DNA of 64,000 bases from Pseudodesulfovibrio portus. Its GTDB lineage: Bacteria; Desulfobacterota; Desulfovibrionia; Desulfovibrionales; Desulfovibrionaceae. Numbering within the stretch: position 1 is the stretch's first letter; every line of letters begins with the position of its first letter. The stretch is from the NCBI RefSeq assembly GCF_026000375.1, contig NZ_AP026708.1, positions 2,172,501 to 2,236,500 on the forward strand, read 5' to 3'. Positions 1 through 64,000 of this stretch are shown piece after piece. The position numbers and the translations under genes were made by a program. The notes beneath the pieces were generated by a model. That model did not search any database and was not told the origin of the DNA. It worked only from the letters and a program-made list of their open reading frames with translations.

Positions 1-3
1 TAG

Positions 4-1170
4 ATGATCGTCCTCGACTACCCCTACGTGTCCCGGTTCCTGACGGACTCGGTCATGGAACTCGGGCTGCCCGTGCTGGATACGGAGAACGCCCGCAGGC
101 TGACCGGCGGCGCGGGCCTGAATTTCATCGATGAGATAGAGTTTTCTGCCCGGCTGGGCGTGGGCACCCGACTGTACACCAATTCCGAGAACGGTCTGGA
201 ACACATCCTGCGCTGCCGGTGCAACGAGGACCTGGTCCGGCAGGTGGACATCTGCAAGGACAAGGCGCTGTTCCGCGAGACCGTGGCCCCGCTGCACCCG
301 GATTACCGGTTCGCGCGGGTGGCCATCGACGACCTGGCCGAGTTCGACGTGTCCGGGTTCGACTGTCCGTTCATCGTCAAGCCCGCCCGCGGTTTTTTCA
401 GCCTGGGCGTGCACCTGGTCAAGTCCCATGGCCAGTGGCCCGAGGTGGTCCGCACCATCCTCGAAGAGCGGGAGGCCCTGAACGCCGAGTACCCGGAAGG
501 GGTGGTGGACGCGGGCGAATTCCTGGTGGAGGCGGGCATCGACGGCGAGGAGTATGCCATTGACGTCTATTATGACGGAGACGGCGCGCCGGTGATCACC
601 AATATCCTGCACCACCACTTCGTGTCCGGCGACGACGTGTCCGACCGGCTCTACTACACGTCGGCCCGCATCCTGCGCGAGCGGCTCGAGCCGTTCACGG
701 ACTACGTTATCCGCATGGGCGAGGCGTGCGCGCTGCGCAATTTCCCCATCCACCTGGAAGTCCGCGTCACCCCGGAGGGCGGCATCGTGCCCATCGAGGC
801 CAACCCCCTGCGGTTCGCGGGCTGGTGCGTGGCCGACATCACCGGTCACGCCTGGGGCTTCAACCCCTACGAGTACTATTTCAAGGGACTCGCGCCCGAC
901 TGGGAGGCCGTCCTGTCCACCCGGGAGGGCGAGGTCACGACCATGGTCATCGCCGACGTGCCGCCGGGCATGGACCGCGACCGCATTGCCGGGTTCGATC
1001 TGCAGGGATTCCAATCGATGTTTGATAACCCGTTGGAATTGAGAGAGATTGATTATTCTGCCTATCCGGTTTTCGCCTTCTGCTTCGCCCGCATGGACGA
1101 GGGAGGACTGGCAAGGCTGAAGACCGATCTGACCGAAGACTTCAGCCGGTTCGTGACCCTGAAGGGATAA
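4..1170 (+). CDS. ATP-grasp domain protein
   Basis: A 388-residue protein of the ATP-grasp superfamily, whose members ligate a carboxylate to an amine or thiol through an acyl-phosphate. Around residues 120-140 a strand-loop with VKPARGFFSLGVHLV matches the ATP-binding small domain. The segment EYAIDVYYDGD (about 183-193) and the C-terminal HLEVRVTPEGG and PIEANPLR (about 250-270) carry the acidic and Asn residues that bind Mg-ATP. An in-frame TAG directly precedes the ATG, so the start is the first possible one. The substrate cannot be told from sequence; it resembles amino-acid ligase-like or biotin-carboxylase-like ATP-grasp proteins. The next gene on the opposite strand converges on it. 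Confidence 0.8.
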   Translation: MIVLDYPYVSRFLTDSVMELGLPVLDTENARRLTGGAGLNFIDEIEFSARLGVGTRLYTNSENGLEHILRCRCNEDLVRQVDICKDKALFRETVAPLHPDYRFARVAIDDLAEFDVSGFDCPFIVKPARGFFSLGVHLVKSHGQWPEVVRTILEEREALNAEYPEGVVDAGEFLVEAGIDGEEYAIDVYYDGDGAPVITNILHHHFVSGDDVSDRLYYTSARILRERLEPFTDYVIRMGEACALRNFPIHLEVRVTPEGGIVPIEANPLRFAGWCVADITGHAWGFNPYEYYFKGLAPDWEAVLSTREGEVTTMVIADVPPGMDRDRIAGFDLQGFQSMFDNPLELREIDYSAYPVFAFCFARMDEGGLARLKTDLTEDFSRFVTLKG

Positions 1171-1189
1171 CGGACCCTCAACAGGTCTT

Positions 1190-1480
1190 TCAGGCCCCGC
1201 CCTTGAATCCGTCATACCACTTGAGGAAGGCCTCCACGCAGGTGGGGCAGAACAGTACGCCGGTGCCGTCGATGATGAACTTCCTGGCCGCTTCGGAGGA
1301 CAGGGAGTTCCGGTAGACCCGGTCGCTGGTCATGGCGTCGAACACGTCGGCCACGGCGATGATCCTGCCGATGAAGGGTATCTCCTCACGCTTGAGCCCC
1401 TTGGGATAGCCCGAGCCGTCCCAGCGCTCGTGGTGGGACGACGCGGCCAGCAGCACATCTTCCATGCCCGGCAGGGGGGC
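1190..1480 (-). pseudogene. C-terminal remnant of a second HD-GYP gene
   Basis: This reading frame encodes only the C-terminal third of an HD-GYP domain: HHERWDGSGYP, then GRIIAVADVFDAMTSDR, ending FLKWYDGFKGGA. It aligns residue for residue with the end of the intact HD-GYP gene directly upstream, and homology begins about 6 bp after that gene's stop codon, in a different frame. The N-terminal half with the HD motif is missing. The simplest reading is a tandem duplicate or neighbouring paralogue that lost its 5' part by deletion. There is no plausible ribosome binding site of its own. It could still be expressed by reinitiation, but would lack the metal site. Confidence 0.7.
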
Positions 1481-1485
1481 CCGGA

Positions 1486-2091
1486 TCACACCCCTTCGGG
1501 CAGGTCGATCATGCCGCCCGTGCGGGCGAACCACTTCAGGAAACCGTCCACGCTGCGGGGGCAGTGCTTTGTCCCTCTCTCTTCAGCGATCATGTCCGCA
1601 GCCACCGGTCGGGGCAGGGAATCGCGGTGGGGGCGGGAGGAGATCAGGGCGCTGAACACGTCGGCCACGGCTATGATGCGGGCGTGAAACGGGATCGATT
1701 CGCCCTGGATGGAGTTCGGGTAGCCGGAGCCGTCCCAGCGTTCGTGGTGGTTGAGGCAGACCTCGGCCACGTCGGCCAGTTGCCTGATGGGGTAGAGGAT
1801 TTTTGCCCCCAGGACGGTGTGGCTCTGGATATGGATGTATTCATCCGGGGTCAGGGCACCGGTCTTGAGCAGAACCGAGTCGCGGGTGCCCACGATGCCG
1901 ATGTTGTGCAGCCGACCCATGACCAGCAGGCGGTCGCATTCCGTCACGGACAGGCCGAGTTCCCGGCCTATGCCCTTTGCCGCCAGGGCCACGCGCTCGG
2001 AATGCCTTTCGGTCAGGGGATTGCGGGCTTCGGCGGCCTGGGCCATGAGGACGAGGGTTGATACGGTGTCGTCAAGGGTGATTGCTGTCAT
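1486..2091 (-). CDS. HD-GYP domain protein with degenerate HD motif
   Basis: A 201-residue stand-alone HD-GYP domain without a receiver or sensor. HD-GYP proteins usually hydrolyse cyclic di-GMP. The GYP signature HHERWDGSGYP (about 116-126) and the following IIAVADVFSALISSRPHR are well conserved. The HD motif itself reads MGRLHNIGIVG, so the metal-binding Asp is replaced by Asn and the following Lys by Val. That predicts lost or altered phosphodiesterase activity, possibly a c-di-GMP-binding or protein-interaction role. The start at 2091 has a strong GGAGG site. It is divergent from the helicase gene, and a truncated paralogue follows directly downstream. Confidence 0.82.
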   Translation of the reverse strand: MTAITLDDTVSTLVLMAQAAEARNPLTERHSERVALAAKGIGRELGLSVTECDRLLVMGRLHNIGIVGTRDSVLLKTGALTPDEYIHIQSHTVLGAKILYPIRQLADVAEVCLNHHERWDGSGYPNSIQGESIPFHARIIAVADVFSALISSRPHRDSLPRPVAADMIAEERGTKHCPRSVDGFLKWFARTGGMIDLPEGV

Positions 2092-2213
2092 ATCGTTCCT
2101 CCGTGGCGGTGTTGCCGATTTTTAACCGTGCGTAGTATAACGGCTTCATTTTCGACAGTTCAAGTATATTTATCAACTTGCCTCGGTGGCAGGCCCGTAC
2201 TACCATCCTACCC

Positions 2214-5099
2214 GTGGAAAGCCCTGTCCTCGAATACGTCTCCGCCATGCTCGATTCCGACCGCATGGCCCACCAGATCGCCCACTACAGGCCCTTGGAG
2301 GGAGCGGACGCGCGCTTCGGCGAGCCGCGCCGCCCGTGGCCCGCCGCCATCGTGAACGCGCTCTCCCTGCTGGGCATCGACAACCTCTACGACCACCAGG
2401 CCGAGGCTGCGGATCACGTCCGGGCCGGGCACCACGTGGTGGTGGCCACGCCCACGGCCAGCGGCAAGACCCTGACCTACAACCTGCCGGTCATGGAGCA
2501 GGTCCTGGCCGATCCCGAGGCCAAGGCGCTCTATCTCTTCCCGCTCAAGGCCCTGGCCCAGGACCAGCTCAAGGGATTCACCGAACTGGCCGCGCTGCTT
2601 CCCGAAGACCGCCGCCCCACCGCCGCCATCTACGACGGGGACACCACGCCGCATTTCCGCAAGAAGATCCGCAACTCGCCGCCCAACGTGGTCATGTCCA
2701 ACCCGGAGATGGTCCACCTGTCCATGCTGCCGCATCATGCTTCGTGGGCGGAGTTCCTGTCCGGCCTGACGCACGTCGTGGTGGACGAGGTGCATACCTA
2801 CCGGGGCGTCATGGGCGGGCACATGGCCATGGTCTTCCGGCGGCTCATGCGGCTGTGCCGCTATTACGGGGCCAGCCCGACCTTCGTGTTCTGCTCGGCC
2901 ACCATCGGGAATCCGGCCGAACTCTGCCGCATGCTCACGGGGCTCGACGTCCATCCCATCCTGGAATCCGGGGCCGCGCGGGGCGGTCGGCACATGATCT
3001 TTCTCAACCCGGACGGCAGCCCGTCCCAGGCGGCCATCCAACTGCTCAAGGCCGCCCTGTCGCGCAACCTGCGGACCATCGTCTACTGCCAGTCGCGCAA
3101 GATGACCGAGTTGATATCCATGTGGGCCTCCGAACGCAGCGGCCGATTCGCCGGGCGCATCTCAGCCTACCGGGCGGGGTTCCTGCCCGAGGAGCGGCGC
3201 GAGATCGAGGGGCGCATGGCCTCCGGAGACCTGCTGGCGGTCATCTCCACCTCGGCCCTGGAGCTGGGCATCGACATCGGCGGCCTGGACGTGTGCATCA
3301 TGGTCGGCTACCCCGGCTCCATCATGGCCACCCTGCAGCGGGGCGGGCGCGTGGGCCGCAGCCGACAGGATTCCGCCGTGGCCCTCATCGCCCAGGAGGA
3401 CGCGCTGGACCAGTATTTCATGCGCAACCCGGACGATTTCTTCGCCCGCCCGCCCGAGTCGGCCATGCTCAACCCGCACAACCCGGTGATCATGGACCGG
3501 CATCTGATCTGCGCCGCCGCCGAACTGACGCTGCGGCGCGGCGAGCCGTTCCTGGCCGAGGCCGAGGTGGGCAGCCGGGTCGAGGAGCTGGTGGGTTTCG
3601 GCCAGCTCTACGAGGTGGAACCGGACCTGCCGGGCCACCCGTCGGAGATCGTCACCCACCGCAAGCGGCCCCACCGCGAGGTGGACCTGCGCGGGGCCGG
3701 ACAGCAGCTGCACATCGAGGACAACACCGCCGGACAGGAAAAGGCCCCGGTCATCGGGACCATCGATGCTCACCGGGCCTTTCGCGAGACCCATCCGGGC
3801 GCGGTCTACCTGCACCGGGGCCGGACCTACGTCATCACCGAGCTGGATCACGGCAGGGGCGCGGTCCATGCGGTCAAGGAGCGGGTGGGCTACTACACCA
3901 GGCCGCGCGGCTCCAAGGACACGGAAATCCTCGAAGTGCTGGGCCGGAAGGCGTGCTTCGGCACCCGCGTCTATTTCGGGCGGGTCCGGGTCACGGAGCA
4001 GATCACCGGGTACGAGAAGCGCAGCGTGCGCGGCGGCAAGCTGCTCGGCATCATGCCTCTGGACCTGCCGCCCCTGGTCTTCGAGACCGAGTCCGTGTGG
4101 TTCGAGGTGGGCCACGACATCCGCCGCCGCTGCGAAGAGGAATATCTGCATTTCATGGGCGGCATCCACGCCTTCGAACACGCGGCCATCGGCATGCTGC
4201 CGCTGCTGGTCATGACCGACCGCAACGACCTGGGCGGCATCTCCACCCCTATGCATCCGCAGGTGGAGGGCCCGGCGGTCTTCATCTACGACGGCATGCC
4301 GGGCGGGGCCGGGCTGACGCGCCAGGCCTTCGAGCGGGCGGACGAGTTGGTCGAGGCCACGCTCAAGACCATTGCCGACTGCCCGTGCGAGCTGGGCTGC
4401 CCGTCCTGCGTGCATTCGCCCAAGTGCGGGTCCGGCAACCGGCCCATCGACAAACGGGCCTCCCTGTTCGTGCTGGAGGCCATCCGGTCCGGCGACCCGA
4501 AATCCATCGAACCCAAGGAGATCGACGTGAACACCCTGCCAGGCATCGACATGAAAAAGCCCGCGCCGGGGCGCTATGGCGTGCTGGACATCGAGACCCG
4601 TTACTCAGCCGACGAGGTGGGCGGCTGGAGCCGCGCCGACCGCATGGGCGTGTCCATCGCCTGCGTCTACGACTCGGAAGACGACGGTATGCACGATTAT
4701 GAGCAGGACCGGATGAACGAGCTGGTGGACCACCTGCAACAGTTCGATCTGGTCATCGGTTTCAATCACGTGAAATTCGACTACGCCGTGCTCGGCGGCC
4801 TGCACCCCTTCAAGTTCCGCTCCCTGCCCAACCTGGACCTGCTCATCGAGGTCAACAACCGCCTCGGCTACCGGGTCAAGCTGGACAATATCGCCCAGGC
4901 CACCCTGGACGCGGGCAAGTCGGCCGACGGCCTCCAGGCGCTCGCATGGTGGAAGGAGGGACGGCTGGACCTGATCACCGAGTACTGCCGCCAGGACGTG
5001 GCCGTGACCCGAGACGTCTACCTGTACGGCAGGGAGCATGGACATATCTTTTTCACCAACAAGGCGAAGCAAAAAGTCAAGCTGCCCGTTGACTGGTAG
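2214..5099 (+). CDS. DEAD/DEAH helicase fused to YprB-type exonuclease (MrfA-MrfB-like)
   Basis: A superfamily 2 helicase of the YprA/MrfA type. Walker A is PTASGKTLTYNLP, Walker B is DEVH, followed by FCSATIGNP, the helicase C domain with STSALELGIDIGG and GRVGRS, and a C-terminal DUF1998-like zinc module (CPCELGCPSCVHSPKCGSGN). After about residue 780 comes a separate RNase H-fold 3'-5' exonuclease domain (YGVLDIETR, VIGFNHVKFDYAVL, EYCRQDVAVTRDVY) like YprB/MrfB. In Bacillus subtilis MrfA and MrfB are separate proteins repairing mitomycin C adducts; here they appear fused. No candidate start (TTG 2178, GTG 2214, ATG 2247) has a clear ribosome binding site; GTG 2214 is chosen as a compromise. 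Confidence 0.85.
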   Translation: MESPVLEYVSAMLDSDRMAHQIAHYRPLEGADARFGEPRRPWPAAIVNALSLLGIDNLYDHQAEAADHVRAGHHVVVATPTASGKTLTYNLPVMEQVLADPEAKALYLFPLKALAQDQLKGFTELAALLPEDRRPTAAIYDGDTTPHFRKKIRNSPPNVVMSNPEMVHLSMLPHHASWAEFLSGLTHVVVDEVHTYRGVMGGHMAMVFRRLMRLCRYYGASPTFVFCSATIGNPAELCRMLTGLDVHPILESGAARGGRHMIFLNPDGSPSQAAIQLLKAALSRNLRTIVYCQSRKMTELISMWASERSGRFAGRISAYRAGFLPEERREIEGRMASGDLLAVISTSALELGIDIGGLDVCIMVGYPGSIMATLQRGGRVGRSRQDSAVALIAQEDALDQYFMRNPDDFFARPPESAMLNPHNPVIMDRHLICAAAELTLRRGEPFLAEAEVGSRVEELVGFGQLYEVEPDLPGHPSEIVTHRKRPHREVDLRGAGQQLHIEDNTAGQEKAPVIGTIDAHRAFRETHPGAVYLHRGRTYVITELDHGRGAVHAVKERVGYYTRPRGSKDTEILEVLGRKACFGTRVYFGRVRVTEQITGYEKRSVRGGKLLGIMPLDLPPLVFETESVWFEVGHDIRRRCEEEYLHFMGGIHAFEHAAIGMLPLLVMTDRNDLGGISTPMHPQVEGPAVFIYDGMPGGAGLTRQAFERADELVEATLKTIADCPCELGCPSCVHSPKCGSGNRPIDKRASLFVLEAIRSGDPKSIEPKEIDVNTLPGIDMKKPAPGRYGVLDIETRYSADEVGGWSRADRMGVSIACVYDSEDDGMHDYEQDRMNELVDHLQQFDLVIGFNHVKFDYAVLGGLHPFKFRSLPNLDLLIEVNNRLGYRVKLDNIAQATLDAGKSADGLQALAWWKEGRLDLITEYCRQDVAVTRDVYLYGREHGHIFFTNKAKQKVKLPVDW

Positions 5100-5126
5100 A
5101 AGGGTGCACAGTTCCCGTATGCCGGG

Positions 5127-5726
5127 TTATTCAAAGGCCGCCACGATGGCTTTCCCGAAACCGGACGCCGCCTTGGGGCCGTTGCCGGTGATGAACCTGC
5201 CGTCCACCTCGACCTTCTTGCCCGTGTAGGTGGCCCCGTGCTCCTTGAGGGCCGAGCTGGGGCTGCCGGAGTAGGCCGTGGCCCGCTTGCCCTGCATGAC
5301 GCCCGCGTGGGCCAGGATGCCGGGCCCGGCGCAGATGGCTGCCACCACCTTGTCCTGGGCTACCGCCTCCTGAACGATGCGGTGGGCCTCCGGGTTCTTC
5401 CACATTTTCATGATCCCGTTGCCGCCGATGATCACGATGGCGTCGTAGTCGGCCGCGTTGACCGAGGACAGGGCCATCTCGGCCGTGGCCCGCTTGCCGG
5501 AGTCGCCCTTGCAGGGCCCGGCGGCGGAGGAGGCCACGGTGCAGTCCATGCCCCCGGACTCAAGGGCCGACCGCGTCCGGGAGTACTCCGTGGCCGAAAA
5601 ATCGCTCTTGGCCACGATGAGCAGGGCCTTTTTGCCCTGGGAACCCGCCGAAGCGGTCGAGGCCGCGCAGATCGCAAAGGCCAGGAAAAGGATCGCCAGG
5701 CATGCTGTTTTCATGAAGATTTTCAT
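5127..5726 (-). CDS. Exported DJ-1/PfpI family protein
   Basis: A 199-residue protein with a Sec signal peptide (MKIFMKTACLAILFLAFAIC, cleavage around ASA at 25-27) followed by a DJ-1/PfpI domain. The nucleophile-elbow cysteine lies in AAICAGPG (Cys132) and the conserved acidic partner in FSATEYSR (Glu47). IIGGNGIMKMW forms the typical glycine loop. Family members act as glyoxalases, deglycases, chaperones or proteases; the periplasmic location is less usual. The start at 5726 is preferred over the upstream ATG because GGGGGAG lies 6-8 bases before it. It is convergent with the helicase gene and appears monocistronic. Confidence 0.8.
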   Translation of the reverse strand: MKIFMKTACLAILFLAFAICAASTASAGSQGKKALLIVAKSDFSATEYSRTRSALESGGMDCTVASSAAGPCKGDSGKRATAEMALSSVNAADYDAIVIIGGNGIMKMWKNPEAHRIVQEAVAQDKVVAAICAGPGILAHAGVMQGKRATAYSGSPSSALKEHGATYTGKKVEVDGRFITGNGPKAASGFGKAIVAAFE

Positions 5727-5875
5727 GTTATCTCCCCCCATTGTCTACGGCCTGCGCCGGTTGCGGTTTCCGGAAGTGGATTAACCCGGTTACCGTCCGA
5801 TATAGCCCTTTTGACAAATTATGGGAAGTCGGCGTACCACTTGGTCCGTAACCCCCAACCCAGCCGAGGACTTCT

Positions 5876-6649
5876 ATGATTTTCCGATACCTTGCCGCCA
5901 TTCTCGTTCCCGCCCTGCTTCTGCTCGGCGTCTACTGCACCGCGCTCCCTGAACTGGGCCATGAAATCAAGGCCGCCGCCAGGGGCGGAGATGCCGCCGC
6001 CCAGGTGGAACTCGCCCGCATGTACTACTCCGGCGACACCTTCGAGCCCGACATGACCGAGAGCCTGCGTTGGTTGAATGCCGCTGCAGACCAAAAATAT
6101 CCCGAGGCCCTGTCCACCCTCGGCCTCTTCTACCTGAGCGGCCACGGCGTGGAAAAGGACGAGGCCAGGGGGTTCGCCATGATTACCGAAGCCGCCGAGC
6201 TGGGCTATCCGCAGGCCCAGGCCTATCTCGCCTTTGCCTACGGAAGCGGCACGGGGGTCAAGCCCGACACGGCCAAGTTCCTGCATTGGGTGCGGCTGGC
6301 GGCAGAGAACAACGACCCCCGCAGCCAGTTCAACCTGGCCGTTCTCAAGCTCACGGGCAAGCTCGTGGACCAGGACGTGCCCGGCGCAAGGGCCCTGCTC
6401 GAAAGCTCTGCGGATCAGGGCTATACCGAGGCCCAGACCATGCTGGGCGAGTTCCTGGCGCGCGGCATCCAGGGCGAGCCCGATCTGGTGGAGGCCTGCA
6501 AGTGGTTCGCCATCGCCGGGACCAAGGGCCACCAGCGCGCCAACTCCCTGCTCATGTCCATCGTCAACTCCATGACCAAGGACCAGATGAACGAGGCCGC
6601 CGACCGCGCCAACGCCTGGCTCGAAGCCCGGGGCCAGGGCGTCCGGTAA
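5876..6649 (+). CDS. Sel1-repeat protein
   Basis: A 257-residue protein with an N-terminal hydrophobic signal or anchor (about 4-24) followed by five or so Sel1-like alpha/alpha repeats of about 36 residues. Each shows the A..LG..Y..G.GV..D...A..W...AA spacing, for example EALSTLGLFYLSGHGVEKDE and AQAYLAFAYGSGTGVKPDT. Sel1 repeats are protein-interaction scaffolds, often in envelope or secretion processes. The location is predicted to be periplasmic. No specific partner is implied by the neighbours. It is followed by a long perfect hairpin and then by a repeat element. Confidence 0.8.
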   Translation: MIFRYLAAILVPALLLLGVYCTALPELGHEIKAAARGGDAAAQVELARMYYSGDTFEPDMTESLRWLNAAADQKYPEALSTLGLFYLSGHGVEKDEARGFAMITEAAELGYPQAQAYLAFAYGSGTGVKPDTAKFLHWVRLAAENNDPRSQFNLAVLKLTGKLVDQDVPGARALLESSADQGYTEAQTMLGEFLARGIQGEPDLVEACKWFAIAGTKGHQRANSLLMSIVNSMTKDQMNEAADRANAWLEARGQGVR

Positions 6650-6676
6650 CTATCCGGTCAGCCTCAATAATTCCGT

Positions 6677-6725
6677 CAGACACCAAGGCGCACCATGCTC
6701 GATGCATGGTGCGCCTTGGTGTCTG
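6677..6725. terminator. 22-bp perfect hairpin between convergent genes
   Basis: A perfect 22-bp inverted repeat (6677-6698 and 6704-6725) with a 5-base loop TCGAT lies 27 bp after the Sel1-repeat gene. It has no T-tract on either side, so it is not a textbook intrinsic terminator. It may still act as a bidirectional terminator or 3'-end stabiliser for the convergent gene pair. Confidence 0.6.
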
Positions 6726-6807
6726 GATCTCGTCCGAACACGGCAATTCATTTTCCCAAATAAACAGCCCGAGCGATTCGGCTGCCAAAGGCAGACGACA
6801 GCGTAAA

Positions 6808-6927
6808 GGCTTGTGAGAGTGGTGCAGCTGTGCATTTTTCGAGGGGAAATCGCCGCAGGCGTAGCAGCGCTACGGTGAGGACGCATTTGCCATCGGAAAA
6901 TGTGCAGATGCGCCGCTATCGCAAGCC
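6808..6927 (-). repeat. Family C repeat, copy 1 (terminal inverted repeats)
   Basis: A 120-bp element whose ends form a 32-bp imperfect inverted repeat (GGCTTGTGAGAGTGG... on one side, GGCTTGCGATAGCGG... on the other, about 25 of 32 matching). It has a central palindrome CGTAGCAGCGCTACG. A second copy occurs inverted at 54397-54518. On the minus strand the element begins 4 bp after the stop codon of the amidase gene, the same relation that copy 2 has to tyrS. No open reading frame is apparent in it. Confidence 0.85.
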
Positions 6928-6931
6928 GAGT

Positions 6932-8734
6932 CTACCGCATCGCGTATCGTTCGATCTTGCCCTTGTAGGCCAGTATCCCTTCGACGATGCCGTTGGCGAG
7001 GTAGTTCAGGTAGGAGTCGGACTTGAGCCGTTTGGCCTCGGTCTTGTTGGTCAGGTAGCCCAGTTCCACGAGCACCGAGGGCATGCGCGCGCCCATGAGC
7101 ACGTAGAAGGGGGCTTCGCGGGTGCCCTGGTTCTTGACCGAATACTTCTTTCTGACCCGGTAGATGGTCTTGGTCTGCACGTCGCTCGCCAGGTCGCGGG
7201 ATTCCTTGATCTTGGAGTTGACCATCAGGTCCGTGAGGATGAACTGGAGGTCCGAGATGGAGCGCGGGTCAACCGCGTTTTCCCGGGCCGCTATGCGCAC
7301 GGCGGCGTCGGACTTGGCCAGGTTCAGGCTGTAGGTCTCCAAGCCGTTGACCGACCGGCTGCGGTTGGCGTTGCAGTGCACGGACAGGAACAGGTCGGCC
7401 TTTTGGGCGTTGGCCATGGAGGTCCGCTTGTCCAGGGGGATGAAGACGTCCGAGGTCCGGGTGTAGATGACGTTGAAGCCCTTGCCCTCGAGCTTGTCGC
7501 CGAGCAGCTTGGCGAAGCGCAGGTTGACTTCCTTTTCCCGCAGCCCGTTGGCCACTGCGCCGGGGTCCTTCCCGCCGTGGCCGGGGTCGATCATGATGGT
7601 GCGCACGGTCAGGCCGAGTTGCTCCAGGAGGTCGCCGGCCATCTTCTTGGACCCGCTGGGCGGGCGGTAGGTGGAGTTGGCGGTGGTGGCCCTGGGAGCG
7701 GGCTTGGCTGCGGTTTGCTTGCCGTCCGGTGCGTACACGTCGATGACGATGCGGTACGGGTTTTCCAGTGGGAATATCTTGTATTCCTGGAAGTTCTGGA
7801 AATCGAGGACCACGCGGGTGGTGTCCTTGGAGTACTGGCCGGTGCGGATGGAGCTCAGGATGCCGTCGGACACCGTGGTGGCGGAGGTCACGTCGTGCCC
7901 CAGCCGCGAGTTCTTGAGGTCGATGTAGAGCCGGTGCGGGCGGTTCACTGCCGGGTTGGGGTCGAGCACCTGATAGCGGTAGGTGACCCGTCCGTCCAGC
8001 TCCAGGACCACGCGGGTGTACTCGTCGCTGGAGGTGAAGCGGACCATGTCCAGGTGCGCTGTGCCCGACGGGTCCGTGGGCTTGGTGTTGGCGGCGTTCT
8101 TGGGAGCGGGCTTGGGCTTGTTGTTGACCGCAGCCTTGGCTGCCGCATCCAGGGAGTCGGCGGCGGGGTCGCTGTCCTTGGAAACCCGGGCGATGGCCCA
8201 GTCGTACTTTCCGAGTTTCCTGAGCGCGGCCTTGGCCTTGGAGTGCATGTCGGAGCGGGGATAGTCCGTGATGATCCGGGCCAGGTCCAGGCGGGCCGAG
8301 TCGGTCTCGCGGAGACGCCCCGCATAGATGCCCGCGCGGCGATACAGGCAGTCGTCGGCCCAGCCGTGGCGCGGATAGCGGGCCAGCACCCGGCCGAAGT
8401 AGTCCACGGCCCTGCGGAAGTCGGACTTCAGGCCGGACTGGATGCCGAGTTCCTCATGGACCCGGCCGATATAGTACAGGGACTTGGGCGCGTAGGGGCC
8501 GTTGGGGCTGGCCTTGAGGCTGCGGGTGAAGGATTTCTCCACCTTTTCCCAGTTGGACCGGTATTTGGCTTTCTTGGAGTTCCGGCGCAGGGCATGGAAG
8601 TCGGCATGGCCGACCGTGAAGTAGGATTTGGCCGTGGCCGCCATGGCGTCGGGCACACACAAAAGAAGCACCGCAATGACGAGAACCGCCATGACGTGCA
8701 GGGTGCGGTGGGGGGCGGCAGCGAGCAGCTTCAT
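6932..8734 (-). CDS. N-acetylmuramoyl-L-alanine amidase with AMIN and TPR-like domains
   Basis: A periplasmic Amidase_3 (AmiC-type) zinc enzyme that cleaves the amide bond between MurNAc and the stem peptide, usually to separate daughter cells. From the N-terminus it has a signal peptide, a helical tetratricopeptide-like region (about 40-170), an AMIN domain (about 220-340, with RVVLELDGRVTYRYQV and TRVVLDFQNF) and the catalytic domain (about 375-595) with IDPGHGGKDPGA, the zinc-binding Glu in LREKEVN, LFLSVHCNA and the catalytic Glu in VLVELGYLTN. The ATG at 8734 is preferred over one at 8791 because the signal peptide follows it more closely; neither has a strong ribosome binding site. Confidence 0.88.
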   Translation of the reverse strand: MKLLAAAPHRTLHVMAVLVIAVLLLCVPDAMAATAKSYFTVGHADFHALRRNSKKAKYRSNWEKVEKSFTRSLKASPNGPYAPKSLYYIGRVHEELGIQSGLKSDFRRAVDYFGRVLARYPRHGWADDCLYRRAGIYAGRLRETDSARLDLARIITDYPRSDMHSKAKAALRKLGKYDWAIARVSKDSDPAADSLDAAAKAAVNNKPKPAPKNAANTKPTDPSGTAHLDMVRFTSSDEYTRVVLELDGRVTYRYQVLDPNPAVNRPHRLYIDLKNSRLGHDVTSATTVSDGILSSIRTGQYSKDTTRVVLDFQNFQEYKIFPLENPYRIVIDVYAPDGKQTAAKPAPRATTANSTYRPPSGSKKMAGDLLEQLGLTVRTIMIDPGHGGKDPGAVANGLREKEVNLRFAKLLGDKLEGKGFNVIYTRTSDVFIPLDKRTSMANAQKADLFLSVHCNANRSRSVNGLETYSLNLAKSDAAVRIAARENAVDPRSISDLQFILTDLMVNSKIKESRDLASDVQTKTIYRVRKKYSVKNQGTREAPFYVLMGARMPSVLVELGYLTNKTEAKRLKSDSYLNYLANGIVEGILAYKGKIERYAMR

Positions 8735-8882
8735 ACCGTTACGGGCCGAATAAAAGGTCAATTTTTCCCAGATGCATGCCTTGGGACGCATGTCTTAATT
8801 GTACAGCTTGTCAGCATTCTTTAGAAAAATCTAAAAAAAGTCCAGAGAAAAAGGGCTCGAACCGGCGAAAAGGCAGGCCTGA

Positions 8883-9638
8883 TCAGGCCAGGCCGGTGGT
8901 CAGCCACCGGGCCCAATCTTCGCGCCCGTTCTTCCGCGCCGTTTTCGCTGCCGCCGACCAGTCGTATTCCACGGTCAGGAGGTCCGCCTGCCAGCCGCTT
9001 CCGGTCCGGCTGACCACGGCGTACCGGGCGTGGGGCGAGCCCGAGGCCATGGCATGGGGCGGGACGTCGTCCGTGTAGGCGGGCAGTCCGACGCTGCCGG
9101 GGTTGATCACGGTGACCGGGCCGCAGTTGGCCAGCCCCGCGTGGTGGCTGTGCCCGGTCAGGACCAGGGTGCAGCCGTCCGCGACGTCCGCGAGGTCGGC
9201 CAGGATGTCGGCGCAGGGCCGCAGGCCGGGCAGGCCGGTGGACACGTCCTCCAGCAGGTAGGCGGTGTCGTTTTTCGGCGTGCCGTGGCAGAGCAGGACG
9301 TCCGGTTCCGGCCTGAGTGTGGCGGGCAGCCCCTCGAGCCAGGCCAGGCCGTCCGCGCCGATGCCGTCCAGGGTTCGCCCGATGGCCCGGGCCATGTCCG
9401 GCGCGGGGGTGGGCTCGAGCAGGATGCGGTCCTGGTTGCCGAGCACGGAGTCCATGGGGGTCTGCCTGAGGACGGCCCAGGTTCCGACCGGGTCCAGGGG
9501 GCCGTAGAAGGTGTCGCCCAGGTTGAAGAAGCGGGTCACGCCGCGTTGTCGCGCGTGGCCCAGCACGGCCTTGAGGGCCGCGGCGTTGCCGTGGATGTCC
9601 GCCAGCACGGCGAAGGATTCGGTCTGCGTCATGGACAT
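8883..9638 (-). CDS. YfcE/MJ0936-like metallophosphoesterase
   Basis: A calcineurin-like phosphoesterase of the small cytoplasmic type. The metal-binding motifs are in order: ADIHGN near the start, FNLGDTFYGP, GNQD (the usual GNHD with Gln for His), LLCHGTP and LTGHSHH, followed by INPGSVGLP. These fit a dinuclear-metal phosphodiesterase with unknown physiological substrate. Two ATGs (9638 and 9632) are close together and either may be used. A second family member lies at 32974-33699. It is divergent from cheD, with a short shared promoter region between. Confidence 0.8.
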   Translation of the reverse strand: MSMTQTESFAVLADIHGNAAALKAVLGHARQRGVTRFFNLGDTFYGPLDPVGTWAVLRQTPMDSVLGNQDRILLEPTPAPDMARAIGRTLDGIGADGLAWLEGLPATLRPEPDVLLCHGTPKNDTAYLLEDVSTGLPGLRPCADILADLADVADGCTLVLTGHSHHAGLANCGPVTVINPGSVGLPAYTDDVPPHAMASGSPHARYAVVSRTGSGWQADLLTVEYDWSAAAKTARKNGREDWARWLTTGLA

Positions 9639-9755
9639 GAATATGGGTGAAATCCGGTTGGATGACAAGGTGTGCCTTTACTCCGCGCGCATAACCTTCT
9701 ATTGTTTTAGGATGAGGGATAGGTCCACTTTCATCTTCCCGGCGCGAAGAATGCA

Positions 9756-10232
9756 ATGAGCACGCTGACGGTTTCCATATCGGACATGAAATTCTCCACC
9801 GATCCCGGGGACGTTCTCGTCACGTATTCCCTGGGCTCCTGTCTCGGGGTTACCGCCTATGACCCCAAAGCCCGCATCGGGGGGCTGATTCATTGCCTGC
9901 TGCCTTCGGCGGTGGGGGCCAAGGAGAGGGCGCGGAAGAAGCCCTTCATGTTCGTCAACACGGGGGTGGCCATGATGGTCCGCATCCTCCTGGAGAACGG
10001 GGCTCAGAAAAACCGCCTGGTGTTCAAGGTGGCAGGCGGGGCCAACATGCGGTCCAACGATTTTTTCAGTACGGGCAAGCGGAACATGGAAGCCCTGACC
10101 AAGCTGCTCGACAGGAACAAGGTGTCCCTGGCGGCCCAGGCGGTGGGCGGGACCATCCCCCGCACCATGTACCTGTACCTCGACACGGGCCGTGTGGTGG
10201 TCAAGTCGCTGGGAAAGGAGTCGGAACTGTGA
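9756..10232 (+). CDS. cheD: Chemoreceptor glutamine deamidase CheD
   Basis: A 158-residue CheD, which deamidates glutamines on methyl-accepting chemotaxis proteins. The active-site triad is visible as Thr23 (LVTYSLGSC), Cys29 (LGSCLGVTAYD) and His46 (GGLIHCLLP). The glycine-rich GGANM segment and GGTIPRTMYL near the C-terminus are typical. Its stop codon overlaps the GTG start of the HDOD gene, so the two are translationally coupled. The window also has cheR at 51312, far away, so chemotaxis genes are dispersed. Confidence 0.92.
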   Translation: MSTLTVSISDMKFSTDPGDVLVTYSLGSCLGVTAYDPKARIGGLIHCLLPSAVGAKERARKKPFMFVNTGVAMMVRILLENGAQKNRLVFKVAGGANMRSNDFFSTGKRNMEALTKLLDRNKVSLAAQAVGGTIPRTMYLYLDTGRVVVKSLGKESEL

Positions 10233-11098
10233 ATCGGCGTGAGGAAATACTGGACATTGTCTCGAAAGTCGTGGCGCTGCCGTCCTGCGTGGGCAAGGCT
10301 TCGTCCCTGCTCGAGAACAATGTGGAGGATTTCGCCAAGCTGGCCCGCATCATCGAGCACGATCCGGGGCTGACCGCCAATCTGCTCAAGATGGTCAACG
10401 CCTCGGCCATCGCCCGCAGGCATCCCATCCAGACCACCCGCGACGCCCTGTGCTGGCTGGAGGCTCCCGACATCCTCCAGTTCGTCATCTCCACGGGCCT
10501 CGCGCCCACCTACGTCAGGACCATCGACGGCTACGACCAGAGCCCCGGCATGTACCTGCAGCAGTCCGTGGCCGTGGCCATTGCCGCCTGCAAGCTCGGC
10601 AAGGCCCTGGGCGTTTCCTTTCCGGCCTATACCTATACCGCCGCGCTGCTGGCCGGGGTGGGCAAGCTCGTGCTCGGAACCTACGTCAAGGTGGACATGC
10701 ACAGGCTGATGTCAAAGGTCCTGGAAGAGAACCTTCCGTTCGACAAGGCCGAGGACGCGGTGCTCGGCATCAACCACGCGGAGATCGGCGAGTTCCTGCT
10801 CAAACGGTGGGGGCTGCCCCCGGAGATCACCGACGTGGTCCGCTACCATCTGCGGCCGGACGACTATGCAGGCGAGAGCCTGGTCCTGGATCTGGTGCAC
10901 GTGGGCAACCTGCTGGCCAAGCTCATCGGCGTCGGGCTGGGTGCGGACGGGCTCAACTACGACCTTTCCACCAACTCCATCGAGAGGTTGGGGGTCACGC
11001 CGGAGATCGCGGACAGGGTGTCCGCCGAGGTGGTCACGGAACTGGGCGGGCTCTGGGACCTGTTCGTGGAATGCGTGGACCGCGTCTGCGTCCTGTAG
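10229..11098 (+). CDS. HDOD domain protein
   Basis: A 289-residue HDOD protein. HDOD is an HD-related, usually non-enzymatic domain found in signalling proteins of motile bacteria. The domain spans roughly residues 10-205, with LARIIEHDPGLTANLLKMVNAS, AALLAGVGKLVLGTYV (where HD would be in an HD domain) and NHAEIGEFLLKRWGLPPEI. A GTG start at 10229 overlaps the cheD stop (GTGA), which fixes the start and indicates coupled translation. The pairing with cheD suggests a motility or c-di-GMP-linked role. The C-terminal 80 residues match no domain I recognise. Confidence 0.85.
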   Translation: MNRREEILDIVSKVVALPSCVGKASSLLENNVEDFAKLARIIEHDPGLTANLLKMVNASAIARRHPIQTTRDALCWLEAPDILQFVISTGLAPTYVRTIDGYDQSPGMYLQQSVAVAIAACKLGKALGVSFPAYTYTAALLAGVGKLVLGTYVKVDMHRLMSKVLEENLPFDKAEDAVLGINHAEIGEFLLKRWGLPPEITDVVRYHLRPDDYAGESLVLDLVHVGNLLAKLIGVGLGADGLNYDLSTNSIERLGVTPEIADRVSAEVVTELGGLWDLFVECVDRVCVL

Positions 11099-11111
11099 GC
11101 CGGCTTTTTCG

Positions 11112-11789
11112 CTATTTCGCCCTGTAGGCCTTCTTGAGGATCACGGTGTCCACCGGCACGTCATCCATCCGGCCCCGGCTGATGGTCCGGATGCCGTGGA
11201 TCTTCTCGATCACGTCCATGCCCCGGATGACCTTGCCGAAGGCGCAGTAGCCCGCCTGGGTGTTCGCATTGAAATTGCCGACCCCCACCTTGGAGAAGGT
11301 CTGCTTCCTGTCCAGGACCGGATTGTCTTCCATGTTGAAGAAGAACTCGCTTGTGGCCGAGTCGGGCGCGTCGGTCCGGGCCATGGCGATGGTGCCCTTG
11401 GTGTTGAGCAGTCCGATGGCGGCCTCGTTGACCAGGGGCGGGTACAGGGGCGTCTTTTTCATCATCTGCAGGTTGAAGCCGCCGCCCTGGACGATGTTCA
11501 TGGAATCGTTCTTCGATTTCGCCTTGGTGATGCTGCCCGGGCGCACCTTCTGCTTGATCACCCTGTGGAACACGGTCTTGTCGTAGAACCCGGCGTCCAC
11601 GTACTTGAGGAAATTCTCCACGGTCTTGGGCGCGTCCTTGGGCGAGAGCATGACGATGATGCGGCCCATGGAGGTCTCCATGATGACCACCGGGTTGGGC
11701 CCGGCGGCGGAGGCTTCGGTGGCGGGGGCCGCCAGGAACAGGCCGCAGAGCAGGGCGGCGGCCAGGAGCAGGGTGTGCGCGTATTTCAT
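11112..11789 (-). CDS. Exported cyclophilin-type peptidyl-prolyl isomerase
   Basis: A 225-residue cyclophilin with a Sec signal peptide (MKYAHTLLLAAALLCGLFLA, cleavage near ASA). It catalyses cis-trans isomerisation of prolyl bonds in the periplasm. Conserved catalytic-core segments are FHRVIKQ (Arg), a displaced QGGGFN, TIAMAR and SEFFFNMEDNP (Phe), with CAFGKVIRGMDVIEKI near the end. An insertion between FHRVI and QGGG is longer than in Escherichia coli PpiA. GAGGTGA lies before the ATG. It is probably the last gene of a fabD-aroE-ppi operon on the minus strand, with an 18-bp gap to aroE. Confidence 0.88.
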   Translation of the reverse strand: MKYAHTLLLAAALLCGLFLAAPATEASAAGPNPVVIMETSMGRIIVMLSPKDAPKTVENFLKYVDAGFYDKTVFHRVIKQKVRPGSITKAKSKNDSMNIVQGGGFNLQMMKKTPLYPPLVNEAAIGLLNTKGTIAMARTDAPDSATSEFFFNMEDNPVLDRKQTFSKVGVGNFNANTQAGYCAFGKVIRGMDVIEKIHGIRTISRGRMDDVPVDTVILKKAYRAK

Positions 11790-11806
11790 AGGGTCACCTC
11801 GTGGTC

Positions 11807-12613
11807 TTATGCGTTCAGGGCGTCGAGCAACAGTGCCCGGGCGCCGTTTTCATTCATGTCCCGACCGGTCCACAGACGGAACTGGGCCAACCCCTGGTGC
11901 AGGAACATCTCCAGCCCGGAGATGGTCGCGCACCCGGCCTGGGCGGCCTCGCGCAGGAATCGGGTTTGAAGCGGGTTGTACACGATGTCGTAGGCGATGG
12001 CCCCCGGGGAGAACCGGTCGCGGTCCCAGGGCGTGGCGTCCGCCATGTCGCCGGACATGCCCAGCGGCGTGGTGTTGCAGATCAACCCCCACTCCGCGTC
12101 CATGCGGTGGTCCCAGTCGACGCAGGTCGCGCCGAAATCTGCGGCCAGCCGCTCCGCCTTGGACCGGGTCCGGTTGGCCACGCCGAGGTGGGGGATGCCG
12201 AGTTCCCTGAATCCGGCCAGGGCGGCACGCGCCGCGCCGCCCGCACCCAGCACGATGGCCGAGGCGGGGAGCGAGTCCAGTCCCTTGAGCGGGGCGATGA
12301 CGCCGAGAACGTCGGTGTTCTCGCCGCACAGGTCTTCGCCGTCCCAGTAAAGCGTGTTCACCGCGCCCACGGACCTGGCCCGGTCGGTCATCCGGTCGAG
12401 AAAGGCCATGACCGCCTGCTTGTGCGGGATAGTCACGGACAGGCCCGAGATGGGCCGGGTGCGGACCTGCCCCATGAACGGGCCGAGGTCGTCAGGCGAC
12501 ACCGGCCAGGCCGCGTAGCCGGCGTCGATGCCGAGCTGCTCGAACCCCCAGTTGTGCAGGGTCGGGCTCATGGTGTGGCCCAGGGGCCAGCCGATGATGC
12601 CGAAACTTTTCAT
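11807..12613 (-). CDS. aroE: Shikimate dehydrogenase
   Basis: A 268-residue AroE, the NADPH-dependent reduction of 3-dehydroshikimate to shikimate in aromatic amino-acid synthesis. The shikimate site shows GWPLGHTMSPTLHN, VTIPHK (catalytic Lys) and GAVNTL. The Rossmann motif is VLGAGGAARAAL, and the NADP-binding NRTRSKAERL follows. The C-terminal GLEMFLHQGLAQFRLWTG is typical. Its ATG lies only 3 bp after the fabD stop, indicating an operon. Confidence 0.95.
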   Translation of the reverse strand: MKSFGIIGWPLGHTMSPTLHNWGFEQLGIDAGYAAWPVSPDDLGPFMGQVRTRPISGLSVTIPHKQAVMAFLDRMTDRARSVGAVNTLYWDGEDLCGENTDVLGVIAPLKGLDSLPASAIVLGAGGAARAALAGFRELGIPHLGVANRTRSKAERLAADFGATCVDWDHRMDAEWGLICNTTPLGMSGDMADATPWDRDRFSPGAIAYDIVYNPLQTRFLREAAQAGCATISGLEMFLHQGLAQFRLWTGRDMNENGARALLLDALNA

Positions 12614-12616
12614 GGC

Positions 12617-13543
12617 CTAGATTTCCCGGGCCTGTGCCAGGGTGCCCACGTTGAGGCCGGACCACTTCTCCTCTTCGGAGCCGAGGTTGGCCTTGAGCAT
12701 CTTGAAGAGCACGCCCTTGGGGCCGACCTCGACGAACCGTCGTACGCCGGTGGCGAACATGGCCTGCATGGTCTGGATCCAGAGCACGGACGAGGTCATC
12801 TGCCGCTGCATGATGCTCTTGACGGCATCGGGGTCCGGCTCGGGCAGGGCCGTGGCGTTGTGGAACACCGGGAAGGCGGGCGCGTTCCAGGAAAGCGTTT
12901 CCAGGAAGGCGGCGAATTCGTCGGCGGCCTCCTGAATGAGCGGGGAGTGGAAGGCCCCGGACACGGCCAGCCGGATGGCCCGCCCCTTGGCCTCCTTGAC
13001 CAGCGCCTCGGCACTGTCCAGCCCTCCCTGCTCGCCGGAAATGACGAACTGGGCCGGGGTGTTGTAGTTGGCGATGCGCAGCTCCCTGCCGGAATCCTTC
13101 ACGGCCCGGGCCACGATATCCTCCACCTTGTCCTGAGCCAGCTTGACCACGGCGGCCATGCCGTGGCCCGCGCCGCCGGATTCGGCCATCAGCTTGCCGC
13201 GCAGGGCCACGGCCTTGATGGTGTCGCCGGGGCTGAGCACGCCGGACGCGGCCAGGGAGGCGAATTCGCCCAGCGAGTGCCCGGCAGTGGCCGCCGGGGC
13301 GAGCTTGTCCTTCACGGCCAGCCACAGGGTCAGGTTGACCACGGTCAGGGCGGGCTGGAGGGCTCGGGTGTCGGCCATGTCGGCGGCCTCGCCGTCCCAG
13401 AAAATCTCGCGCAGGGGCAGGCCGGACTCCTTTTCCGCCAGTTTCCAAAGGTCCAGGGCGGACGCGTCCTGTTCGGCCACGTCGCGGCCCATGCCTTTTT
13501 CCTGGGACCCCTGTCCGGGGAAGAGTATGCCGGTCTTGGTCAT
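12617..13543 (-). CDS. fabD: Malonyl-CoA:ACP transacylase
   Basis: A 308-residue FabD that loads malonate onto acyl carrier protein for fatty-acid synthesis. FPGQGSQ near the start, the nucleophile elbow GHSLGEF (Ser), the conserved Arg in VALRGKLM, and the catalytic His in SGAFHSPL are all present; FVEVGPKGVLFKML closes the domain. AAGGAG lies before the ATG. It heads the fabD-aroE-ppi operon and is isolated from other fab genes in this window. Confidence 0.95.
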   Translation of the reverse strand: MTKTGILFPGQGSQEKGMGRDVAEQDASALDLWKLAEKESGLPLREIFWDGEAADMADTRALQPALTVVNLTLWLAVKDKLAPAATAGHSLGEFASLAASGVLSPGDTIKAVALRGKLMAESGGAGHGMAAVVKLAQDKVEDIVARAVKDSGRELRIANYNTPAQFVISGEQGGLDSAEALVKEAKGRAIRLAVSGAFHSPLIQEAADEFAAFLETLSWNAPAFPVFHNATALPEPDPDAVKSIMQRQMTSSVLWIQTMQAMFATGVRRFVEVGPKGVLFKMLKANLGSEEEKWSGLNVGTLAQAREI

Positions 13544-14000
13544 TGAATGCTCCTTGTATGCATGCGGGCCTGGGCCCCATAGTCGTCGTTTGGTTGGGTA
13601 TCGGGATATCGTGCGGGCGGAGGCCGCGTCAAGTTGTGCAATTCGGCGGGCAAGGCAACAAAAATGCGTCCGTCTGCCGCCCGATACGGCTCACTGGCCT
13701 GCAATGGTTGCCGTTTTTTTAAAGTGTGTTTATAACATGCTGAAATAATGTGTTTTATAATTGTAACATTGATTTCAAACACTTAGTTCAGGCCAACTGC
13801 CCGATTTTCAAGAATATTTCTAGACTCGCCGCCAACCGTTGGTGCGCTTGGGTTTCCAGAAAATAACGCCAACAGACTTGATTTAACTGGATTTCCCGGT
13901 TATAAAACCGGGTAACTGTCGAAAATTCTTCGTCCGAGCGAACGTTTTCCATGCACCCGGAAGGTATGGACATCGCAAAGAGGCGGAGGGGAGAACGCGG
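13544..14000. other. AT-rich intergenic region between divergent fabD and HIT genes
   Basis: 457 bp with no convincing gene. It is markedly AT-richer than its surroundings between about 13690 and 13960, as expected for divergent promoters. A small perfect hairpin CCCGGTT-ATAA-AACCGGG is at 13895-13912. I see no recognisable riboswitch or small RNA. Confidence 0.5.
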
Positions 14001-14426
14001 ATGGCGCCAACGGATTCCGAATGCATTTTTTGCAAGATAGTCGCCGGGGAGATCCCCTGCGCAAAGGTTTATGAAACGGAGTCCTGCCTGGCCTTTCTGG
14101 ACATCGCTCCCGTGAGCGGGGGGCACGCCCTGGTTTTACCCAAGGGCCACTACCCGACGCTCATGGACATCCCGGCCGAGCTGGGTGGAGAGCTGCTCCA
14201 GGCCCTGTCCAGGGTCGGCAAGGCGGTCATGGAGGCGACAGGGGCCGACGGGCTGAACCTCATGCAGAACAACTTCGAGGCAGCCGGGCAGCTGGTGCAT
14301 CACGCGCACTACCATCTCATTCCGCGGTTTGCGGACGACGGCCTGCGGCTGTGGCCCCAGTCCCCGTACGAGGACCCGGACGAGATGGGGAGGCTCGCGG
14401 TGAAAATCGCGGACCTTGCCAAGTAA
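14001..14426 (+). CDS. HIT family hydrolase
   Basis: A 141-residue histidine-triad protein (Hint branch), which hydrolyses adenosine phosphoramidates or related nucleotidyl conjugates. The triad HHAHYHLIPR (His101, His103, His105) is intact. N-terminal CIFCKIVAGEIPC gives a zinc-binding CxxC, and FLDIAPVSGGHALVLPKGHY is the conserved core. GAGGGGAG precedes the ATG. It lies 30 bp before an HU/IHF gene on the same strand and may be cotranscribed with it. Confidence 0.92.
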   Translation: MAPTDSECIFCKIVAGEIPCAKVYETESCLAFLDIAPVSGGHALVLPKGHYPTLMDIPAELGGELLQALSRVGKAVMEATGADGLNLMQNNFEAAGQLVHHAHYHLIPRFADDGLRLWPQSPYEDPDEMGRLAVKIADLAK

Positions 14427-14456
14427 ATTTCTGGTAACCTTTTCTGGAGGCGATCA

Positions 14457-14741
14457 ATGAGCACCCTCACCAAAGCCGGCATCGTGGATTACATCTACGA
14501 ACGCACCGACAAAAACCGAGCCGAAATCAAGGACCTGGTGGAAACCATCCTTGAGATCATGAAGAGCGCCGTCAAGAAGGACCACGCCCTTCTGATTTCC
14601 GGCTTCGGCAAGTTTGAAGCGTATGACAAGCGCGCCCGCAAGGGCCGCAATCCCCAGACGACACAGACCATCACCCTGCCCCCGCGCAAGGTGGTCGTCT
14701 TCCGTCTGTCCCGGAAGTTCCGCGCCGAACTGAATCCCTAG
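14457..14741 (+). CDS. HU/IHF-family DNA-binding protein (IHF-alpha-like)
   Basis: A 94-residue nucleoid protein of the HU/IHF family that bends DNA as a dimer. The signature LLISGFGKFEAYDKRARKGRNP contains the beta-arm Pro (GRNPQT), and VVVFRLSRKFRAELN forms the C-terminal helix. KADI-like N-terminal helices match IHF-alpha. GGAGG lies 6 bp before the ATG. A strong bidirectional hairpin terminator follows after about 145 bp. Confidence 0.9.
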   Translation: MSTLTKAGIVDYIYERTDKNRAEIKDLVETILEIMKSAVKKDHALLISGFGKFEAYDKRARKGRNPQTTQTITLPPRKVVVFRLSRKFRAELNP

Positions 14742-14886
14742 GCCGACGACGGTCTGAGCAGCTTGCACCGCGCGCCCGGAATCCGGGCCGCATGGGTGTG
14801 CCCGGCAATGCCGCGGCACGCGAGCCCATTGGTGCACGGTACGGTCGCCCCTGGACCGTGGCCTCCGGCTGCATGCAGGGCATGAA

Positions 14887-14918
14887 AAAAGGGCCGATTG
14901 ATCTCAATCGGCCCTTTT
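14887..14918. terminator. Bidirectional intrinsic terminator
   Basis: A 15-bp perfect stem (AAAAGGGCCGATTGA and its complement) with a 2-base loop, with A- and T-runs at the outer ends. It lies between the HU/IHF gene and the convergent SPOR lipoprotein gene. Confidence 0.85.
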
Positions 14919-14942
14919 CCCGTGCCTGGGGGAGAGGAAAGG

Positions 14943-15698
14943 TTACTCGACCTTGAGCACGAATCCGTTGGGGAAGGCGGTCTTGAGGTCCTCGAGGGCC
15001 ACTGCCGCGTCGTCCGTGTTCTCAAAGGCCCCGGCGTGCACGCGGTACATGCCGTTGTCGGTCTTTTCGAGCATGGACCCCTTGTACCCGTCGGCCAACA
15101 GCCCGGCCAGGACCTTGTTGGCGTTCTCCAGGTCCGAGAACGCGCCCACCTGCACATAGTACGGGCCGGTTTCGACGATGACCGGCATTGCGGTCGACGG
15201 CGGTTCCGGGTCCGTTTCGGCGGGCTCCATGGCCATGACCTGTTCGTCCTCGGGGTCGGCCACGGGCTCGAAGGCGGCCTTGGCCTCGGGATCGACCACG
15301 GCCGTCTCGGGCTGTGCGGCGGGCTCCTGTGCGGCTTCGGGCGCGGGCAGGGCTTCCTCGGCCAGGTCATCCCCGCCGACGTCCGGCCGGTCGGTTTCCT
15401 CGACCGCCGCCTCCACCTCGATGGGGCCGTCGTTCTCTGCGGGCTTCACGTCGAATGATTCGTCGATGACCTCGGGCCGGTCCGCACCCACCTCGTGGGT
15501 CTCCTCGATGACCGGCGGCTCTTCCCCGCCCACGGTGTAGGTCTCGGAGATGATGCCGGGCTCCTTGGCGGGCCCGGGCTCGTCCTGGGACGCGGGCCGC
15601 TTTACCGGTTGCCCGGAGTCGATGGATTTGCGGAAACAGCCGGACAGCGCCAGGACCGCTGCGACCAGCACGATCAGCAGGAATATCTTTTTGTTCAT
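14943..15698 (-). CDS. SPOR-domain lipoprotein
   Basis: A 251-residue lipoprotein: hydrophobic signal followed by the lipobox LSGC (Cys21), a long acidic Pro/Glu-rich linker, and a C-terminal SPOR domain (about 175-250) with GPYYVQVGAFSDLENANKVLAGLLADGY and VHAGAFENTDDA. SPOR domains bind denuded septal peptidoglycan, so a role at the division site is likely. The linker contains three approximate repeats of the form ISETYTVG, IEETHEVG and IDESFDV. AGAGGG precedes the ATG. A second SPOR protein lies at 57084. Confidence 0.85.
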   Translation of the reverse strand: MNKKIFLLIVLVAAVLALSGCFRKSIDSGQPVKRPASQDEPGPAKEPGIISETYTVGGEEPPVIEETHEVGADRPEVIDESFDVKPAENDGPIEVEAAVEETDRPDVGGDDLAEEALPAPEAAQEPAAQPETAVVDPEAKAAFEPVADPEDEQVMAMEPAETDPEPPSTAMPVIVETGPYYVQVGAFSDLENANKVLAGLLADGYKGSMLEKTDNGMYRVHAGAFENTDDAAVALEDLKTAFPNGFVLKVE

Positions 15699-15813
15699 GG
15701 GACAACCCTCTTTTCTTGCGTACGCTTCGATGCCAAATCTAGAGTTAGTCTAAATTATACGCGATGCATCGGTTTTGCAAGGGCGGATGCGTCGGGGCGG
15801 GAGGCCGCCGGGC

Positions 15814-16344
15814 TCAGGGCCTTGCGCCGCACCGGCTCAGGGCCAGGGCCAGGGCGGTGGACAGCTTGACCAGCTCGGAGTTGGAATTGCGGATGGTGGC
15901 GGCCATGCGCCGCGCCAGGGCGGCGAAGAGCTTGTTGCCGATGGCCGGTTCGCGGTCGAGGAGGTCGAAAAACCGGGCGCGGTCCGTGACCAGGAAGTGG
16001 GACGGCTCCAGCACGTGGATGGTTGCCGAGCGCGTGTCCCGGTCGATGAGCGCGATTTCGCCGAAGATGGGGTAGGACGATTCGTCCACCGTGGCCAGGA
16101 CCTTGCGCAGGTTGCCCACCTCCATGAGGGGCAGGTCCATGCCCTCCATGAGCATGGATTTCGAGATGCGCACCCGGCCGCTGACGAGGATGAACATCTC
16201 GTCGCCCGGCTCGCCCTCGGTGATCAGGTTTTCCCCCGCGTCCAGGGAGCGGACGCCGAAGATGGCCCGGACCTTGTCCAGGGAGGCGGCGGGCATGCCC
16301 TTGAACAGGGTGATTTCCTCGAAGTTCACGTCGCCTATGTTCAT
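15814..16344 (-). CDS. Cyclic nucleotide-binding domain protein coupled to K+ channel
   Basis: A 176-residue stand-alone CNMP-binding domain. LFKGMPAASLDKVRAIF starts the helical lead-in, followed by ITEGEPGDEMFILVSGRVRI, the phosphate-binding cassette region FGEIALIDRDTRSATIHV (with the conserved Glu and an Arg) and C-terminal helices. Its ATG overlaps the stop codon of the channel gene (ATGA), so the two are translationally coupled. The protein may be a separate regulatory subunit of the channel; in many channels this domain is fused. There is no helix-turn-helix, so it is not a CRP-type regulator. Confidence 0.85.
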   Translation of the reverse strand: MNIGDVNFEEITLFKGMPAASLDKVRAIFGVRSLDAGENLITEGEPGDEMFILVSGRVRISKSMLMEGMDLPLMEVGNLRKVLATVDESSYPIFGEIALIDRDTRSATIHVLEPSHFLVTDRARFFDLLDREPAIGNKLFAALARRMAATIRNSNSELVKLSTALALALSRCGARP

Positions 16345-17531
16345 CGCGCGGCTCCCGGCTTGAGGAACAGCACGGCGTCGAACTGGTCCAGTTTCTCGGA
16401 ATCCGGCGGGTTGGCCAGCACGCGCGGGCCGGTGTCGCCGATGCGCGTCTCCTGGCCCGAGGACTCGAACAGCTCGAGGATGAACCGGTCCAGGGCCGAG
16501 CCGTCGTCGAGCACGTCCTCGAGGGAGAGCTGTCTGGACATCTGGCACAGGGCCAGGGGCAGGCGTCCGTCCTCCCGGAACCGGGCCATGAGCCCGCCCC
16601 AGTCGAGGGCCTTCTCGTCGCCGGTCAGCGGCTTGAATTCCATGTGGTTGTGGCCGCGCATGCCGAGCATCTCCTGGAGCATGGTCCACATGGACGGGTT
16701 GGCCCCCATGAGGCCGAGGACCAGGCTGGTCAGCTGGCCGTGGACCAGGATTTCGTTGACCCCGGCGCGCAGCAGGTGCTTGCGGTTCTCGGGCAGGGCC
16801 ACCTCGCCGTAGAGCGGCACCTGGGGGGCCAGCTCGCGCAGGGCCAGGGCCGCGTACAGGGATTCCTGGTCCGCGTCCTTGGCGGGTTTGTCCGTGGTCT
16901 GGGACAGCAGGTAGACCACCGAGGCGCGGTCGGGCCGGGCCTTGAGCAGGGTGGCCTCCTGGGTGACCTCGCCCCAGACGAAATGCAGGCGTTCGCCCAT
17001 GTCCAGGCGCTGGGCCAGGCTCTCCCGCTCTTCGGTCCCCAGGGAGTTGACCAGGACCAGGTGGGTGTCGCCCGGGCCGAGCACGCCGTTGTCGCGCAGG
17101 GCCTGTACCAGTTCCAGGCCGAAATCGCTCCAGCCCACGATGATGACGTGTTTTGTCAGGTTCACCTTCAAGAGCCCCTTGCGCTTTCTGGCCTTGTGCT
17201 CCACGAGCATGGAAGCCAGGTTGCCTGTCAGGGTGGAGACCAGGCCGATGCCGCAGACCATGACCACCACGCCCATGATCTTGCCGCCCGCCGTGGCCGG
17301 GACCATGTCCCCGTAGCCCACGGTGGTCAGCGTGACCACGGCCCACCAGAACGCGCCGAAGGCGTCCCGGGCGTTGCCCTCCGGACCGGACTCGAAGAAC
17401 CAGAACCCGGTCGTGGCCAGGATCAGCAGGCCGAAAATGAGCAGGGTCAGTTTCCCGAATGGGGTGCGGCTCCAGGAAAGGGCCGCGTCGCGCAGGGGCG
17501 TGAGAGCGTGCAAGTCGTCCACCTTTATCAT
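16341..17531 (-). CDS. Two-TM potassium channel with RCK/TrkA-N domain
   Basis: A 396-residue channel subunit. Two membrane helices (about 28-46 and 84-106) flank a pore loop with the K+ selectivity filter TVGYGD (70-75). A TrkA-N/RCK Rossmann domain follows (HVIIVGWSDFGLELVQAL, about 126-143), then a second cytoplasmic domain to the C-terminus. The nucleotide loop GWSDFG departs from the classic GxGxxG. AAGGGAAG lies before the ATG. It is cotranscribed with the downstream CNMP protein and divergent from the Ser/Thr kinase gene, whose product could be functionally linked, though nothing in the sequence proves it. Confidence 0.88.
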   Translation of the reverse strand: MIKVDDLHALTPLRDAALSWSRTPFGKLTLLIFGLLILATTGFWFFESGPEGNARDAFGAFWWAVVTLTTVGYGDMVPATAGGKIMGVVVMVCGIGLVSTLTGNLASMLVEHKARKRKGLLKVNLTKHVIIVGWSDFGLELVQALRDNGVLGPGDTHLVLVNSLGTEERESLAQRLDMGERLHFVWGEVTQEATLLKARPDRASVVYLLSQTTDKPAKDADQESLYAALALRELAPQVPLYGEVALPENRKHLLRAGVNEILVHGQLTSLVLGLMGANPSMWTMLQEMLGMRGHNHMEFKPLTGDEKALDWGGLMARFREDGRLPLALCQMSRQLSLEDVLDDGSALDRFILELFESSGQETRIGDTGPRVLANPPDSEKLDQFDAVLFLKPGAAR

Positions 17532-17620
17532 GTATCTTCCCTTCTATGACCAAAGTGGGGACGCGAGTCAAACGCCGCGAGGTGTGGACGGCGGCCCGGA
17601 CCTTGGGCTATCGTCCGCCC

Positions 17621-18985
17621 ATGCATATAGGTAGGTACGAAATTCGCGGACTGCTCGGCAGGGGCGGCATGGGCGCGGTCTACAAGGCGGCCATGCCCGT
17701 GACCGGCCGCATCGTGGCCCTGAAGGTGCTCAAGGCGGCGGAGATCATGGAGGACCTGGTGGGCGAGGAAGCCCTCAGGGAGATGTTCTTCAAGGAGGCC
17801 GCGGCCATGGCCTCCATCAGCCACGCCAACGTGGCCGCCATCCTGGACGTGGACCAGGGCGGGGAGGACTCGCCGCCGCATTTCACCATGGAGTATTACT
17901 GCGGCAACCTCGGCGTGCTCATGGGCGAGACCTACGAGGTGGAGAAGCCCTCCCGACGGCTGGGGGTGGAAGCCTCCCTGCACGTGGCCCGGGAGATGCT
18001 GTCCGGCCTGGACCGGCTCCACTACGAGGGCATCGTGCACCGCGACGTGAAGCCGTTCAACGTCATGCTGGCCGAGGACGAGGGCGGCACCGGAACGGTC
18101 AAGCTCATCGACTTCGGCCTGTCCAAGCTGCGCGGGGAAACGCCTGTCCGGCACAAGGGCATGGTGGTGGGGTCGCCCTATTACACCGCGCCCGAGCAGG
18201 AGGCGGACCCGGACGCGGCAGACGCCCGCTCGGACATTTTCTCCGTGGGCGTGACCCTCTTCCGCATGCTCACCGGCATGCTCCCCGGCGAGGGGGCAAA
18301 GCGCCGGTCCGTCTGCGACATCCACGGCGACCTCGACTGCGGATGGGACGATTTCTTTGACCGCGCCCTGGCCCCGGCCCCGGCGGACCGGTTTTCGGAT
18401 GCCATGGACATGATCAAAGCCGTTGACCGGCTGGAGGCGGACTGGCGGGCGAAGAAGGACGCCACCTGCTCGGCGGCGGACCTTTTGTTCGAGCCGGAGC
18501 GCCACGCCCCGGACTGGCGGCCCCGCTCCGAACCCATCAAGGTGAATTCCAAGTCAGCCCGCGCCTACTTCGACCTGGACGAGCTGTGGCGGCCCAACGA
18601 GTACGGGTTCGCCCGCTTCGAGGACAGGGGCGACGGCGTGGTCCGCGACACGGTCACCGGCCTGGCCTGGGAAAAGTTCGGCTCCCGCTACCCCCTGACC
18701 TGGGAGCGCGCCCACGCCCATGTGGCCCGGCTGAACAGGAACGGATACGCGGGCCGGTCGGACTGGCGGCTGCCCACCGTCGACGAGCTGACCACGCTCT
18801 TCACGGGCCGCACCGAGCCGGGCGAGTTCTGCATGGAACCCGCCTTTGACCCGCGCAAGTCCCGCCTCTGGTCGGCCGACGCCAAGGCGTTCACCGCGGC
18901 CTGGTACGCTGACGCCGAACTCGGTTTCGTCTGGTGGCAGGACCGCACCTGCCGGTTCTTTGCAAGGGCGGTGTGCGGGGCCTGA
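17621..18985 (+). CDS. Ser/Thr protein kinase with C-terminal DUF1566 domain
   Basis: A 454-residue Hanks-type kinase. The glycine loop GRGGMGAVYKA, ATP-binding Lys35 (VALKVLK), catalytic HRDVKPFN (Asp142, Asn147), DFG (164-166), the activation-segment end GSPYYTAPEQ and SDIFSVGVTLFRML are complete, so it should be active. After a linker (about 275-315) comes a DUF1566/Lcl C-terminal domain (RDTVTGLAWEKFG, GRSDWRLPTVDELTTLF). There is no membrane helix, so it is cytoplasmic. The ATG at 17621 begins right at the kinase domain; an in-frame ATG at 17546 is the alternative. Neither has a good ribosome binding site. Confidence 0.87.
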   Translation: MHIGRYEIRGLLGRGGMGAVYKAAMPVTGRIVALKVLKAAEIMEDLVGEEALREMFFKEAAAMASISHANVAAILDVDQGGEDSPPHFTMEYYCGNLGVLMGETYEVEKPSRRLGVEASLHVAREMLSGLDRLHYEGIVHRDVKPFNVMLAEDEGGTGTVKLIDFGLSKLRGETPVRHKGMVVGSPYYTAPEQEADPDAADARSDIFSVGVTLFRMLTGMLPGEGAKRRSVCDIHGDLDCGWDDFFDRALAPAPADRFSDAMDMIKAVDRLEADWRAKKDATCSAADLLFEPERHAPDWRPRSEPIKVNSKSARAYFDLDELWRPNEYGFARFEDRGDGVVRDTVTGLAWEKFGSRYPLTWERAHAHVARLNRNGYAGRSDWRLPTVDELTTLFTGRTEPGEFCMEPAFDPRKSRLWSADAKAFTAAWYADAELGFVWWQDRTCRFFARAVCGA

Positions 18986-19252
18986 GGTATCCTTTGCCAT
19001 TAGTGGAGCGAACGTAACCGTTTACCGGTGGAGACCGTGCGGCTGCAGACTGATTCGCCGTTCACCGGGCGATATCTGACCGTTCACGGAAAAAGGGACG
19101 CCATCCCGGTTCGCTTCCAATACTGATTGTCGTGTCAGCCGCGACACAAATCATGTGGGGGCGCGGCAGGCCAAGACGATAGAGAGGATTGCGGTCCGTT
19201 CGCGGACGGATATTTCACAGAGACGTCAACGCAAGATCAGGAGAATCCCGAG

Positions 19253-21235
19253 ATGAGCGAAGAGAAAAAAATCGAAAGCATGCAAAAAGAGGGGCAGATT
19301 TTCCAGCCGGACACCTCCATGCAGGCCCAGGCCTGGGTCAAGGACATGGATGCCTACAAGGCTGCCAACGAAAGGGCGCTCAACGACCCCGAAGGGTACT
19401 GGGGCGACCGCGCCAATGAACTGTTGGATTGGTTCAAGCCTTTCGACAAGGTTCTCGAAGCCGACTACGACAAGCCCGAATTCAAGTGGTACGAGGGCGG
19501 CAAGACCAACGTGGCCTACAACTGCCTGGACCGCCACCTGAAGAACGGCCGCCGCAACAAGGCCGCCATCGTCTGGCAGGGCGAGCCCGAAGAGGACACC
19601 AAGGTCTACACCTATCAGATGCTGCACACCGAGGTCTGCCGCTTCGCCAACGTTCTCAAGAAGAAGGGCGTCAGGAAGGGCGACCGGGTTTCCATCTACA
19701 TGCCCATGATCCCCGAGCTGGCCATCGCCATGCTCGCCTGCGCCCGCATCGGCGCACCTCACTCCATCGTCTTCGCCGGTTTCTCCTCCATCGCCCTCCA
19801 GTCGCGCATCGAGGACGCCGACGCCAAGGTGTTGGTCACCGCCGACGCCGTCCTGCGCGCAGGCAAGACCATCCCGCTCAAGCCCAACGCCGACGAGGCC
19901 CTCAAGGACTGCCCCTCCGTGGAGCAGTGCATCGTGGTCAAGCGCGGCGGCAACGACGTCGACATGGTCGAAGGCCGCGACTCCTGGTGGCATGACGAGA
20001 TGGCCGCCGAGGACATCACCTCCAATTGCCCCTGCGAGGAGATGGAATCCGAAGATCCCCTGATCATTCTTTACACCTCCGGTTCCACCGGCAAGCCCAA
20101 GGGCGTGCTGCACTCCACCGCCGGCTACCACACCTATGTGGCCCACACCACCCAGTACGTGTTCGACGTGAAGGACGACGACGTCTACTGGTGCACGGCC
20201 GACATCGGCTGGATCACCGGCCATTCCTACATCGTGTACGGCCCGCTGGCGCTGGGCGCCACCTCGGTCATGTTCGAGGGCGTGCCGAGCTATCCCAAGC
20301 CGGACCGCTTCTGGCAGATCGTGGACAAGTTCAAGGTCAACATCTTCTACACCGCGCCGACCGTCATCCGCGCCCTCATGCGTGAAGGCGAGGAATGGAC
20401 CAAAAAATACGACCTTTCCTCCCTGCGCCTGCTCGGTTCGGTGGGCGAGCCCATCAACCCGGAAGCCTGGCTCTGGTATCACAACAACATCGGCGGCGGC
20501 AGGCTGCCCATCGTGGACACCTGGTGGCAGACCGAGACCGGCGGGATCATGATTTCCGCCCTGCCTTACGCCACCCCGCTCAAGCCCGGCTCGGCCACCC
20601 TGCCGCTGCCCGGCATCTCCGCCAAGATCGTTCGCCGCGACGGTTCGCCCGCCGCCGCCAACGAGGGCGGCCACCTGATCATCGACAAGCCGTGGCCCGG
20701 CATGCTCCGCAACGTCTGGGGCAACCCCGAGCGCTACAAGTCCACCTACTTCGCCGGGTTCCCCGGAGCCTACGAGGCCGGTGACGGCGCGCGCGTCGAC
20801 GAGGACGGCTACTTCTGGATCATGGGTCGGCTGGACGACGTCATCAACGTGTCCGGCCACCGCATGGGCACCGCAGAGATCGAGTCCGCCCTGGTGGCGC
20901 ACCAGGACGTGGCCGAGGCCGCGGTTGTGGGCATGCCCCACGAGATCAAGGGCGAGACCATCTACGCCTACGTCACCCTCAAGTCCGGCATCGAGCCGAC
21001 CGACGACATGATCAAGGAGCTCAAGGTCTGGGTGCGCAAGGAGATCGGTCCCATCGCCACCCCCGAGTTCATCCAGTTCGCCGACGGGCTGCCCAAGACC
21101 CGGTCCGGCAAGATCATGCGCCGCGTGCTGCGCAAGATCGTCGAGGGTTCCGACGAGTTCGGCGACACCTCCACCCTGGCCGATCCGTCCGTGGTCACCG
21201 ATCTGGTGGAAGGCAACAAGGACCTGGTCGGTTAA
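19253..21235 (+). CDS. acsA: Acetyl-CoA synthetase (first of two)
   Basis: A 660-residue AMP-forming acetyl-CoA synthetase. The P-loop-like [15 protein letters not shown] (A3), [13 protein letters not shown] (A5), the hinge region [20 protein letters not shown] (A8) and the acetylatable catalytic Lys in [11 protein letters not shown] (A10) are all present. It activates acetate to acetyl-CoA. AGGAG lies 9 bases before the ATG, which decides the start against longer possibilities. A paralogue of about 639 residues is at 35348-37267. A 267-bp leader precedes the gene. Confidence 0.95.
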
Positions 21236-21266
21236 CCGGTTTTCCGGGGAATCTGAAAAGCAACAC

Positions 21267-21296
21267 AGGGCCGACATGGGAGACCATGTCGGCCCT
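21267..21296 (+). terminator. Hairpin after acsA
   Basis: A 13-bp perfect stem AGGGCCGACATGG with a 4-base loop, 31 bp after the acsA stop. No clear T-tract follows (GACGTATTTC), so it is a weak or factor-assisted terminator candidate. Confidence 0.6.
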
Positions 21297-21503
21297 GACG
21301 TATTTCGGGAGCTTGATTGTTCCGGCCGCTGCCTGTACCGATATCCCATCCGGACTTATCCGCAACAACCTGTCACTGTTCCGTTTTCGGGATGTTTCAC
21401 AACCTGGAGCGGAGCCTTTTTTAAGGGTTAGCGCATAATAAACGGGTTGTTTTTTTTCAGGATTTCTGCACTGTGTCCCTATTGCCGACTGGAAGGGAGC
21501 GTC

Positions 21504-23996
21504 ATGAGGGGAAGAGATGGGGTATTCATCGCCGGTATTCCGGCATTGATGATGGCGTTGTGCGCCATGTGCCTTGTCCTGCTCGCGCCCGCGCCCGCAC
21601 ACGCCGCCCATGGAAAGGGCGGCCACCTGATTGCCGTGGTTCTCAAGGATTTCCCCCCGCTGTATATCTCCGACGACGAAGGCGGGCATTCCGGTTTTGC
21701 CATCGACGTCCTGGTGGAAGTGGCCGAACGGACGGGCCTCCGCTATGAGTTGCTGGAGGTGGAAAACTGGGGCGAGGCCATGAGCGCGCTGGAAACCGGG
21801 CGGGGGGATTTCATCCCCGGCATCGGCATCAGCCAGGCGCGGCAGGAGCGGTTCATCTTTTCCGATGTCTTCGAGACCATTCCCGTGGTCTGCTTCGTCC
21901 GGAACGAGACCTATGACATAGGCGGCATAGACGACCTGCCGGGCCGCCGCACGGCGGTCATGGACCGCAGCGCTGCCCAGACCGTGCTCGGCAAGACCGC
22001 GGGCATGCTCCTCACGCCGTACAACACCATTGACGAGGCCCTGTTCAGCCTGCTCGCGGGCAAGGTGGACGCCTTTGTCTTTCCCGAATACGTCCTGAAG
22101 CGCAAGGCCCGGGAAATCGGGGTCGAGGATCAGATCAAGGTGGTGGGCGAACCGCTCATCGAGCTCAAGCGCGGCTATCTGTTCCGGAGGGACGAAGCGC
22201 CCCTGCGCGACAGGGTCAACGAGGCGCTGCGCGACTTTGTGGGTTCTCCGGAATACAATGAGATTTTTGCCCGCTGGTGGTTCAAGCCCGCTCCTTTCTG
22301 GACCATCTGGCGGGTGTCCCTGGCCGCAGCCTTCCTGCTTGTCCTGACCATGGTCTCCTTTGCCGTCTGGCGCTGGCAGACCGTCTCGGCCCTGAACAGG
22401 CGGCTCAACCGGACCATGGAGGAGCGGCTGTTGGCGCAGAACCGGCTGGAGGCGAGCGAGCGGCTGCTGAACAAGGCCCAGGAGTTGACCACGGTGGGCA
22501 GCTTCGAGCGGGACCTGTCCACCGGAAAGGGATACTGGTCCGATGCCCTGTTCAAGATTCTCGGCTATCCGCCTGCCGGGGAGTCTCCCTCGGAGGCCGC
22601 GTTCATCGAGCACATCCATCCCGAGGACAGGACGCGGTACCGGCATGGCATCGAAAGCGCAACGCCGGAATATCCAAACGACTTTTTCGAATTTCGCTTC
22701 AAGCCGCTCGGCAGTGACGAATACCGTTTTGCCACCTGTCTTTTCTCCTACGAGTTCGCACCGGACGGCACTCCCCTGAAGCGGATCGGGGCCATCCAGG
22801 ACATCACGGATCGGAAGGCCATCGAGAAGCAGCTGCGCGAGGCCAAGGACAAGGCGGAGGCGGCCAACCACGCCAAGAGCGAATTCCTGGCCAACATGAG
22901 TCACGAGTTGCGTACGCCTCTCAACGGGGCCATGGGCATGCTCCAGCTCATGAAGATGGAGCGGCTCGACCCGGAGCACCGGGACTACGTCAGGACAGCC
23001 CTGGCTTCCTGTCGGAACCTGACGACCCTGATCAACGACATCCTCGACCTGTCCAAGGTGGAGGCCAACAAGCTCGTGCTGTCCATGGTCGATTTCAACC
23101 CGGCCGAGTTGGTGGAATCCGTGCGCGAGACCTTTGTCATGCTGGCCGCCGAGAAACGGATCGGGCTCGAGTTCTCCATTGCCGACGACCTCCCGGAATG
23201 CGTGGTCGGCGACCCGGCCCGGCTCAGGCAGGTGCTTTTCAACCTGGTGGGCAACGCCATCAAGTTCACGGAGATGGGATCGGTGTCCGTGGAGGTGTTC
23301 AGCCTGGCCCGCGACGAAAGGGGCATGTGCAGGTTGCTTTTTTCGGTCAGGGACACCGGCATCGGCGTGCCCGACGACATGGTGGATCGCATCTTCGGCC
23401 CGTTCACCCAGGTGGACGGGGCCTATACGCGGCGGTTCCAGGGAACGGGGCTGGGGCTGCACATCGTCAAGCGGCTGGTGTCCCTCATGGGCGGCAACAT
23501 TTCCATCGAATCCATGCAGGACAGGGGGACCACGGTCCACGTCACGCTCTCTTTCATGGTGGTGGGCCGTCCGGATCCCCTGTTGCCGAAGCCGCCCCGG
23601 TCGCTGTCTTCCTCCTCCACGCCGCGCCATATCCTCATCGTGGAGGACGAGCGCGTGAACCTGCTCACCATCTCCCGGTTCGTGGAGCGGCTGGGCCACC
23701 GCCACACCTGCGCCGTCAACGGGCTTGAAGCGGTGCGCATCATGCAGGAGAAGAATATCGACATGGTGCTCATGGACGTCCAGATGCCGGTCATGAACGG
23801 CATCGAGGCGACCCGGGCCATCCGCGAGCTCGACACCCTGGGGCCCAGGCGGGACGTGCCCATCATCGCCTTGACCGCCCACGCCATGAGCGGCGACAGG
23901 GAGGCCTTCCTGGCCGAGGGCATGAGCGGTTACCTGGCCAAGCCCGTGTCCCTGGAAGAGCTGGAGACCATGCTGGCCGAGTTCTTCAACCCGTAG
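21504..23996 (+). CDS. Hybrid sensor histidine kinase with periplasmic PBPb domain
   Basis: An 830-residue hybrid kinase. Signal peptide, then a periplasmic family-3 solute-binding domain (HLIAVVLKDFPPLYIS to YNEIFARWWF, about 40-265), a membrane helix (about 280-300), a PAS domain (about 330-435), HisKA with the phosphoacceptor His in SHELRTPLN, HATPase_c with N box LVGNAIKFTE and G1/G2 boxes DTGIGVPDD and GTGLGLHIV, and a C-terminal receiver with phosphoacceptor Asp in MVLMDVQMP and Lys in LAKPVS. The binding domain implies sensing of a small amino-acid-like ligand. GGAAGGGAG before 21504 decides the start. No partner response regulator is adjacent. Confidence 0.9.
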   Translation: MRGRDGVFIAGIPALMMALCAMCLVLLAPAPAHAAHGKGGHLIAVVLKDFPPLYISDDEGGHSGFAIDVLVEVAERTGLRYELLEVENWGEAMSALETGRGDFIPGIGISQARQERFIFSDVFETIPVVCFVRNETYDIGGIDDLPGRRTAVMDRSAAQTVLGKTAGMLLTPYNTIDEALFSLLAGKVDAFVFPEYVLKRKAREIGVEDQIKVVGEPLIELKRGYLFRRDEAPLRDRVNEALRDFVGSPEYNEIFARWWFKPAPFWTIWRVSLAAAFLLVLTMVSFAVWRWQTVSALNRRLNRTMEERLLAQNRLEASERLLNKAQELTTVGSFERDLSTGKGYWSDALFKILGYPPAGESPSEAAFIEHIHPEDRTRYRHGIESATPEYPNDFFEFRFKPLGSDEYRFATCLFSYEFAPDGTPLKRIGAIQDITDRKAIEKQLREAKDKAEAANHAKSEFLANMSHELRTPLNGAMGMLQLMKMERLDPEHRDYVRTALASCRNLTTLINDILDLSKVEANKLVLSMVDFNPAELVESVRETFVMLAAEKRIGLEFSIADDLPECVVGDPARLRQVLFNLVGNAIKFTEMGSVSVEVFSLARDERGMCRLLFSVRDTGIGVPDDMVDRIFGPFTQVDGAYTRRFQGTGLGLHIVKRLVSLMGGNISIESMQDRGTTVHVTLSFMVVGRPDPLLPKPPRSLSSSSTPRHILIVEDERVNLLTISRFVERLGHRHTCAVNGLEAVRIMQEKNIDMVLMDVQMPVMNGIEATRAIRELDTLGPRRDVPIIALTAHAMSGDREAFLAEGMSGYLAKPVSLEELETMLAEFFNP

Positions 23997-24003
23997 GCCA
24001 CGA

Positions 24004-24038
24004 AAAAACCGCCGTCCCGGTCCGGAACGACGGTTTTT
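24004..24038. terminator. Bidirectional intrinsic terminator
   Basis: An inverted repeat of about 17 bp with A-run and T-run ends (AAAAACCGCCGTCCCGG facing CCGGAACGACGGTTTTT) between the hybrid kinase gene and the convergent EF-hand gene. Confidence 0.8.
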
Positions 24039-24057
24039 CCACCGGCCCCTCGGCGGG

Positions 24058-24315
24058 TCAGTGTGTTTCTTCGAATCCCTGGCTTTCCTTGTACGCTTCC
24101 CACTCTTCGTGGTCCACGGCGCCGTCCTTGTCGGTGTCGGCCTTTTCGAAAACCGTCACGTCGCCCCCGGAAAAGGCGACCAGGAACTCGCCCTTCGACA
24201 TGACGCCGTTCTGATCGGCGTCCAGGGAGTTGAAGCAGACGTTGTAATTGGTTCCGGCTATGGCCGGGCGGCACAACAAGAGCACCAGCGCCACGGCGAA
24301 CAGAATCTTCCTCAT
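24058..24315 (-). CDS. Small exported EF-hand protein
   Basis: An 85-residue protein with a signal peptide (MRKILFAVALVLLLCRPAIA) and two EF-hand loops, DADQNGVMSKGE and DTDKDGAVDHEE, both with the Asp/Asn and final Glu spacing needed for calcium. It is a predicted periplasmic Ca2+-binding protein. GGAGAAG lies before the second ATG at 24315, which is preferred over 24327. It lies 19 bp downstream of the CstR-like repressor gene on the same strand and may be cotranscribed with it. Its link to the sulfur locus is unknown. Confidence 0.78.
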   Translation of the reverse strand: MRKILFAVALVLLLCRPAIAGTNYNVCFNSLDADQNGVMSKGEFLVAFSGGDVTVFEKADTDKDGAVDHEEWEAYKESQGFEETH

Positions 24316-24334
24316 TGACTTCTCCATGCTGAAA

Positions 24335-24625
24335 TTATCCTTCGATGAACCCTGTCACGACCCTGATGAACTTGTCCAGGGCCTCCTTGGAGTCGGTCCC
24401 GTCTTCCACGGATTCGGCGTAGCATCGAAGCAGGTATCGTTTCAGGATAAGCTTGTTGGCGGATTGCAGGGCGCTGCGCACGGCCCTGACCTGGACCAGG
24501 ATGTCCTGGCACTCCTTGCCCGCCTCGATCATGCCCTGAATGCCGCGAACCTGTCCCTCGATGCGTTTCATGCGGGAGAGGACGTTTTTCTTGATTTTTT
24601 CCTCTTCGCTCATAGTGTCGGTCAT
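24335..24625 (-). CDS. CsoR/RcnR-family repressor, CstR-like cysteine pattern
   Basis: A 96-residue all-helical repressor of the CsoR/RcnR/FrmR family (RMKRIEGQVRGIQGM signature). The fingerprint residues are Cys39 (ECQDIL) and Cys68 (LLRCYAE), 29 residues apart, while the copper-binding His of CsoR four residues before the second Cys is Tyr64. Two cysteines without that His is the pattern of CstR, which senses persulfides and controls sulfide-detoxification genes. The ATG at 24625 fits AAGGAG with 7-base spacing. It is divergent from the TorD-like gene with a palindromic operator between. Sensing of persulfide is inferred from family knowledge and context. Confidence 0.85.
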   Translation of the reverse strand: MTDTMSEEEKIKKNVLSRMKRIEGQVRGIQGMIEAGKECQDILVQVRAVRSALQSANKLILKRYLLRCYAESVEDGTDSKEALDKFIRVVTGFIEG

Positions 24626-24676
24626 ATCCATTCTCCTTGACCCCTTTACAGGTTCCCGTTGCCCTGGGCGGGTCTT

Positions 24677-24696
24677 TACCCTACTATCGTAGGGTA
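24677..24696. promoter_or_regulatory. Candidate CstR/CsoR operator between repressor and chaperone genes
   Basis: A perfect inverted repeat TACCCTAC-TATC-GTAGGGTA in the 103-bp divergent intergenic region. CsoR-family operators typically have short G/C tracts in AT-flanked palindromes of this kind. Its position would control both the repressor gene and the TorD-like gene. A related site is at 31805-31823. Confidence 0.7.
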
Positions 24697-24728
24697 TTCA
24701 TCCGCAGCCGACACGGGGGTTTTGATTT

Positions 24729-25343
24729 ATGCCGATCGCCGATTCCAAAATCGTTCTTCTCAAAGCCATCGAGCTGTGCGTGGCCGTATTCCGCGGCCCC
24801 GGCGCATCGCTCTGGGCGGCTATGACCGATTCAGGAGTGCCCGAACTCCTTACCAGTGTCCAGCACTATTCAGGCCTCCCGGTCGAGCCGCTCAGCCGCC
24901 TCCGGGAAGGGCTGGCAGGGTGCGACGGCGACTTCGACACCCTGGAAACGGAATACGTCCGCCTCTTCATCGCCGGTCCCGGCGGCGTCCCGGCGCCGCT
25001 GTACGAGTCCTGCCATCTCGGCGGCGGGTCCCGGACCATGGGACGCCCCGCCCTGGACATGCGGGACAGGTTGGCCGCCGCAGGGCTGGCCGTGGACCTC
25101 GATTCCAACGAGCCGCCCGACCACCTGGCCATCGAGCTCGAATACCTCTACCACCTGCTGGCGCTGGGCTGGTCCGGCGACGAACCGGCCCGGGCCGATG
25201 AGGGGGTCGAATTCGCAACGTCCGTCATGCTCCCGTGGGTGCGCCGTTTTCGCGACGCCCTGGCCGGGAGCGATCCCCACCCGGTGTTCATGGCCGGAGC
25301 CGACCTGGCCGTCGGCGTGCTCGAGTCCGTGCCTCACGCCTAG
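24729..25343 (+). CDS. TorD-family molybdoenzyme maturation chaperone
   Basis: A 204-residue all-helical protein of the TorD/DmsD/NarJ redox enzyme maturation family. LETEYVRLFIAGPGG and the signature region EPPDHLAIELEYLYHLL are characteristic. Such chaperones bind the twin-arginine signal of a molybdenum enzyme and hold it until the cofactor is inserted; here the obvious client is the PhsA-like subunit at 29017-31209. It is divergent from the repressor gene and converges on the rhodanese-thioredoxin gene so tightly that the two stop codons overlap within CTAG. Confidence 0.85.
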   Translation: MPIADSKIVLLKAIELCVAVFRGPGASLWAAMTDSGVPELLTSVQHYSGLPVEPLSRLREGLAGCDGDFDTLETEYVRLFIAGPGGVPAPLYESCHLGGGSRTMGRPALDMRDRLAAAGLAVDLDSNEPPDHLAIELEYLYHLLALGWSGDEPARADEGVEFATSVMLPWVRRFRDALAGSDPHPVFMAGADLAVGVLESVPHA

Positions 25344-26347
25344 TCCGTGGTCTCGGCCCGGATGACTGCGGCCTTGAGCACGTTCAGGAATTTTTCGTCC
25401 GGCTTGAAATAGCCCCGCCGGATCAGTTCGATGGTCCAACTCCCGTCTCCCTCGGCCCGGACCAGGTAGGCCAACGGCAACTCGGCCTGGCCCAGGCATT
25501 CGAATATCTGCCCGTCCTTGTCCGAGAAGAGCGGGTAGGCCACTTCGTAGTGCTTCCTGAACCGGACCACGGCCTGGTTGGAATCGTACACGCCCAGGCC
25601 GATGATCTTGAGCCGACCGGCGAGGACCGGGTCCGCCTCCACCTGCTTGAAGAACCGTGACAGCATCTTGGTCTCGGCCACGCAGTCGTTGCACAGTGTG
25701 TTGTACAGCTGGATGAGCACGAACCGTGCGGACAGCTCGCCCAGTTCCAGCCACTTGGCGTTGTCGGGAAGATTGAGATACTCCCTGTCCGCGTCGCCGC
25801 TCAGGACCGCCACCCGGCAGGTGGGGAAGGAGTCGCCCACGGCCAGCACGTGCCGCTCTTCGGTCCTGCCTTCCACCAGCTCGGGATGGGCCGTCTTCCA
25901 GCCATGGAAGCCCGCCGGGTATCTGAGCACGTTGGTGTATCCCAGCCGCGCCGCCCACCGGGCGGCGATGGAGCTGCGCAGTCACCTGAAGCTCCGACAG
26001 TAGATGACCACGGGCCGCGCCGTGTCCGGTCCCAGCAGTTCCCGGATTTCCTGCTGCTTGGCCTCGGGCAGGCCCAAACGGTCGCCCAGGTCGAATTCCA
26101 TGTTCACGGCCCCGGGGATGTGCCCGGCTGCGAACTCGTAGTCCGCCCGCGCGTCGAGGATCAGCGGGGCGTCCCCGCTCCGGACCCGGTCGCCCAGGGT
26201 CGCGTCGTCGATGAGCCCGTATCCGTCGCGTTCGGCCTCGGCCTTGGCCGACGCCCACCAGACCTCGTTCTCGTCGGCGGCGGACGGGACGGCGGAAAAG
26301 GCAAAGGCGAGGAGCAGACATGCCATCAATATGATTTTCTTGCGCAT
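25340..26347 (-). CDS. Rhodanese-thioredoxin selenoprotein candidate (TGA = Sec122)
   Basis: Read through an in-frame TGA at 25982-25984, this is one 335-residue exported protein: signal peptide (about 1-24), rhodanese domain (about 40-150) with the catalytic loop YCRSFR, and a thioredoxin/TlpA-like domain (about 165-330) with CNDC (Cys219, Cys222). The frame continues past the TGA with SSIAARWAARLGYTNV, the normal end of a rhodanese. The TGA aligns with the second Cys of the YCxGxxC loop in the neighbouring triple rhodanese, giving Cys117-x4-Sec122. A 7-bp hairpin with a CGGTG loop lies 14 bases beyond it. Alternatives are a nonsense mutation or sequencing error. It is the last gene of the reductase operon and probably a persulfide-transfer or reducing protein. 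Confidence 0.8.
25949..25984 (-). promoter_or_regulatory. Putative bacterial SECIS element with recoded TGA
   Basis: On the minus strand the TGA (25984-25982) is followed by 14 bases and then a perfect hairpin: CGCCGCC (25967-25961), loop CGGTG (25960-25956), GGCGGCG (25955-25949). Bacterial SECIS elements sit within the coding region just after the UGA and present a GG(U) in a short apical loop for SelB; the geometry fits. GC-rich coding DNA can form such hairpins by chance. Confidence 0.65.
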
Positions 26348-26389
26348 AATGCTCCCCGCCCTGTTAACGGTGTTCTGGTCCGGCCCGAA

Positions 26390-27487
26390 CTACTTGTTGG
26401 GATGGACCTCGTAGGTGTTGTCTTCGTTGAAGTCGTTGGTGGCCTCAAGGTAGAAGACGTTCTTGGCGTCCGGGAACTTGTCCAGGAACAGGTAGTAGGC
26501 CTCGCCCGCCCTGGCGCCGGTGGCGCAGGAGAAGACGATGGGCTTGTCCGTGGGGATGTCGGCACCCTTCTTGTCGACCATGTCCACCGGCATGTTGATG
26601 GCGGTGGGGAAGTGGCCCATGGCGAATTCCTCGGGATCGCGCACGTCGATCAGGGTGATGGACGACGGGTTCTCCTTGAGGGTCTTCATGAACCACTCGG
26701 CGTCCACGGCCCCTTCGGCCTCGCCCGCCTTGACCGCGACGTCGGCCGCGCCGAACATTTCCTTCCAGCCGGGGTAACCGGCTTCGGCGACCACGACCTT
26801 CTTGTAGCCCAGGGCCCGGGCCTTGACAGCGGACTTGTGGGACAGGGCGCACTTGTAGCCGCCGCAGTAGTAGACCAGGGTGGTGTTCACCTTGTCCACG
26901 GGCAGCATGCCGCGCTTTTCCGGAAACACGGAATCCGGGATGCCGATGGCGGACGGGATGGCCCCGTCAAGGTACTTCTTGTACGGGCGGGCATCGATCA
27001 GCATGTAGTTTTCGCCGCCGGTCAATTTGGCGTGGAGGTTCTCCAGGCCGATGGAGGTGTATGCGTGCCGCTTCTTGAAGTCCGGATAGCCCTCGGCATA
27101 GACCTTGACGTTGGTGTAGCCCATCTCCTCGGCCATGTAGGCGGACTTGTGGGACAGGGGGCAGGCCAGGCCGCCGCAATAGAAGATCAGCAGATCGTCC
27201 TTGTCGGCGGGCAGCTGGTCGGCCATCTTCTCGAACTGGCTGGCCGGGATGGACACCGCGGTCGGGATGTAACCGTCGACGTACTTGGGCTTGTAGGGCC
27301 TGGAGTCGATGATCATCACGCCCTTGGGCTTGGGCATCTTGGCGTACTTGGCCACGAAGTTGTAATCCACGATGGTGTGGTACTGCTTGAACTTGGGCTT
27401 CTTTGCCTCTTCGGCCACCGCCGGTCCGGCGAACGCCACCAGGGCGAAGACCAGCATCATGGCTGCTGCAATCATTTTCCTGTGCAT
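26390..27487 (-). CDS. Exported protein with three tandem rhodanese domains
   Basis: A 365-residue protein with a signal peptide (cleavage near AVA, residue 25) and three rhodanese domains, about 35-140, 145-245 and 255-355. The first two have the loop YCGGLACPLSHKS (Cys104, Cys109) and YCGGYKCALSHKS (Cys208, Cys213), each with two cysteines. The third has FSCATGARAGEAYY (Cys321) with a single cysteine. Rhodaneses carry sulfane sulfur as a cysteine persulfide, so it may relay sulfur in the periplasm to or from the PhsA-like reductase. It lies between phsC and the Sec-rhodanese gene, all on the minus strand. Confidence 0.88.
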   Translation of the reverse strand: MHRKMIAAAMMLVFALVAFAGPAVAEEAKKPKFKQYHTIVDYNFVAKYAKMPKPKGVMIIDSRPYKPKYVDGYIPTAVSIPASQFEKMADQLPADKDDLLIFYCGGLACPLSHKSAYMAEEMGYTNVKVYAEGYPDFKKRHAYTSIGLENLHAKLTGGENYMLIDARPYKKYLDGAIPSAIGIPDSVFPEKRGMLPVDKVNTTLVYYCGGYKCALSHKSAVKARALGYKKVVVAEAGYPGWKEMFGAADVAVKAGEAEGAVDAEWFMKTLKENPSSITLIDVRDPEEFAMGHFPTAINMPVDMVDKKGADIPTDKPIVFSCATGARAGEAYYLFLDKFPDAKNVFYLEATNDFNEDNTYEVHPNK

Positions 27488-27570
27488 GATACACTCCCTT
27501 CCTTGACTGTTGTTTGATCCCGGCCTCCCCTCAGAGGCCGGGGTTCCTCGTTTCGTATCTGCTCCGGGGG

Positions 27571-28287
27571 CTACTCACCCTCGGTCTTGACCTTGTTCCA
27601 CCACAGGCGGTGGTGGTGCTTGGCGTAGTCGTCGGGCACCACGCCGGTGAACATGGACTTGAAGCCGGGCCGTTCCTCGGGCGAGATGGCGGCCATGTAC
27701 ACGTGGACCAGCAGGCCCGCGAAGACCAGCCCCACGGCGATGAAGTGCAGGGCGATGGACCAGCTGACCAGCACGGTGGCCTCGGCCCCGAAGCTCCGGT
27801 CGGACAGGTACATGATCACGCCGGTGACCGCGATGACGATGCCGCCGACCACGGACGCCTGGGCGAACGCCTTCTGGCCCATGTTGTAGTATCCCTGGTC
27901 CGGCAGCTCCGGGTCCATTCCGACCGCCTTGAGGGCCTTGGGCCCCAGCGTCATCAGGACCATCTTCTTGAGCATCCAGCCCATGTCCCGGGCCGGGCTG
28001 ACCGCGAAGATCTCCGCCAGGAAGAATCTGGCTCCCCGGAAATTGATCAGCAGGTAGAAGACGAAGCCCGCGATCCAGATGAGCCCGAGGCCTTCATGGA
28101 TGGCCAGCAGGTTCGCGCCGCCGCCCACCAGGGAGCGCAGCCCCTCTGGATAGCCCGAGCCGAACGGGTCGATGGCCGGGTGCTGGATCAGCCCCACGCC
28201 GGTCAGCAGGAGCAGTATCCAGCAGGCCGCATTGAACCAGTGGATGAAGATATCGGATTTGTCGTGCCGTTTGTGGAGCTTAGGCAT
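27571..28287 (-). CDS. phsC: Cytochrome b subunit of thiosulfate/polysulfide reductase
   Basis: A 238-residue membrane cytochrome b of the formate dehydrogenase-gamma/PhsC type with about four or five membrane helices. Candidate haem-ligating histidines are in DIFIHWFNAACW, LLAIHEGLGLIW and SIALHFIAVGLVFAGLLVHVYM. It would take electrons from the quinol pool and pass them to the iron-sulfur subunit. It differs from NrfD-type PsrC, so the arrangement is Phs-like. Its ATG overlaps the end of the iron-sulfur gene by 8 bp (ATGCCTAA), which fixes the start. Confidence 0.85.
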   Translation of the reverse strand: MPKLHKRHDKSDIFIHWFNAACWILLLLTGVGLIQHPAIDPFGSGYPEGLRSLVGGGANLLAIHEGLGLIWIAGFVFYLLINFRGARFFLAEIFAVSPARDMGWMLKKMVLMTLGPKALKAVGMDPELPDQGYYNMGQKAFAQASVVGGIVIAVTGVIMYLSDRSFGAEATVLVSWSIALHFIAVGLVFAGLLVHVYMAAISPEERPGFKSMFTGVVPDDYAKHHHRLWWNKVKTEGE

Positions 28288-29017
28288 CGGTGTCCTCCTT
28301 GTGGTCGCCGCTTCCGGCGATCAGCTGACGGCCGAGCATGGCCAGCACGCCCAGCCCGGACAGGCCGACCACGGCCTTCAGCAGCGGGGCGGTCTGCTTC
28401 ATGGCGACCATGGAGGCGGGCACCACGGCCTCGCCGCCCCAGTCCGGGGTTCCGGGATCGCCGATGTAGAACATGTTGGGCTTGGTGTCGGTCCTGGCCG
28501 TCACGCGGGCCAGTTGGTCCTTGTTCTTCTGGTACAGCCGGCCCGCTTCGGATTCGGGGTCGTTGATGTCGCCGAAGACGCGCGCCTTGGTCGGACAGGT
28601 GTCCACGCAGGCCGGGGGTATCCCGGCGGCACGGCGTTCGGGACAGTAGTTGCACTTGTCGGCCTTGCGCTTTTCGGCGTTGCGGAAGCGCGCGCCGTAG
28701 GGACAGGCCGGGAGGCAGTTGCCGCAGCCGATGCACAGCCCGTGGTCGATGACCACTTCCCCGGTTGCCGGGTCCTTGTAGGTCGCACCGGTTGGGCAGG
28801 CGTCCACGCAGGTGGGGTTGTCGCAGTGCATGCACGCACCGGGCTGGAACTTGGCCTTGCCCGACGCCTTTCCGGGAACCGGGGCGTCGTCGGCCTGTTT
28901 GATCCAGTTGCGGAACTGGCCCTCGGGCACGGAGTTGGCGACCTTGCAGGCGGCCACGCAGGCCTTGCAGTCGATGCACTTGGCGGCATCGATGACCATT
29001 GCGAGTTGTTGTGCCAT
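28280..29017 (-). CDS. phsB: Four-cluster iron-sulfur subunit of thiosulfate/polysulfide reductase
   Basis: A 245-residue ferredoxin-like electron-transfer subunit. Four cysteine groups, CIDCKACVAACK, CMHCDNPTCVDACP, CIGCGNCLPACP and CNYCPERR...CVDTCP, coordinate four [4Fe-4S] clusters. The C-terminus has a hydrophobic helix (about 206-228) that could anchor it in the membrane, as in FdnH-type subunits; PhsB of Salmonella is shorter. The ATG overlaps the phsA stop codon by one base (TAATG). There is no own signal peptide; export together with PhsA is expected. Confidence 0.9.
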   Translation of the reverse strand: MAQQLAMVIDAAKCIDCKACVAACKVANSVPEGQFRNWIKQADDAPVPGKASGKAKFQPGACMHCDNPTCVDACPTGATYKDPATGEVVIDHGLCIGCGNCLPACPYGARFRNAEKRKADKCNYCPERRAAGIPPACVDTCPTKARVFGDINDPESEAGRLYQKNKDQLARVTARTDTKPNMFYIGDPGTPDWGGEAVVPASMVAMKQTAPLLKAVVGLSGLGVLAMLGRQLIAGSGDHKEDTDA

Positions 29018-31209
29018 TACGCCACCTTCCTTGTTACGGAGACAAAGGTCGTGTGCATGGACGCGTTGCCGGTGACCGTGTCGTAGTCGTCGTCCAGCAG
29101 TTCGTTGATGGACGCGCCCACGTTGTGGGACAGGGTCTGCATGGTGGACAGGGTGTTGTAGCCCGAGAGCATGTACACCGTGTCCGTGCGGATTTTGTCC
29201 GTGACCTCTGCCGCAAGCTCCTGCCTGCCCACCGGGCTGGACACCTCGACCAGGTCCCCGTCGTTGATGCCGAGGCGCTTGGCGGACTCGGTGTTCAGCC
29301 ACAGGGTATTGGCCGGGTTGAACTGGTGCAGCAGGGAGTTGTTGGCCGTGGAGGTCTGGGTGGTCAGGGCGTCGCGGCCCACCACCAGGCGGAACTGGTT
29401 TTTCGGGACCTTTGTCGGTTCGGTGTAGACGGGCATGGGGTCGAGGCCCATCTGCTCGTATCGCTGGTTGTACAGCTCGATCTTCTTGGAAAGGGTCTTG
29501 TAGATGCGGCCCTCGTAGATGCCGTAGACCTTGGACGGGTTGTAGTACACGCCGTCGCGGTCCATGACCTCCAGCGCCTCGGGGATATCGCGGGTCTGCT
29601 TCCTGCGGTATTCGTCGATGGTGAAGTCGAAGTATTCGCCCAGGTCCATCCTCCCGGCGATCCCCTTCATGACGTCGAACAGGGAGCGGGATTCGTACAT
29701 GGGCTCGATGATCGGATCGCGCTTGACCACGCAGGCGCAGGCCACGGAGCCCTGGAGCCCGGAGCACGGGTCCGTGCGTTCCAGGTAGGACTGCGACGGC
29801 AGCACCAGGTCGGCCATCCAGGCGGTGTCGGACATGGCGATGTCCACCACGGTGACGAAGTCCATCTTGTTCATCATCTCGATGGTCTTCTTGCGGTTGG
29901 GGGCCGTGCCCATGGGGTTGGTCTTGTAGATGAACCAGCCGCGGATGGGGTACGGGTCGTCGGCCAGCACCGCGTCGCGGGTGACCAGGAAGGAGCCCTC
30001 GTGCTCGAACATCATGGGCACCTTGTGGGCGTCGATGCGGTCCTCCTGGTTCTCGTCGTACCAGGGGGCGTCATAGGGCACGCCCTTGAGCCCCACGGCG
30101 CGGGCCGCCAGCAGCCCGCCGGGCTTGTCCCAGTTGCCGAGCAGCCCGTTGACGATGGCGAACGCGCGTCGGATCTGGGTGGAGTTCTCGTAGTCCGAGG
30201 TGCGGCGGCCGGGGTAGATCATGGCCGCAGGGGCCGCAGCCGCCAGTTCGCGGGCGATGCGGGCGATGTCCTCGGCAGGGATGGAACACTGTTCGGCGGC
30301 AAAGCCGGGGGTGTATTGCTTGACGTGCTCGGCGAGCATCTCGATGCCGTAGGTCTTCTCCTCGATCCACTGCGGGTCGTAGAGTTTCTCGGCGATGATG
30401 ACGTGCGCCAGGGCGAGCATGAAGGCCATGTCCGTGCCGGGACGCACCGGATACCATTCGTGGGACAGGGCCGCAGTCTTGGTGTAGCGCGGGTCGAGGG
30501 TGACCAGCTTGCAGCCGTTCTCGCGGATGGCGGTCATCAGGTCCATGGAGTCCGGGGTGACCAGCGCCTCGAAGCGGTTGGCCCCGGCCATGATGATGTA
30601 CTTGGAGTTGAGTACGTCGGCAAAAGGCACCTCGCCGTAGGTGTCCAGGAAGGCCCTGTTGCCCGAGACCAGGCACAGGGATTCGTGCGAGGTGACGTTG
30701 AAGGAGCCGTAGACTTCGGCGAACCGGCCCACGAACTGGGAGTGCAGGTCGGTGCCGGCGGAGAAGAGATGGCCGCAGGGGGTATACTTGCTGCGGACCT
30801 CCTCCATCTTTTGGGCGGCCATGTCCAGGGCCTCGTCCCAGGGGATGCGCTGCCACTTGCCCTCGCCGCGCGCGCCCTTGCGGAGCAGGGGGTGCTTGAG
30901 GCGGTCGGGGTCGTAGACCTGGGCGATGCCCGCGTTGCCGCGCGCACAGAGCATGCCGCGCGACTTCAGGAATTTCGGGTTGGGGTCGAGTTTCTTGACG
31001 ACTCCGTCTTCCACCCGTGCGATGAGGCCGCACTTGTTGAAGCAGATGTCGCAAGCTGAAAATTTGGAGTCCCAGGCAGGAGCGGGCACGGCCGCGTTCG
31101 CCTTTTTCAGGCCGCCCAGCAGGGCGGGACCGCCCAGGGCGCCGGCCGCCACAAGGCCGGAAGCCTTGAAAAAGTCGCGGCGGGACATGGTCTGTTTGGG
31201 ATTCGACAC
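29017..31209 (-). CDS. phsA: Molybdopterin catalytic subunit, thiosulfate/polysulfide reductase type
   Basis: A 730-residue Mo-bisMGD oxidoreductase. A twin-arginine signal (SRRDFFKASG, Arg10-Arg11) directs folded export. A [4Fe-4S] site is formed by Cys53, Cys56, Cys60 and Cys88. The molybdenum ligand is most likely Cys179 in SHESLC, as in PhsA/PsrA. The length fits PhsA (about 758) and PsrA. It reduces thiosulfate, polysulfide or elemental sulfur in the periplasm; tetrathionate or arsenate reduction is less likely given the rhodaneses and PhsC-type partner. The order is cytochrome c, phsA, phsB, phsC, rhodaneses, with a TorD-like chaperone nearby. Confidence 0.88.
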   Translation of the reverse strand: MSNPKQTMSRRDFFKASGLVAAGALGGPALLGGLKKANAAVPAPAWDSKFSACDICFNKCGLIARVEDGVVKKLDPNPKFLKSRGMLCARGNAGIAQVYDPDRLKHPLLRKGARGEGKWQRIPWDEALDMAAQKMEEVRSKYTPCGHLFSAGTDLHSQFVGRFAEVYGSFNVTSHESLCLVSGNRAFLDTYGEVPFADVLNSKYIIMAGANRFEALVTPDSMDLMTAIRENGCKLVTLDPRYTKTAALSHEWYPVRPGTDMAFMLALAHVIIAEKLYDPQWIEEKTYGIEMLAEHVKQYTPGFAAEQCSIPAEDIARIARELAAAAPAAMIYPGRRTSDYENSTQIRRAFAIVNGLLGNWDKPGGLLAARAVGLKGVPYDAPWYDENQEDRIDAHKVPMMFEHEGSFLVTRDAVLADDPYPIRGWFIYKTNPMGTAPNRKKTIEMMNKMDFVTVVDIAMSDTAWMADLVLPSQSYLERTDPCSGLQGSVACACVVKRDPIIEPMYESRSLFDVMKGIAGRMDLGEYFDFTIDEYRRKQTRDIPEALEVMDRDGVYYNPSKVYGIYEGRIYKTLSKKIELYNQRYEQMGLDPMPVYTEPTKVPKNQFRLVVGRDALTTQTSTANNSLLHQFNPANTLWLNTESAKRLGINDGDLVEVSSPVGRQELAAEVTDKIRTDTVYMLSGYNTLSTMQTLSHNVGASINELLDDDYDTVTGNASMHTTFVSVTRKVA

Positions 31210-31363
31210 GGATTACCTCCGGATTTCCGCTATGGTGCGCTGCCGTCGTATCCGACTGCACAGGTCTGGAAACGGCACGGTCGGCGGCGCGTTACGCCCC
31301 GGGGCTTGGCCCGAGGCAAACAAGCCGCACCGGCACCGTGCCGGCACGGCTTGCGTTACGCCA

Positions 31364-31687
31364 TTAGGAGCACTTGGCCGGGGACGGGGAGTCCTTGGCG
31401 AAGTCGTGCAGATAGGTGAAGATGTCGTTCAGGTCCTTCTCGTTGACGGTCCAGTCGCCGGAACACTTGATCTTTCCGGTGTCGGCAAAGGTGGCCGTCC
31501 ATTGGGCCTGGGTGCGGTCGGCCGGGCTCAGGTCGGGAGCGTCGGTGCCGTTGTGGCAGGACCGGCAGTTCTTGCGGTAGAGAAATTTACCCTTGCGGGC
31601 GTTGCCGCCGCCCATGGCGAAGGCCATGGATACGGCGAAAATCGTGATCAGTGCCGTTGCCACGGCCACGGTCAGCTTGCGGTTCAT
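31364..31687 (-). CDS. Small monohaem c-type cytochrome without distal Met
   Basis: A 107-residue exported cytochrome: signal peptide (about 1-24) and one haem-binding CRSCH (41-45). No methionine occurs after residue 25, so the usual distal Met ligand is absent; a His in YLHDF or one of two further cysteines (KIKCSG and the penultimate Cys) may be the sixth ligand. GGAGG precedes the ATG at 31687, which excludes a longer N-terminus. It is the first gene of the reductase operon, 154 bp before phsA, so electron transfer to or from that system is likely. Confidence 0.82.
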   Translation of the reverse strand: MNRKLTVAVATALITIFAVSMAFAMGGGNARKGKFLYRKNCRSCHNGTDAPDLSPADRTQAQWTATFADTGKIKCSGDWTVNEKDLNDIFTYLHDFAKDSPSPAKCS

Positions 31688-31804
31688 ACTATCCTCCAGC
31701 TTGATATTGCGTTTCCAACACCTGTGACGATGCCTCAAACATATGCCCGCGGGGGCTTTTTTCAATTATAACCTGTACCCGGCATGGGCATCCTACGCCT
31801 CCCA

Positions 31805-31823
31805 TATACCCATACCGGGTATA
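31805..31823. promoter_or_regulatory. Second CsoR/CstR-like operator, upstream of cytochrome c-phsABC
   Basis: An inverted repeat TATACCC-ATACC-GGGTATA lies 118 bp upstream of the cytochrome c start. ATACCC-N5-GGGTAT closely resembles the short-tract operator class of the CsoR family. Together with the site at 24677-24696 it brackets the sulfur island. It also lies 89 bp upstream of the divergent FecR-like gene. Confidence 0.7.
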
Positions 31824-31911
31824 GGTGTCAACAGAAAACGGACAAAAATAATAGACGGGTACATGGGCAGGGTGAAATGTGAAAAACGTGAATCAAAATA
31901 GGGGGAATGAA

Positions 31912-32388
31912 ATGATCTGCGCATACTCCGATGCCCGTGCCTCGTCGGTTTTTCTCGTACTGTTTCTGGCTCTGGTCCTGTTGATGCCGTCTGCCGCGAG
32001 GGCCGAAGACATGGCCGATGCCGTGGGCTCGGTGAAGACGGCAACCGGGCAGGCCTATGTCTGCCGGGGGACCGACCGGTTCTCGGCGAAGGTGGGCGAC
32101 CATCTCTTCCAGGGCGATACCCTCGTCACCGCCGCAAGATCATCCATGGGAGTCATTTTCCGGGACGATACGATTCTCTCCCTGGGGTCCGGGTCCGAGA
32201 TGGTCATCGACGAATTCGCCTTTGATCCGTCAAAGGAGTCCATGAAATTTCTGGTCAGGATGGGCAGGGGCACGGCGCAGTTCATCACCGGGCAGATGGC
32301 CAAGCTGTCCCCGGAGAACATGCACGTGGAAACGCCGCTTTCAACCATTGGAATCCGGGGTACCCGTTTTCTGGTCAAGGTCGATTAG
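31912..32388 (+). CDS. FecR-domain exported protein
   Basis: A 158-residue protein with a signal peptide (cleavage near ARA, about residue 28) and a FecR-type beta domain: AVGSVKTATGQAYVCR, GDHLFQGDTLVTAARSSMGVIFRDDTILSLGSGSEM and STIGIRGTRFLVKV. Such periplasmic domains are found alone and in envelope or adhesin-associated operons; no sigma factor or TonB gene is near, so it is not a classic iron regulator. GGGGG before ATG 31912 decides the start over a GTG at 31879. It lies 9 bp before an OmpA-like lipoprotein gene. Confidence 0.8.
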   Translation: MICAYSDARASSVFLVLFLALVLLMPSAARAEDMADAVGSVKTATGQAYVCRGTDRFSAKVGDHLFQGDTLVTAARSSMGVIFRDDTILSLGSGSEMVIDEFAFDPSKESMKFLVRMGRGTAQFITGQMAKLSPENMHVETPLSTIGIRGTRFLVKVD

Positions 32389-32397
32389 GAGCCAGCC

Positions 32398-32970
32398 ATG
32401 AAAAAGACATTCTCCTTCATTCTGTGTCTCCTGTTCCTGGCCGGATGCGGCCAGACCATCGTGCTCATGCCCAACCTTGACGGCTCGGTGGGCAGGATAT
32501 CGGTCACCGCCAGGTCGGGCGAGACGGTCAACCTGGATCAGGCCAATCAGGCTGTTCGGGGCAAGGATGCCGTGTTCGTCATGACCGACGAAGAGGTGAA
32601 GGCCACCTTTGGCGAGGCCCTGGCCGCGCAGCCGATCCCCACGGCCCGGTATATCCTGTACTTCCTGATGGATTCGGACATGCTCACGAGCGAATCCGTC
32701 AAACTGTTTCCGGACATCATGAGGTCCTACGCGATCCGCCACTCCACCGACGTCTCGGTGGTCGGTCACTCGGACGCCGTGGGCGACGAGGAGTACAACT
32801 ATAGGTTGTCGGTCAGGCGGGCGGAAAAGATAAAGCGGATGCTGGTGGACAACGGCATGGAACCGGACGCCATACAGACCACCTCTCACGGCGAGAACAA
32901 TCCGTTGGTCCCGACCCCGGACGGCAAGGCCGAGCCGAGAAACCGGCGGGTGGAAGTGCTGGTCCGGTAA
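32398..32970 (+). CDS. OmpA-family lipoprotein
   Basis: A 190-residue lipoprotein: signal with lipobox LAGC (Cys17) and a C-terminal OmpA-like peptidoglycan-binding domain (about 80-190) with VSVVGHSDAVGDEEYNYRLSVRRAEKIKRML and NRRVEVLVR. It probably anchors the outer membrane or a surface assembly to peptidoglycan. It follows the FecR-domain gene by 9 bp in a likely two-gene operon, a FecR plus OmpA pairing also seen next to large repeat proteins, though none lies in this window. Confidence 0.88.
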   Translation: MKKTFSFILCLLFLAGCGQTIVLMPNLDGSVGRISVTARSGETVNLDQANQAVRGKDAVFVMTDEEVKATFGEALAAQPIPTARYILYFLMDSDMLTSESVKLFPDIMRSYAIRHSTDVSVVGHSDAVGDEEYNYRLSVRRAEKIKRMLVDNGMEPDAIQTTSHGENNPLVPTPDGKAEPRNRRVEVLVR

Positions 32971-32973
32971 GCG

Positions 32974-33699
32974 TCACCAGAGGCGGTCTGCAAAGCCCCG
33001 GTGCAGGCCGGAGTGGGCGATGAGGTCGGCTGTTTTCCGGATGTCGTAGGGGACGGCGTGCAGGTCGATGACCTTTTTGTCCGTGTCGAAGATAAGATAT
33101 TTCGCACGGTTGTCTCCGTCTCTCGGTTGGCCAACGGCTCCGACGTTGATCAGATGGCGGCAGTCCGGCTCTAGTTCGGTGGCGCCGACCTCCAGGGGGC
33201 GCTCCTCACATACCCCCCCCCGGTGCACGTACCGTTTCAGATCATGGGTGTGCCCCACGAAACAGATCGGCTCCGCAAAGTCGGCAAACACTTCGGCCAT
33301 GCGGTGGCGGTGCCGCCACAGGTATTCGTTCACCGAGTCCGGGGGCATCCCGTGCACCATGCGGCAGCCGTGCGCGACAATGGATTTGTGCCGGGAGGTC
33401 AGCCAGTCATAGGTTTCACGGTCGATCGCCTCCCGGGTCCAGCGCAAGGCGTCGGCTGCGGGCTGGTTGAAGCGGCGCAGGTAATGGATGTTGATCAGCC
33501 CCTGCTCGTGGTTGCCCATGGTGCATTCCACGCCGCGTTCGCGCAGCAGGTCCACGCACTCCCGGGGCTGGGGCCCGTACCCGACCATGTCGCCCAGGCA
33601 GTAGGTCTCGGTCACGTCGCGCTTGTCGAGGTCCCTGAAGACTTCCTTCAGGGCTTCGAAGTTGCCGTGGATGTCGGACATGATGGCGATACGGGGCAT
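32974..33699 (-). CDS. Metallophosphoesterase with internal G9 tract
   Basis: A 241-residue calcineurin-like phosphoesterase: IMSDIHGNFEAL, YCLGDMVGYGPQP, MGNHEQG, AHGCRMVHGMP, FVGHTHD and INVGAVGQPRDGD give a complete two-metal site. The substrate is unknown. A run of nine Gs on the coding strand (33213-33221 as C9) encodes part of HRGGVCEERP; such a run is prone to slippage. It converges with the OmpA gene and is divergent from the LUD gene. Confidence 0.82.
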   Translation of the reverse strand: MPRIAIMSDIHGNFEALKEVFRDLDKRDVTETYCLGDMVGYGPQPRECVDLLRERGVECTMGNHEQGLINIHYLRRFNQPAADALRWTREAIDRETYDWLTSRHKSIVAHGCRMVHGMPPDSVNEYLWRHRHRMAEVFADFAEPICFVGHTHDLKRYVHRGGVCEERPLEVGATELEPDCRHLINVGAVGQPRDGDNRAKYLIFDTDKKVIDLHAVPYDIRKTADLIAHSGLHRGFADRLW

Positions 33700-33807
33700 G
33701 GCGCAACCCTACTCATTCGCCGCGTCCTCCGCAAGACGATGCGGGAAAATGCTTGCAATAACCCGTTGATTGCGGTGCAGTTCCCCGAACCTCAACCGGA
33801 GAAGCCC

Positions 33808-34440
33808 ATGTACGCAGATGCCCTTCAGGAGACCGTTTCCGCCCTCACCGTCAACGGGTTCGAGGTCCATCAGGCAACCACGTCGGCCCATGCCGCAGAC
33901 ATCATCCTCAACCGGATCGTCCCGACCGTCGAGCCGGAGATAGTGTCCTTCGGCGACTCCATGACCCTCATGGAGACAGGGGTGCTCGACGCCTTCCGCA
34001 ATGACCCGGCCATCAATTTCATCGACACCTTCGAGCAGGACGTGGACCGTTCGGAGATCATCGAGCGCCGTCGCCGGGCGCTGCTCTCCGACCTCTTCCT
34101 GACCGGGTCCAACGCGGTCACGCAAAACGGCAAGCTGGTCAACCTCGACATGGTCGGCAACCGCGTGGGCGGCATCGTGTTCGGTCCCAGGCACGTGGTC
34201 ATCGCCGTGGGCGTGAACAAGATCGTGCCCGACGCCAACGCCGCCGTCCGCCGCATCCGCGAGGTCGCGGCCCCCAAAAACGCCCTGCGCCACAACGCAA
34301 AGACCCCGTGCGCCAAGACCGGACGGTGCATGGACTGCAAAAGCCCGGACCGCATCTGCAACGTCTGGACGATCACCGACAAGTCCTGGCCCAAGGGGCG
34401 CATCAAGGTCGTGCTGATCGATCAGGAGTTGGGGCTGTAG
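33808..34440 (+). CDS. LUD (DUF162) domain protein
   Basis: A 210-residue protein of the LUD/YkgG family, related to LutC of lactate utilisation. SFGDSMTLMETG, LLSDLFLTGSNAVTQNGKLVNLDMVGNRVGGIVFGP and VIAVGVNKIVPD are family segments. The C-terminus carries five cysteines (PCAKTGRCMDCKSPDRICN), typical of the subfamily without a separate iron-sulfur partner. GGAG precedes the ATG at 33808. No lutA/lutB is adjacent, so its substrate is uncertain. Confidence 0.85.
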   Translation: MYADALQETVSALTVNGFEVHQATTSAHAADIILNRIVPTVEPEIVSFGDSMTLMETGVLDAFRNDPAINFIDTFEQDVDRSEIIERRRRALLSDLFLTGSNAVTQNGKLVNLDMVGNRVGGIVFGPRHVVIAVGVNKIVPDANAAVRRIREVAAPKNALRHNAKTPCAKTGRCMDCKSPDRICNVWTITDKSWPKGRIKVVLIDQELGL

Positions 34441-34445
34441 GGTGT

Positions 34446-35273
34446 GCGCGCATTCGCGTTCAGCATCATTCGTCATTCCTTCATCGTGTTCCGCCACTCG
34501 GCGGTCGCAACTTTTTAGGCTCTTCCGCGCTCCGCGTTATGCAGAGCTCGTTCTCCCCACGCTGCCTTTCGCCTTTTCGGCGACTTACTTTTGGACCAAA
34601 GCGGCCAAAAGTAAGCAAAAGCCGCTTTTTTGCGCTGTGCTCCCGATAGCGGGCCTAAGAGCCTGTAGGCGACTCCACCGCCCCGATAAAAAGCCTGCAT
34701 GCGCAGGCGCAATCGGGCAACGCTGCGTCGCCTTCGACAGGCTCTAAGCCCCGCTATCGATTGTCGGGCTTCGTATGAACGTGCAGGCCCAACTTGGTAA
34801 GTCGGGATTTAAAGGCCCTCCAGTCACCCAAAAATATAAGTACGACCGACTTCAAAGTTGGAGCGTCTTGGTGAGCAAAGCGAACCAACAGCGGCTTTGG
34901 CAACCGAGCACCGGATGGAGTTGAAACTCCACCTGTTCGAAGCAGCATTTTCCGCCCACTACAGACCGCTCATTCTGGAAAACATCAGCCCTTGGTCGGC
35001 GGTTAGAAGCCGACCGCGAGGGGCGGCGGCTCCTGTACGAATACCGGCACGGCTCACCAGGGAGTATGATTTTGGATAATGGCAGCGCATCTCGTCCCCC
35101 CAAGGGACAGGAGCCGCCCTGAGCGGATCGGATTCTTGCCGCCGAACTTGGGGGCGGCCAAGTTCGAAAAGCGCCCTTTTTCCCCTATTTTTGGGGCGCC
35201 AGCCAAAAATAGGGCCGCCGGGCGGCGGAACACGATGAAGGAATGACGAATGAAGTGCAACGCGAATGCGCGC
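34446..35273. repeat. 828-bp non-coding region bounded by 59-bp inverted repeats
   Basis: The stretch from the LUD gene to acs2 (34441-35347) has no credible gene. Its borders form an inverted repeat: 34446-34504 and 35215-35273, sharing GCGCGCATTCGCGTT and TCATTCGTCATTCCTTCATC in opposite orientation with few mismatches. Inside lie several further palindromes: CTTACTTTTGG/CCAAAAGTAAG (34584-34615), a nested stem (34644-34759), TGGAGTTGAAACTCCA near 34915, and CCCTATTTTTGG/CCAAAAATAGGG (35182-35214). It looks like a composite intergenic repeat or a structured RNA locus. Short open frames inside show no recognisable domain. Confidence 0.75.
34644..34759 (+). ncRNA. Nested long stem-loop, possible structured RNA
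   Basis: The arm 34644-34673 (CGATAGCGGGCCTAAGAGCC...) pairs with 34727-34759 (GGCTCTAAGCCCCGCTATCG at its end) with only small bulges. Enclosed are CCCGAT/ATCGGG (34682-34687, 34712-34717) and GCCTGC/GCAGGC (34693-34698, 34703-34708). The nested pairing would give a single extended hairpin of about 115 nt. Transcription is not shown by the sequence. Confidence 0.45.
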
Positions 35274-35347
35274 AAGCTGTGCGAATACCCCAACTCCCCG
35301 GCGTTGGCGCAGCCGGCGCCCTCCAGGGGCCCGTTGCCGGAGGCGAC

Positions 35348-37267
35348 CTAATCCTCGTCCTGCAACCCTGTCAGGTCGCCGATCTCGTGGCCCAACTCCT
35401 CGGCCTTGAGCACGCGGCGCATGATCTTGCCGGAGCGGGTCTTGGGCAGCTTGTTGCGGAACTCGATGGACTTGATGACCGCCACCGGGCCGAGTTCGTT
35501 TCGGATGGTCTTTTTGAGGGCCTTGATCAGGTCGTCCTCGGGGGAGAAGCCGTCATTGAGCAGCACGAAGGCCTTGGCGGCCTCGCCCTTGATCTTGTCG
35601 GGCACGCCGATGACCGCGCACTCGTTGACCGCTTCGTGCATGCCGAAGGCGGCTTCCAGCTCGGCGGAACCGATGCGGTGCCCGGCGATGTTGATGACGT
35701 CGTCGGCGCGGCCCTGAATCCAGATGTAGCCGTCCTCGTCCTTGCGGGCCACGTCTCCGGCGAAGTAGATGCCGGGGAAGCGGTCCCAGTATTCCTTGTA
35801 CCGGTCATCGTCGTTCCACAGCCCGGTCATCATTGACGGCCAGGGCTTGGTGATGACCAGCAGCCCGCCCTTGCCGGGCGGCACGGGCTTGCCGTCCTTG
35901 TCCACCACGTCGGCCACCACGCCGGGCAGCGGCTTGGTCACGGACCCGGGTTTGAGCAGGGAGATGGGCAGGGGCGCGATCATGAACATGCCGGTCTCGG
36001 TCTGCCACCAGGTGTCGAGCACCGGGCATTCGGAGCGGCCGATGTTCTTGTACAGCCAGGTCCAGGCCTCGGGGGAGATGGGTTCGCCCACGGACCCGAG
36101 CAGGCGCAGGGACGAGAGGTCGTGCTGCTTGGGGTACTGGGAGCCGAAGCGCATGAGCATGCGGATCATGGTCGGCGCGGTGTAGAAAATCGTCACCCCG
36201 TACTTGGCCACGATGGCCCAGAGGCGGTCGGCCTGGGGGTAGTTGGGGTGTCCCTCGTACATGACCGAGGTGGTGCCGGCCATGAGCGGCCCGTACACGC
36301 CGGCCGAGTGGCCCGTCACCCAGCCGGGATCTGCGGTGCACCAGAAGATGTCCGTGGGCTTGATGTCGAAGACCGTGGTCAGGGTGCGGTTGACGCCCAC
36401 CATGTAGCCCGCGTGGGAGTGGACGATGCCCTTGGGCTTGCCCGTGGTGCCGGAGGTGTACATGAGGAACAGCGGGTCGTTGGCTTCCATGACCTCGGTG
36501 GGGGCCTCGTTGCGCTCCTGGCGGACGAGGTCCTCGTACATGAAGTCCCGGCCGTCCATCATGTCCACGCCGATGTTGCAGCGCCGGACCACGACCATGG
36601 ACTCAACGCAGTCGGCGCAGGCCCCGACCAGGGCGGCGTCGGCGGTCTCCTTGAGGTTGATGATCTGACCGTTGCGGTAGAAGCCGTCGGCGGTGATCAG
36701 CAGCTTGGCCTGGGCGTCGTTGATGCGCTGCCTGAGCGCCTTGGCCGAGAACCCGGCGAAGACCACGGAATGGATGGCCCCGATCTTGGCCGAGGCGAGC
36801 ATGGCGATGACGGTCTCGGGCAGTTGGGGCATGTAGATGACCACCCGGTCCCCCTTGCGCACGCCGAGAGAGCGCAGGGCGTTGGCGAACCGGTTCACCT
36901 CGCGGTAGAGTTCGAAATAGGTGTATTTGCGCTGGTCGCCGGGCTCGCCTTCCCAGATGAGCGCCAGCTTGTTCTTGTTGGCGGTCTCGATGTGCCGGTC
37001 CAGGGCGTTGTAGACCACGTTGCAGCGCGCGCCCGGGAACCAGTGGTAAAAGGGCGCGTCCTTGTCGTCCAGGACCTGGTCCCACTTCTTGAACCAGTCC
37101 AGCTCGTCGGCGGCCTCCTCCCAGTATCCGGCGGGGTCCATGGCCGCAAACTTGCGCGCCCCTTCCAGTTCCTGGGGATTGACGTTGGCCTCGATAACCA
37201 ATTGCGGGAGCGGGCGGAAAACCCGTTCCTCTTGCAGCAGATTGTCCAAAGCGCCTGACTGATCCAT
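35348..37267 (-). CDS. acsA: Acetyl-CoA synthetase (second of two)
   Basis: A 639-residue AMP-forming acetyl-CoA synthetase or close acyl-CoA synthetase. [18 protein letters not shown] (A3), [13 protein letters not shown] (A5), [20 protein letters not shown] (A8) and the catalytic Lys in [12 protein letters not shown] (A10) are present. It is clearly diverged from the copy at 19253, so this is not a recent duplication. GAGGAGG lies 5 bp before the ATG at 37267. A LytTR response regulator gene lies 115 bp upstream on the same strand and might control it. Confidence 0.93.
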
Positions 37268-37382
37268 ATTTCCTCCTCGCATGCAAGGCCGGTCTAACCG
37301 GTTGTGCGAGTCTCATTGATAACAACTCCCCGCGCCAGCACCCGCCTTATTCGGTCAGCGGTCCATGCAACGGGGTAAACGG

Positions 37383-38255
37383 TTACAAGCCGATGATCTT
37401 CTTCAGCTCCGCGATGCGCCGACGGCTGATGGGCAGCTCTATGCGGGTCCGGCCCGCGGTGCGCAACATGAAGTTGGAGCCGGGCATGGAGGCGATTTCC
37501 GTCACCATGTCCAGGTTCACGAGGTATTTGCGGTGCACGCGGAAGAAGCGGTGCGGCCCCAGCCGGTCCTCCAGGTTCTTGAGCCTGTGCGAGGAGAGAA
37601 ATTTCTGGTTGGCCGTGTGCACGTAGGAATAGTCCTCGAAGGCCTCCACGAAGATGATCTGGTCGTAGGGGATGAGGATGGTGCGCCCGTCCTGGGTGAC
37701 GGCCAGCTTGTCGATTTCGGGCCTGCGGCTGGCGGACTGGTCCCAGGCGGATTTGAGGGCGGCCAGGAAGGAGTCCTGCTCTTCTTCGGGCAGGGGCAGC
37801 TTCACGGTCTGCTCGGTGTCCTCGGCGGGCGGCTCGTCGTGCCCGTCGGGCATGGACACGGGCATGGCCACCTCGCGGAAGCGCGTCTTGAACGTCTGGA
37901 GCCGGTCCATGGTCCGGGCCAGCCGTCCGGTGGCGGGCGGCCAGAGCAGGTAGTCCGTGGCCCCCAGTTCAAAGGCGGCATAGGCCTGGTTCTCTGAGTC
38001 GGAGATGAAGACCAGGGCGGGCTTGTTCTTGCGGCCCGCCAGCATCTGCGCCATCTCGATGCCGCTGGCGTCGCCGGGCAGGTCCACGGCCACGAAGAAC
38101 ACGCCGTAAGGGATGGCCTCAAGCAACTCCATGGCCTCGAAAGCGGTCACTGCCTCACCCAGCACCTGGATGAAATGGACCTCCTCCAGGACGTCGCGCA
38201 GGGCGGTCCTGATCTCGGGGTCGGGGTGGATGAGCAGTGCTTTGAGCTTGGGCAT
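37383..38255 (-). CDS. LytTR-family response regulator with atypical receiver
   Basis: A 290-residue regulator: an N-terminal receiver (about 1-120), a charged linker, and a C-terminal LytTR DNA-binding domain (about 185-290; IIFVEAFEDYSYVHTANQKFLSSHRLKNLEDRL, FFRVHRKYLVNLDMV). The receiver keeps a candidate acceptor Asp in FFVAVDLPGDASG, but the usual Lys of the KP motif is Trp (DYLLWPP) and the acidic pocket reads HPDPE. Phosphorylation control is therefore doubtful. It lies directly upstream of acs2 on the same strand. Confidence 0.85.
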   Translation of the reverse strand: MPKLKALLIHPDPEIRTALRDVLEEVHFIQVLGEAVTAFEAMELLEAIPYGVFFVAVDLPGDASGIEMAQMLAGRKNKPALVFISDSENQAYAAFELGATDYLLWPPATGRLARTMDRLQTFKTRFREVAMPVSMPDGHDEPPAEDTEQTVKLPLPEEEQDSFLAALKSAWDQSASRRPEIDKLAVTQDGRTILIPYDQIIFVEAFEDYSYVHTANQKFLSSHRLKNLEDRLGPHRFFRVHRKYLVNLDMVTEIASMPGSNFMLRTAGRTRIELPISRRRIAELKKIIGL

Positions 38256-38384
38256 ACGCGGAGGCCGATCACCTTTTAGGGTTTTCCAATTCTTGATTAT
38301 CCCTACCTAAATTGGATGAACGTGGCAAGACGCCGACCGGTGGACGGACAAATTGGGCAGGTGGGCGGCGGGGATGCCTCCGGC

Positions 38385-38640
38385 GGCCCTCCGGGGGGCG
38401 GGCTCCGCCCCGCACCCGCCAGGGAGCAAGGCCCCCTGGACCCCCATCGTCGCCTTCGGCGAGGGGTGCGCTGGGGCGGGAGAGTTGGTGAGGGGTGGGG
38501 GTGGGTGACGGAATGTCCCGAAATCTTCGCGCCATGTTGTCGGCGGCGCGCCGCCGACAACATGGCGCGAATCTTCCGGGACGGTGCCCACGCCACAAGG
38601 GCCGTCATTCGGCTTTCCTAAATAATGATGGTGGCGTGTT
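38385..38640. repeat. Family A repeat, copy 1, with 46-bp perfect palindrome
   Basis: An intergenic repeat of about 250 bp shared with 44080-44345. Common parts include CCGCCCCGCACCCGCCAGGG-like, GTCGCCTTCGGCGAG-like and GGGAGAGTTGGTGAGGGGTG-like segments. The core at 38526-38571 is a 46-bp perfect palindrome with no spacer, TTCGCGCCATGTTGTCGGCG continuing into its own complement, identical in both copies. Outer GTCCCG/CGGGAC extends the pairing. The region 38256-38806 has no gene. Confidence 0.85.
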
Positions 38641-38689
38641 GGGACGATGCGAGGAAAAGAGGGCGGGCTGGCGCGAACAGCATCCGCGC

Positions 38690-38802
38690 GGATGCGCATA
38701 TAAAAAGTTTAGGAAGGGAGAGGGGATGGGGGTCCGGGGGAAGGGGAGAGGGGAACCCTTTCCAAAGGGTTCCCCTCTCCCCTTCCCCCGGCCGCCGGAG
38801 GC
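38690..38802. repeat. Family B repeat, copy 1, with 28-bp hairpin
   Basis: This follows family A copy 1. A small GC hairpin leads into ATAAAAAGTTTAGGAAGGG, then GGGGATGGGGGTCC, then a 28-bp perfect stem (38734-38761 and 38764-38791) with a 2-base loop, ending GCCGCCGGAGGC. Related copies are at 44376-44470 and 54571-54686. It lies 5 bp after the stop codon of the NtrC-type gene on the minus strand and could act as that gene's terminator. Confidence 0.8.
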
Positions 38803-38806
38803 AAAA

Positions 38807-40228
<1,422 letters not shown>

Positions 40229-40392
40229 GATCACTTCTATTATCCATAAGTTGACTTGTTTACAAGTGGCACGGTTTCATGTTGCGTGCGGGGTTCGAAA
40301 AAACCGCTGCTGGGGAGCCGCCTTCCTTTCTTGCCCTGCCTATCCCCATCTGGTAATTCCAGGGAGCTTCACAGCAATCGAGAAACCGCAAT

Positions 40393-42486
40393 ATGAGCAT
40401 ATCCATTCCTGTCCTTTGTTATCACAACGTCTCGGACGTTGACGGCCACACGCCCGCCATGTTCTGCGAGCATCTGGACGCCATGGTCGACGCCGGATAC
40501 CGGACCATCACCGGTGGCGAACTGTTGAAAGTGGTTCGCGGCGACATGAAGCCGCCGAAAAAATCCGTTGTCCTGACCTTTGACGACGGCCACATCTCCA
40601 ACTGGCTGCACGCCGTGCCCGAGCTGGAGAAGCGGGGCATGACCGGCACTTTCTTCACCCTGGCCGACTATACGGTCCCCGGCGCGGTGCGGACGGCGGA
40701 CACGGCCCCGCCCCTGCTGCGCATGCAGGACTCCCTGCGGGCGGCCTTTACGGGCGACCTGTCCCAGTTCCTCAACGAGGACGAGATCCGGGCCATGCTC
40801 TCCAGGGGCATGGAGGTCTTTTCCCACGGTCGGGCCCATCAGGGTGCGTTCATCAGCCTGAAGAGTCCGCGGGCCATCCGCGACGCCCACTGGGCGTCAT
40901 GGGCCATCTATCCCCCCGGCATCCCGGACTGGCCGCACTACCGAGTGGGCAGCGCCTATGTCTACGACGGGTACTGGCCCATGCACGGGCCGGGAGAATT
41001 CCCGCGCATGGTCAAGCGCTCCGAGGCGGACCGGCGGGAATTCTGCCGCCGGGACTTCCGCCGCTCCATGGAGCGCATCCGCGAGCTGAACGGGCTGGAC
41101 GAGCAGCTCTTCTGCTGGCCGTGGGGTCAGTTCGACGCGGTGTCCGAGGCGGAGCTGAAAAAGGCCGGGTTCGCCGGGGCGTTCACCCTGGAGCGGCAGG
41201 CCAACAGGCCGGGAACCGATCCGTTCCGCATCAACCGCGTCGGCGTGGGCGGCGGAAAGGACGGCAAATGGATGCAGTCCCGTTTGCGCATGTACTCCAA
41301 CACCCTGACGGCCGGCCTGTTCGTCAAGCGGTTCCGCAAGCGGGCCGAGGTGGGGAGCGTGCTCTATGCCACGGACTCGGACAAGGTGTCCGGGGGCAGC
41401 CGCCAGATGGTCAACAACATCAAGGCCATGATCGCCTCGGGGCTGAAGGTCTACGCCCTGATCAAGCCGGACACGCCCATCAACGGGGCGCTCGAGGGGC
41501 TGGACGTGGAGGTCGTCCACTTCGACCGCTTCCGCAAGTACCGCGAGGCCGGGAAATTTCTCAAGCGGCTGGTGGAGGAAAAGGGGATCGACGTGGTCCA
41601 CACCTTCCACAACCGGGCCTACAAGGCGGGCGTGCTGGCCCGGCTCATGGGCGCCAAGTGCAAGTTGTTCATCAACCGGGGCGTCATCTCCAGGCCCAAC
41701 ACCGTGTTTTTTCTCTGGACGCGCATGGCCGACGGGGTCATCGCCAACTCGGCCCAGTGCGCCGAGGTCCTGCGGGGCCATCATGTGAAGGAATCCCTGC
41801 TCAACGTGGTCTACAACGCCTACGTGGGGCCCGACCACGGCGACCCCAGGCCGCGCAAGAAGCGGGGGTGCCGGTTCATCTACGTGGGCAACTCGGTCCA
41901 CATCAAGGGGTTCGACGTCTTTCTGCGCGCGGCCAACCTGCTCTGCGAGGAGGGCGCGCGCGACATGGAGTTCGTGTCCGTGGGCGTGGACGAGGACAAG
42001 TTGCACAAGTTCGACGACCTGCTGGCCGGGCCGGTGCGGGAGCGGCTGCGCAACACCGGCACCATTCCCCATGAGCAGGTGCTCGACGAGCTGCGCTTTG
42101 CGGACGTATACGTCATGACCTCGCGCATGGAGTCCCTGCCCAACACCCTCCTGGAAGGGTTCGACCTGGGGTTGCCCGCCGTCTGCACCTCGGTGGGAGG
42201 CGTGCCAGAGGTGGTCCGCGACGGGATCAACGGCTTTTTGTGCGCGTCCGACGACGCGGAATGTGTGGCCGCAAGGATGCGCGAGCTTGCCGAGGACCCC
42301 ATCCGGCGGCACGCCATGGGCGTCAACGGGCGCAACGTCGTCCGCAGGCTGCTTACCCCGGAGGTCAAGGGATTCAACCTCATGCGCGTGTACATGGGCG
42401 AGCGGCTGTTCGAGCCGCTGGCCGTGGAGGACGTGGCCGCACCCCCCGAATCCGTGGAGACGGACCATGACCATTCCGAGCACTGA
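40393..42486 (+). CDS. Polysaccharide deacetylase fused to GT4 glycosyltransferase
   Basis: A 697-residue two-domain protein. The N-terminal part (about 1-290) is a NodB-like deacetylase: VLCYHNVS, TFDDGH (metal-binding Asp), FSHGRAHQ in place of SHTxxH, and WPWGQFD. The C-terminal part (about 320-670) is a GT-B, family 4 glycosyltransferase with FINRGVISRPNTVF, RFIYVGNSVHIKGFDVFLRA, MTSRMESLPNTLLEGFDLGLPAVCTSVGGVPEVV. It probably adds and edits an amino sugar in a surface polysaccharide or lipopolysaccharide. The following GT2 gene overlaps its 3' end by 20 bp, so the two are coupled. Confidence 0.88.
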   Translation: MSISIPVLCYHNVSDVDGHTPAMFCEHLDAMVDAGYRTITGGELLKVVRGDMKPPKKSVVLTFDDGHISNWLHAVPELEKRGMTGTFFTLADYTVPGAVRTADTAPPLLRMQDSLRAAFTGDLSQFLNEDEIRAMLSRGMEVFSHGRAHQGAFISLKSPRAIRDAHWASWAIYPPGIPDWPHYRVGSAYVYDGYWPMHGPGEFPRMVKRSEADRREFCRRDFRRSMERIRELNGLDEQLFCWPWGQFDAVSEAELKKAGFAGAFTLERQANRPGTDPFRINRVGVGGGKDGKWMQSRLRMYSNTLTAGLFVKRFRKRAEVGSVLYATDSDKVSGGSRQMVNNIKAMIASGLKVYALIKPDTPINGALEGLDVEVVHFDRFRKYREAGKFLKRLVEEKGIDVVHTFHNRAYKAGVLARLMGAKCKLFINRGVISRPNTVFFLWTRMADGVIANSAQCAEVLRGHHVKESLLNVVYNAYVGPDHGDPRPRKKRGCRFIYVGNSVHIKGFDVFLRAANLLCEEGARDMEFVSVGVDEDKLHKFDDLLAGPVRERLRNTGTIPHEQVLDELRFADVYVMTSRMESLPNTLLEGFDLGLPAVCTSVGGVPEVVRDGINGFLCASDDAECVAARMRELAEDPIRRHAMGVNGRNVVRRLLTPEVKGFNLMRVYMGERLFEPLAVEDVAAPPESVETDHDHSEH

Positions 42487-44035
42487 TTCTCCGGCCCGGC
42501 AATGGCTGTCCCTGCCCGAAGAACTGCGCGCCAAGCTGCGCCTGGGCTTCACGGGCAAGGGCCATCTGCTCGATATGGCGGGCTGGTGCCTGCGCTCGGG
42601 CGACCTTGAGCTTTTCCCGGTGGCGGCCCACGCCCTGGAAACGGCGATCCGCGAAAATCCGCTGGACGGGGCCATGGCCTGCGAACTCCTGGCCCTGGAA
42701 CAGGCTCGCGGACTGCTGGAACCTGCCGTCACGCAGCATCTTCAACTTCTGGCCGACCGCTGGCACCCCCCGTCCGACCTCGACGAATACCGTCGGCTCC
42801 AGGCGGAGCGGGATTTCAAGTCCCTCAAAACGTTCACCCGGGCCGGTGCAGCCGACCAGCCCGGAAACCTGTTCTGGATCGAACAGGGTGTGGTTGCCGG
42901 GTGCATGGAAGGCGACCATGAATTTGTTGTCGAATTGATTGAATCCGGCTCAGAATCGGGTGCCGAAGTCGTGATCGAAAGAGCCTTGAAGCGGGTGAGC
43001 GACCTGTTTGCGCCTGAAAAATGGGTGGATGCCGAGGCCCTTCGTGATCAGGCCATGCGCCGCCCCTGGGACGCGGGAACAATCCTGCGGGCGTTCGACG
43101 CGCTCAACGGCGTGGCCGATCGGCGCGAGCCCGTGCCCGGTTCCGTGGCCGTGTGCCTCTATTCCTGGAACAAGGCGGACGAGCTGGCCGAGACCCTGAT
43201 CTCCCTGGCCGATTCCGATCTGGCCGGGGCGTCGCTGTTCGTGCTGGACAACGGGTCCACGGACGGCACCGCCGGAGTCCTGCGGGAGTGGGTTTCCCGG
43301 TTCGAGTCCCTGCTGGGCGCGGGCCGGTTCACCGTCATTTCGTTGCCCGTGAATATCGGCGCGGCAGCGGCCCGCAACTGGCTGCTGCACCGGGAGGACG
43401 TGCAGGCGCACGAGTTCGTCTGCTACCTCGACGACGACGTGGAGCTGCCCGCCGACTGGCTGGCCCGGCTCGGCGCGGCAGTGGCGGAGTACCCGGAGGC
43501 GGGCGTCTGGGGATGCAAGGTGGTGGACCACTTCAACCCGTTGCTCATCCAGGGCGCGGACAGCCACCTCCTGGCCGACCCGGCCGCGACAATGGATCTG
43601 ACCAGGGCCGCGCCCCATCCGTTCAGGCTGTCCGACCTGCATATCCGCACGCTGGACGGCGGCGGGTTCGATTTCATGCGCCCCTGCGCCTCTGTCATGG
43701 GCTGCTGCCATCTCTTCCGCTCTCGGACGCTGGTCGAGTCCGGCGACTTCGCCATCCAGCTTTCCCCGTCCCAGTACGACGACATGGAGCACGACCTGCG
43801 TTTGTGCGAGGCCGGGACGTTCCCGGTCTACCAGGGGCATCTCGCGGTGCGCCACAAGAAGCGCACCGGCGCGGCCTCCCGCACCAGCATGCAGGAGCAG
43901 GGCAACGCCCTGGGCAACAAGTACAAGATGCAGACCATGCACGACCCCGCCGCCATCAACGGGGCAGCCGAGGCAGGTCGGCGGCTCCTGGACGAGGATA
44001 TCCTGCGCAAGCTCGCCTGGCTCGAAAGGGCGTGA
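42467..44035 (+). CDS. Family 2 glycosyltransferase with N-terminal helical extension
   Basis: A 522-residue protein. Residues 1-215 are helical and of unknown function. A GT-A family 2 glycosyltransferase follows from about residue 225: SVAVCLYSWNKADELAETLISL, VLDNGSTDGT, NIGAAAARNWLL, CYLDDDVELPADWL (the DxD metal site) and PSQYDDMEHDLRLCEAG near the acceptor base. A sugar-nucleotide inverting transferase acting on a surface glycan is likely. The ATG at 42467 overlaps the deacetylase-GT4 gene and has GGAG upstream. Confidence 0.85.
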   Translation: MTIPSTDSPARQWLSLPEELRAKLRLGFTGKGHLLDMAGWCLRSGDLELFPVAAHALETAIRENPLDGAMACELLALEQARGLLEPAVTQHLQLLADRWHPPSDLDEYRRLQAERDFKSLKTFTRAGAADQPGNLFWIEQGVVAGCMEGDHEFVVELIESGSESGAEVVIERALKRVSDLFAPEKWVDAEALRDQAMRRPWDAGTILRAFDALNGVADRREPVPGSVAVCLYSWNKADELAETLISLADSDLAGASLFVLDNGSTDGTAGVLREWVSRFESLLGAGRFTVISLPVNIGAAAARNWLLHREDVQAHEFVCYLDDDVELPADWLARLGAAVAEYPEAGVWGCKVVDHFNPLLIQGADSHLLADPAATMDLTRAAPHPFRLSDLHIRTLDGGGFDFMRPCASVMGCCHLFRSRTLVESGDFAIQLSPSQYDDMEHDLRLCEAGTFPVYQGHLAVRHKKRTGAASRTSMQEQGNALGNKYKMQTMHDPAAINGAAEAGRRLLDEDILRKLAWLERA

Positions 44036-44079
44036 CGGCTCTCCTTTTGGGGGGGGGAGTGCTCGCCGCAGGGCGTCTC

Positions 44080-44345
44080 CGACGGGCAGGGCGCTGCCCT
44101 GCACCCGCTCAAGGCCGGGGGCCTTGAGAATCCCGTGTCGCCTTGCGGCGAGAGGCGCGCGTGGTCGGGAGAGTTGATGAGGGGTGGGGGGTGACGGAAT
44201 GTCCCGAAATTTTCGCGCCATGTTGTCGGCGGCGCGCCGCCGACAACATGGCGCGAATCTTCCGGGACGGTGCCCACGCCACAAGGGCCGCTCTTCGTTG
44301 TCGGGAATTTGAGATGGTGGCGTGTTGGAACGGTGTGTGGGGGAG
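44080..44345. repeat. Family A repeat, copy 2, with 46-bp perfect palindrome
   Basis: Same orientation as copy 1. The 46-bp palindrome at 44212-44257 is identical to 38526-38571, and the flank after it (GGGACGGTGCCCACGCCACA) is also identical; other parts differ by substitutions and small indels. It lies downstream of the GT2 gene. A nine-base G run (44049-44057) precedes it. The interval 44036-44480 contains only repeats. Confidence 0.85.
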
Positions 44346-44375
44346 AGGCCCGACCGTTCTCAATCAGGACCCGCG

Positions 44376-44470
44376 CGGATGCGCCTATAATAGTTTTGGA
44401 AAAGGAGGGGATGGGGGTCTGGGGGAAGGGGCCTTCCCCCGGAACTTGCCATTCCCCCGGCCAGCCGATA
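44376..44470. repeat. Family B repeat, copy 2 (shortened hairpin)
   Basis: This has the same leader as the other copies (a GC hairpin, then TATAATAGTTTTGGAAAAGG and GGGGATGGGGGTCTGGGGG), but the large stem is replaced by a short one (GGGGGAAGGGGCCTTCCCCC). It ends 10 bp before the next gene. Confidence 0.75.
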
Positions 44471-44480
44471 GACAGAGCCC

Positions 44481-44753
44481 ATGAAATCCTCGTCACGCAG
44501 ACGGCCCCGGAAACGGGTCTGCCCACCCGCTCCCGAGTGGTCCGCGCGCACCTATGTGCGCATCGCCCCGGCCGACATCGGGCTCTTCCGGTTCCTGCTG
44601 GAGGGGCACGACAACCTCGGCATCTTCACGGTGGTGGACAAGTTCAAGGGCATCCTGCTCATGCGCTACAGCCCGCACCTTGGGCGGGAGATGAAGGCGT
44701 TCATCAGGCAGGCGGCCACGGAGATGGAGCTGGAGGTCCTGCCGCGGATGTAG
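44481..44753 (+). CDS. Small DUF4911-like protein
   Basis: A 90-residue protein, basic at the N-terminus (MKSSSRRRPRKRVC), with a compact core ARTYVRIAPADIGLFRFLLEGHDNL...FTVVDKFKGILLMRYSP. This resembles the DUF4911 family found in Desulfovibrio-type bacteria, which has no known function. It lies directly after a family B repeat and before a clear terminator, so it is probably monocistronic. The family assignment is from memory of the motif and is moderate. Confidence 0.6.
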   Translation: MKSSSRRRPRKRVCPPAPEWSARTYVRIAPADIGLFRFLLEGHDNLGIFTVVDKFKGILLMRYSPHLGREMKAFIRQAATEMELEVLPRM

Positions 44754-44768
44754 GGAGAACGGAAACAA

Positions 44769-44804
44769 GAACGGCCCACACCGGACGGTGCGGGCGTTCT
44801 TTTT
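44769..44804 (+). terminator. Intrinsic terminator after DUF4911-like gene
   Basis: Near-perfect stem AGAACGGCCCACACCG facing CGGTGCGGGCGTTCT, followed by TTTTTATTG. It also overlaps the end of the convergent gene on the minus strand. Confidence 0.8.
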
Positions 44805-45306
44805 ATTGTTTGTCGAGCAGGATGCGCCTGCACGGGTCGCTGTTGAAAACCTCCATGAGGGCAACAGGGGGAGGCATGATATCTTGTCCGTCCAGTTCCA
44901 CCAAGGCCAAGTGGCCAAACTGGATAGCCACATCCTTGTCTGCGACTCGGGAAAACACAAAGACATGACCATCCACCTCAACATGTACCAGCATATTCGG
45001 AATCTGTTCTGCACCCAAATATTCAACAACAATCTTCTTTGGGGCGTCTTTTGGAACGACAGGAATGACGCTGGACTCGGCTGTCATGGAGTACGAGGTA
45101 CACATGGCACTCTTCCCATAGCGACAACGCAGATATTTGATGCAATCTTCCGAGCTTGAATCGAAGCCCAGTTCTTCGCAGACAGCAAGTTCAAACTCCA
45201 ACTCGATTCCACCGCCAACTCCATTCAAGTAGTAATGGTCTTTCAATGACCGAGAACCATGGATGGTAGAGAAAAACAAATCCACATCTTCTCGAACTGC
45301 ATCCAT
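44803..45306 (-). CDS. Unknown protein, intact member of a tandem paralogous pair
   Basis: A 167-residue protein I do not recognise. It is AT-richer than its surroundings. It has four conserved cysteines (AVCEELG, EDCIKYLRC, SDPCRRILL) shared with the broken paralogue directly upstream. It lacks a signal peptide and begins at MDAVREDVDLFFSTIHG, exactly where the mature part of the upstream copy begins (LEAIRADVAFFVTAVHG). The ATG lies 1 bp after the paralogue's terminal TAA, so it may rely on translational coupling. Context in a putative toxin block makes an immunity-type role possible but unproven. Confidence 0.6.
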   Translation of the reverse strand: MDAVREDVDLFFSTIHGSRSLKDHYYLNGVGGGIELEFELAVCEELGFDSSSEDCIKYLRCRYGKSAMCTSYSMTAESSVIPVVPKDAPKKIVVEYLGAEQIPNMLVHVEVDGHVFVFSRVADKDVAIQFGHLALVELDGQDIMPPPVALMEVFNSDPCRRILLDKQ

Positions 45307-45307
45307 T

Positions 45308-45958
45308 TTATATGGCGGCGGGACTATGGGGGGGGATCAGCAATGCATCTCTGCACGGGTCGCTGTTAAAGACTTCCATAAGGTTGGCTGAGGAAAGGTC
45401 GATTTTTTTGTGATTGACCTTAATCGGTATCAGCTTTCCGAAAGGCACCTAATATGTCGGCTTGGTCACACGATAAAAGGTGAACAGATCTTCGCCGATC
45501 TTTGCATGGACGAACACGTAAGGGAGTTCGGTCTTTTCCCATTTTCCTTCTTCGATCGTGATTTCAGCCAACTTGGCATTTGGCACGATTGTCGACAGAG
45601 CGGCCAGGTAGTATGATCGTGTGTTCAGAGGATCTTTTTCCCTGCACCGGGAGTAGGCCACACACTGGTCGGAGGTTGTGTCATGTCCAAGAGATTCACA
45701 AACCGATTCCATAAGCAACTGGTCGGAATTATCCTAAAATCCACATAAAGTCTTATATTCCGACATGCTCTGCTTTCCATGAACTGCCGTAACAAAAAAA
45801 GCGACGTCCGCCCGGATGGCTTCAAGGTCGGATGCGAAAAGCGGTGTACTGATTCCGAAGAATAGAATCATCGGGATCAATGCACCCAACCATCGGTTAC
45901 TTGACCAGAATCTTTTCCCTTTCGCATAGGTTAGCGTTGACCAATGGTATCCGCGCAA
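45308..45958 (-). pseudogene. Broken paralogue with two in-frame TAG codons
   Basis: One continuous frame from 45958 to the TAA at 45308-45310 is homologous to the intact neighbour along its whole length, but is interrupted by TAG at 45734-45736 and again by TAG near 45449-45451. Unlike the neighbour it begins with a signal peptide (IPMILFFGISTPLFAS). After the first TAG the alignment resumes at VCESLGHD, and after the second at VPFGKLIPI and MEVFNSDPCR. There is no frameshift. A decayed gene is the simplest reading; both stops being TAG is noted as a curiosity. Confidence 0.65.
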
Positions 45959-45966
45959 TGTGCGGG

Positions 45967-46482
45967 TCAGTCCTTCATCCTGAAACGCCTGCCGTTGACC
46001 TCAACGAAGCCGTTCTCCACCGCCTCGATTCTCAAGTCGCCCCCGTCACTCCCGCTCAGCAGTTTCGTTGCCGCCCTTTTCCTGAGGTCGAGTTCATAAA
46101 AGCCGTTGAATCCGTATACCCCCTCGGTTGTGACATACAAATAGTCGCCGGAAGGGGACCAGAGAAGATTGATGGCGTCATACACCCATTCGCCCTCTTG
46201 CCAAAATCTGTTGCCGTTACTCCACTCCGAGCTGGGTTCCACAGGTCCTACTCCGGGTTGGGTGTATATGATCCCCAACTGCGTTCCCAGTGCATCGTCG
46301 CAGAAAACAAACACCGCAAACTTGCCCCCGTCTGGTTGATGCAGGCCATGCCTGCAATGCACCGGTGACACGTCGACGATCTCCGCCGCTTCGGCGGGGG
46401 TGTAGATAAGCAAAAATGTGACAGCCACAAGAATTGCGGCTGTCCAAATCCTATTTAACAAGTATTTTTTGTCCTTCGACAT
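45967..46482 (-). CDS. Unknown exported protein overlapping the L,D-transpeptidase-like gene
   Basis: A 171-residue protein with a signal peptide (IWTAAILVAVTFLLIYTP, cleavage after AEAA) and a beta-rich mature part with a propeller-like strand pair (LLWSPSGDYLYVTTEGVYG, NGFYELDLRKR). I do not recognise the family. The start at 46482 lies 32 bp inside the end of the upstream gene, so the two are translationally coupled. A periplasmic protein coupled to a putative peptidoglycan-acting toxin is what an immunity protein would look like; this is inference from arrangement only. Confidence 0.6.
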   Translation of the reverse strand: MSKDKKYLLNRIWTAAILVAVTFLLIYTPAEAAEIVDVSPVHCRHGLHQPDGGKFAVFVFCDDALGTQLGIIYTQPGVGPVEPSSEWSNGNRFWQEGEWVYDAINLLWSPSGDYLYVTTEGVYGFNGFYELDLRKRAATKLLSGSDGGDLRIEAVENGFVEVNGRRFRMKD

Positions 46483-47086
46483 TTTTGAAATGCCCCTTGG
46501 CTTCGGAGGTGTCTCGGGCGGACAGCCCTATGCACCCGAGTGTACCTGATTTATTGCCATCGGGGTGAATGCCGAAGCCTCCACGCCCATTTGCGTCGAA
46601 AGTAGGCGCAATCTTCACCCACCAGCAATTCCCGTGTTTATCACAGTACCCTTGGGTTTCTTGTATATTTTCAAGGGTAATCGCGTTCGTGATGATATTG
46701 TATACTCCCGGAGGCAGAGCGCCTTTGCCGAATCCGCCCGACACCGCCGCGAAGCACGGCCCGCCCTTGATACACAGATGTGTACCATCAAACATCCAGT
46801 CTGTCTCCGGATCTTTGATGTCGTGTTTCTTATATACGCACTTGCAGTTGGGGTGCGGGCGTTTCGGCTCCTCCGGGTAGGTTTCCTTGGCCATGTCCAG
46901 GCATCGCTCGCAGGCTCCGGGCTTGGGGTGAGCGGTCCAGTAAAATTCGCCCTCCACCTTTCCCTGGGCCTTTTGCCCGGCCATGTACTGGTCCAGGTTC
47001 TCCCCGGTGGCCGTGGCGGACATGTGTTTGGGAAGGCCGTGGACAAGCTGGTCTTCGCCGGTGCGTTTTGATTCGTTCTGCGCCAT
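46451..47086 (-). CDS. Putative L,D-transpeptidase-fold effector (DUF2778/Tlde1-like)
   Basis: A 211-residue protein without a signal peptide. The N-terminal half contains ACERCLDMAKETYPEEPKRP followed by HPNCKC, a cysteine/histidine module like that at the end of phage minor-head and polymorphic-toxin proteins. The C-terminal half has FDGTHLCIKGGPCFAAVSGG, GALPPGVYNI and FGIHPDGNKSGTLGCIGL, matching the His and Cys of L,D-transpeptidase-like domains used by type VI effectors such as Tlde1. It could attack or edit peptidoglycan in rival cells. AAGGAG 8 bp before 47086 decides the start. No VgrG, PAAR or secretion gene is in the window. Confidence 0.65.
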   Translation of the reverse strand: MAQNESKRTGEDQLVHGLPKHMSATATGENLDQYMAGQKAQGKVEGEFYWTAHPKPGACERCLDMAKETYPEEPKRPHPNCKCVYKKHDIKDPETDWMFDGTHLCIKGGPCFAAVSGGFGKGALPPGVYNIITNAITLENIQETQGYCDKHGNCWWVKIAPTFDANGRGGFGIHPDGNKSGTLGCIGLSARDTSEAKGHFKNVEGQKILVK

Positions 47087-47311
47087 TTCATCGCTCCTTT
47101 GACCGTCTTCGGGACGGGCGGTTTGGTTTTGCCGCAAAGCGTACCACGGGTTTTGGGCACAACCCGGATTCGGGAACGAATGGAGAATAAAAACACGCTA
47201 TAAGATAAAATCGGTACTTGACATCATTTGAAAAACCGCCCTTGTCCTTTTCGTTCCAAGCGGGTAATTTGTGTCCGGAAATACGAACCTATCCGAACAA
47301 CGGAGATCATA

Positions 47312-48685
47312 ATGGCTGAAACCAAAGTCACCGCCCTGATCCTGGCTGCGGGCAAGGGCACGCGGATGCGGTCCCCCCGGGCCAAGGTGTTGCAGACCCT
47401 GCTCGGCGAACCCATGCTTTTCTATGTGTATGAGGCGCTCAAGCCCCTGGTGAGGGAGAACATCCTGACCGTGGTCGGCCACGACGCCGACACCGTGCGG
47501 GCCGCTTTCCCGGACATGGCCGACCGGTTCGTCATGCAAAAGGAGCAGCTCGGCACGGGCCACGCCCTCCAGGTGTCCTGGGACGCCCTGCAAAAGACGG
47601 GGGCCACCCACTGCCTGGTCATCAACGGCGACACCCCGCTGGTCACGACCGAGGCCCTGGATCGGCTCATGGCCGCACAGGGGTGCTGCGACCTGGCCTT
47701 CACCACCATCACCCCGCGCGACGCGGGCGCCTTCGGTCGCGTGGTGCGCGACCCCGAGCGGCGGGTGGCGGCCATCGTCGAGGCCAAGGACTACGACCTG
47801 AACCGGCACGGCCCGGTCACGGGCGAGGTCAACGCGGGCGTGTACCTGCTCAAGCTCGAAACCATGGGACCGCTCCTGTCCCGGCTGTCCAACGAGAACA
47901 AGTCCGGCGAATACTACATCACCGACCTCGTGGAGCTGGCCGTGGCCGCAGGGCTGTCCGTGGAGGGAGTCCAGGCGGGCGACGACCTGTCGCTCATGGG
48001 CATCAACTCCCCGCGCGAGCTGATCACCGCCGAGAACGCCCTGCGCCGCCAGATAGTGGAGGAGCTCCTCGACGACGGCGTGCTCATCCACAACCCGGAC
48101 ACCGTGATCATCGGCCCGCGTGCCACCGTGGAGCCGGGAGCGGAGATATTCGGCCACTGCGAAATTTACGGCGACTCCTTTGTGACTGCCGGGGCGAAGC
48201 TCGGGTCCTACAACTACATCCTCGATTCACGCTTCGCGACCGGCTGCGTGGTGCGCCAGTTCAACCACATCGAGGGCGCATCGGTGGGCGAGGGGGCCCA
48301 GGTCGGTCCCTACACCCGGTTGCGGCCCGGCGCGGTGCTGGAGCGGGATGCGCGGGCGGGCAATTTCGTGGAGATGAAGAAGGCCCGGCTGGGCGAGGGC
48401 GCCAAGGCCGGCCATCTGACCTACCTGGGCGACGCCGAGGTGGGGGCAGGGGCCAACATCGGGGCCGGGACCATCACCTGCAACTATGACGGCAAAAACA
48501 AATTCGTCACCACCATCGGCGAGGGGGCGTTCATCGGCTCCAACACCGCCCTGGTGGCGCCGGTGACCGTTGGCCGGGACGCCCTGGTGGGCGCGGGTTC
48601 CACCATCACCAAGGACGTGCCCGAAGGACAGGCCGGGATCGCCCGGGGCAAGCAGGTGAACATCAAGCGCCGCCTCAAGAAGTGA
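47312..48685 (+). CDS. glmU: Bifunctional UDP-GlcNAc pyrophosphorylase / GlcN-1-P acetyltransferase
   Basis: A 457-residue GlmU, making UDP-GlcNAc for peptidoglycan and lipopolysaccharide. The N-terminal uridylyltransferase has LILAAGKGTRMRSPRAKVL, GTGHAL, NGDTPL and GEVNAGVYLL. The C-terminal left-handed beta-helix has hexapeptide repeats and the acetyltransferase segments RPGAVLERDARAGNFVEMKKARLG, HLTYLGDAEVG and TITCNYDGKNK. CGGAG lies before the ATG at 47312. It marks the return to core genome after the accessory block. Confidence 0.96.
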   Translation: MAETKVTALILAAGKGTRMRSPRAKVLQTLLGEPMLFYVYEALKPLVRENILTVVGHDADTVRAAFPDMADRFVMQKEQLGTGHALQVSWDALQKTGATHCLVINGDTPLVTTEALDRLMAAQGCCDLAFTTITPRDAGAFGRVVRDPERRVAAIVEAKDYDLNRHGPVTGEVNAGVYLLKLETMGPLLSRLSNENKSGEYYITDLVELAVAAGLSVEGVQAGDDLSLMGINSPRELITAENALRRQIVEELLDDGVLIHNPDTVIIGPRATVEPGAEIFGHCEIYGDSFVTAGAKLGSYNYILDSRFATGCVVRQFNHIEGASVGEGAQVGPYTRLRPGAVLERDARAGNFVEMKKARLGEGAKAGHLTYLGDAEVGAGANIGAGTITCNYDGKNKFVTTIGEGAFIGSNTALVAPVTVGRDALVGAGSTITKDVPEGQAGIARGKQVNIKRRLKK

Positions 48686-48756
48686 TCCGAGTAATATATC
48701 AATAACCAAGGCAAGAAAGCATTGCCTTGCAATGAAAAAAAGAATAGATATCCGGT

Positions 48757-48933
48757 ATGGAATTAGTTGCCCAACTTGAAGAACGTTTCAACTTGTTGTT
48801 GAATAAAATCAATCAACTGAAAGAAGAAAACCAACGCTTGAGGGAGGAGGTCGAGGCTGAAAGGCAGACGCGGCGCGACATCGAATCTCGTATCGACACG
48901 CTTTTGGAGAAAATCCAAAACGAGCTGGAATGA
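48757..48933 (+). CDS. zapB: ZapB-like small coiled-coil protein
   Basis: A 58-codon gene starting MELVAQLEERFNLLLNKINQ and continuing as an uninterrupted coiled coil rich in Glu, Leu, Asn and Arg, ending ...LLEKIQNELE. Size, composition and position directly before zapA fit the ZapB/DUF904 division proteins that link the Z-ring to the Ter region. It ends 12 bp before zapA, so the two are cotranscribed. No strong ribosome binding site is seen. Confidence 0.75.
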   Translation: MELVAQLEERFNLLLNKINQLKEENQRLREEVEAERQTRRDIESRIDTLLEKIQNELE

Positions 48934-48945
48934 TAGCGTTTTACG

Positions 48946-49215
48946 ATGCCTCGCTACACGCTGACCCTGTTGGGACTCGACATATCCTTCAAGACGGATG
49001 CGGATAATAAACGCATCGAAGCCGCTCAGGCCTTCATCGAAAACAAGTACAAGGAGCTTGTGGCCGGAGCGGGCGACATCAGCAAGGAAAGGGTGCTCAC
49101 ATACCTGCTCCTGAGCCTGGCTGATGATTATCTGGTCGCTGGGGACAAACTGCAGCGGCTGGAAGGGAAGATCGGAGAGATTTTGGAAAAGACCTCAACG
49201 GAACCGGACCGATAA
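48946..49215 (+). CDS. zapA: Cell division protein ZapA
   Basis: An 89-residue ZapA, which crosslinks FtsZ filaments. The N-terminal YTLTLLGLDISFKTDADNKRIEAAQAFIENKY is the ZapA globular head; the rest (LLSLADDYLVAGDKLQRLEGKIGEILEK) is the coiled-coil dimerisation helix. It follows zapB by 12 bp and is followed by the 6S RNA, the same neighbourhood as in Escherichia coli and many other proteobacteria. Confidence 0.9.
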   Translation: MPRYTLTLLGLDISFKTDADNKRIEAAQAFIENKYKELVAGAGDISKERVLTYLLLSLADDYLVAGDKLQRLEGKIGEILEKTSTEPDR

Positions 49216-49242
49216 CTGGACGGGGCCAAGGTCGCCAAGGAA

Positions 49243-49428
49243 TTACCCTGGGGCGTGCGTGATTGCCCAGAGTGTTATTGAGCCAATGCTCTATAAAAGG
49301 GCTAGGACTCCAGCGGGCCGGTGAGCATGCCCGGCACAGGCCGGGAAGCCTGAAGGTCCGCGAGACGTGCCCACCTGGACATACCAGGTTCAAAACATAC
49401 CGGCAACACGGCGCTTTCCCGGGGATTT
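49243..49428 (+). ncRNA. ssrS: 6S RNA
   Basis: About 186 nt directly downstream of zapA. The strand contains GGTGAGCATGCCCGG...CCGGGAAGCCT, closely matching the conserved GGUGAGCAUGCUCGG...CCGAGAAGCCU region of the bacterial 6S RNA, and the ends pair as a closing stem (CCCTGGG near 49246 with CCCGGGG near 49418). 6S RNA binds sigma-70 RNA polymerase in place of an open promoter. Exact ends are estimated. Confidence 0.85.
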
Positions 49429-49609
49429 ATACCGCCCGACCGCAATAAGCGGCGTTTTCGGGCAAAGATATAGACAGCCACCTTCCTTATCCAAGTTCCC
49501 GCCACCCTTCCCTTCAAAGAAAGGCGCGTTTTTTCGCGTTCTTCAACTTGCGTTACGGCGTCAACAGACCGCCCATAGTCTGTCAACATACAATGAAGGA
49601 GTAATCCCC

Positions 49610-51166
<1,557 letters not shown>

Positions 51167-51181
51167 TCAGACGTCGACCGC

Positions 51182-51217
51182 GCACCCGGACTTCCCTGAT
51201 GTCCGGGTGCTTTTTTT
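51182..51217 (+). terminator. Intrinsic terminator after rny
   Basis: A 10-bp stem GCACCCGGAC/GTCCGGGTGC followed by a run of seven Ts. Confidence 0.9.
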
Positions 51218-51311
51218 ATAAGCCGGCAGAGATTATCATGGCGCAGTGCCACTATTGTCACTTACCATCTGGCTCTATGTATCCATCTTCGAATTTTTGG
51301 AGCGCAGCTGA

Positions 51312-52214
51312 ATGAGAAAAGATCCATCCGCCGCCAATGACCAGACCTCCGAAGGGCTCAGGCAGACCATGCAGAGCAGCATGAGCCTGGTGCGTTCGGA
51401 GATGGGCGAGTCCGAATTCCAGCGGTTCAGCGAACTCATTCATTCCGAGTTCGGCATCAAGATGCCGCCGTCGAAGAAGGTGCTGCTCCAGAGCCGCTTC
51501 CAGAAACGGCTGCGCGCCCTCGGCTTGAGCGGATACAAGGAATACTGCGACTACGTCTTTTCTCCCGACGGCAGGGAAAATGAACGGTCCCATCTCATCG
51601 ACGTGGTCACCACCAACACCACCCATTTCTTCCGCGAGCCCAAGCACTGGGATATCATGAACAACACGGCGCTGCCCGAATTGTGGAGCCGGGGAGTGGG
51701 CAAAAACAACGCGCTGCGCATCTGGTCGGCCGGGTGCTCCAGCGGGGAAGAGCCCTACACCCTGGGCATGGTTCTGTACGAGTGGGCCGCCTCCCGCCAG
51801 GGGTTCGACTTCTCCATCCTGGCCACGGACATCTCCCGGAAGATTTTGTCCGAGGCGAAACGCGCGGTCTATTCCATGGACAAGGTCGCGGACGTGCCCA
51901 TGCAGTACAAGAAAAAGTACATGCTCAAGTCCAAGGACAAGAAGCTGGTCAAGATGGACAAGCTCCTGACCAGCAAGGTCACCTTCCAGCGGCTCAACTT
52001 CATGGAAAATTTCAAGCTGCCCCAGCAGCAGGACATCATCTTCTGCCGCAACGTGGTCATCTACTTCGACCGCCAGACCCAGGAAGTGCTGTTCAACAAG
52101 TTCTGCAACAATCTCAAGTCCGGCGGCTATCTGTTCATCGGCCATTCGGAGTCCCTGTCAGGCATGAAGCTGCCCATCAAGCCGGTCGCCCCCACGGTCT
52201 TTCAGCGGATTTAG
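51312..52214 (+). CDS. cheR: Chemotaxis protein methyltransferase CheR
   Basis: A 300-residue CheR that methylates glutamates of chemoreceptors using S-adenosylmethionine. The N-terminal helical domain (FQRFSELIHSEFGIKM to TTNTTHFFREPKHWDIM) is followed by the methyltransferase fold: IWSAGCSSGEEPYTLGMVL, ILATDISRKILSEAKRAVYS, FCRNVVIYFDRQTQ and FIGHSESL. A short N-terminal extension is present. It has its own promoter region after the rny terminator and lies 66 bp before ymdB. Confidence 0.93.
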   Translation: MRKDPSAANDQTSEGLRQTMQSSMSLVRSEMGESEFQRFSELIHSEFGIKMPPSKKVLLQSRFQKRLRALGLSGYKEYCDYVFSPDGRENERSHLIDVVTTNTTHFFREPKHWDIMNNTALPELWSRGVGKNNALRIWSAGCSSGEEPYTLGMVLYEWAASRQGFDFSILATDISRKILSEAKRAVYSMDKVADVPMQYKKKYMLKSKDKKLVKMDKLLTSKVTFQRLNFMENFKLPQQQDIIFCRNVVIYFDRQTQEVLFNKFCNNLKSGGYLFIGHSESLSGMKLPIKPVAPTVFQRI

Positions 52215-52280
52215 CCCCTTTACAATTCCCGTTCAGCCCTTATCAGTCTCTCCATCAACGGTTCCATCCAAGGGAATACC

Positions 52281-53066
52281 ATGCGCATATTGTTTCTCGG
52301 CGACATCGTCGGCAGGCCCGGAATGCGGGCCGTAAGGGAGAACCTCGCCCGCATCAGGGAAGAGGAATCCGTCGACTTCGCCTTTGCCAACGGCGAGAAC
52401 GCCAGCGGCGGCTACGGGCTCAAGGCCAAGCACGCCAAGGAGCTGTTCAAGGCGGGGCTGGACGGCATCACCGGCGGCAACCACATCTGGAAGTTCAAGG
52501 ACCTCTACTCCCTGCTCGAGTCCGACGGGCGCATCCTCCGGCCCCACAACTACCCCGACCACCTGCCGGGCTCCGGCGTCCGCGTCTTCCGCAAGAAGGG
52601 CTTCCCGCCCGTGGCCGTGGTCAACCTCATCGGCCGGACCTTCATGCCCCCCATCGACTGCCCGTTCGCGGCCGCCGAAACGGTCATCGACGCTCTGCCC
52701 GCCGACGTGCCCGTGACCATCGTGGACTTCCACGCCGAGGCCACCGGGGAAAAGATCGCCATGGGGTATTTCCTGGAGGGCAAGGTGTCCGCCGTGGTCG
52801 GCACCCACACCCACGTCCAGACCAACGATGCCAAGATACTGCCCGGCGGCACGGGCTACCTGACCGACCTCGGCATGTGCGGCGCCGAGGACTCCTGCCT
52901 GGGCATGAAGCCGGAAATCATACTCGACCGTTACCTGACCGGACTGCCCCGGCAGCTCGAGGCCGCATCGGGTCCGGGGATTTTACAAGGCGCGATTTTT
53001 GACATAGATGATACCTCCGGCAAGGCGGTTTCCATGACCGCCTTCCAGCAGAACAACAGAGCGTGA
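52281..53066 (+). CDS. ymdB: YmdB-family metallophosphoesterase (TIGR00282)
   Basis: A 261-residue metallophosphoesterase of the YmdB family, known to hydrolyse 2',3'-cyclic nucleotides. FLGDIVGRPG, FANGENASGGYGL, TGGNHIWKFKD, VDFHAEATGEKIAM and VGTHTHVQTNDAKILPGGTGYLTDLGM give the complete two-iron site. It is commonly paired with rny, as here (cheR intervening). AAGGGA precedes the ATG. Confidence 0.92.
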   Translation: MRILFLGDIVGRPGMRAVRENLARIREEESVDFAFANGENASGGYGLKAKHAKELFKAGLDGITGGNHIWKFKDLYSLLESDGRILRPHNYPDHLPGSGVRVFRKKGFPPVAVVNLIGRTFMPPIDCPFAAAETVIDALPADVPVTIVDFHAEATGEKIAMGYFLEGKVSAVVGTHTHVQTNDAKILPGGTGYLTDLGMCGAEDSCLGMKPEIILDRYLTGLPRQLEAASGPGILQGAIFDIDDTSGKAVSMTAFQQNNRA

Positions 53067-53101
53067 CCTGTCACGGAATTGACGAGACCAAGAGGGTAAA
53101 A

Positions 53102-54382
53102 GTGAATATCTACGATGAGTTGAAGTGGCGCGGGCTGATCAATCAGGTTTCCGACGAAGACAAGGTGCGCGAGTTCCTGTCCAAGCCAGGCGCCACCATG
53201 TATTGCGGCTTCGATCCCACCGCCGAATCCCTGCACGTGGGCAACCTCGTGCCCCTGCTCTGCCTGGTGCGCATGAAGCGGGCCGGGCATAATCCGCTCT
53301 ATCTCATGGGCGGGGCAACGGGCCGCATCGGCGACCCGTCCGGCAAGGACAAGGAACGCGAGTTGTCCAACTCCGATCTGCTCGACGAGCGTCTGGAGCT
53401 GATCAAGCGCCAGGTGCGCCGGTTCGTGGAGCGCAACACCGGCGAGCGTCCGGACATCGTCAACAACTACGACTGGACCAAGGACATGACCGCCATCGAG
53501 CTGCTGCGCGACGTGGGCAAGCACTTCACGGTCAACTGGATGCTCCAGAAGGAGTCGGTCAAGGGCCGCATCGGTCGCGAGGAATCCGGCATCTCCTACA
53601 CCGAGTTCTCCTACATGATCCTCCAGTCCTACGACTTTTACCACCTGTACAAGAACTACGACTGTCGCCTCCAGATAGGCGGCGGCGACCAGTGGGGCAA
53701 CATCACTGCGGGCTGCGAGTTCATCCGCCGCCGGTACGCCCACGACGACGAGCAGGCCGAGGCGTTCGCCCTGACCTTCCCGCTCATCACCACCGCCTCG
53801 GGCAAGAAATTCGGCAAGTCCGAGGGCAATGCGGTCTACCTGAACGCGGACCTGACCTCGCCCTACGCCTTCTACCAGTTCTTCATCAACACCGATGATG
53901 CCGACGTGATCAAGTTCCTCAAGCTGTTCACCTTCCTCGGACCCGAGGACATCGCGGAGCTGGAAAAGCAGGTCGCGGAAGCCCCGCACCTGCGCGCCGC
54001 CCAGAAACGGCTGGCCGAAGAGGTCACCACCATGATCCACGGCAAGCACGAGCTGGAACGCGTCCTGGCCGCCACCGAGGCGCTGTTCGGCAAGGGCGAT
54101 CTCAAGGCCATCGACCCGGCCACCCTGCGCTCGGCGCTCGAGTCCGCGCCCAACAAGCATTACGCGTCCGCCGACCTGCCCGACCTGCCCCAGATGCTCG
54201 TGGATCTCGGGCTGGTCAAGTCTAAGGGCCAGGCCCGCAAGGACATCAAGGGCGGCGGCGTGTACATCAACGGCGAACGCCTGGAAGACGGTCGGGAACT
54301 CGCGGACCACGATTTCATCGGCGGCGAGCTGCTGGTCATCCGCAAGGGCAAGAAGAATTACGGGCTTGTGACCAAGGGCTGA
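53102..54382 (+). CDS. tyrS: Tyrosyl-tRNA synthetase
   Basis: A 426-residue class I synthetase. CGFDPTAESLHVGNL carries the HIGH-type motif (HVGN), GDQWGNI binds tyrosine and KKFGKSEGNA is the KMSKS-type motif. The C-terminal S4 RNA-binding domain is GQARKDIKGGGVYINGE. The GTG at 53102 preceded by AGAGGG is taken as the start; an ATG in frame upstream at 53063 overlaps the ymdB end and is less likely. The family C repeat begins 14 bp after its stop. Confidence 0.95.
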   Translation: MNIYDELKWRGLINQVSDEDKVREFLSKPGATMYCGFDPTAESLHVGNLVPLLCLVRMKRAGHNPLYLMGGATGRIGDPSGKDKERELSNSDLLDERLELIKRQVRRFVERNTGERPDIVNNYDWTKDMTAIELLRDVGKHFTVNWMLQKESVKGRIGREESGISYTEFSYMILQSYDFYHLYKNYDCRLQIGGGDQWGNITAGCEFIRRRYAHDDEQAEAFALTFPLITTASGKKFGKSEGNAVYLNADLTSPYAFYQFFINTDDADVIKFLKLFTFLGPEDIAELEKQVAEAPHLRAAQKRLAEEVTTMIHGKHELERVLAATEALFGKGDLKAIDPATLRSALESAPNKHYASADLPDLPQMLVDLGLVKSKGQARKDIKGGGVYINGERLEDGRELADHDFIGGELLVIRKGKKNYGLVTKG

Positions 54383-54396
54383 TGCCCTTGGGGCGC

Positions 54397-54518
54397 GGCT
54401 TGCGATAGCGGCGCATCTGCACATTTTTCGGGCCCAGTTTAATCCTCAACGTAGCGCTGCTACGCCTGCGGTTAAACCGCACCCGAGAAAATGCACAGCT
54501 GCACCACTCTCACAAGCC
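54397..54518 (+). repeat. Family C repeat, copy 2 (terminal inverted repeats)
   Basis: A 122-bp element in the opposite orientation to copy 1. The outer 32-36 bp on both sides are nearly identical to copy 1, as is the central CGTAGCGCTGCTACG. The inner flanks differ but remain self-complementary (AGTTTAATCC facing GGTTAAACC). It begins 14 bp after the tyrS stop and reads in the gene's sense direction, as copy 1 does behind the amidase gene. Confidence 0.85.
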
Positions 54519-54536
54519 TGAAATAATGATCAATAA

Positions 54537-54564
54537 GGGCCGCACTCCTGCGGCCCCTTTTTTT
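54537..54564 (+). terminator. Intrinsic terminator after tyrS
   Basis: GGGCCGCA-CTCC-TGCGGCCC followed by a seven-T run, 18 bp after the family C repeat. Confidence 0.9.
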
Positions 54565-54570
54565 GTTCTT

Positions 54571-54686
54571 TCGCCGCAGGCGACACAAAAAGTTTGGGAA
54601 AAGGAGGGGATGGGGGTCTGGGGGAAGGGGAGGGAACAACCCTTTTCAAAGGGTTTTCCCTCCCCTTCCCCCAGCCGCCGGAGGCA
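54571..54686. repeat. Family B repeat, copy 3, with long hairpin
   Basis: A GC hairpin (CGCCGCAGGCG), then ACAAAAAGTTTGGGAAAAGG, GGGGATGGGGGTCTGGGGG, a long stem (54618-54645 with 54648-54674, one internal bulge), and the same GCCGCCGGAGGC end as copy 1. It lies 46 bp upstream of the VUT gene. Confidence 0.8.
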
Positions 54687-54731
54687 TCACCATACTTGAC
54701 CTCGGCGGGAATAAGGGGCACACCGACCTCC

Positions 54732-55421
54732 ATGAACGAATTGCTTTGGATATCTTTCGCATTGGTGGACCTGTGCATGGTCCTTGTGGTGTTCCGCCTG
54801 TTCGGTCGCGTCGGCCTGTTCGGGCTGTTGGTTTTCAACCTGCTGCTGTGCAACATCCAGGTCCTGAAGACCGTGGAATTGTTCGGTTTGACCACCACGC
54901 TGGGCAACGTGTTGTATGCCAGCGTGTTCCTGGCCACCGACCTGCTCAGTGAATTCTACGGCAAGAAAGAGGCCAAGAAGGGCGTGCTGCTCGGGTTCGT
55001 GGCCCTGGTCATGATGGTCGGGTACATGCAGATGGCGCTCTATTTCCAGCCTGCCGCAGACGATTTTGCCCAGCCCCACCTGTCCGCCCTGTTCGGCTTC
55101 CTGCCGCGCATCGCGCTGGCGTCCATGATCGCCTACCTGGTCTCCCAGCTGCATGACGTGTGGGCCTTCCACGCCATCAGGGAGCGCACCGGCGGCAAGT
55201 TCTTGTGGCTACGCAACAACGCCTCGACCATGGTCAGCCAGCTCCTGGACTCGGCCATCTTCTGCGTCATCGCCTTCTGGGGCTTGTTCCCTGTGAACGT
55301 GTTCCTGGAAATCCTGCTCTCCACCTACGTCATCAAGGTCGTGGTGGCCGGTCTGGACACGCCGTTCATCTACATGGCCAAGCGCATTTTCAGCAAACGC
55401 CACGCCGAGCTGAGCGTGTAG
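54732..55421 (+). CDS. VUT family (YhhQ-like) queuosine-precursor transporter
   Basis: A 229-residue membrane protein with six predicted helices. The family signature TTLGNVLYASVFLATDLLSEFYGKKEAKKG and the C-terminal NNASTMVSQLLDSAIFCVIAFWG are typical of the VUT/YhhQ family, which imports queuine precursors (preQ0/preQ1). The ATG at 54732 starts just at the first helix. The gene is flanked by a family B repeat upstream and a terminator downstream. No queuosine synthesis gene or preQ1 riboswitch is visible nearby. Confidence 0.87.
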   Translation: MNELLWISFALVDLCMVLVVFRLFGRVGLFGLLVFNLLLCNIQVLKTVELFGLTTTLGNVLYASVFLATDLLSEFYGKKEAKKGVLLGFVALVMMVGYMQMALYFQPAADDFAQPHLSALFGFLPRIALASMIAYLVSQLHDVWAFHAIRERTGGKFLWLRNNASTMVSQLLDSAIFCVIAFWGLFPVNVFLEILLSTYVIKVVVAGLDTPFIYMAKRIFSKRHAELSV

Positions 55422-55442
55422 GGGATCATTGGTACGAATGAA

Positions 55443-55474
55443 GAGGGCGGCCCGTCGGGGTCGCCCTTTTTTGT
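55443..55474 (+). terminator. Intrinsic terminator after VUT gene
   Basis: AGGGCGGCC and GGTCGCCCT form the stem, followed by a six-T run. Confidence 0.85.
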
Positions 55475-55505
55475 GCCCATTGTACGAGTGCGCCCCGCTG
55501 CCGGG

Positions 55506-56081
55506 TTATTCGAGCACGATGTCCAGGTTGGCGAGCAGCGAGACCGCCTCGGGCAGTGAGAACCGGGTCTTGTGCAGCGTGTTTTCCGTGGCGTTGACGT
55601 AGTAGTTTCGGGATGTGGTGAAGTCGGCGAAGCTCAGGTCCGCCTGGGAGAACGTGCAGCCGCTCAGGTCGCAGTCGTCAAAGGCGGCATGCCGCAACCG
55701 CGTGTTGTGGAACGAGGCCTCCACCAGGGCGCAGGACGTGAACGTGAACCGGGTCAGGTTCATGTCGGAGAAGATGTTGTTGTTCAGGATGCACCGGTCA
55801 TACCCGGCGGTCAGGAAACCGCCGACCGCGCTCCAGGCGATGCCGATCATCTTGCAGTCCCTGAAGTGAACGTCAAGGAATGCGGTGTTCCGTATTTCCA
55901 CCAGCGAGAGGTTGCACCGGGTGAACTCGCAGCTGTCGAAGCTGCATCCGGTCAACCGGCTGGACTGGAAGGATGAATCCGTGAAAACGCAATTGTAGAA
56001 CTCGATATCCTCAAGTTCGTCTTCCCATTGAACGTTCTTGAACGTTTCGTTCTCGTAGGCGGCATCCTTAAAAATCGTCAT
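55506..56081 (-). CDS. Pentapeptide-repeat protein
   Basis: A 191-residue pentapeptide-repeat protein predicted to form a right-handed quadrilateral beta-helix. Repeats such as CVFTDSSFQSSRLTGCSFDS, CEFTRCNLSLV and CALVEASFHNTRLRHAAFDD, CDLSGCTFSQADLSFADF occupy two blocks (about 30-85 and 100-165), separated by a non-repeat AWSAVGGFLTAGYDR. Function is unknown; some relatives mimic DNA and protect gyrase. The start at 56081 is chosen because the repeats begin shortly after and a purine-rich GAGGTCAGG precedes it. Confidence 0.82.
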   Translation of the reverse strand: MTIFKDAAYENETFKNVQWEDELEDIEFYNCVFTDSSFQSSRLTGCSFDSCEFTRCNLSLVEIRNTAFLDVHFRDCKMIGIAWSAVGGFLTAGYDRCILNNNIFSDMNLTRFTFTSCALVEASFHNTRLRHAAFDDCDLSGCTFSQADLSFADFTTSRNYYVNATENTLHKTRFSLPEAVSLLANLDIVLE

Positions 56082-56245
56082 TCGTCCTGACCTCGGGGCG
56101 GGTTTTGCGACGTGGGTTAGGGGCACCGGCTCCATGCTTACCATGTCCCGGTCTGGAATCAATGAATTTGACTGGCCGGGGGAGGGCCGGGGGGAGATGC
56201 GGCATCACGGATGCCGATTCGGTCGTGTGCCCCCGTGGCGTCCGC

Positions 56246-57043
56246 CTACTGCCCGTATTTTTTCAGGATGGCCCGATAGCGATCCGTTTTCTTGAACTGC
56301 TTCAGGGCTTTTGCGAACTCGACCGCCAAGGCGTTCTTTGGGCTCTTCCTGGAAAAGGCCAGGTACACGTCGCCTGAGCTGATTGTCTCCTGCAAGTGGT
56401 CGATCTGATCCGAGACGCCCATCCTTTGGGCTTCGAAAAGGCCGAAATTGCGGTTGGCCATGAAGAGGTCGATCCTGCCGTAGAGCAATTTCCGTATGTT
56501 GATCTCGACGGATTCCACCGGCTCCTTGATGAATCCCCGGGCCTGGTTGAACTCGTCGGAATAGGAATAACCGAGTTGGGTGCCGACCTTCAGTCCCTTC
56601 AGATCTGCGAGGGAGCGGAAGACGAACAGCCTGCCCTTCATGTGGAACAGTACGGTCTGGCTCGAGGACAACGGTTCTTTCGGGAAGATCAGTGTTTTTT
56701 CCCGTTGCTGGGTCTTGCCCGCATCCATGAGAGCGTCGGCAGAGCCGTCTTCGACCATGGCGATGCACCGTTTCCAGGGATAGAAGGTCAGCCTCAACTG
56801 ATGACCCATTCCTTCCAGCACGGCCTTGACCGTCTCGTAGTCGGTTCCGGCGATGCATCCGTTGTCTTCGAAGACATAGGGCGGCCACGAGTCGGATACC
56901 ACGTCGATGGTATCGGCGGATACGGTGCCGGACCCGAGGACGAGCAGAACCGCCATCGTGGTGAAGGAGAGCAGAAGAGCCTTCAAGCGATGTGGCGGTG
57001 CGTTTCCCGCATCGGGAGGAGGTGAACTGGCGCGTACCTGCAT
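56246..57043 (-). CDS. Orphan periplasmic family-3 solute-binding protein
   Basis: A 265-residue exported protein with a PBPb (amino-acid-binding type) domain: VVSDSWPPYVFEDNGCIAGTDYETVKAVLEGMG, TFYPWKRCIAMVEDGSADALMDAGKT, LKGLKVGTQLGYSYSDEF and a C-terminal YRAILKKYGQ. The first 20 residues before the hydrophobic stretch are unusually long and charged, so the real start may be downstream. No permease or ATPase gene is near; such orphans often bind amino-acid-like ligands or act in sensing. It is similar in fold to the sensor domain of the hybrid kinase at 21504. Confidence 0.82.
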   Translation of the reverse strand: MQVRASSPPPDAGNAPPHRLKALLLSFTTMAVLLVLGSGTVSADTIDVVSDSWPPYVFEDNGCIAGTDYETVKAVLEGMGHQLRLTFYPWKRCIAMVEDGSADALMDAGKTQQREKTLIFPKEPLSSSQTVLFHMKGRLFVFRSLADLKGLKVGTQLGYSYSDEFNQARGFIKEPVESVEINIRKLLYGRIDLFMANRNFGLFEAQRMGVSDQIDHLQETISSGDVYLAFSRKSPKNALAVEFAKALKQFKKTDRYRAILKKYGQ

Positions 57044-57083
57044 ATGATCACGGGCCTTGTTTTTGCCAAAGAAAAGCTGCTTC

Positions 57084-57767
57084 TTATTGTACTTGGGTCT
57101 TTTTCTTGAGCAACGGCTTCTGGATGCCGAATCCGGAGAGAATCTCGCGCATCCGGTCGGTGGAGGCCGGGGTGCCGGAGTGGAGCACCTGGACGCGGTA
57201 CCAGGTGGAGCCCTTGGCGTCGCCCGCCGTGATGTTGGTGGTCAGGCCTGCGGCTTCGAGCTTCTTGCCCAGTTCCTCGGCCATTTCGACCTTGCGGAAG
57301 GCGGCCACCTGGTAGACGTAGTCGTAGACGGGTTCGCCGGGTCGGGCCGGTTCGGCGTCAACCGGTTCGGGCTTGGGCGCGGGCTTGACCTCCGCCTTTT
57401 TCTCCGGCTTCGGAGCAGGCTTGGGCTCTGGCTTGGGTTCGGGTTCGACGGCGTCCATTTCGGTCGGCGCCTGGAGCCGATCCTGGTACTCCAGTTCCTC
57501 GGGAGTGAGGATTGTGGGCGGCTCCTGCCCGACCGCCTGGCCGTGCTCGTTGCGCGGCATGATCGGTTCAAGCTGCGGGATGTCCGCCTCGGGCCGGTAG
57601 CCTCGGCCGATGAGGATGCCCATGACGAAGAAGAAGGTCAGCGCGAGCACGCCGGCTCCCACCGCGCTGATCATGCCCGGCAGGGACAGGGTGAAGCTGT
57701 AGGACCGCTTGGCGGCGTTGAGCTTCGGGACCTTGACCTTGTATTTCGGTTCGGTGTTGTCTGCCAT
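57084..57767 (-). CDS. Membrane-anchored SPOR-domain protein
   Basis: A 227-residue FtsN-like protein: a cytoplasmic N-terminus, one membrane helix (about 32-53), a Pro/Glu/Lys-rich linker with EPKPEPKP-type repeats, and a SPOR domain (about 145-220; YDYVYQVAAFRKVEMAEELGKKL, WYRVQVLHSG). It probably binds septal peptidoglycan. Its ATG lies 4 bp after the argS stop, so the genes form an operon. Confidence 0.87.
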   Translation of the reverse strand: MADNTEPKYKVKVPKLNAAKRSYSFTLSLPGMISAVGAGVLALTFFFVMGILIGRGYRPEADIPQLEPIMPRNEHGQAVGQEPPTILTPEELEYQDRLQAPTEMDAVEPEPKPEPKPAPKPEKKAEVKPAPKPEPVDAEPARPGEPVYDYVYQVAAFRKVEMAEELGKKLEAAGLTTNITAGDAKGSTWYRVQVLHSGTPASTDRMREILSGFGIQKPLLKKKTQVQ

Positions 57768-57771
57768 ATCC

Positions 57772-59415
57772 CTACATTGATTCGGGTGCGTTGACGCCCA
57801 GCAGGCCCAGGCCGTTCTTCACGACGCCGGCCACGCAATCGAGCAGCATGAGCCGGGCCGCAGCCACGTCGTCCCCGGCGCTGAGCACATGACAATTTGT
57901 ATAGTACCTGTGCAGCGTTGAGGCAAGTTCCTGCAAATACATGGAGATCATGTGCGGGGACTGGGCGCGCGCCGCAGCCTCCACAAAGTCCGGGTACTGG
58001 TCGAGGAGGCGCAGGATTTCCATGTCCCACTCGGTGTCGAGCAGGGCCAGGGATTCCGGGCTCACGGGGGCGGCGGACTTGCCCGCCTCGGCCGCCTTCT
58101 TGTTCAGGGAGCAGATGCGCGCATGGGCGTACTGCACGTAGTAGACCGGGTTGTCCATGGACTTCTGCTTGACCAGCTCCAGGTCGAAATCGAGCTTGGA
58201 GTCGGACTTGCGGGACAGGAACATGAACCGGGCGGCGTCGGAGCCGACCTCGTCCACCACGTCCTTGAGGGTCTCGAACTGGCCCGCGCGGGTACTCATG
58301 GCGATGGGCTGGCCGTCGCGCAGCAGGTTGACCAGGTTGACCAGGATGACGTGCAGGCCGCCGGGCTTGCCCAGGGCCTCGCAGGCGGCCATCATGCGCG
58401 GCACGTAGCCGTGATGATCCGCGCCCCAGATGTCCACGACGAGATCGAAGCCGCGCTTGAACTTGTTGTCGTGGTAGGCGATGTCGGACGCGAAATAGGT
58501 GGTGTCGCCGTTGGATTTCCTGAGCACGCGGTCCTTGTCGTCGCCCAGTTCCGTGGACTTGAACCAGAACGCGCCGTCTGCGGCGTAGCCCATGCCGGAT
58601 GCGGTCAGGTCGGCGAAGGTCTCGTCCACCTTGCCGTCGGTGACCAGGGATTTTTCCGAGAACCAGACGTCGTGGCGCACGCCGAAGGCGGCCAGGTCTT
58701 CCTTGATGCCGTCGAGGATGTCGTCCTTGCCGTACACCTTGCAGATCTCAAGGGCCTCGTCTTCGGGCTTGTCCAGCAGGTCGGGGTGGAGCTTCAGGAC
58801 CTCGCGGGCGATGTCCGCGATGTAGTCGCCCTTGTAGAAGTCCTCGGGCTCGGGCACGTCCACGCCCTTTTCCAGCCGGGCGCGGTACAGGATGGAGCCG
58901 CCCAGGATGAGCATCTGGCGACCCGCGTCGTTGATGTAGTATTCGGCCTCGACGTCGTATCCGGCCTTTTCCAGGATGCGCACCAGGGAATCGCCCAGGG
59001 CCGCGCCGCGACCGTGACCGATGTGCAGCGGCCCGGTGGGGTTGGCGGAGACGTACTCCACCTGGACCCTGGTGCCGTTGCCCATGGTGGATTTGCCGTA
59101 GTCCTCGCCCGCATCGCGGACCGCAGACACGGTCTCCTGCCAGAAGGACGGGGCAAAGGTGAAATTCAGGAATCCCGGTCCGGCGATGTCGATCTTCTCG
59201 ATGAGCGGATCGGCGGACAACGCCTCCTTGATGTCCTCGGCAATGGCGCGGGGGGCCTTCCTGGCCTCCTTGGCCAGCATCATGGCCACGTTGGCGGACA
59301 TGTCGCCGAACTGCTTGTCCTTGGGCGGTTCGATGACCGCCTTTTCGGGCCAGGCCCAGCCGAAGGTGTCGAGCGCCTTTTTCAGCGCGGATTCCAGATG
59401 TATTTTCGCTCTCAT
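57772..59415 (-). CDS. argS: Arginyl-tRNA synthetase
   Basis: A 547-residue class I synthetase. The N-terminal Add-1 domain is followed by the HIGH motif [18 protein letters not shown]; the KMSKS loop is replaced by MSTRAGQF as usual in ArgS, and a C-terminal DALR anticodon-binding domain ends the protein ([29 protein letters not shown]). AAGGAG lies 10 bp before the ATG. It is coupled to the downstream SPOR gene. Confidence 0.95.
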
Positions 59416-59583
59416 GAGTGTCTATCTCCTTAACATAGCTCGTGGACGAAGGCACTAGCATGAAAGGTCTGACAATCCAAGTATAGAAAGGGGGTGCCTC
59501 CGGCTTCCGGGAGCAGCCCTTCCGCCCCGCTTTCGAAGGGGGCTGGAGTTGCCTTTTGAGGGGAAGCGGGGCATGCAGGGGGT

Positions 59584-60420
59584 ATGCAGGGCGCAGCCAG
59601 GGAAACAACGCACGTCATGACCCTCCCCTTTCTGGGCGGGGTGGACATGCTGCGCGCGCGGTTCGTGACCCAGTCCTTTTCCCGGCATTTCCACGAGGGG
59701 TTCGCCGTGGGCTGCATCGAGTCCGGGGCCATGCGTTTCAACTACCGGGGCGCGAGCGTGGTGGCCGCCCAAGGCCAGGTCAACCTGGTGGTGCCCGGCG
59801 AGGCCCACGACGGGCACGGCGCGGACCGCGAAGGCTGGGCCTACCGCATGTTCTACCTCAAGCCCGAGGCGTTGATGGAAGGGGCCCGGGCGCTCATGGC
59901 GCGACCGGATCTTCCCCATTTCCGGCAGGGCGTGCTGGACGACCCCGCCCTGGCCGGGTGCATCGCCCGCACCCACAGGCTGCTGGAGCGGTCGGATGTC
60001 TCGCTCATCGAAAAGGAGACGCGGCTGCTGTGGCTGCTGGCCCACTGGATTTCCCGGCACGCGGATGAAACCGGCGCGTGGCCGGAGTACGGCCATGAGC
60101 ATCATGCGGTGCGGCGGGCGCGGGAGGTCATCGAGGACCGGTTCGCCGAGGACATGCCGCTGACCGAACTGGCCCGGCTGGCCGGGTTGTCCCCCTTCCA
60201 TCTGGTGCGGGTGTTCGAGAAACGGATCGGCGTCACGCCCCACGGCTACCTGACCCAGACCAGGGTGGAGCGGGCCCGGCAACGGCTGGCGCGCGGGGAG
60301 CGCATCGCGGACATCGCTGCGGAGTGCGGCTTCTCGGACCAGGCCCACCTGACCCGGCTGTTCAAGCGCCAGACCGGGATCACCCCCGGCAAATACCGCA
60401 AGATCGTTCAAAACTCCTGA
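59584..60420 (+). CDS. AraC-family transcriptional regulator
   Basis: A 278-residue regulator with an N-terminal cupin-like sensing domain (HFHEGFAVGCIESGAMRFNYRG, QVNLVVPGEAHDG) and a C-terminal double helix-turn-helix (MPLTELARLAGLSPFHLVRVFEKRIGVTPHGYL, RIADIAAECGFSDQAHLTRLFKRQTGITPGKYR). It lies 25 bp before an EamA transporter gene on the same strand and probably controls it. An alternative start is an ATG at 59617. Confidence 0.9.
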   Translation: MQGAARETTHVMTLPFLGGVDMLRARFVTQSFSRHFHEGFAVGCIESGAMRFNYRGASVVAAQGQVNLVVPGEAHDGHGADREGWAYRMFYLKPEALMEGARALMARPDLPHFRQGVLDDPALAGCIARTHRLLERSDVSLIEKETRLLWLLAHWISRHADETGAWPEYGHEHHAVRRAREVIEDRFAEDMPLTELARLAGLSPFHLVRVFEKRIGVTPHGYLTQTRVERARQRLARGERIADIAAECGFSDQAHLTRLFKRQTGITPGKYRKIVQNS

Positions 60421-60444
60421 CCGCGTTTGGGGCATGGTCCGGCC

Positions 60445-61320
60445 ATGTCCAAAACAACAATCGCCTATGTCAACCTGTCCCTGGCAATGGTCCTTGTGGG
60501 CAGCTCCGTGGTGGCCGGGAAGATCATGGTCATGGAATTGCCCGTGTTCCTGGCGTCCGGCCTGCGCTTCATCCTGGCCCTCGCCATTCTCGTCCCCGTC
60601 GTCCTGCTGCGCGAGGGCGGGCTGCCGCGCATCTCCCGCCGTTCCTGGCTGATGATGGGGGTGCAGTCCCTGTGCGGGTCGTTCCTGTTCACGGTCTTCC
60701 TGCTCTACGGGCTGACCATGACCGGCCCGGCCTCGGCGGGCATCGTCACCTCCACCACCCCGGCCTGCATGGGGATCATGGCCTGGCTGTTCCTGGGGGA
60801 TCGGCCGTCCCGGAAAACCGGGCTGGGCATCGTCCTGTCCGTACTCGGCGTGGCGGTCATCAACCTGGTGCAGTCCGGCGGGGGCGTCGGCTCCAACCCG
60901 GTGCCGGGCAACCTGCTGGTGCTCGGCGCGGTCGTCTTCGAGTCCCTGTTCCTGCTCATCCGCAAGACCGTTCCCGAGCCGCTGTCCCCGCTGGCCGTGT
61001 CGACCATCATTTCCTTGTTCGGCCTGCTCTGGTTCCTGCCCATGGGCGCGGTCGAGGCCCTGCAGACGGATTTCACGGCCATCACCGCCACGGGCTGGCT
61101 GGTGGTCGCCTACTACGGCGCGGCCGTCACGGTCCTGGCCTATGTCTTCTGGTTCGCGGGCATCACCAGGGTCCCCCCGTCCACGGCCGGGGTGTTCACC
61201 GCAGTCATGCCGGTCTCGGCGCTGGTGCTGTCCGCCCTGGTGCTGGGCGAACCCATAGGCTGGCAGCAGCTCACGGGCTGTGCCTGCGTGCTGGGCGGGA
61301 TCGTGCTGATCTCGAGGTAA
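60445..61320 (+). CDS. EamA/DMT-family transporter
   Basis: A 291-residue membrane protein with ten predicted helices in two EamA repeats: VGSSVVAGKIMVMELPVFLASGLRFILA, FLLYGLTMTGPASAGIVTSTTPACMGIMAWLFLGD in the first and WFAGITRVPPSTAGVFTAVMPVSALVLSALVLGEP in the second. Relatives export amino acids or other metabolites. It follows an AraC regulator. The ATG at 60445 is chosen over an upstream TTG. Confidence 0.88.
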   Translation: MSKTTIAYVNLSLAMVLVGSSVVAGKIMVMELPVFLASGLRFILALAILVPVVLLREGGLPRISRRSWLMMGVQSLCGSFLFTVFLLYGLTMTGPASAGIVTSTTPACMGIMAWLFLGDRPSRKTGLGIVLSVLGVAVINLVQSGGGVGSNPVPGNLLVLGAVVFESLFLLIRKTVPEPLSPLAVSTIISLFGLLWFLPMGAVEALQTDFTAITATGWLVVAYYGAAVTVLAYVFWFAGITRVPPSTAGVFTAVMPVSALVLSALVLGEPIGWQQLTGCACVLGGIVLISR

Positions 61321-61332
61321 ACCGGAAAGGGC

Positions 61333-62814
61333 CTAGAGTTCCAGATTGGTGAAGGGCCGCCGCTTTTTCTTTTTCTTCTTCTTTTTCGGCGGTTCGGGCA
61401 GGGAGTCCAGGTCGATGACGTCTTCCTCTTCGGCCAGGCTCATGGCGAAGCTTTCCTCCGGCGAGGGCTCCGGGGCGAGCTTGGTCCTGTCGTGGGCCTC
61501 GTCCAGCTTCCTGCGGGCCAGGGAGTTGTCGGGGTCGATGTCCAGGACGTGCTCGAAGAAGGGGATGGCGTCGTCGTACTGCCGGAGGTCGAGATAGAGG
61601 GAGCCGACGTTGAGGGCCGCGCCCACGCTGCCGATGTAGAAGCCCGGGTCGATCCGCAGCGCGTTCTCGAAGCTGTCCATGGCCGGGGTGCGCTGGTTGC
61701 CCTCCCACAGCGCCAGCCCCATGTTGTAGTGGATGACCGGGTCCTCCGGGGCGATGGTCAGGGCCTTCCCGTAGACCTCCACGGCCTCTTCCCAGCGGCC
61801 TTCGCCGCGCAGGATGATGCCCAGCCGGTTGAAGTGGATCAGATCGTCGCGGCCGAGCACCCGCTTGGTGTCGATGACGCGGTTCAGATACTTGACGGCC
61901 AGGTTGGGCGCGATGGCCGAGACCGCGTCCACGATGCGCTGGGTCAGGTCGCCCACGATGCTGGTCGCCTCGCGTTCGGCCACTGAGATGCCCCGGTCGA
62001 GGTACTCCTCGGCCTTGTCGTGCTCGCCCTGCCTGAGGTGGTGTTCGGCGATGTCCACCTTGCGCTCCGGGTTGAGCGGGCTGATGTCGTCCAGCTCCTT
62101 CAGGTAGGCCAGGGCGCGTTCGTCTTCCATGTCGCGGAAGGCACCGGCCAGCCGGATGAGCGGGGCCATGAAGATGGGCTTGGCCTCGTGGGCGGCCATG
62201 TAGCACTGGATGGCGCTGTCCGTGCGGCCCACGCCCATCAGGGCGTCGCCGCGCAGGACCAGCCCCCGGGCGCTGTCCGGGCGGATCATGAGGATGCGGT
62301 CCGAGGCCTCCAGGGCCTCGTCGTATTCCCTGTTTTCCAGCAGTTCGGCGCACCGCTCGAGGTGCTGCCTGAGTTCCACGGGCGGGGCGATGGCGGCGGC
62401 CAGTTCCTCGATGACCTTGTTGGCCGAGGCGGGCTTGACCAGCACCCGGCTGACGCCCAGCTCGAAGAAGTAGGCCACGGTCTCGTGGGTGGCCTCCCAG
62501 GTGAGGACGATCATCGTCACGTCCGGGAATTCCTTTTTCAGACGGATGATGAAGTCCGTGGAGGGCTGGCTCCCGATCATGCGCTCGACAAAGACCACGC
62601 AGGGGGTTTCCGCGTCGCGGAGCTCCAGGCATTTGTTCAGGGCGGCTTCGGTGGAGGAATAGGGCAGGAGGGTCTCGCCGCGCAGGCCGATGACCCGCGA
62701 AACGATGTTTCTCAGGGCGCGCGTGAACACGAAGTCATCGGACAGGTAGACGATGACTCCCTCGTCCTTGTCGAGAAAATCTCGGACGATCTGGTCTGGG
62801 CTCTCTGGGGGCAT
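61333..62814 (-). CDS. Receiver-like domain plus TPR protein
   Basis: A 493-residue protein: an N-terminal receiver-like domain (about 18-142) and a TPR superhelix (about 145-430, for example LILRGEGRWEEAVEVYGKAL and DDAIPFFEHVLDIDPDN), ending in a very Lys-rich tail. In the receiver the acceptor Asp is replaced by Glu (VVFVERMIG) while the switch Thr (IVLTWE) and Lys (VLVKPAS) remain, as in a constitutively phosphomimetic or non-phosphorylated receiver. AAGGGAG precedes the ATG. It is downstream of, and clearly paralogous to, the next gene on the same strand. Confidence 0.85.
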   Translation of the reverse strand: MPPESPDQIVRDFLDKDEGVIVYLSDDFVFTRALRNIVSRVIGLRGETLLPYSSTEAALNKCLELRDAETPCVVFVERMIGSQPSTDFIIRLKKEFPDVTMIVLTWEATHETVAYFFELGVSRVLVKPASANKVIEELAAAIAPPVELRQHLERCAELLENREYDEALEASDRILMIRPDSARGLVLRGDALMGVGRTDSAIQCYMAAHEAKPIFMAPLIRLAGAFRDMEDERALAYLKELDDISPLNPERKVDIAEHHLRQGEHDKAEEYLDRGISVAEREATSIVGDLTQRIVDAVSAIAPNLAVKYLNRVIDTKRVLGRDDLIHFNRLGIILRGEGRWEEAVEVYGKALTIAPEDPVIHYNMGLALWEGNQRTPAMDSFENALRIDPGFYIGSVGAALNVGSLYLDLRQYDDAIPFFEHVLDIDPDNSLARRKLDEAHDRTKLAPEPSPEESFAMSLAEEEDVIDLDSLPEPPKKKKKKKKRRPFTNLEL

Positions 62815-62902
62815 GGGTACTCCCTTTTATGTCCCATCGGGCAGCAGAGCGGATTACTTAAGGATGATACGCGAAATGGGGGTGTTGGGCAATCGGGCGG
62901 AC

Positions 62903-64000
62903 TCAGCGCCCACGACCCTTGATGGTGTCGAGCTTGCCCCGGGCGGTGTCGTTGTCGGGGTTCAGTTTCAGCGCGCTCTCGAAACAGGGGACGGCCCACT
63001 CGTACTCCTTGAGCTCGCTGAAAATGGTGCCGAGGTTCATGGCCACCGCCTCGGACCCCTTGTAGAAGTCGGGGTTTATCTTGAGGGCTTTCTCAAAGCA
63101 TCTTGCTGCCTTGCGTTTGTCGCCGCCATCGAAGTAGGCCATGCCCATGTTGTAGTGCAGTCCTTCGTCGTCAGGGGAGATGCTCAGGGCGTTGGTGTAA
63201 TTCTCCATGGCTTCCTTCCACTTGCCCTGGCCGCGCAGGGCGATGCCCAGCCGGTTGAACAGGGTGATGTCGTCCTTGGTCAGGGTGCCCTGTTTGGCTT
63301 CCAGGACCTTGCTCAGGTATTTTTCGGCCAGCCGGGGAGAGGTATGGTCCACGGCCTCGGAGATTTCTTCGGCCACGGAACTGATCAGGCTCATGGCTTC
63401 CCTGGTGGCGGTCTCGATGGCCTGGTCGAAGTAGGTCTCGGCCTGGTCCATCTCCTGGCGTCGGACGTGGAGCTTCCCGATCTGGGTTTTCCGCTCGGCG
63501 TTCAGCGGGCTGAGCTTGTCGAGCTTCTTGAGATATTTCATGGACTTTTCATCGTCATATCCCTGATAGGCGTCCACCAGCTTCTTGAGCGGCTCCAGGT
63601 AGAGCTGGGAGCTGTCGTGGGCCCGGTGGAAGCAGTCCAGCGCCTTTTCCGGGTTGTTTTCGGCCATGAACACATCGCCCTTGAGCATCAGGCCCGCCGG
63701 GCTTTCCGGTTTGATCCGGAGGATTTTGTCCGCGATCTGCTTGGCCTCCAAGAGACGACCGGCGTTCAGGCATTTCCTGCCCACGGTCATGTATTCGCTG
63801 AGCTTGCCCTGCGGTTTGACCGTGAAGGCCATCTTCTCGATGATGTTGTTCATGGAGGCGGGCTTGGCAATGACGTTTGAAACGCCCACCTCGTAGAAGT
63901 AGGCGATGTTTTCCCTTTTGGTCTCGCCGACCAGGACGATGATCTTCAGCTCGGGCATGAGCCGCTTGAGGGTGATGATGGTGTCCGTGGTCGGGTGGCC
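62903..64000 (-). CDS. Receiver-like plus TPR protein, tandem paralogue (5' end beyond window)
   Basis: The frame is open to the right edge, so the N-terminus is missing. The visible part starts within the receiver (GHPTTDTIITLKRL, then IIVLVGETKRENIAYFYEVGVSNVIAKPAS, with the conserved Lys) and continues with TPR units closely matching the 61333 gene (for example HYNMGMAYFDGGDKRKAARCFEKALKINPD). It ends with GRGR and lacks the Lys-rich tail. The two genes are tandem duplicates about 90 bp apart, probably cotranscribed. Confidence 0.85.
   Translation of the reverse strand, partial: GHPTTDTIITLKRLMPELKIIVLVGETKRENIAYFYEVGVSNVIAKPASMNNIIEKMAFTVKPQGKLSEYMTVGRKCLNAGRLLEAKQIADKILRIKPESPAGLMLKGDVFMAENNPEKALDCFHRAHDSSQLYLEPLKKLVDAYQGYDDEKSMKYLKKLDKLSPLNAERKTQIGKLHVRRQEMDQAETYFDQAIETATREAMSLISSVAEEISEAVDHTSPRLAEKYLSKVLEAKQGTLTKDDITLFNRLGIALRGQGKWKEAMENYTNALSISPDDEGLHYNMGMAYFDGGDKRKAARCFEKALKINPDFYKGSEAVAMNLGTIFSELKEYEWAVPCFESALKLNPDNDTARGKLDTIKGRGR

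Follow-up and report, generated by a model that had tools for sequence, protein, structure and literature searches.

The gene that runs from 26347 to 25340 on the minus strand of a 64,000-nucleotide stretch of the Pseudodesulfovibrio portus genome (the whole stretch analysed, hereafter the window) almost certainly encodes a selenoprotein in which a rhodanese domain is fused to a TlpA/ResA-like thioredoxin domain. The most complete explanation, to which we assign a probability of about 50%, is that of a periplasmic Sec rhodanese that reduces persulfides as the partner of the adjacent operon, with a nearby regulator as the sensor. The first-pass annotation had placed the gene at 25340..26347, and translation of the window proved these limits correct; no strand had been given, and a plus-strand reading was dropped because the frame lies on the minus strand. 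The frame opens with an ATG at 26347 and is interrupted, as had been noted, by a single in-frame TGA at codon 122 (25984-25982). With this codon translated as Sec, a reading backed by the homologues, the frame yields 335 aa before ending in a TAG at 25342-25340.

All features of the protein are encoded on the minus strand. Its hydrophobic N-terminus (residues about 1-23, 26279..26347; helix 2-18 in the predicted model) is a plausible signal peptide, judged by eye alone; the protein is probably secreted, and we infer export to a periplasmic location. The rhodanese domain (residues 56-152, 25892..26182) matches PF00581 with 64 bits against a cut-off of 22.2, and this match spans the TGA, in agreement with the earlier description of a rhodanese fold interrupted within its active-site loop and resuming right after it. 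Cys117 (25997..25999), the predicted catalytic, persulfide-forming residue, is invariant in both a 35-row (A2) and a 17-row (A3) alignment. The TGA codon lies five residues past it, so that reading UGA as Sec gives the active-site loop Cys117-Arg-Ser-Phe-Arg-Sec122. In the neighbouring triple rhodanese the corresponding loops are CGGLAC (Cys104/Cys109) and CGGYKC (Cys208/Cys213), which bears out the proposed alignment of the TGA with the second Cys of the loop. The C-terminal TlpA/ResA-like thioredoxin domain (residues 167-335, 25343..25849) had been recognized by its CxxC motif; PF00578 covers residues 195-288 above its cut-off (28.6 versus 26 bits), the dithiol is Cys219-x2-Cys222 (CNDC, 25682..25693), and the listed matches in a structure search of the predicted model are thioredoxin folds, aligned to the C-terminal part.

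The selenocysteine reading had been made to depend on the presence of Sec machinery and on the codons of homologues, and both speak for it. The host genome has tRNA-Sec (83.6 bits, cut-off 47), SelB (399.8 bits) and SelA (613 bits) in profile searches, together with SelD (339 bits); the last, encoded outside the window at G000:C1:2044643-2045572, is interrupted by one in-frame TGA and is likely a selenoprotein in its own right. The search for relatives covered the family (288 genomes), the order (348) and a draw of 395 genomes from the phylum, and the strong rhodanese-covering matches listed for the family and order were read along with 30 loci for the phylum. In the resulting 69-genome set, from which TsoB-type and CGFxKC-type proteins (see below) and second copies of loci (L071, L096, L097) were left out, codon 122 (25982..25984) is TGA in 59 genomes and TGC or TGT in the other 10, with neither TAA nor TAG nor any further sense codon among the matches listed. 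Recurrence of the TGA across this many separate genomes makes a sequencing error very unlikely as its source.

Within this set, tRNA-Sec scored above its cut-off in 69/69 genomes and SelB in 67/69, the two misses being fragmented assemblies with TGA forms (G248, 82% complete in 470 contigs; G304, 96% in 510 contigs). Loss of the Sec machinery as the route from Sec to Cys was rejected, all 10 Cys genomes having tRNA-Sec and SelB above the cut-offs; Sec/Cys exchanges have evidently happened more than once among organisms that retain the machinery. A pattern requiring the TGA, run separately against named genomes, gave 22 stretches, in each of which the frame continues past the TGA; several of these are contigs also met in the searches for relatives. 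The genomes include Pseudodesulfovibrio, Desulfovibrio, Desulfonatronum, Desulfonatronospira, Desulfonatronovibrio, Desulfomicrobium, Desulfobacteraceae, Desulfarculaceae and strain NaphS2. The Sec form appears to be kept across dozens of related species, next to a reductase of the thiosulfate/polysulfide type.

The codons past the TGA are under purifying selection. Across 23 sequences of the genus (253 pairs), pN/pS was 0.41 ahead of the TGA (codons 26-121) and lower past it, at 0.26 (codons 123-155) and 0.29 (codons 123-330). The first possible restart after the TGA is a GTG at 25930 (residue 140), and the intervening residues 123-139 are conserved in the 56 TGA rows (Gly136 in 56, Arg134 and Ala129 in 55 each) with several synonymous codons in use. 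Conservation ahead of the first restart means that neither termination nor restart explains the pattern. L013, a near-copy of L012, was dropped from both of these counts and from the 36-sequence hairpin set described next.

A bacterial SECIS element is a hairpin whose apical loop lies about 16-37 nt past the UGA. A SECIS-like hairpin was found at 25946..25971 (minus strand), with its apical loop GGU 22 nt past the UGA, a z-score of -2.64 and a folding energy of -17.1 kcal/mol, stronger than at 70 sampled in-frame positions of the same gene. All 59 U rows (57 of the Sec-rhodanese family and 2 TsoB) have a hairpin candidate, 39 of them at p 0.1 or less versus their own gene; the contrast with 10 Cys rows (7 of the Sec-rhodanese family and 3 CGFxKC) is modest, with means of -11.0 and -9.1 kcal/mol, respectively. 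Across the window's family (36 sequences), a common hairpin has 86% of its cells paired versus 12-67% in slid structures, and changes on both sides occur at 3/8 pairs (5 cells), versus 9 cells at 3 pairs for the +2 slide, in which 67% of cells are paired. Among 500 shuffles, 41 reached the pair count and 1 the covariation score; the 36-sequence pair counts use the register of the relatives, and that of the window hairpin differs. No hairpin covariation was seen in 20 sequences from other families, and Rfam gave no match up to E 1 over window positions 25000-27000. Altogether, the hairpins lend moderate support to Sec insertion and are not proof of it.

The gene stands last in an operon that had been suggested to be of the thiosulfate/polysulfide reductase type, and Pfam and PhsA matches, likeness to PDB 2vpw and a conserved neighbourhood support this. 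The order on the minus strand is a c-type cytochrome (31364..31765, PF13442), a PhsA/PsrA-like molybdopterin oxidoreductase (29017..31209), a 4Fe-4S electron-transfer subunit (28280..29020; TtrB/NrfC/DsrO/DmsB-like, each below its cut-off), a cytochrome b561-type membrane subunit (27571..28287, PF01292), the triple rhodanese (26390..27487; three stretches of PF00581, with Cys321 in addition to the two Cys pairs above) and the Sec-rhodanese/TlpA gene. The molybdoenzyme scores 525 bits with the PhsA model NF012032, below its cut-off of 694, and is therefore called PhsA/PsrA-like only. Its nearest PDB entry, 2vpw (E 8e-113), is deposited as a thiosulfate reductase and otherwise known as the Thermus polysulfide reductase. 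A Tat signal is probable, the TAT_signal match (20.4 bits) falling slightly below the cut-off of 22.7. On the plus strand, a TorD/DmsD-type chaperone (PF02613) is encoded at 24729..25343.

Neighbourhoods were compared for 56 of the 69 genomes, and a triple rhodanese is nearby in 53 of them, further downstream in L087 and L089. The three neighbourhoods that lack it are a contig end (L055), a 3.5 kb contig (L088) and L095, whose TGA-containing gene is divergent at the N-terminus and has no operon gene nearby. Within the window's family, a molybdoenzyme orthologue (E 1e-250 or better) is present in 44/44 genomes with the Sec-rhodanese gene (E 1.5e-30 or better), and the gene is absent from 10 of the 54 genomes with the orthologue, both counts among the matches listed. 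The idea that the operon always includes the gene was rejected: in five neighbourhoods fetched from those 10 molybdoenzyme-positive, gene-negative genomes, the core operon stands without the gene in four, and the fifth is a contig end.

Next to the chaperone gene, a CsoR-family regulator (24335..24631, minus strand, PF02583) carries Cys41, Tyr66 and Cys70, where CsoR has Cys-His-Cys. In CstR, the two Cys are kept and the metal-ligand His of CsoR is absent; the regulator here likewise has both Cys, with Tyr at the His position. Of the 35 distinct homologous neighbours, 34 have Cys-Tyr-Cys and the remaining one has C-A-C, and on these motifs the protein likely fits a persulfide-sensing CstR better than a copper sensor. 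Within the window's family the Cys-Tyr-Cys regulator is conserved beside the operon. A small EF-hand protein (window 24058-24327) adjoins it and is kept in many relatives.

On the sequence evidence, Cys117 and Sec122 probably form a redox pair; we give even odds to persulfide reduction, as opposed to sulfur relay, as the main job. In the reductase scheme, polysulfide, thiosulfate or the adjacent triple rhodanese would donate a sulfane sulfur to Cys117. The resulting persulfide would then be attacked by Sec122, so that sulfide leaves and a Cys117-S-Se-Sec122 bond forms, which the Cys219/Cys222 dithiol would reduce before being recharged by a putative membrane donor of the CcdA/DsbD type. The Phs/Psr-like molybdoenzyme would carry out respiratory sulfur reduction, with the Sec-rhodanese clearing or shuttling sulfane sulfur and the CsoR-family regulator sensing it. 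Such a scheme points to a selenium-based handling of reactive sulfur outside the cytoplasm.

A function as sulfur relay instead of reductase is the strongest alternative, at odds of roughly one in three. Sulfane sulfur would travel between the triple rhodanese and the molybdoenzyme as a perselenide or persulfide on Sec122 (or on Cys117 with the help of Sec122), the only task of the thioredoxin domain being to keep the Cys117/Sec122 pair reduced. The conserved neighbourhood with both of these proteins agrees with a relay, as do the stand-alone forms in several lineages and, in one family, a Sulf_transp permease past the operon, joined in one locus by a TusA-like carrier. Against it, a second chalcogen in the loop would suit sulfide release better than storage, CxxC is kept in 39/44 fusions, and the protein is no obligatory relay, given that the operon also occurs without the gene. 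It is unlikely that the protein serves repair or protection (reduction of protein persulfides or disulfides, or selenium handling) outside respiratory sulfur metabolism: its C-terminal domain belongs with the ResA/TlpA thiol-disulfide oxidoreductases, as such a role would have it, but the linkage to an operon with a Phs/Psr-like enzyme argues otherwise. Finally, there is only a slight chance that the TGA is an ordinary stop separating two genes or marking a pseudogene, for although the frame appears as two ORFs of 121 and 196 aa in a standard listing, the TGA is the sole stop at this codon, in 59/69 genomes with Cys as the sole alternative (among the matches listed), purifying selection acts right past it and ahead of any possible restart, and the genome has complete Sec machinery.

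The protein would add a selenoprotein subfamily of wide distribution that an ordinary ORF list cuts in two, and would place selenium directly within the sulfane-sulfur chemistry of the periplasm in sulfate reducers. Not every member needs the fused dithiol, given that CxxC is missing from 5 of the 44 fusion rows and many relatives, in several lineages, are stand-alone rhodaneses without a thioredoxin domain. The five fusions lacking CxxC (L057, L059-L062) keep the rhodanese Cys/Sec and have a CCTPD motif elsewhere in the thioredoxin domain. One and the same rhodanese loop is known with C-x4-C, C-x4-U and U-x4-U in homologues, and these Cys, one-Sec and two-Sec forms, together with the repeated Sec/Cys exchange, make the family a natural experiment on the benefit of selenium in persulfide chemistry.

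The 119 selenoprotein families tabulated in a 2026 review include five rhodanese forms, UxxS, UxxG, CxU, UxxG and UxxxxU (PMC13188914), and C-x4-U is not among the five. The suggestion that the architecture may be new holds against this table and against NCBIfam 20.0, where none of the families shown is matched above its cut-off by the window protein, the best match being TsoB (98 bits versus 805). For 16 relatives TsoB was again the best match by E-value. By the rule stated in the review, by which the same domain with a different Sec motif constitutes a distinct subfamily, the C-x4-U motif would define a new one (PMC13188914). Sec-rhodaneses as such are already known; the C-x4-U fusion is a variant absent from the lists compared, and the literature passages compared hold no description of a C-x4-U rhodanese, an earlier mention elsewhere being possible.

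The closest known system is TsoB (NF045694). Its N-terminal rhodanese is homologous (98.2 bits over residues 7-153) and has its second loop Sec in the same place, all 17 members of alignment A3 match its model, and it groups with the Sec-rhodanese family when the tree (built without L157, L163 and identical domains) is rooted on CGFxKC proteins. In contrast, TsoB has U-x4-U, where the family described here has C-x4-U in 59/69 and C-x4-C in 10/69 genomes (among the matches listed), and it is named as a DsbD-like fusion, whereas the present proteins have a TlpA domain or none. With 98.2 bits against the whole-protein cut-off of 805, the window protein is not a member. TsoB-type proteins with two in-frame TGA were seen at L069, L074, L164, L174-L176, L178-L180, L182, L185 and L186, most of them in long frames.

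Form 3 of the review, NF041203 (CxU), also combines Cys and Sec in one rhodanese-type protein (PMC13188914), but with a spacing of x1 instead of x4. The window protein gave no match to this model at E 0.001 (cut-off 115 bits), and 12/17 family members match it weakly. Forms 1, 2 and 4 (UxxS, UxxG and UxxG in PMC13188914) share the rhodanese fold and have one Sec; judged from the motifs alone, it seems to stand at the place of the catalytic Cys, in contrast to the other loop position occupied here. ResA/TlpA oxidoreductases share the C-terminal fold and CxxC, which is fused here to a Sec-rhodanese. CGFxKC rhodaneses of the same phylum have the same C-x4-C spacing, with sulfur as both chalcogens, and form a separate clade in the tree.

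A passage of PMC8318568 names a 'rhodanese-like domain' and a 'sulfurtransferase' among the selenoproteins of one deltaproteobacterium; the motif is absent from that passage, and overlap with the C-x4-U family is therefore possible. The excerpt of PMC1794560 lists the selenoproteins of two Desulfovibrio species without a rhodanese, that of PMC10989961 covers tests of PhsA from another sulfate reducer with no rhodanese mentioned, and the parts of PMC11214288 and PMC12013277 compared likewise leave rhodanese unmentioned.

The neighbouring double or triple rhodanese itself has a TGA at the second loop position in another family of the order, where this holds for 7/7 loci and the frame continues (L082:6131, L084:4208, L086:4317, L087:2690, L089:7396, L092:4248 and L093:1721). 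The neighbouring rhodanese of L093 has TGA at both loop positions. No TGA occurs within the compared 300 codons of the other 46 neighbouring rhodaneses with a match. A TGA at the same loop position in the neighbour suits a redox role of that position, and a Sec gained there in another family could mean that a whole operon is turning to selenium. Tentatively, and at somewhat less than even odds, we propose a periplasmic Sec-dependent persulfide/polysulfide reductase, of a family absent from the compared lists, that would be paired with a respiratory enzyme of the Phs/Psr type, controlled by a repressor that senses persulfide, and would belong to a C-x4-C/C-x4-U/U-x4-U series, with the entire sulfur-carrier operon shifting in this direction.

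In that family the operon is followed (L089:6176-10290 and L128:10500-12255) by a Sulf_transp (YeeE/YedE-type) permease, at L089 also by a TusA-like protein, and by a small protein without a Pfam match. This extension is reminiscent of the YTD cluster, which PMC12998232 discusses for sulfur disproportionation.
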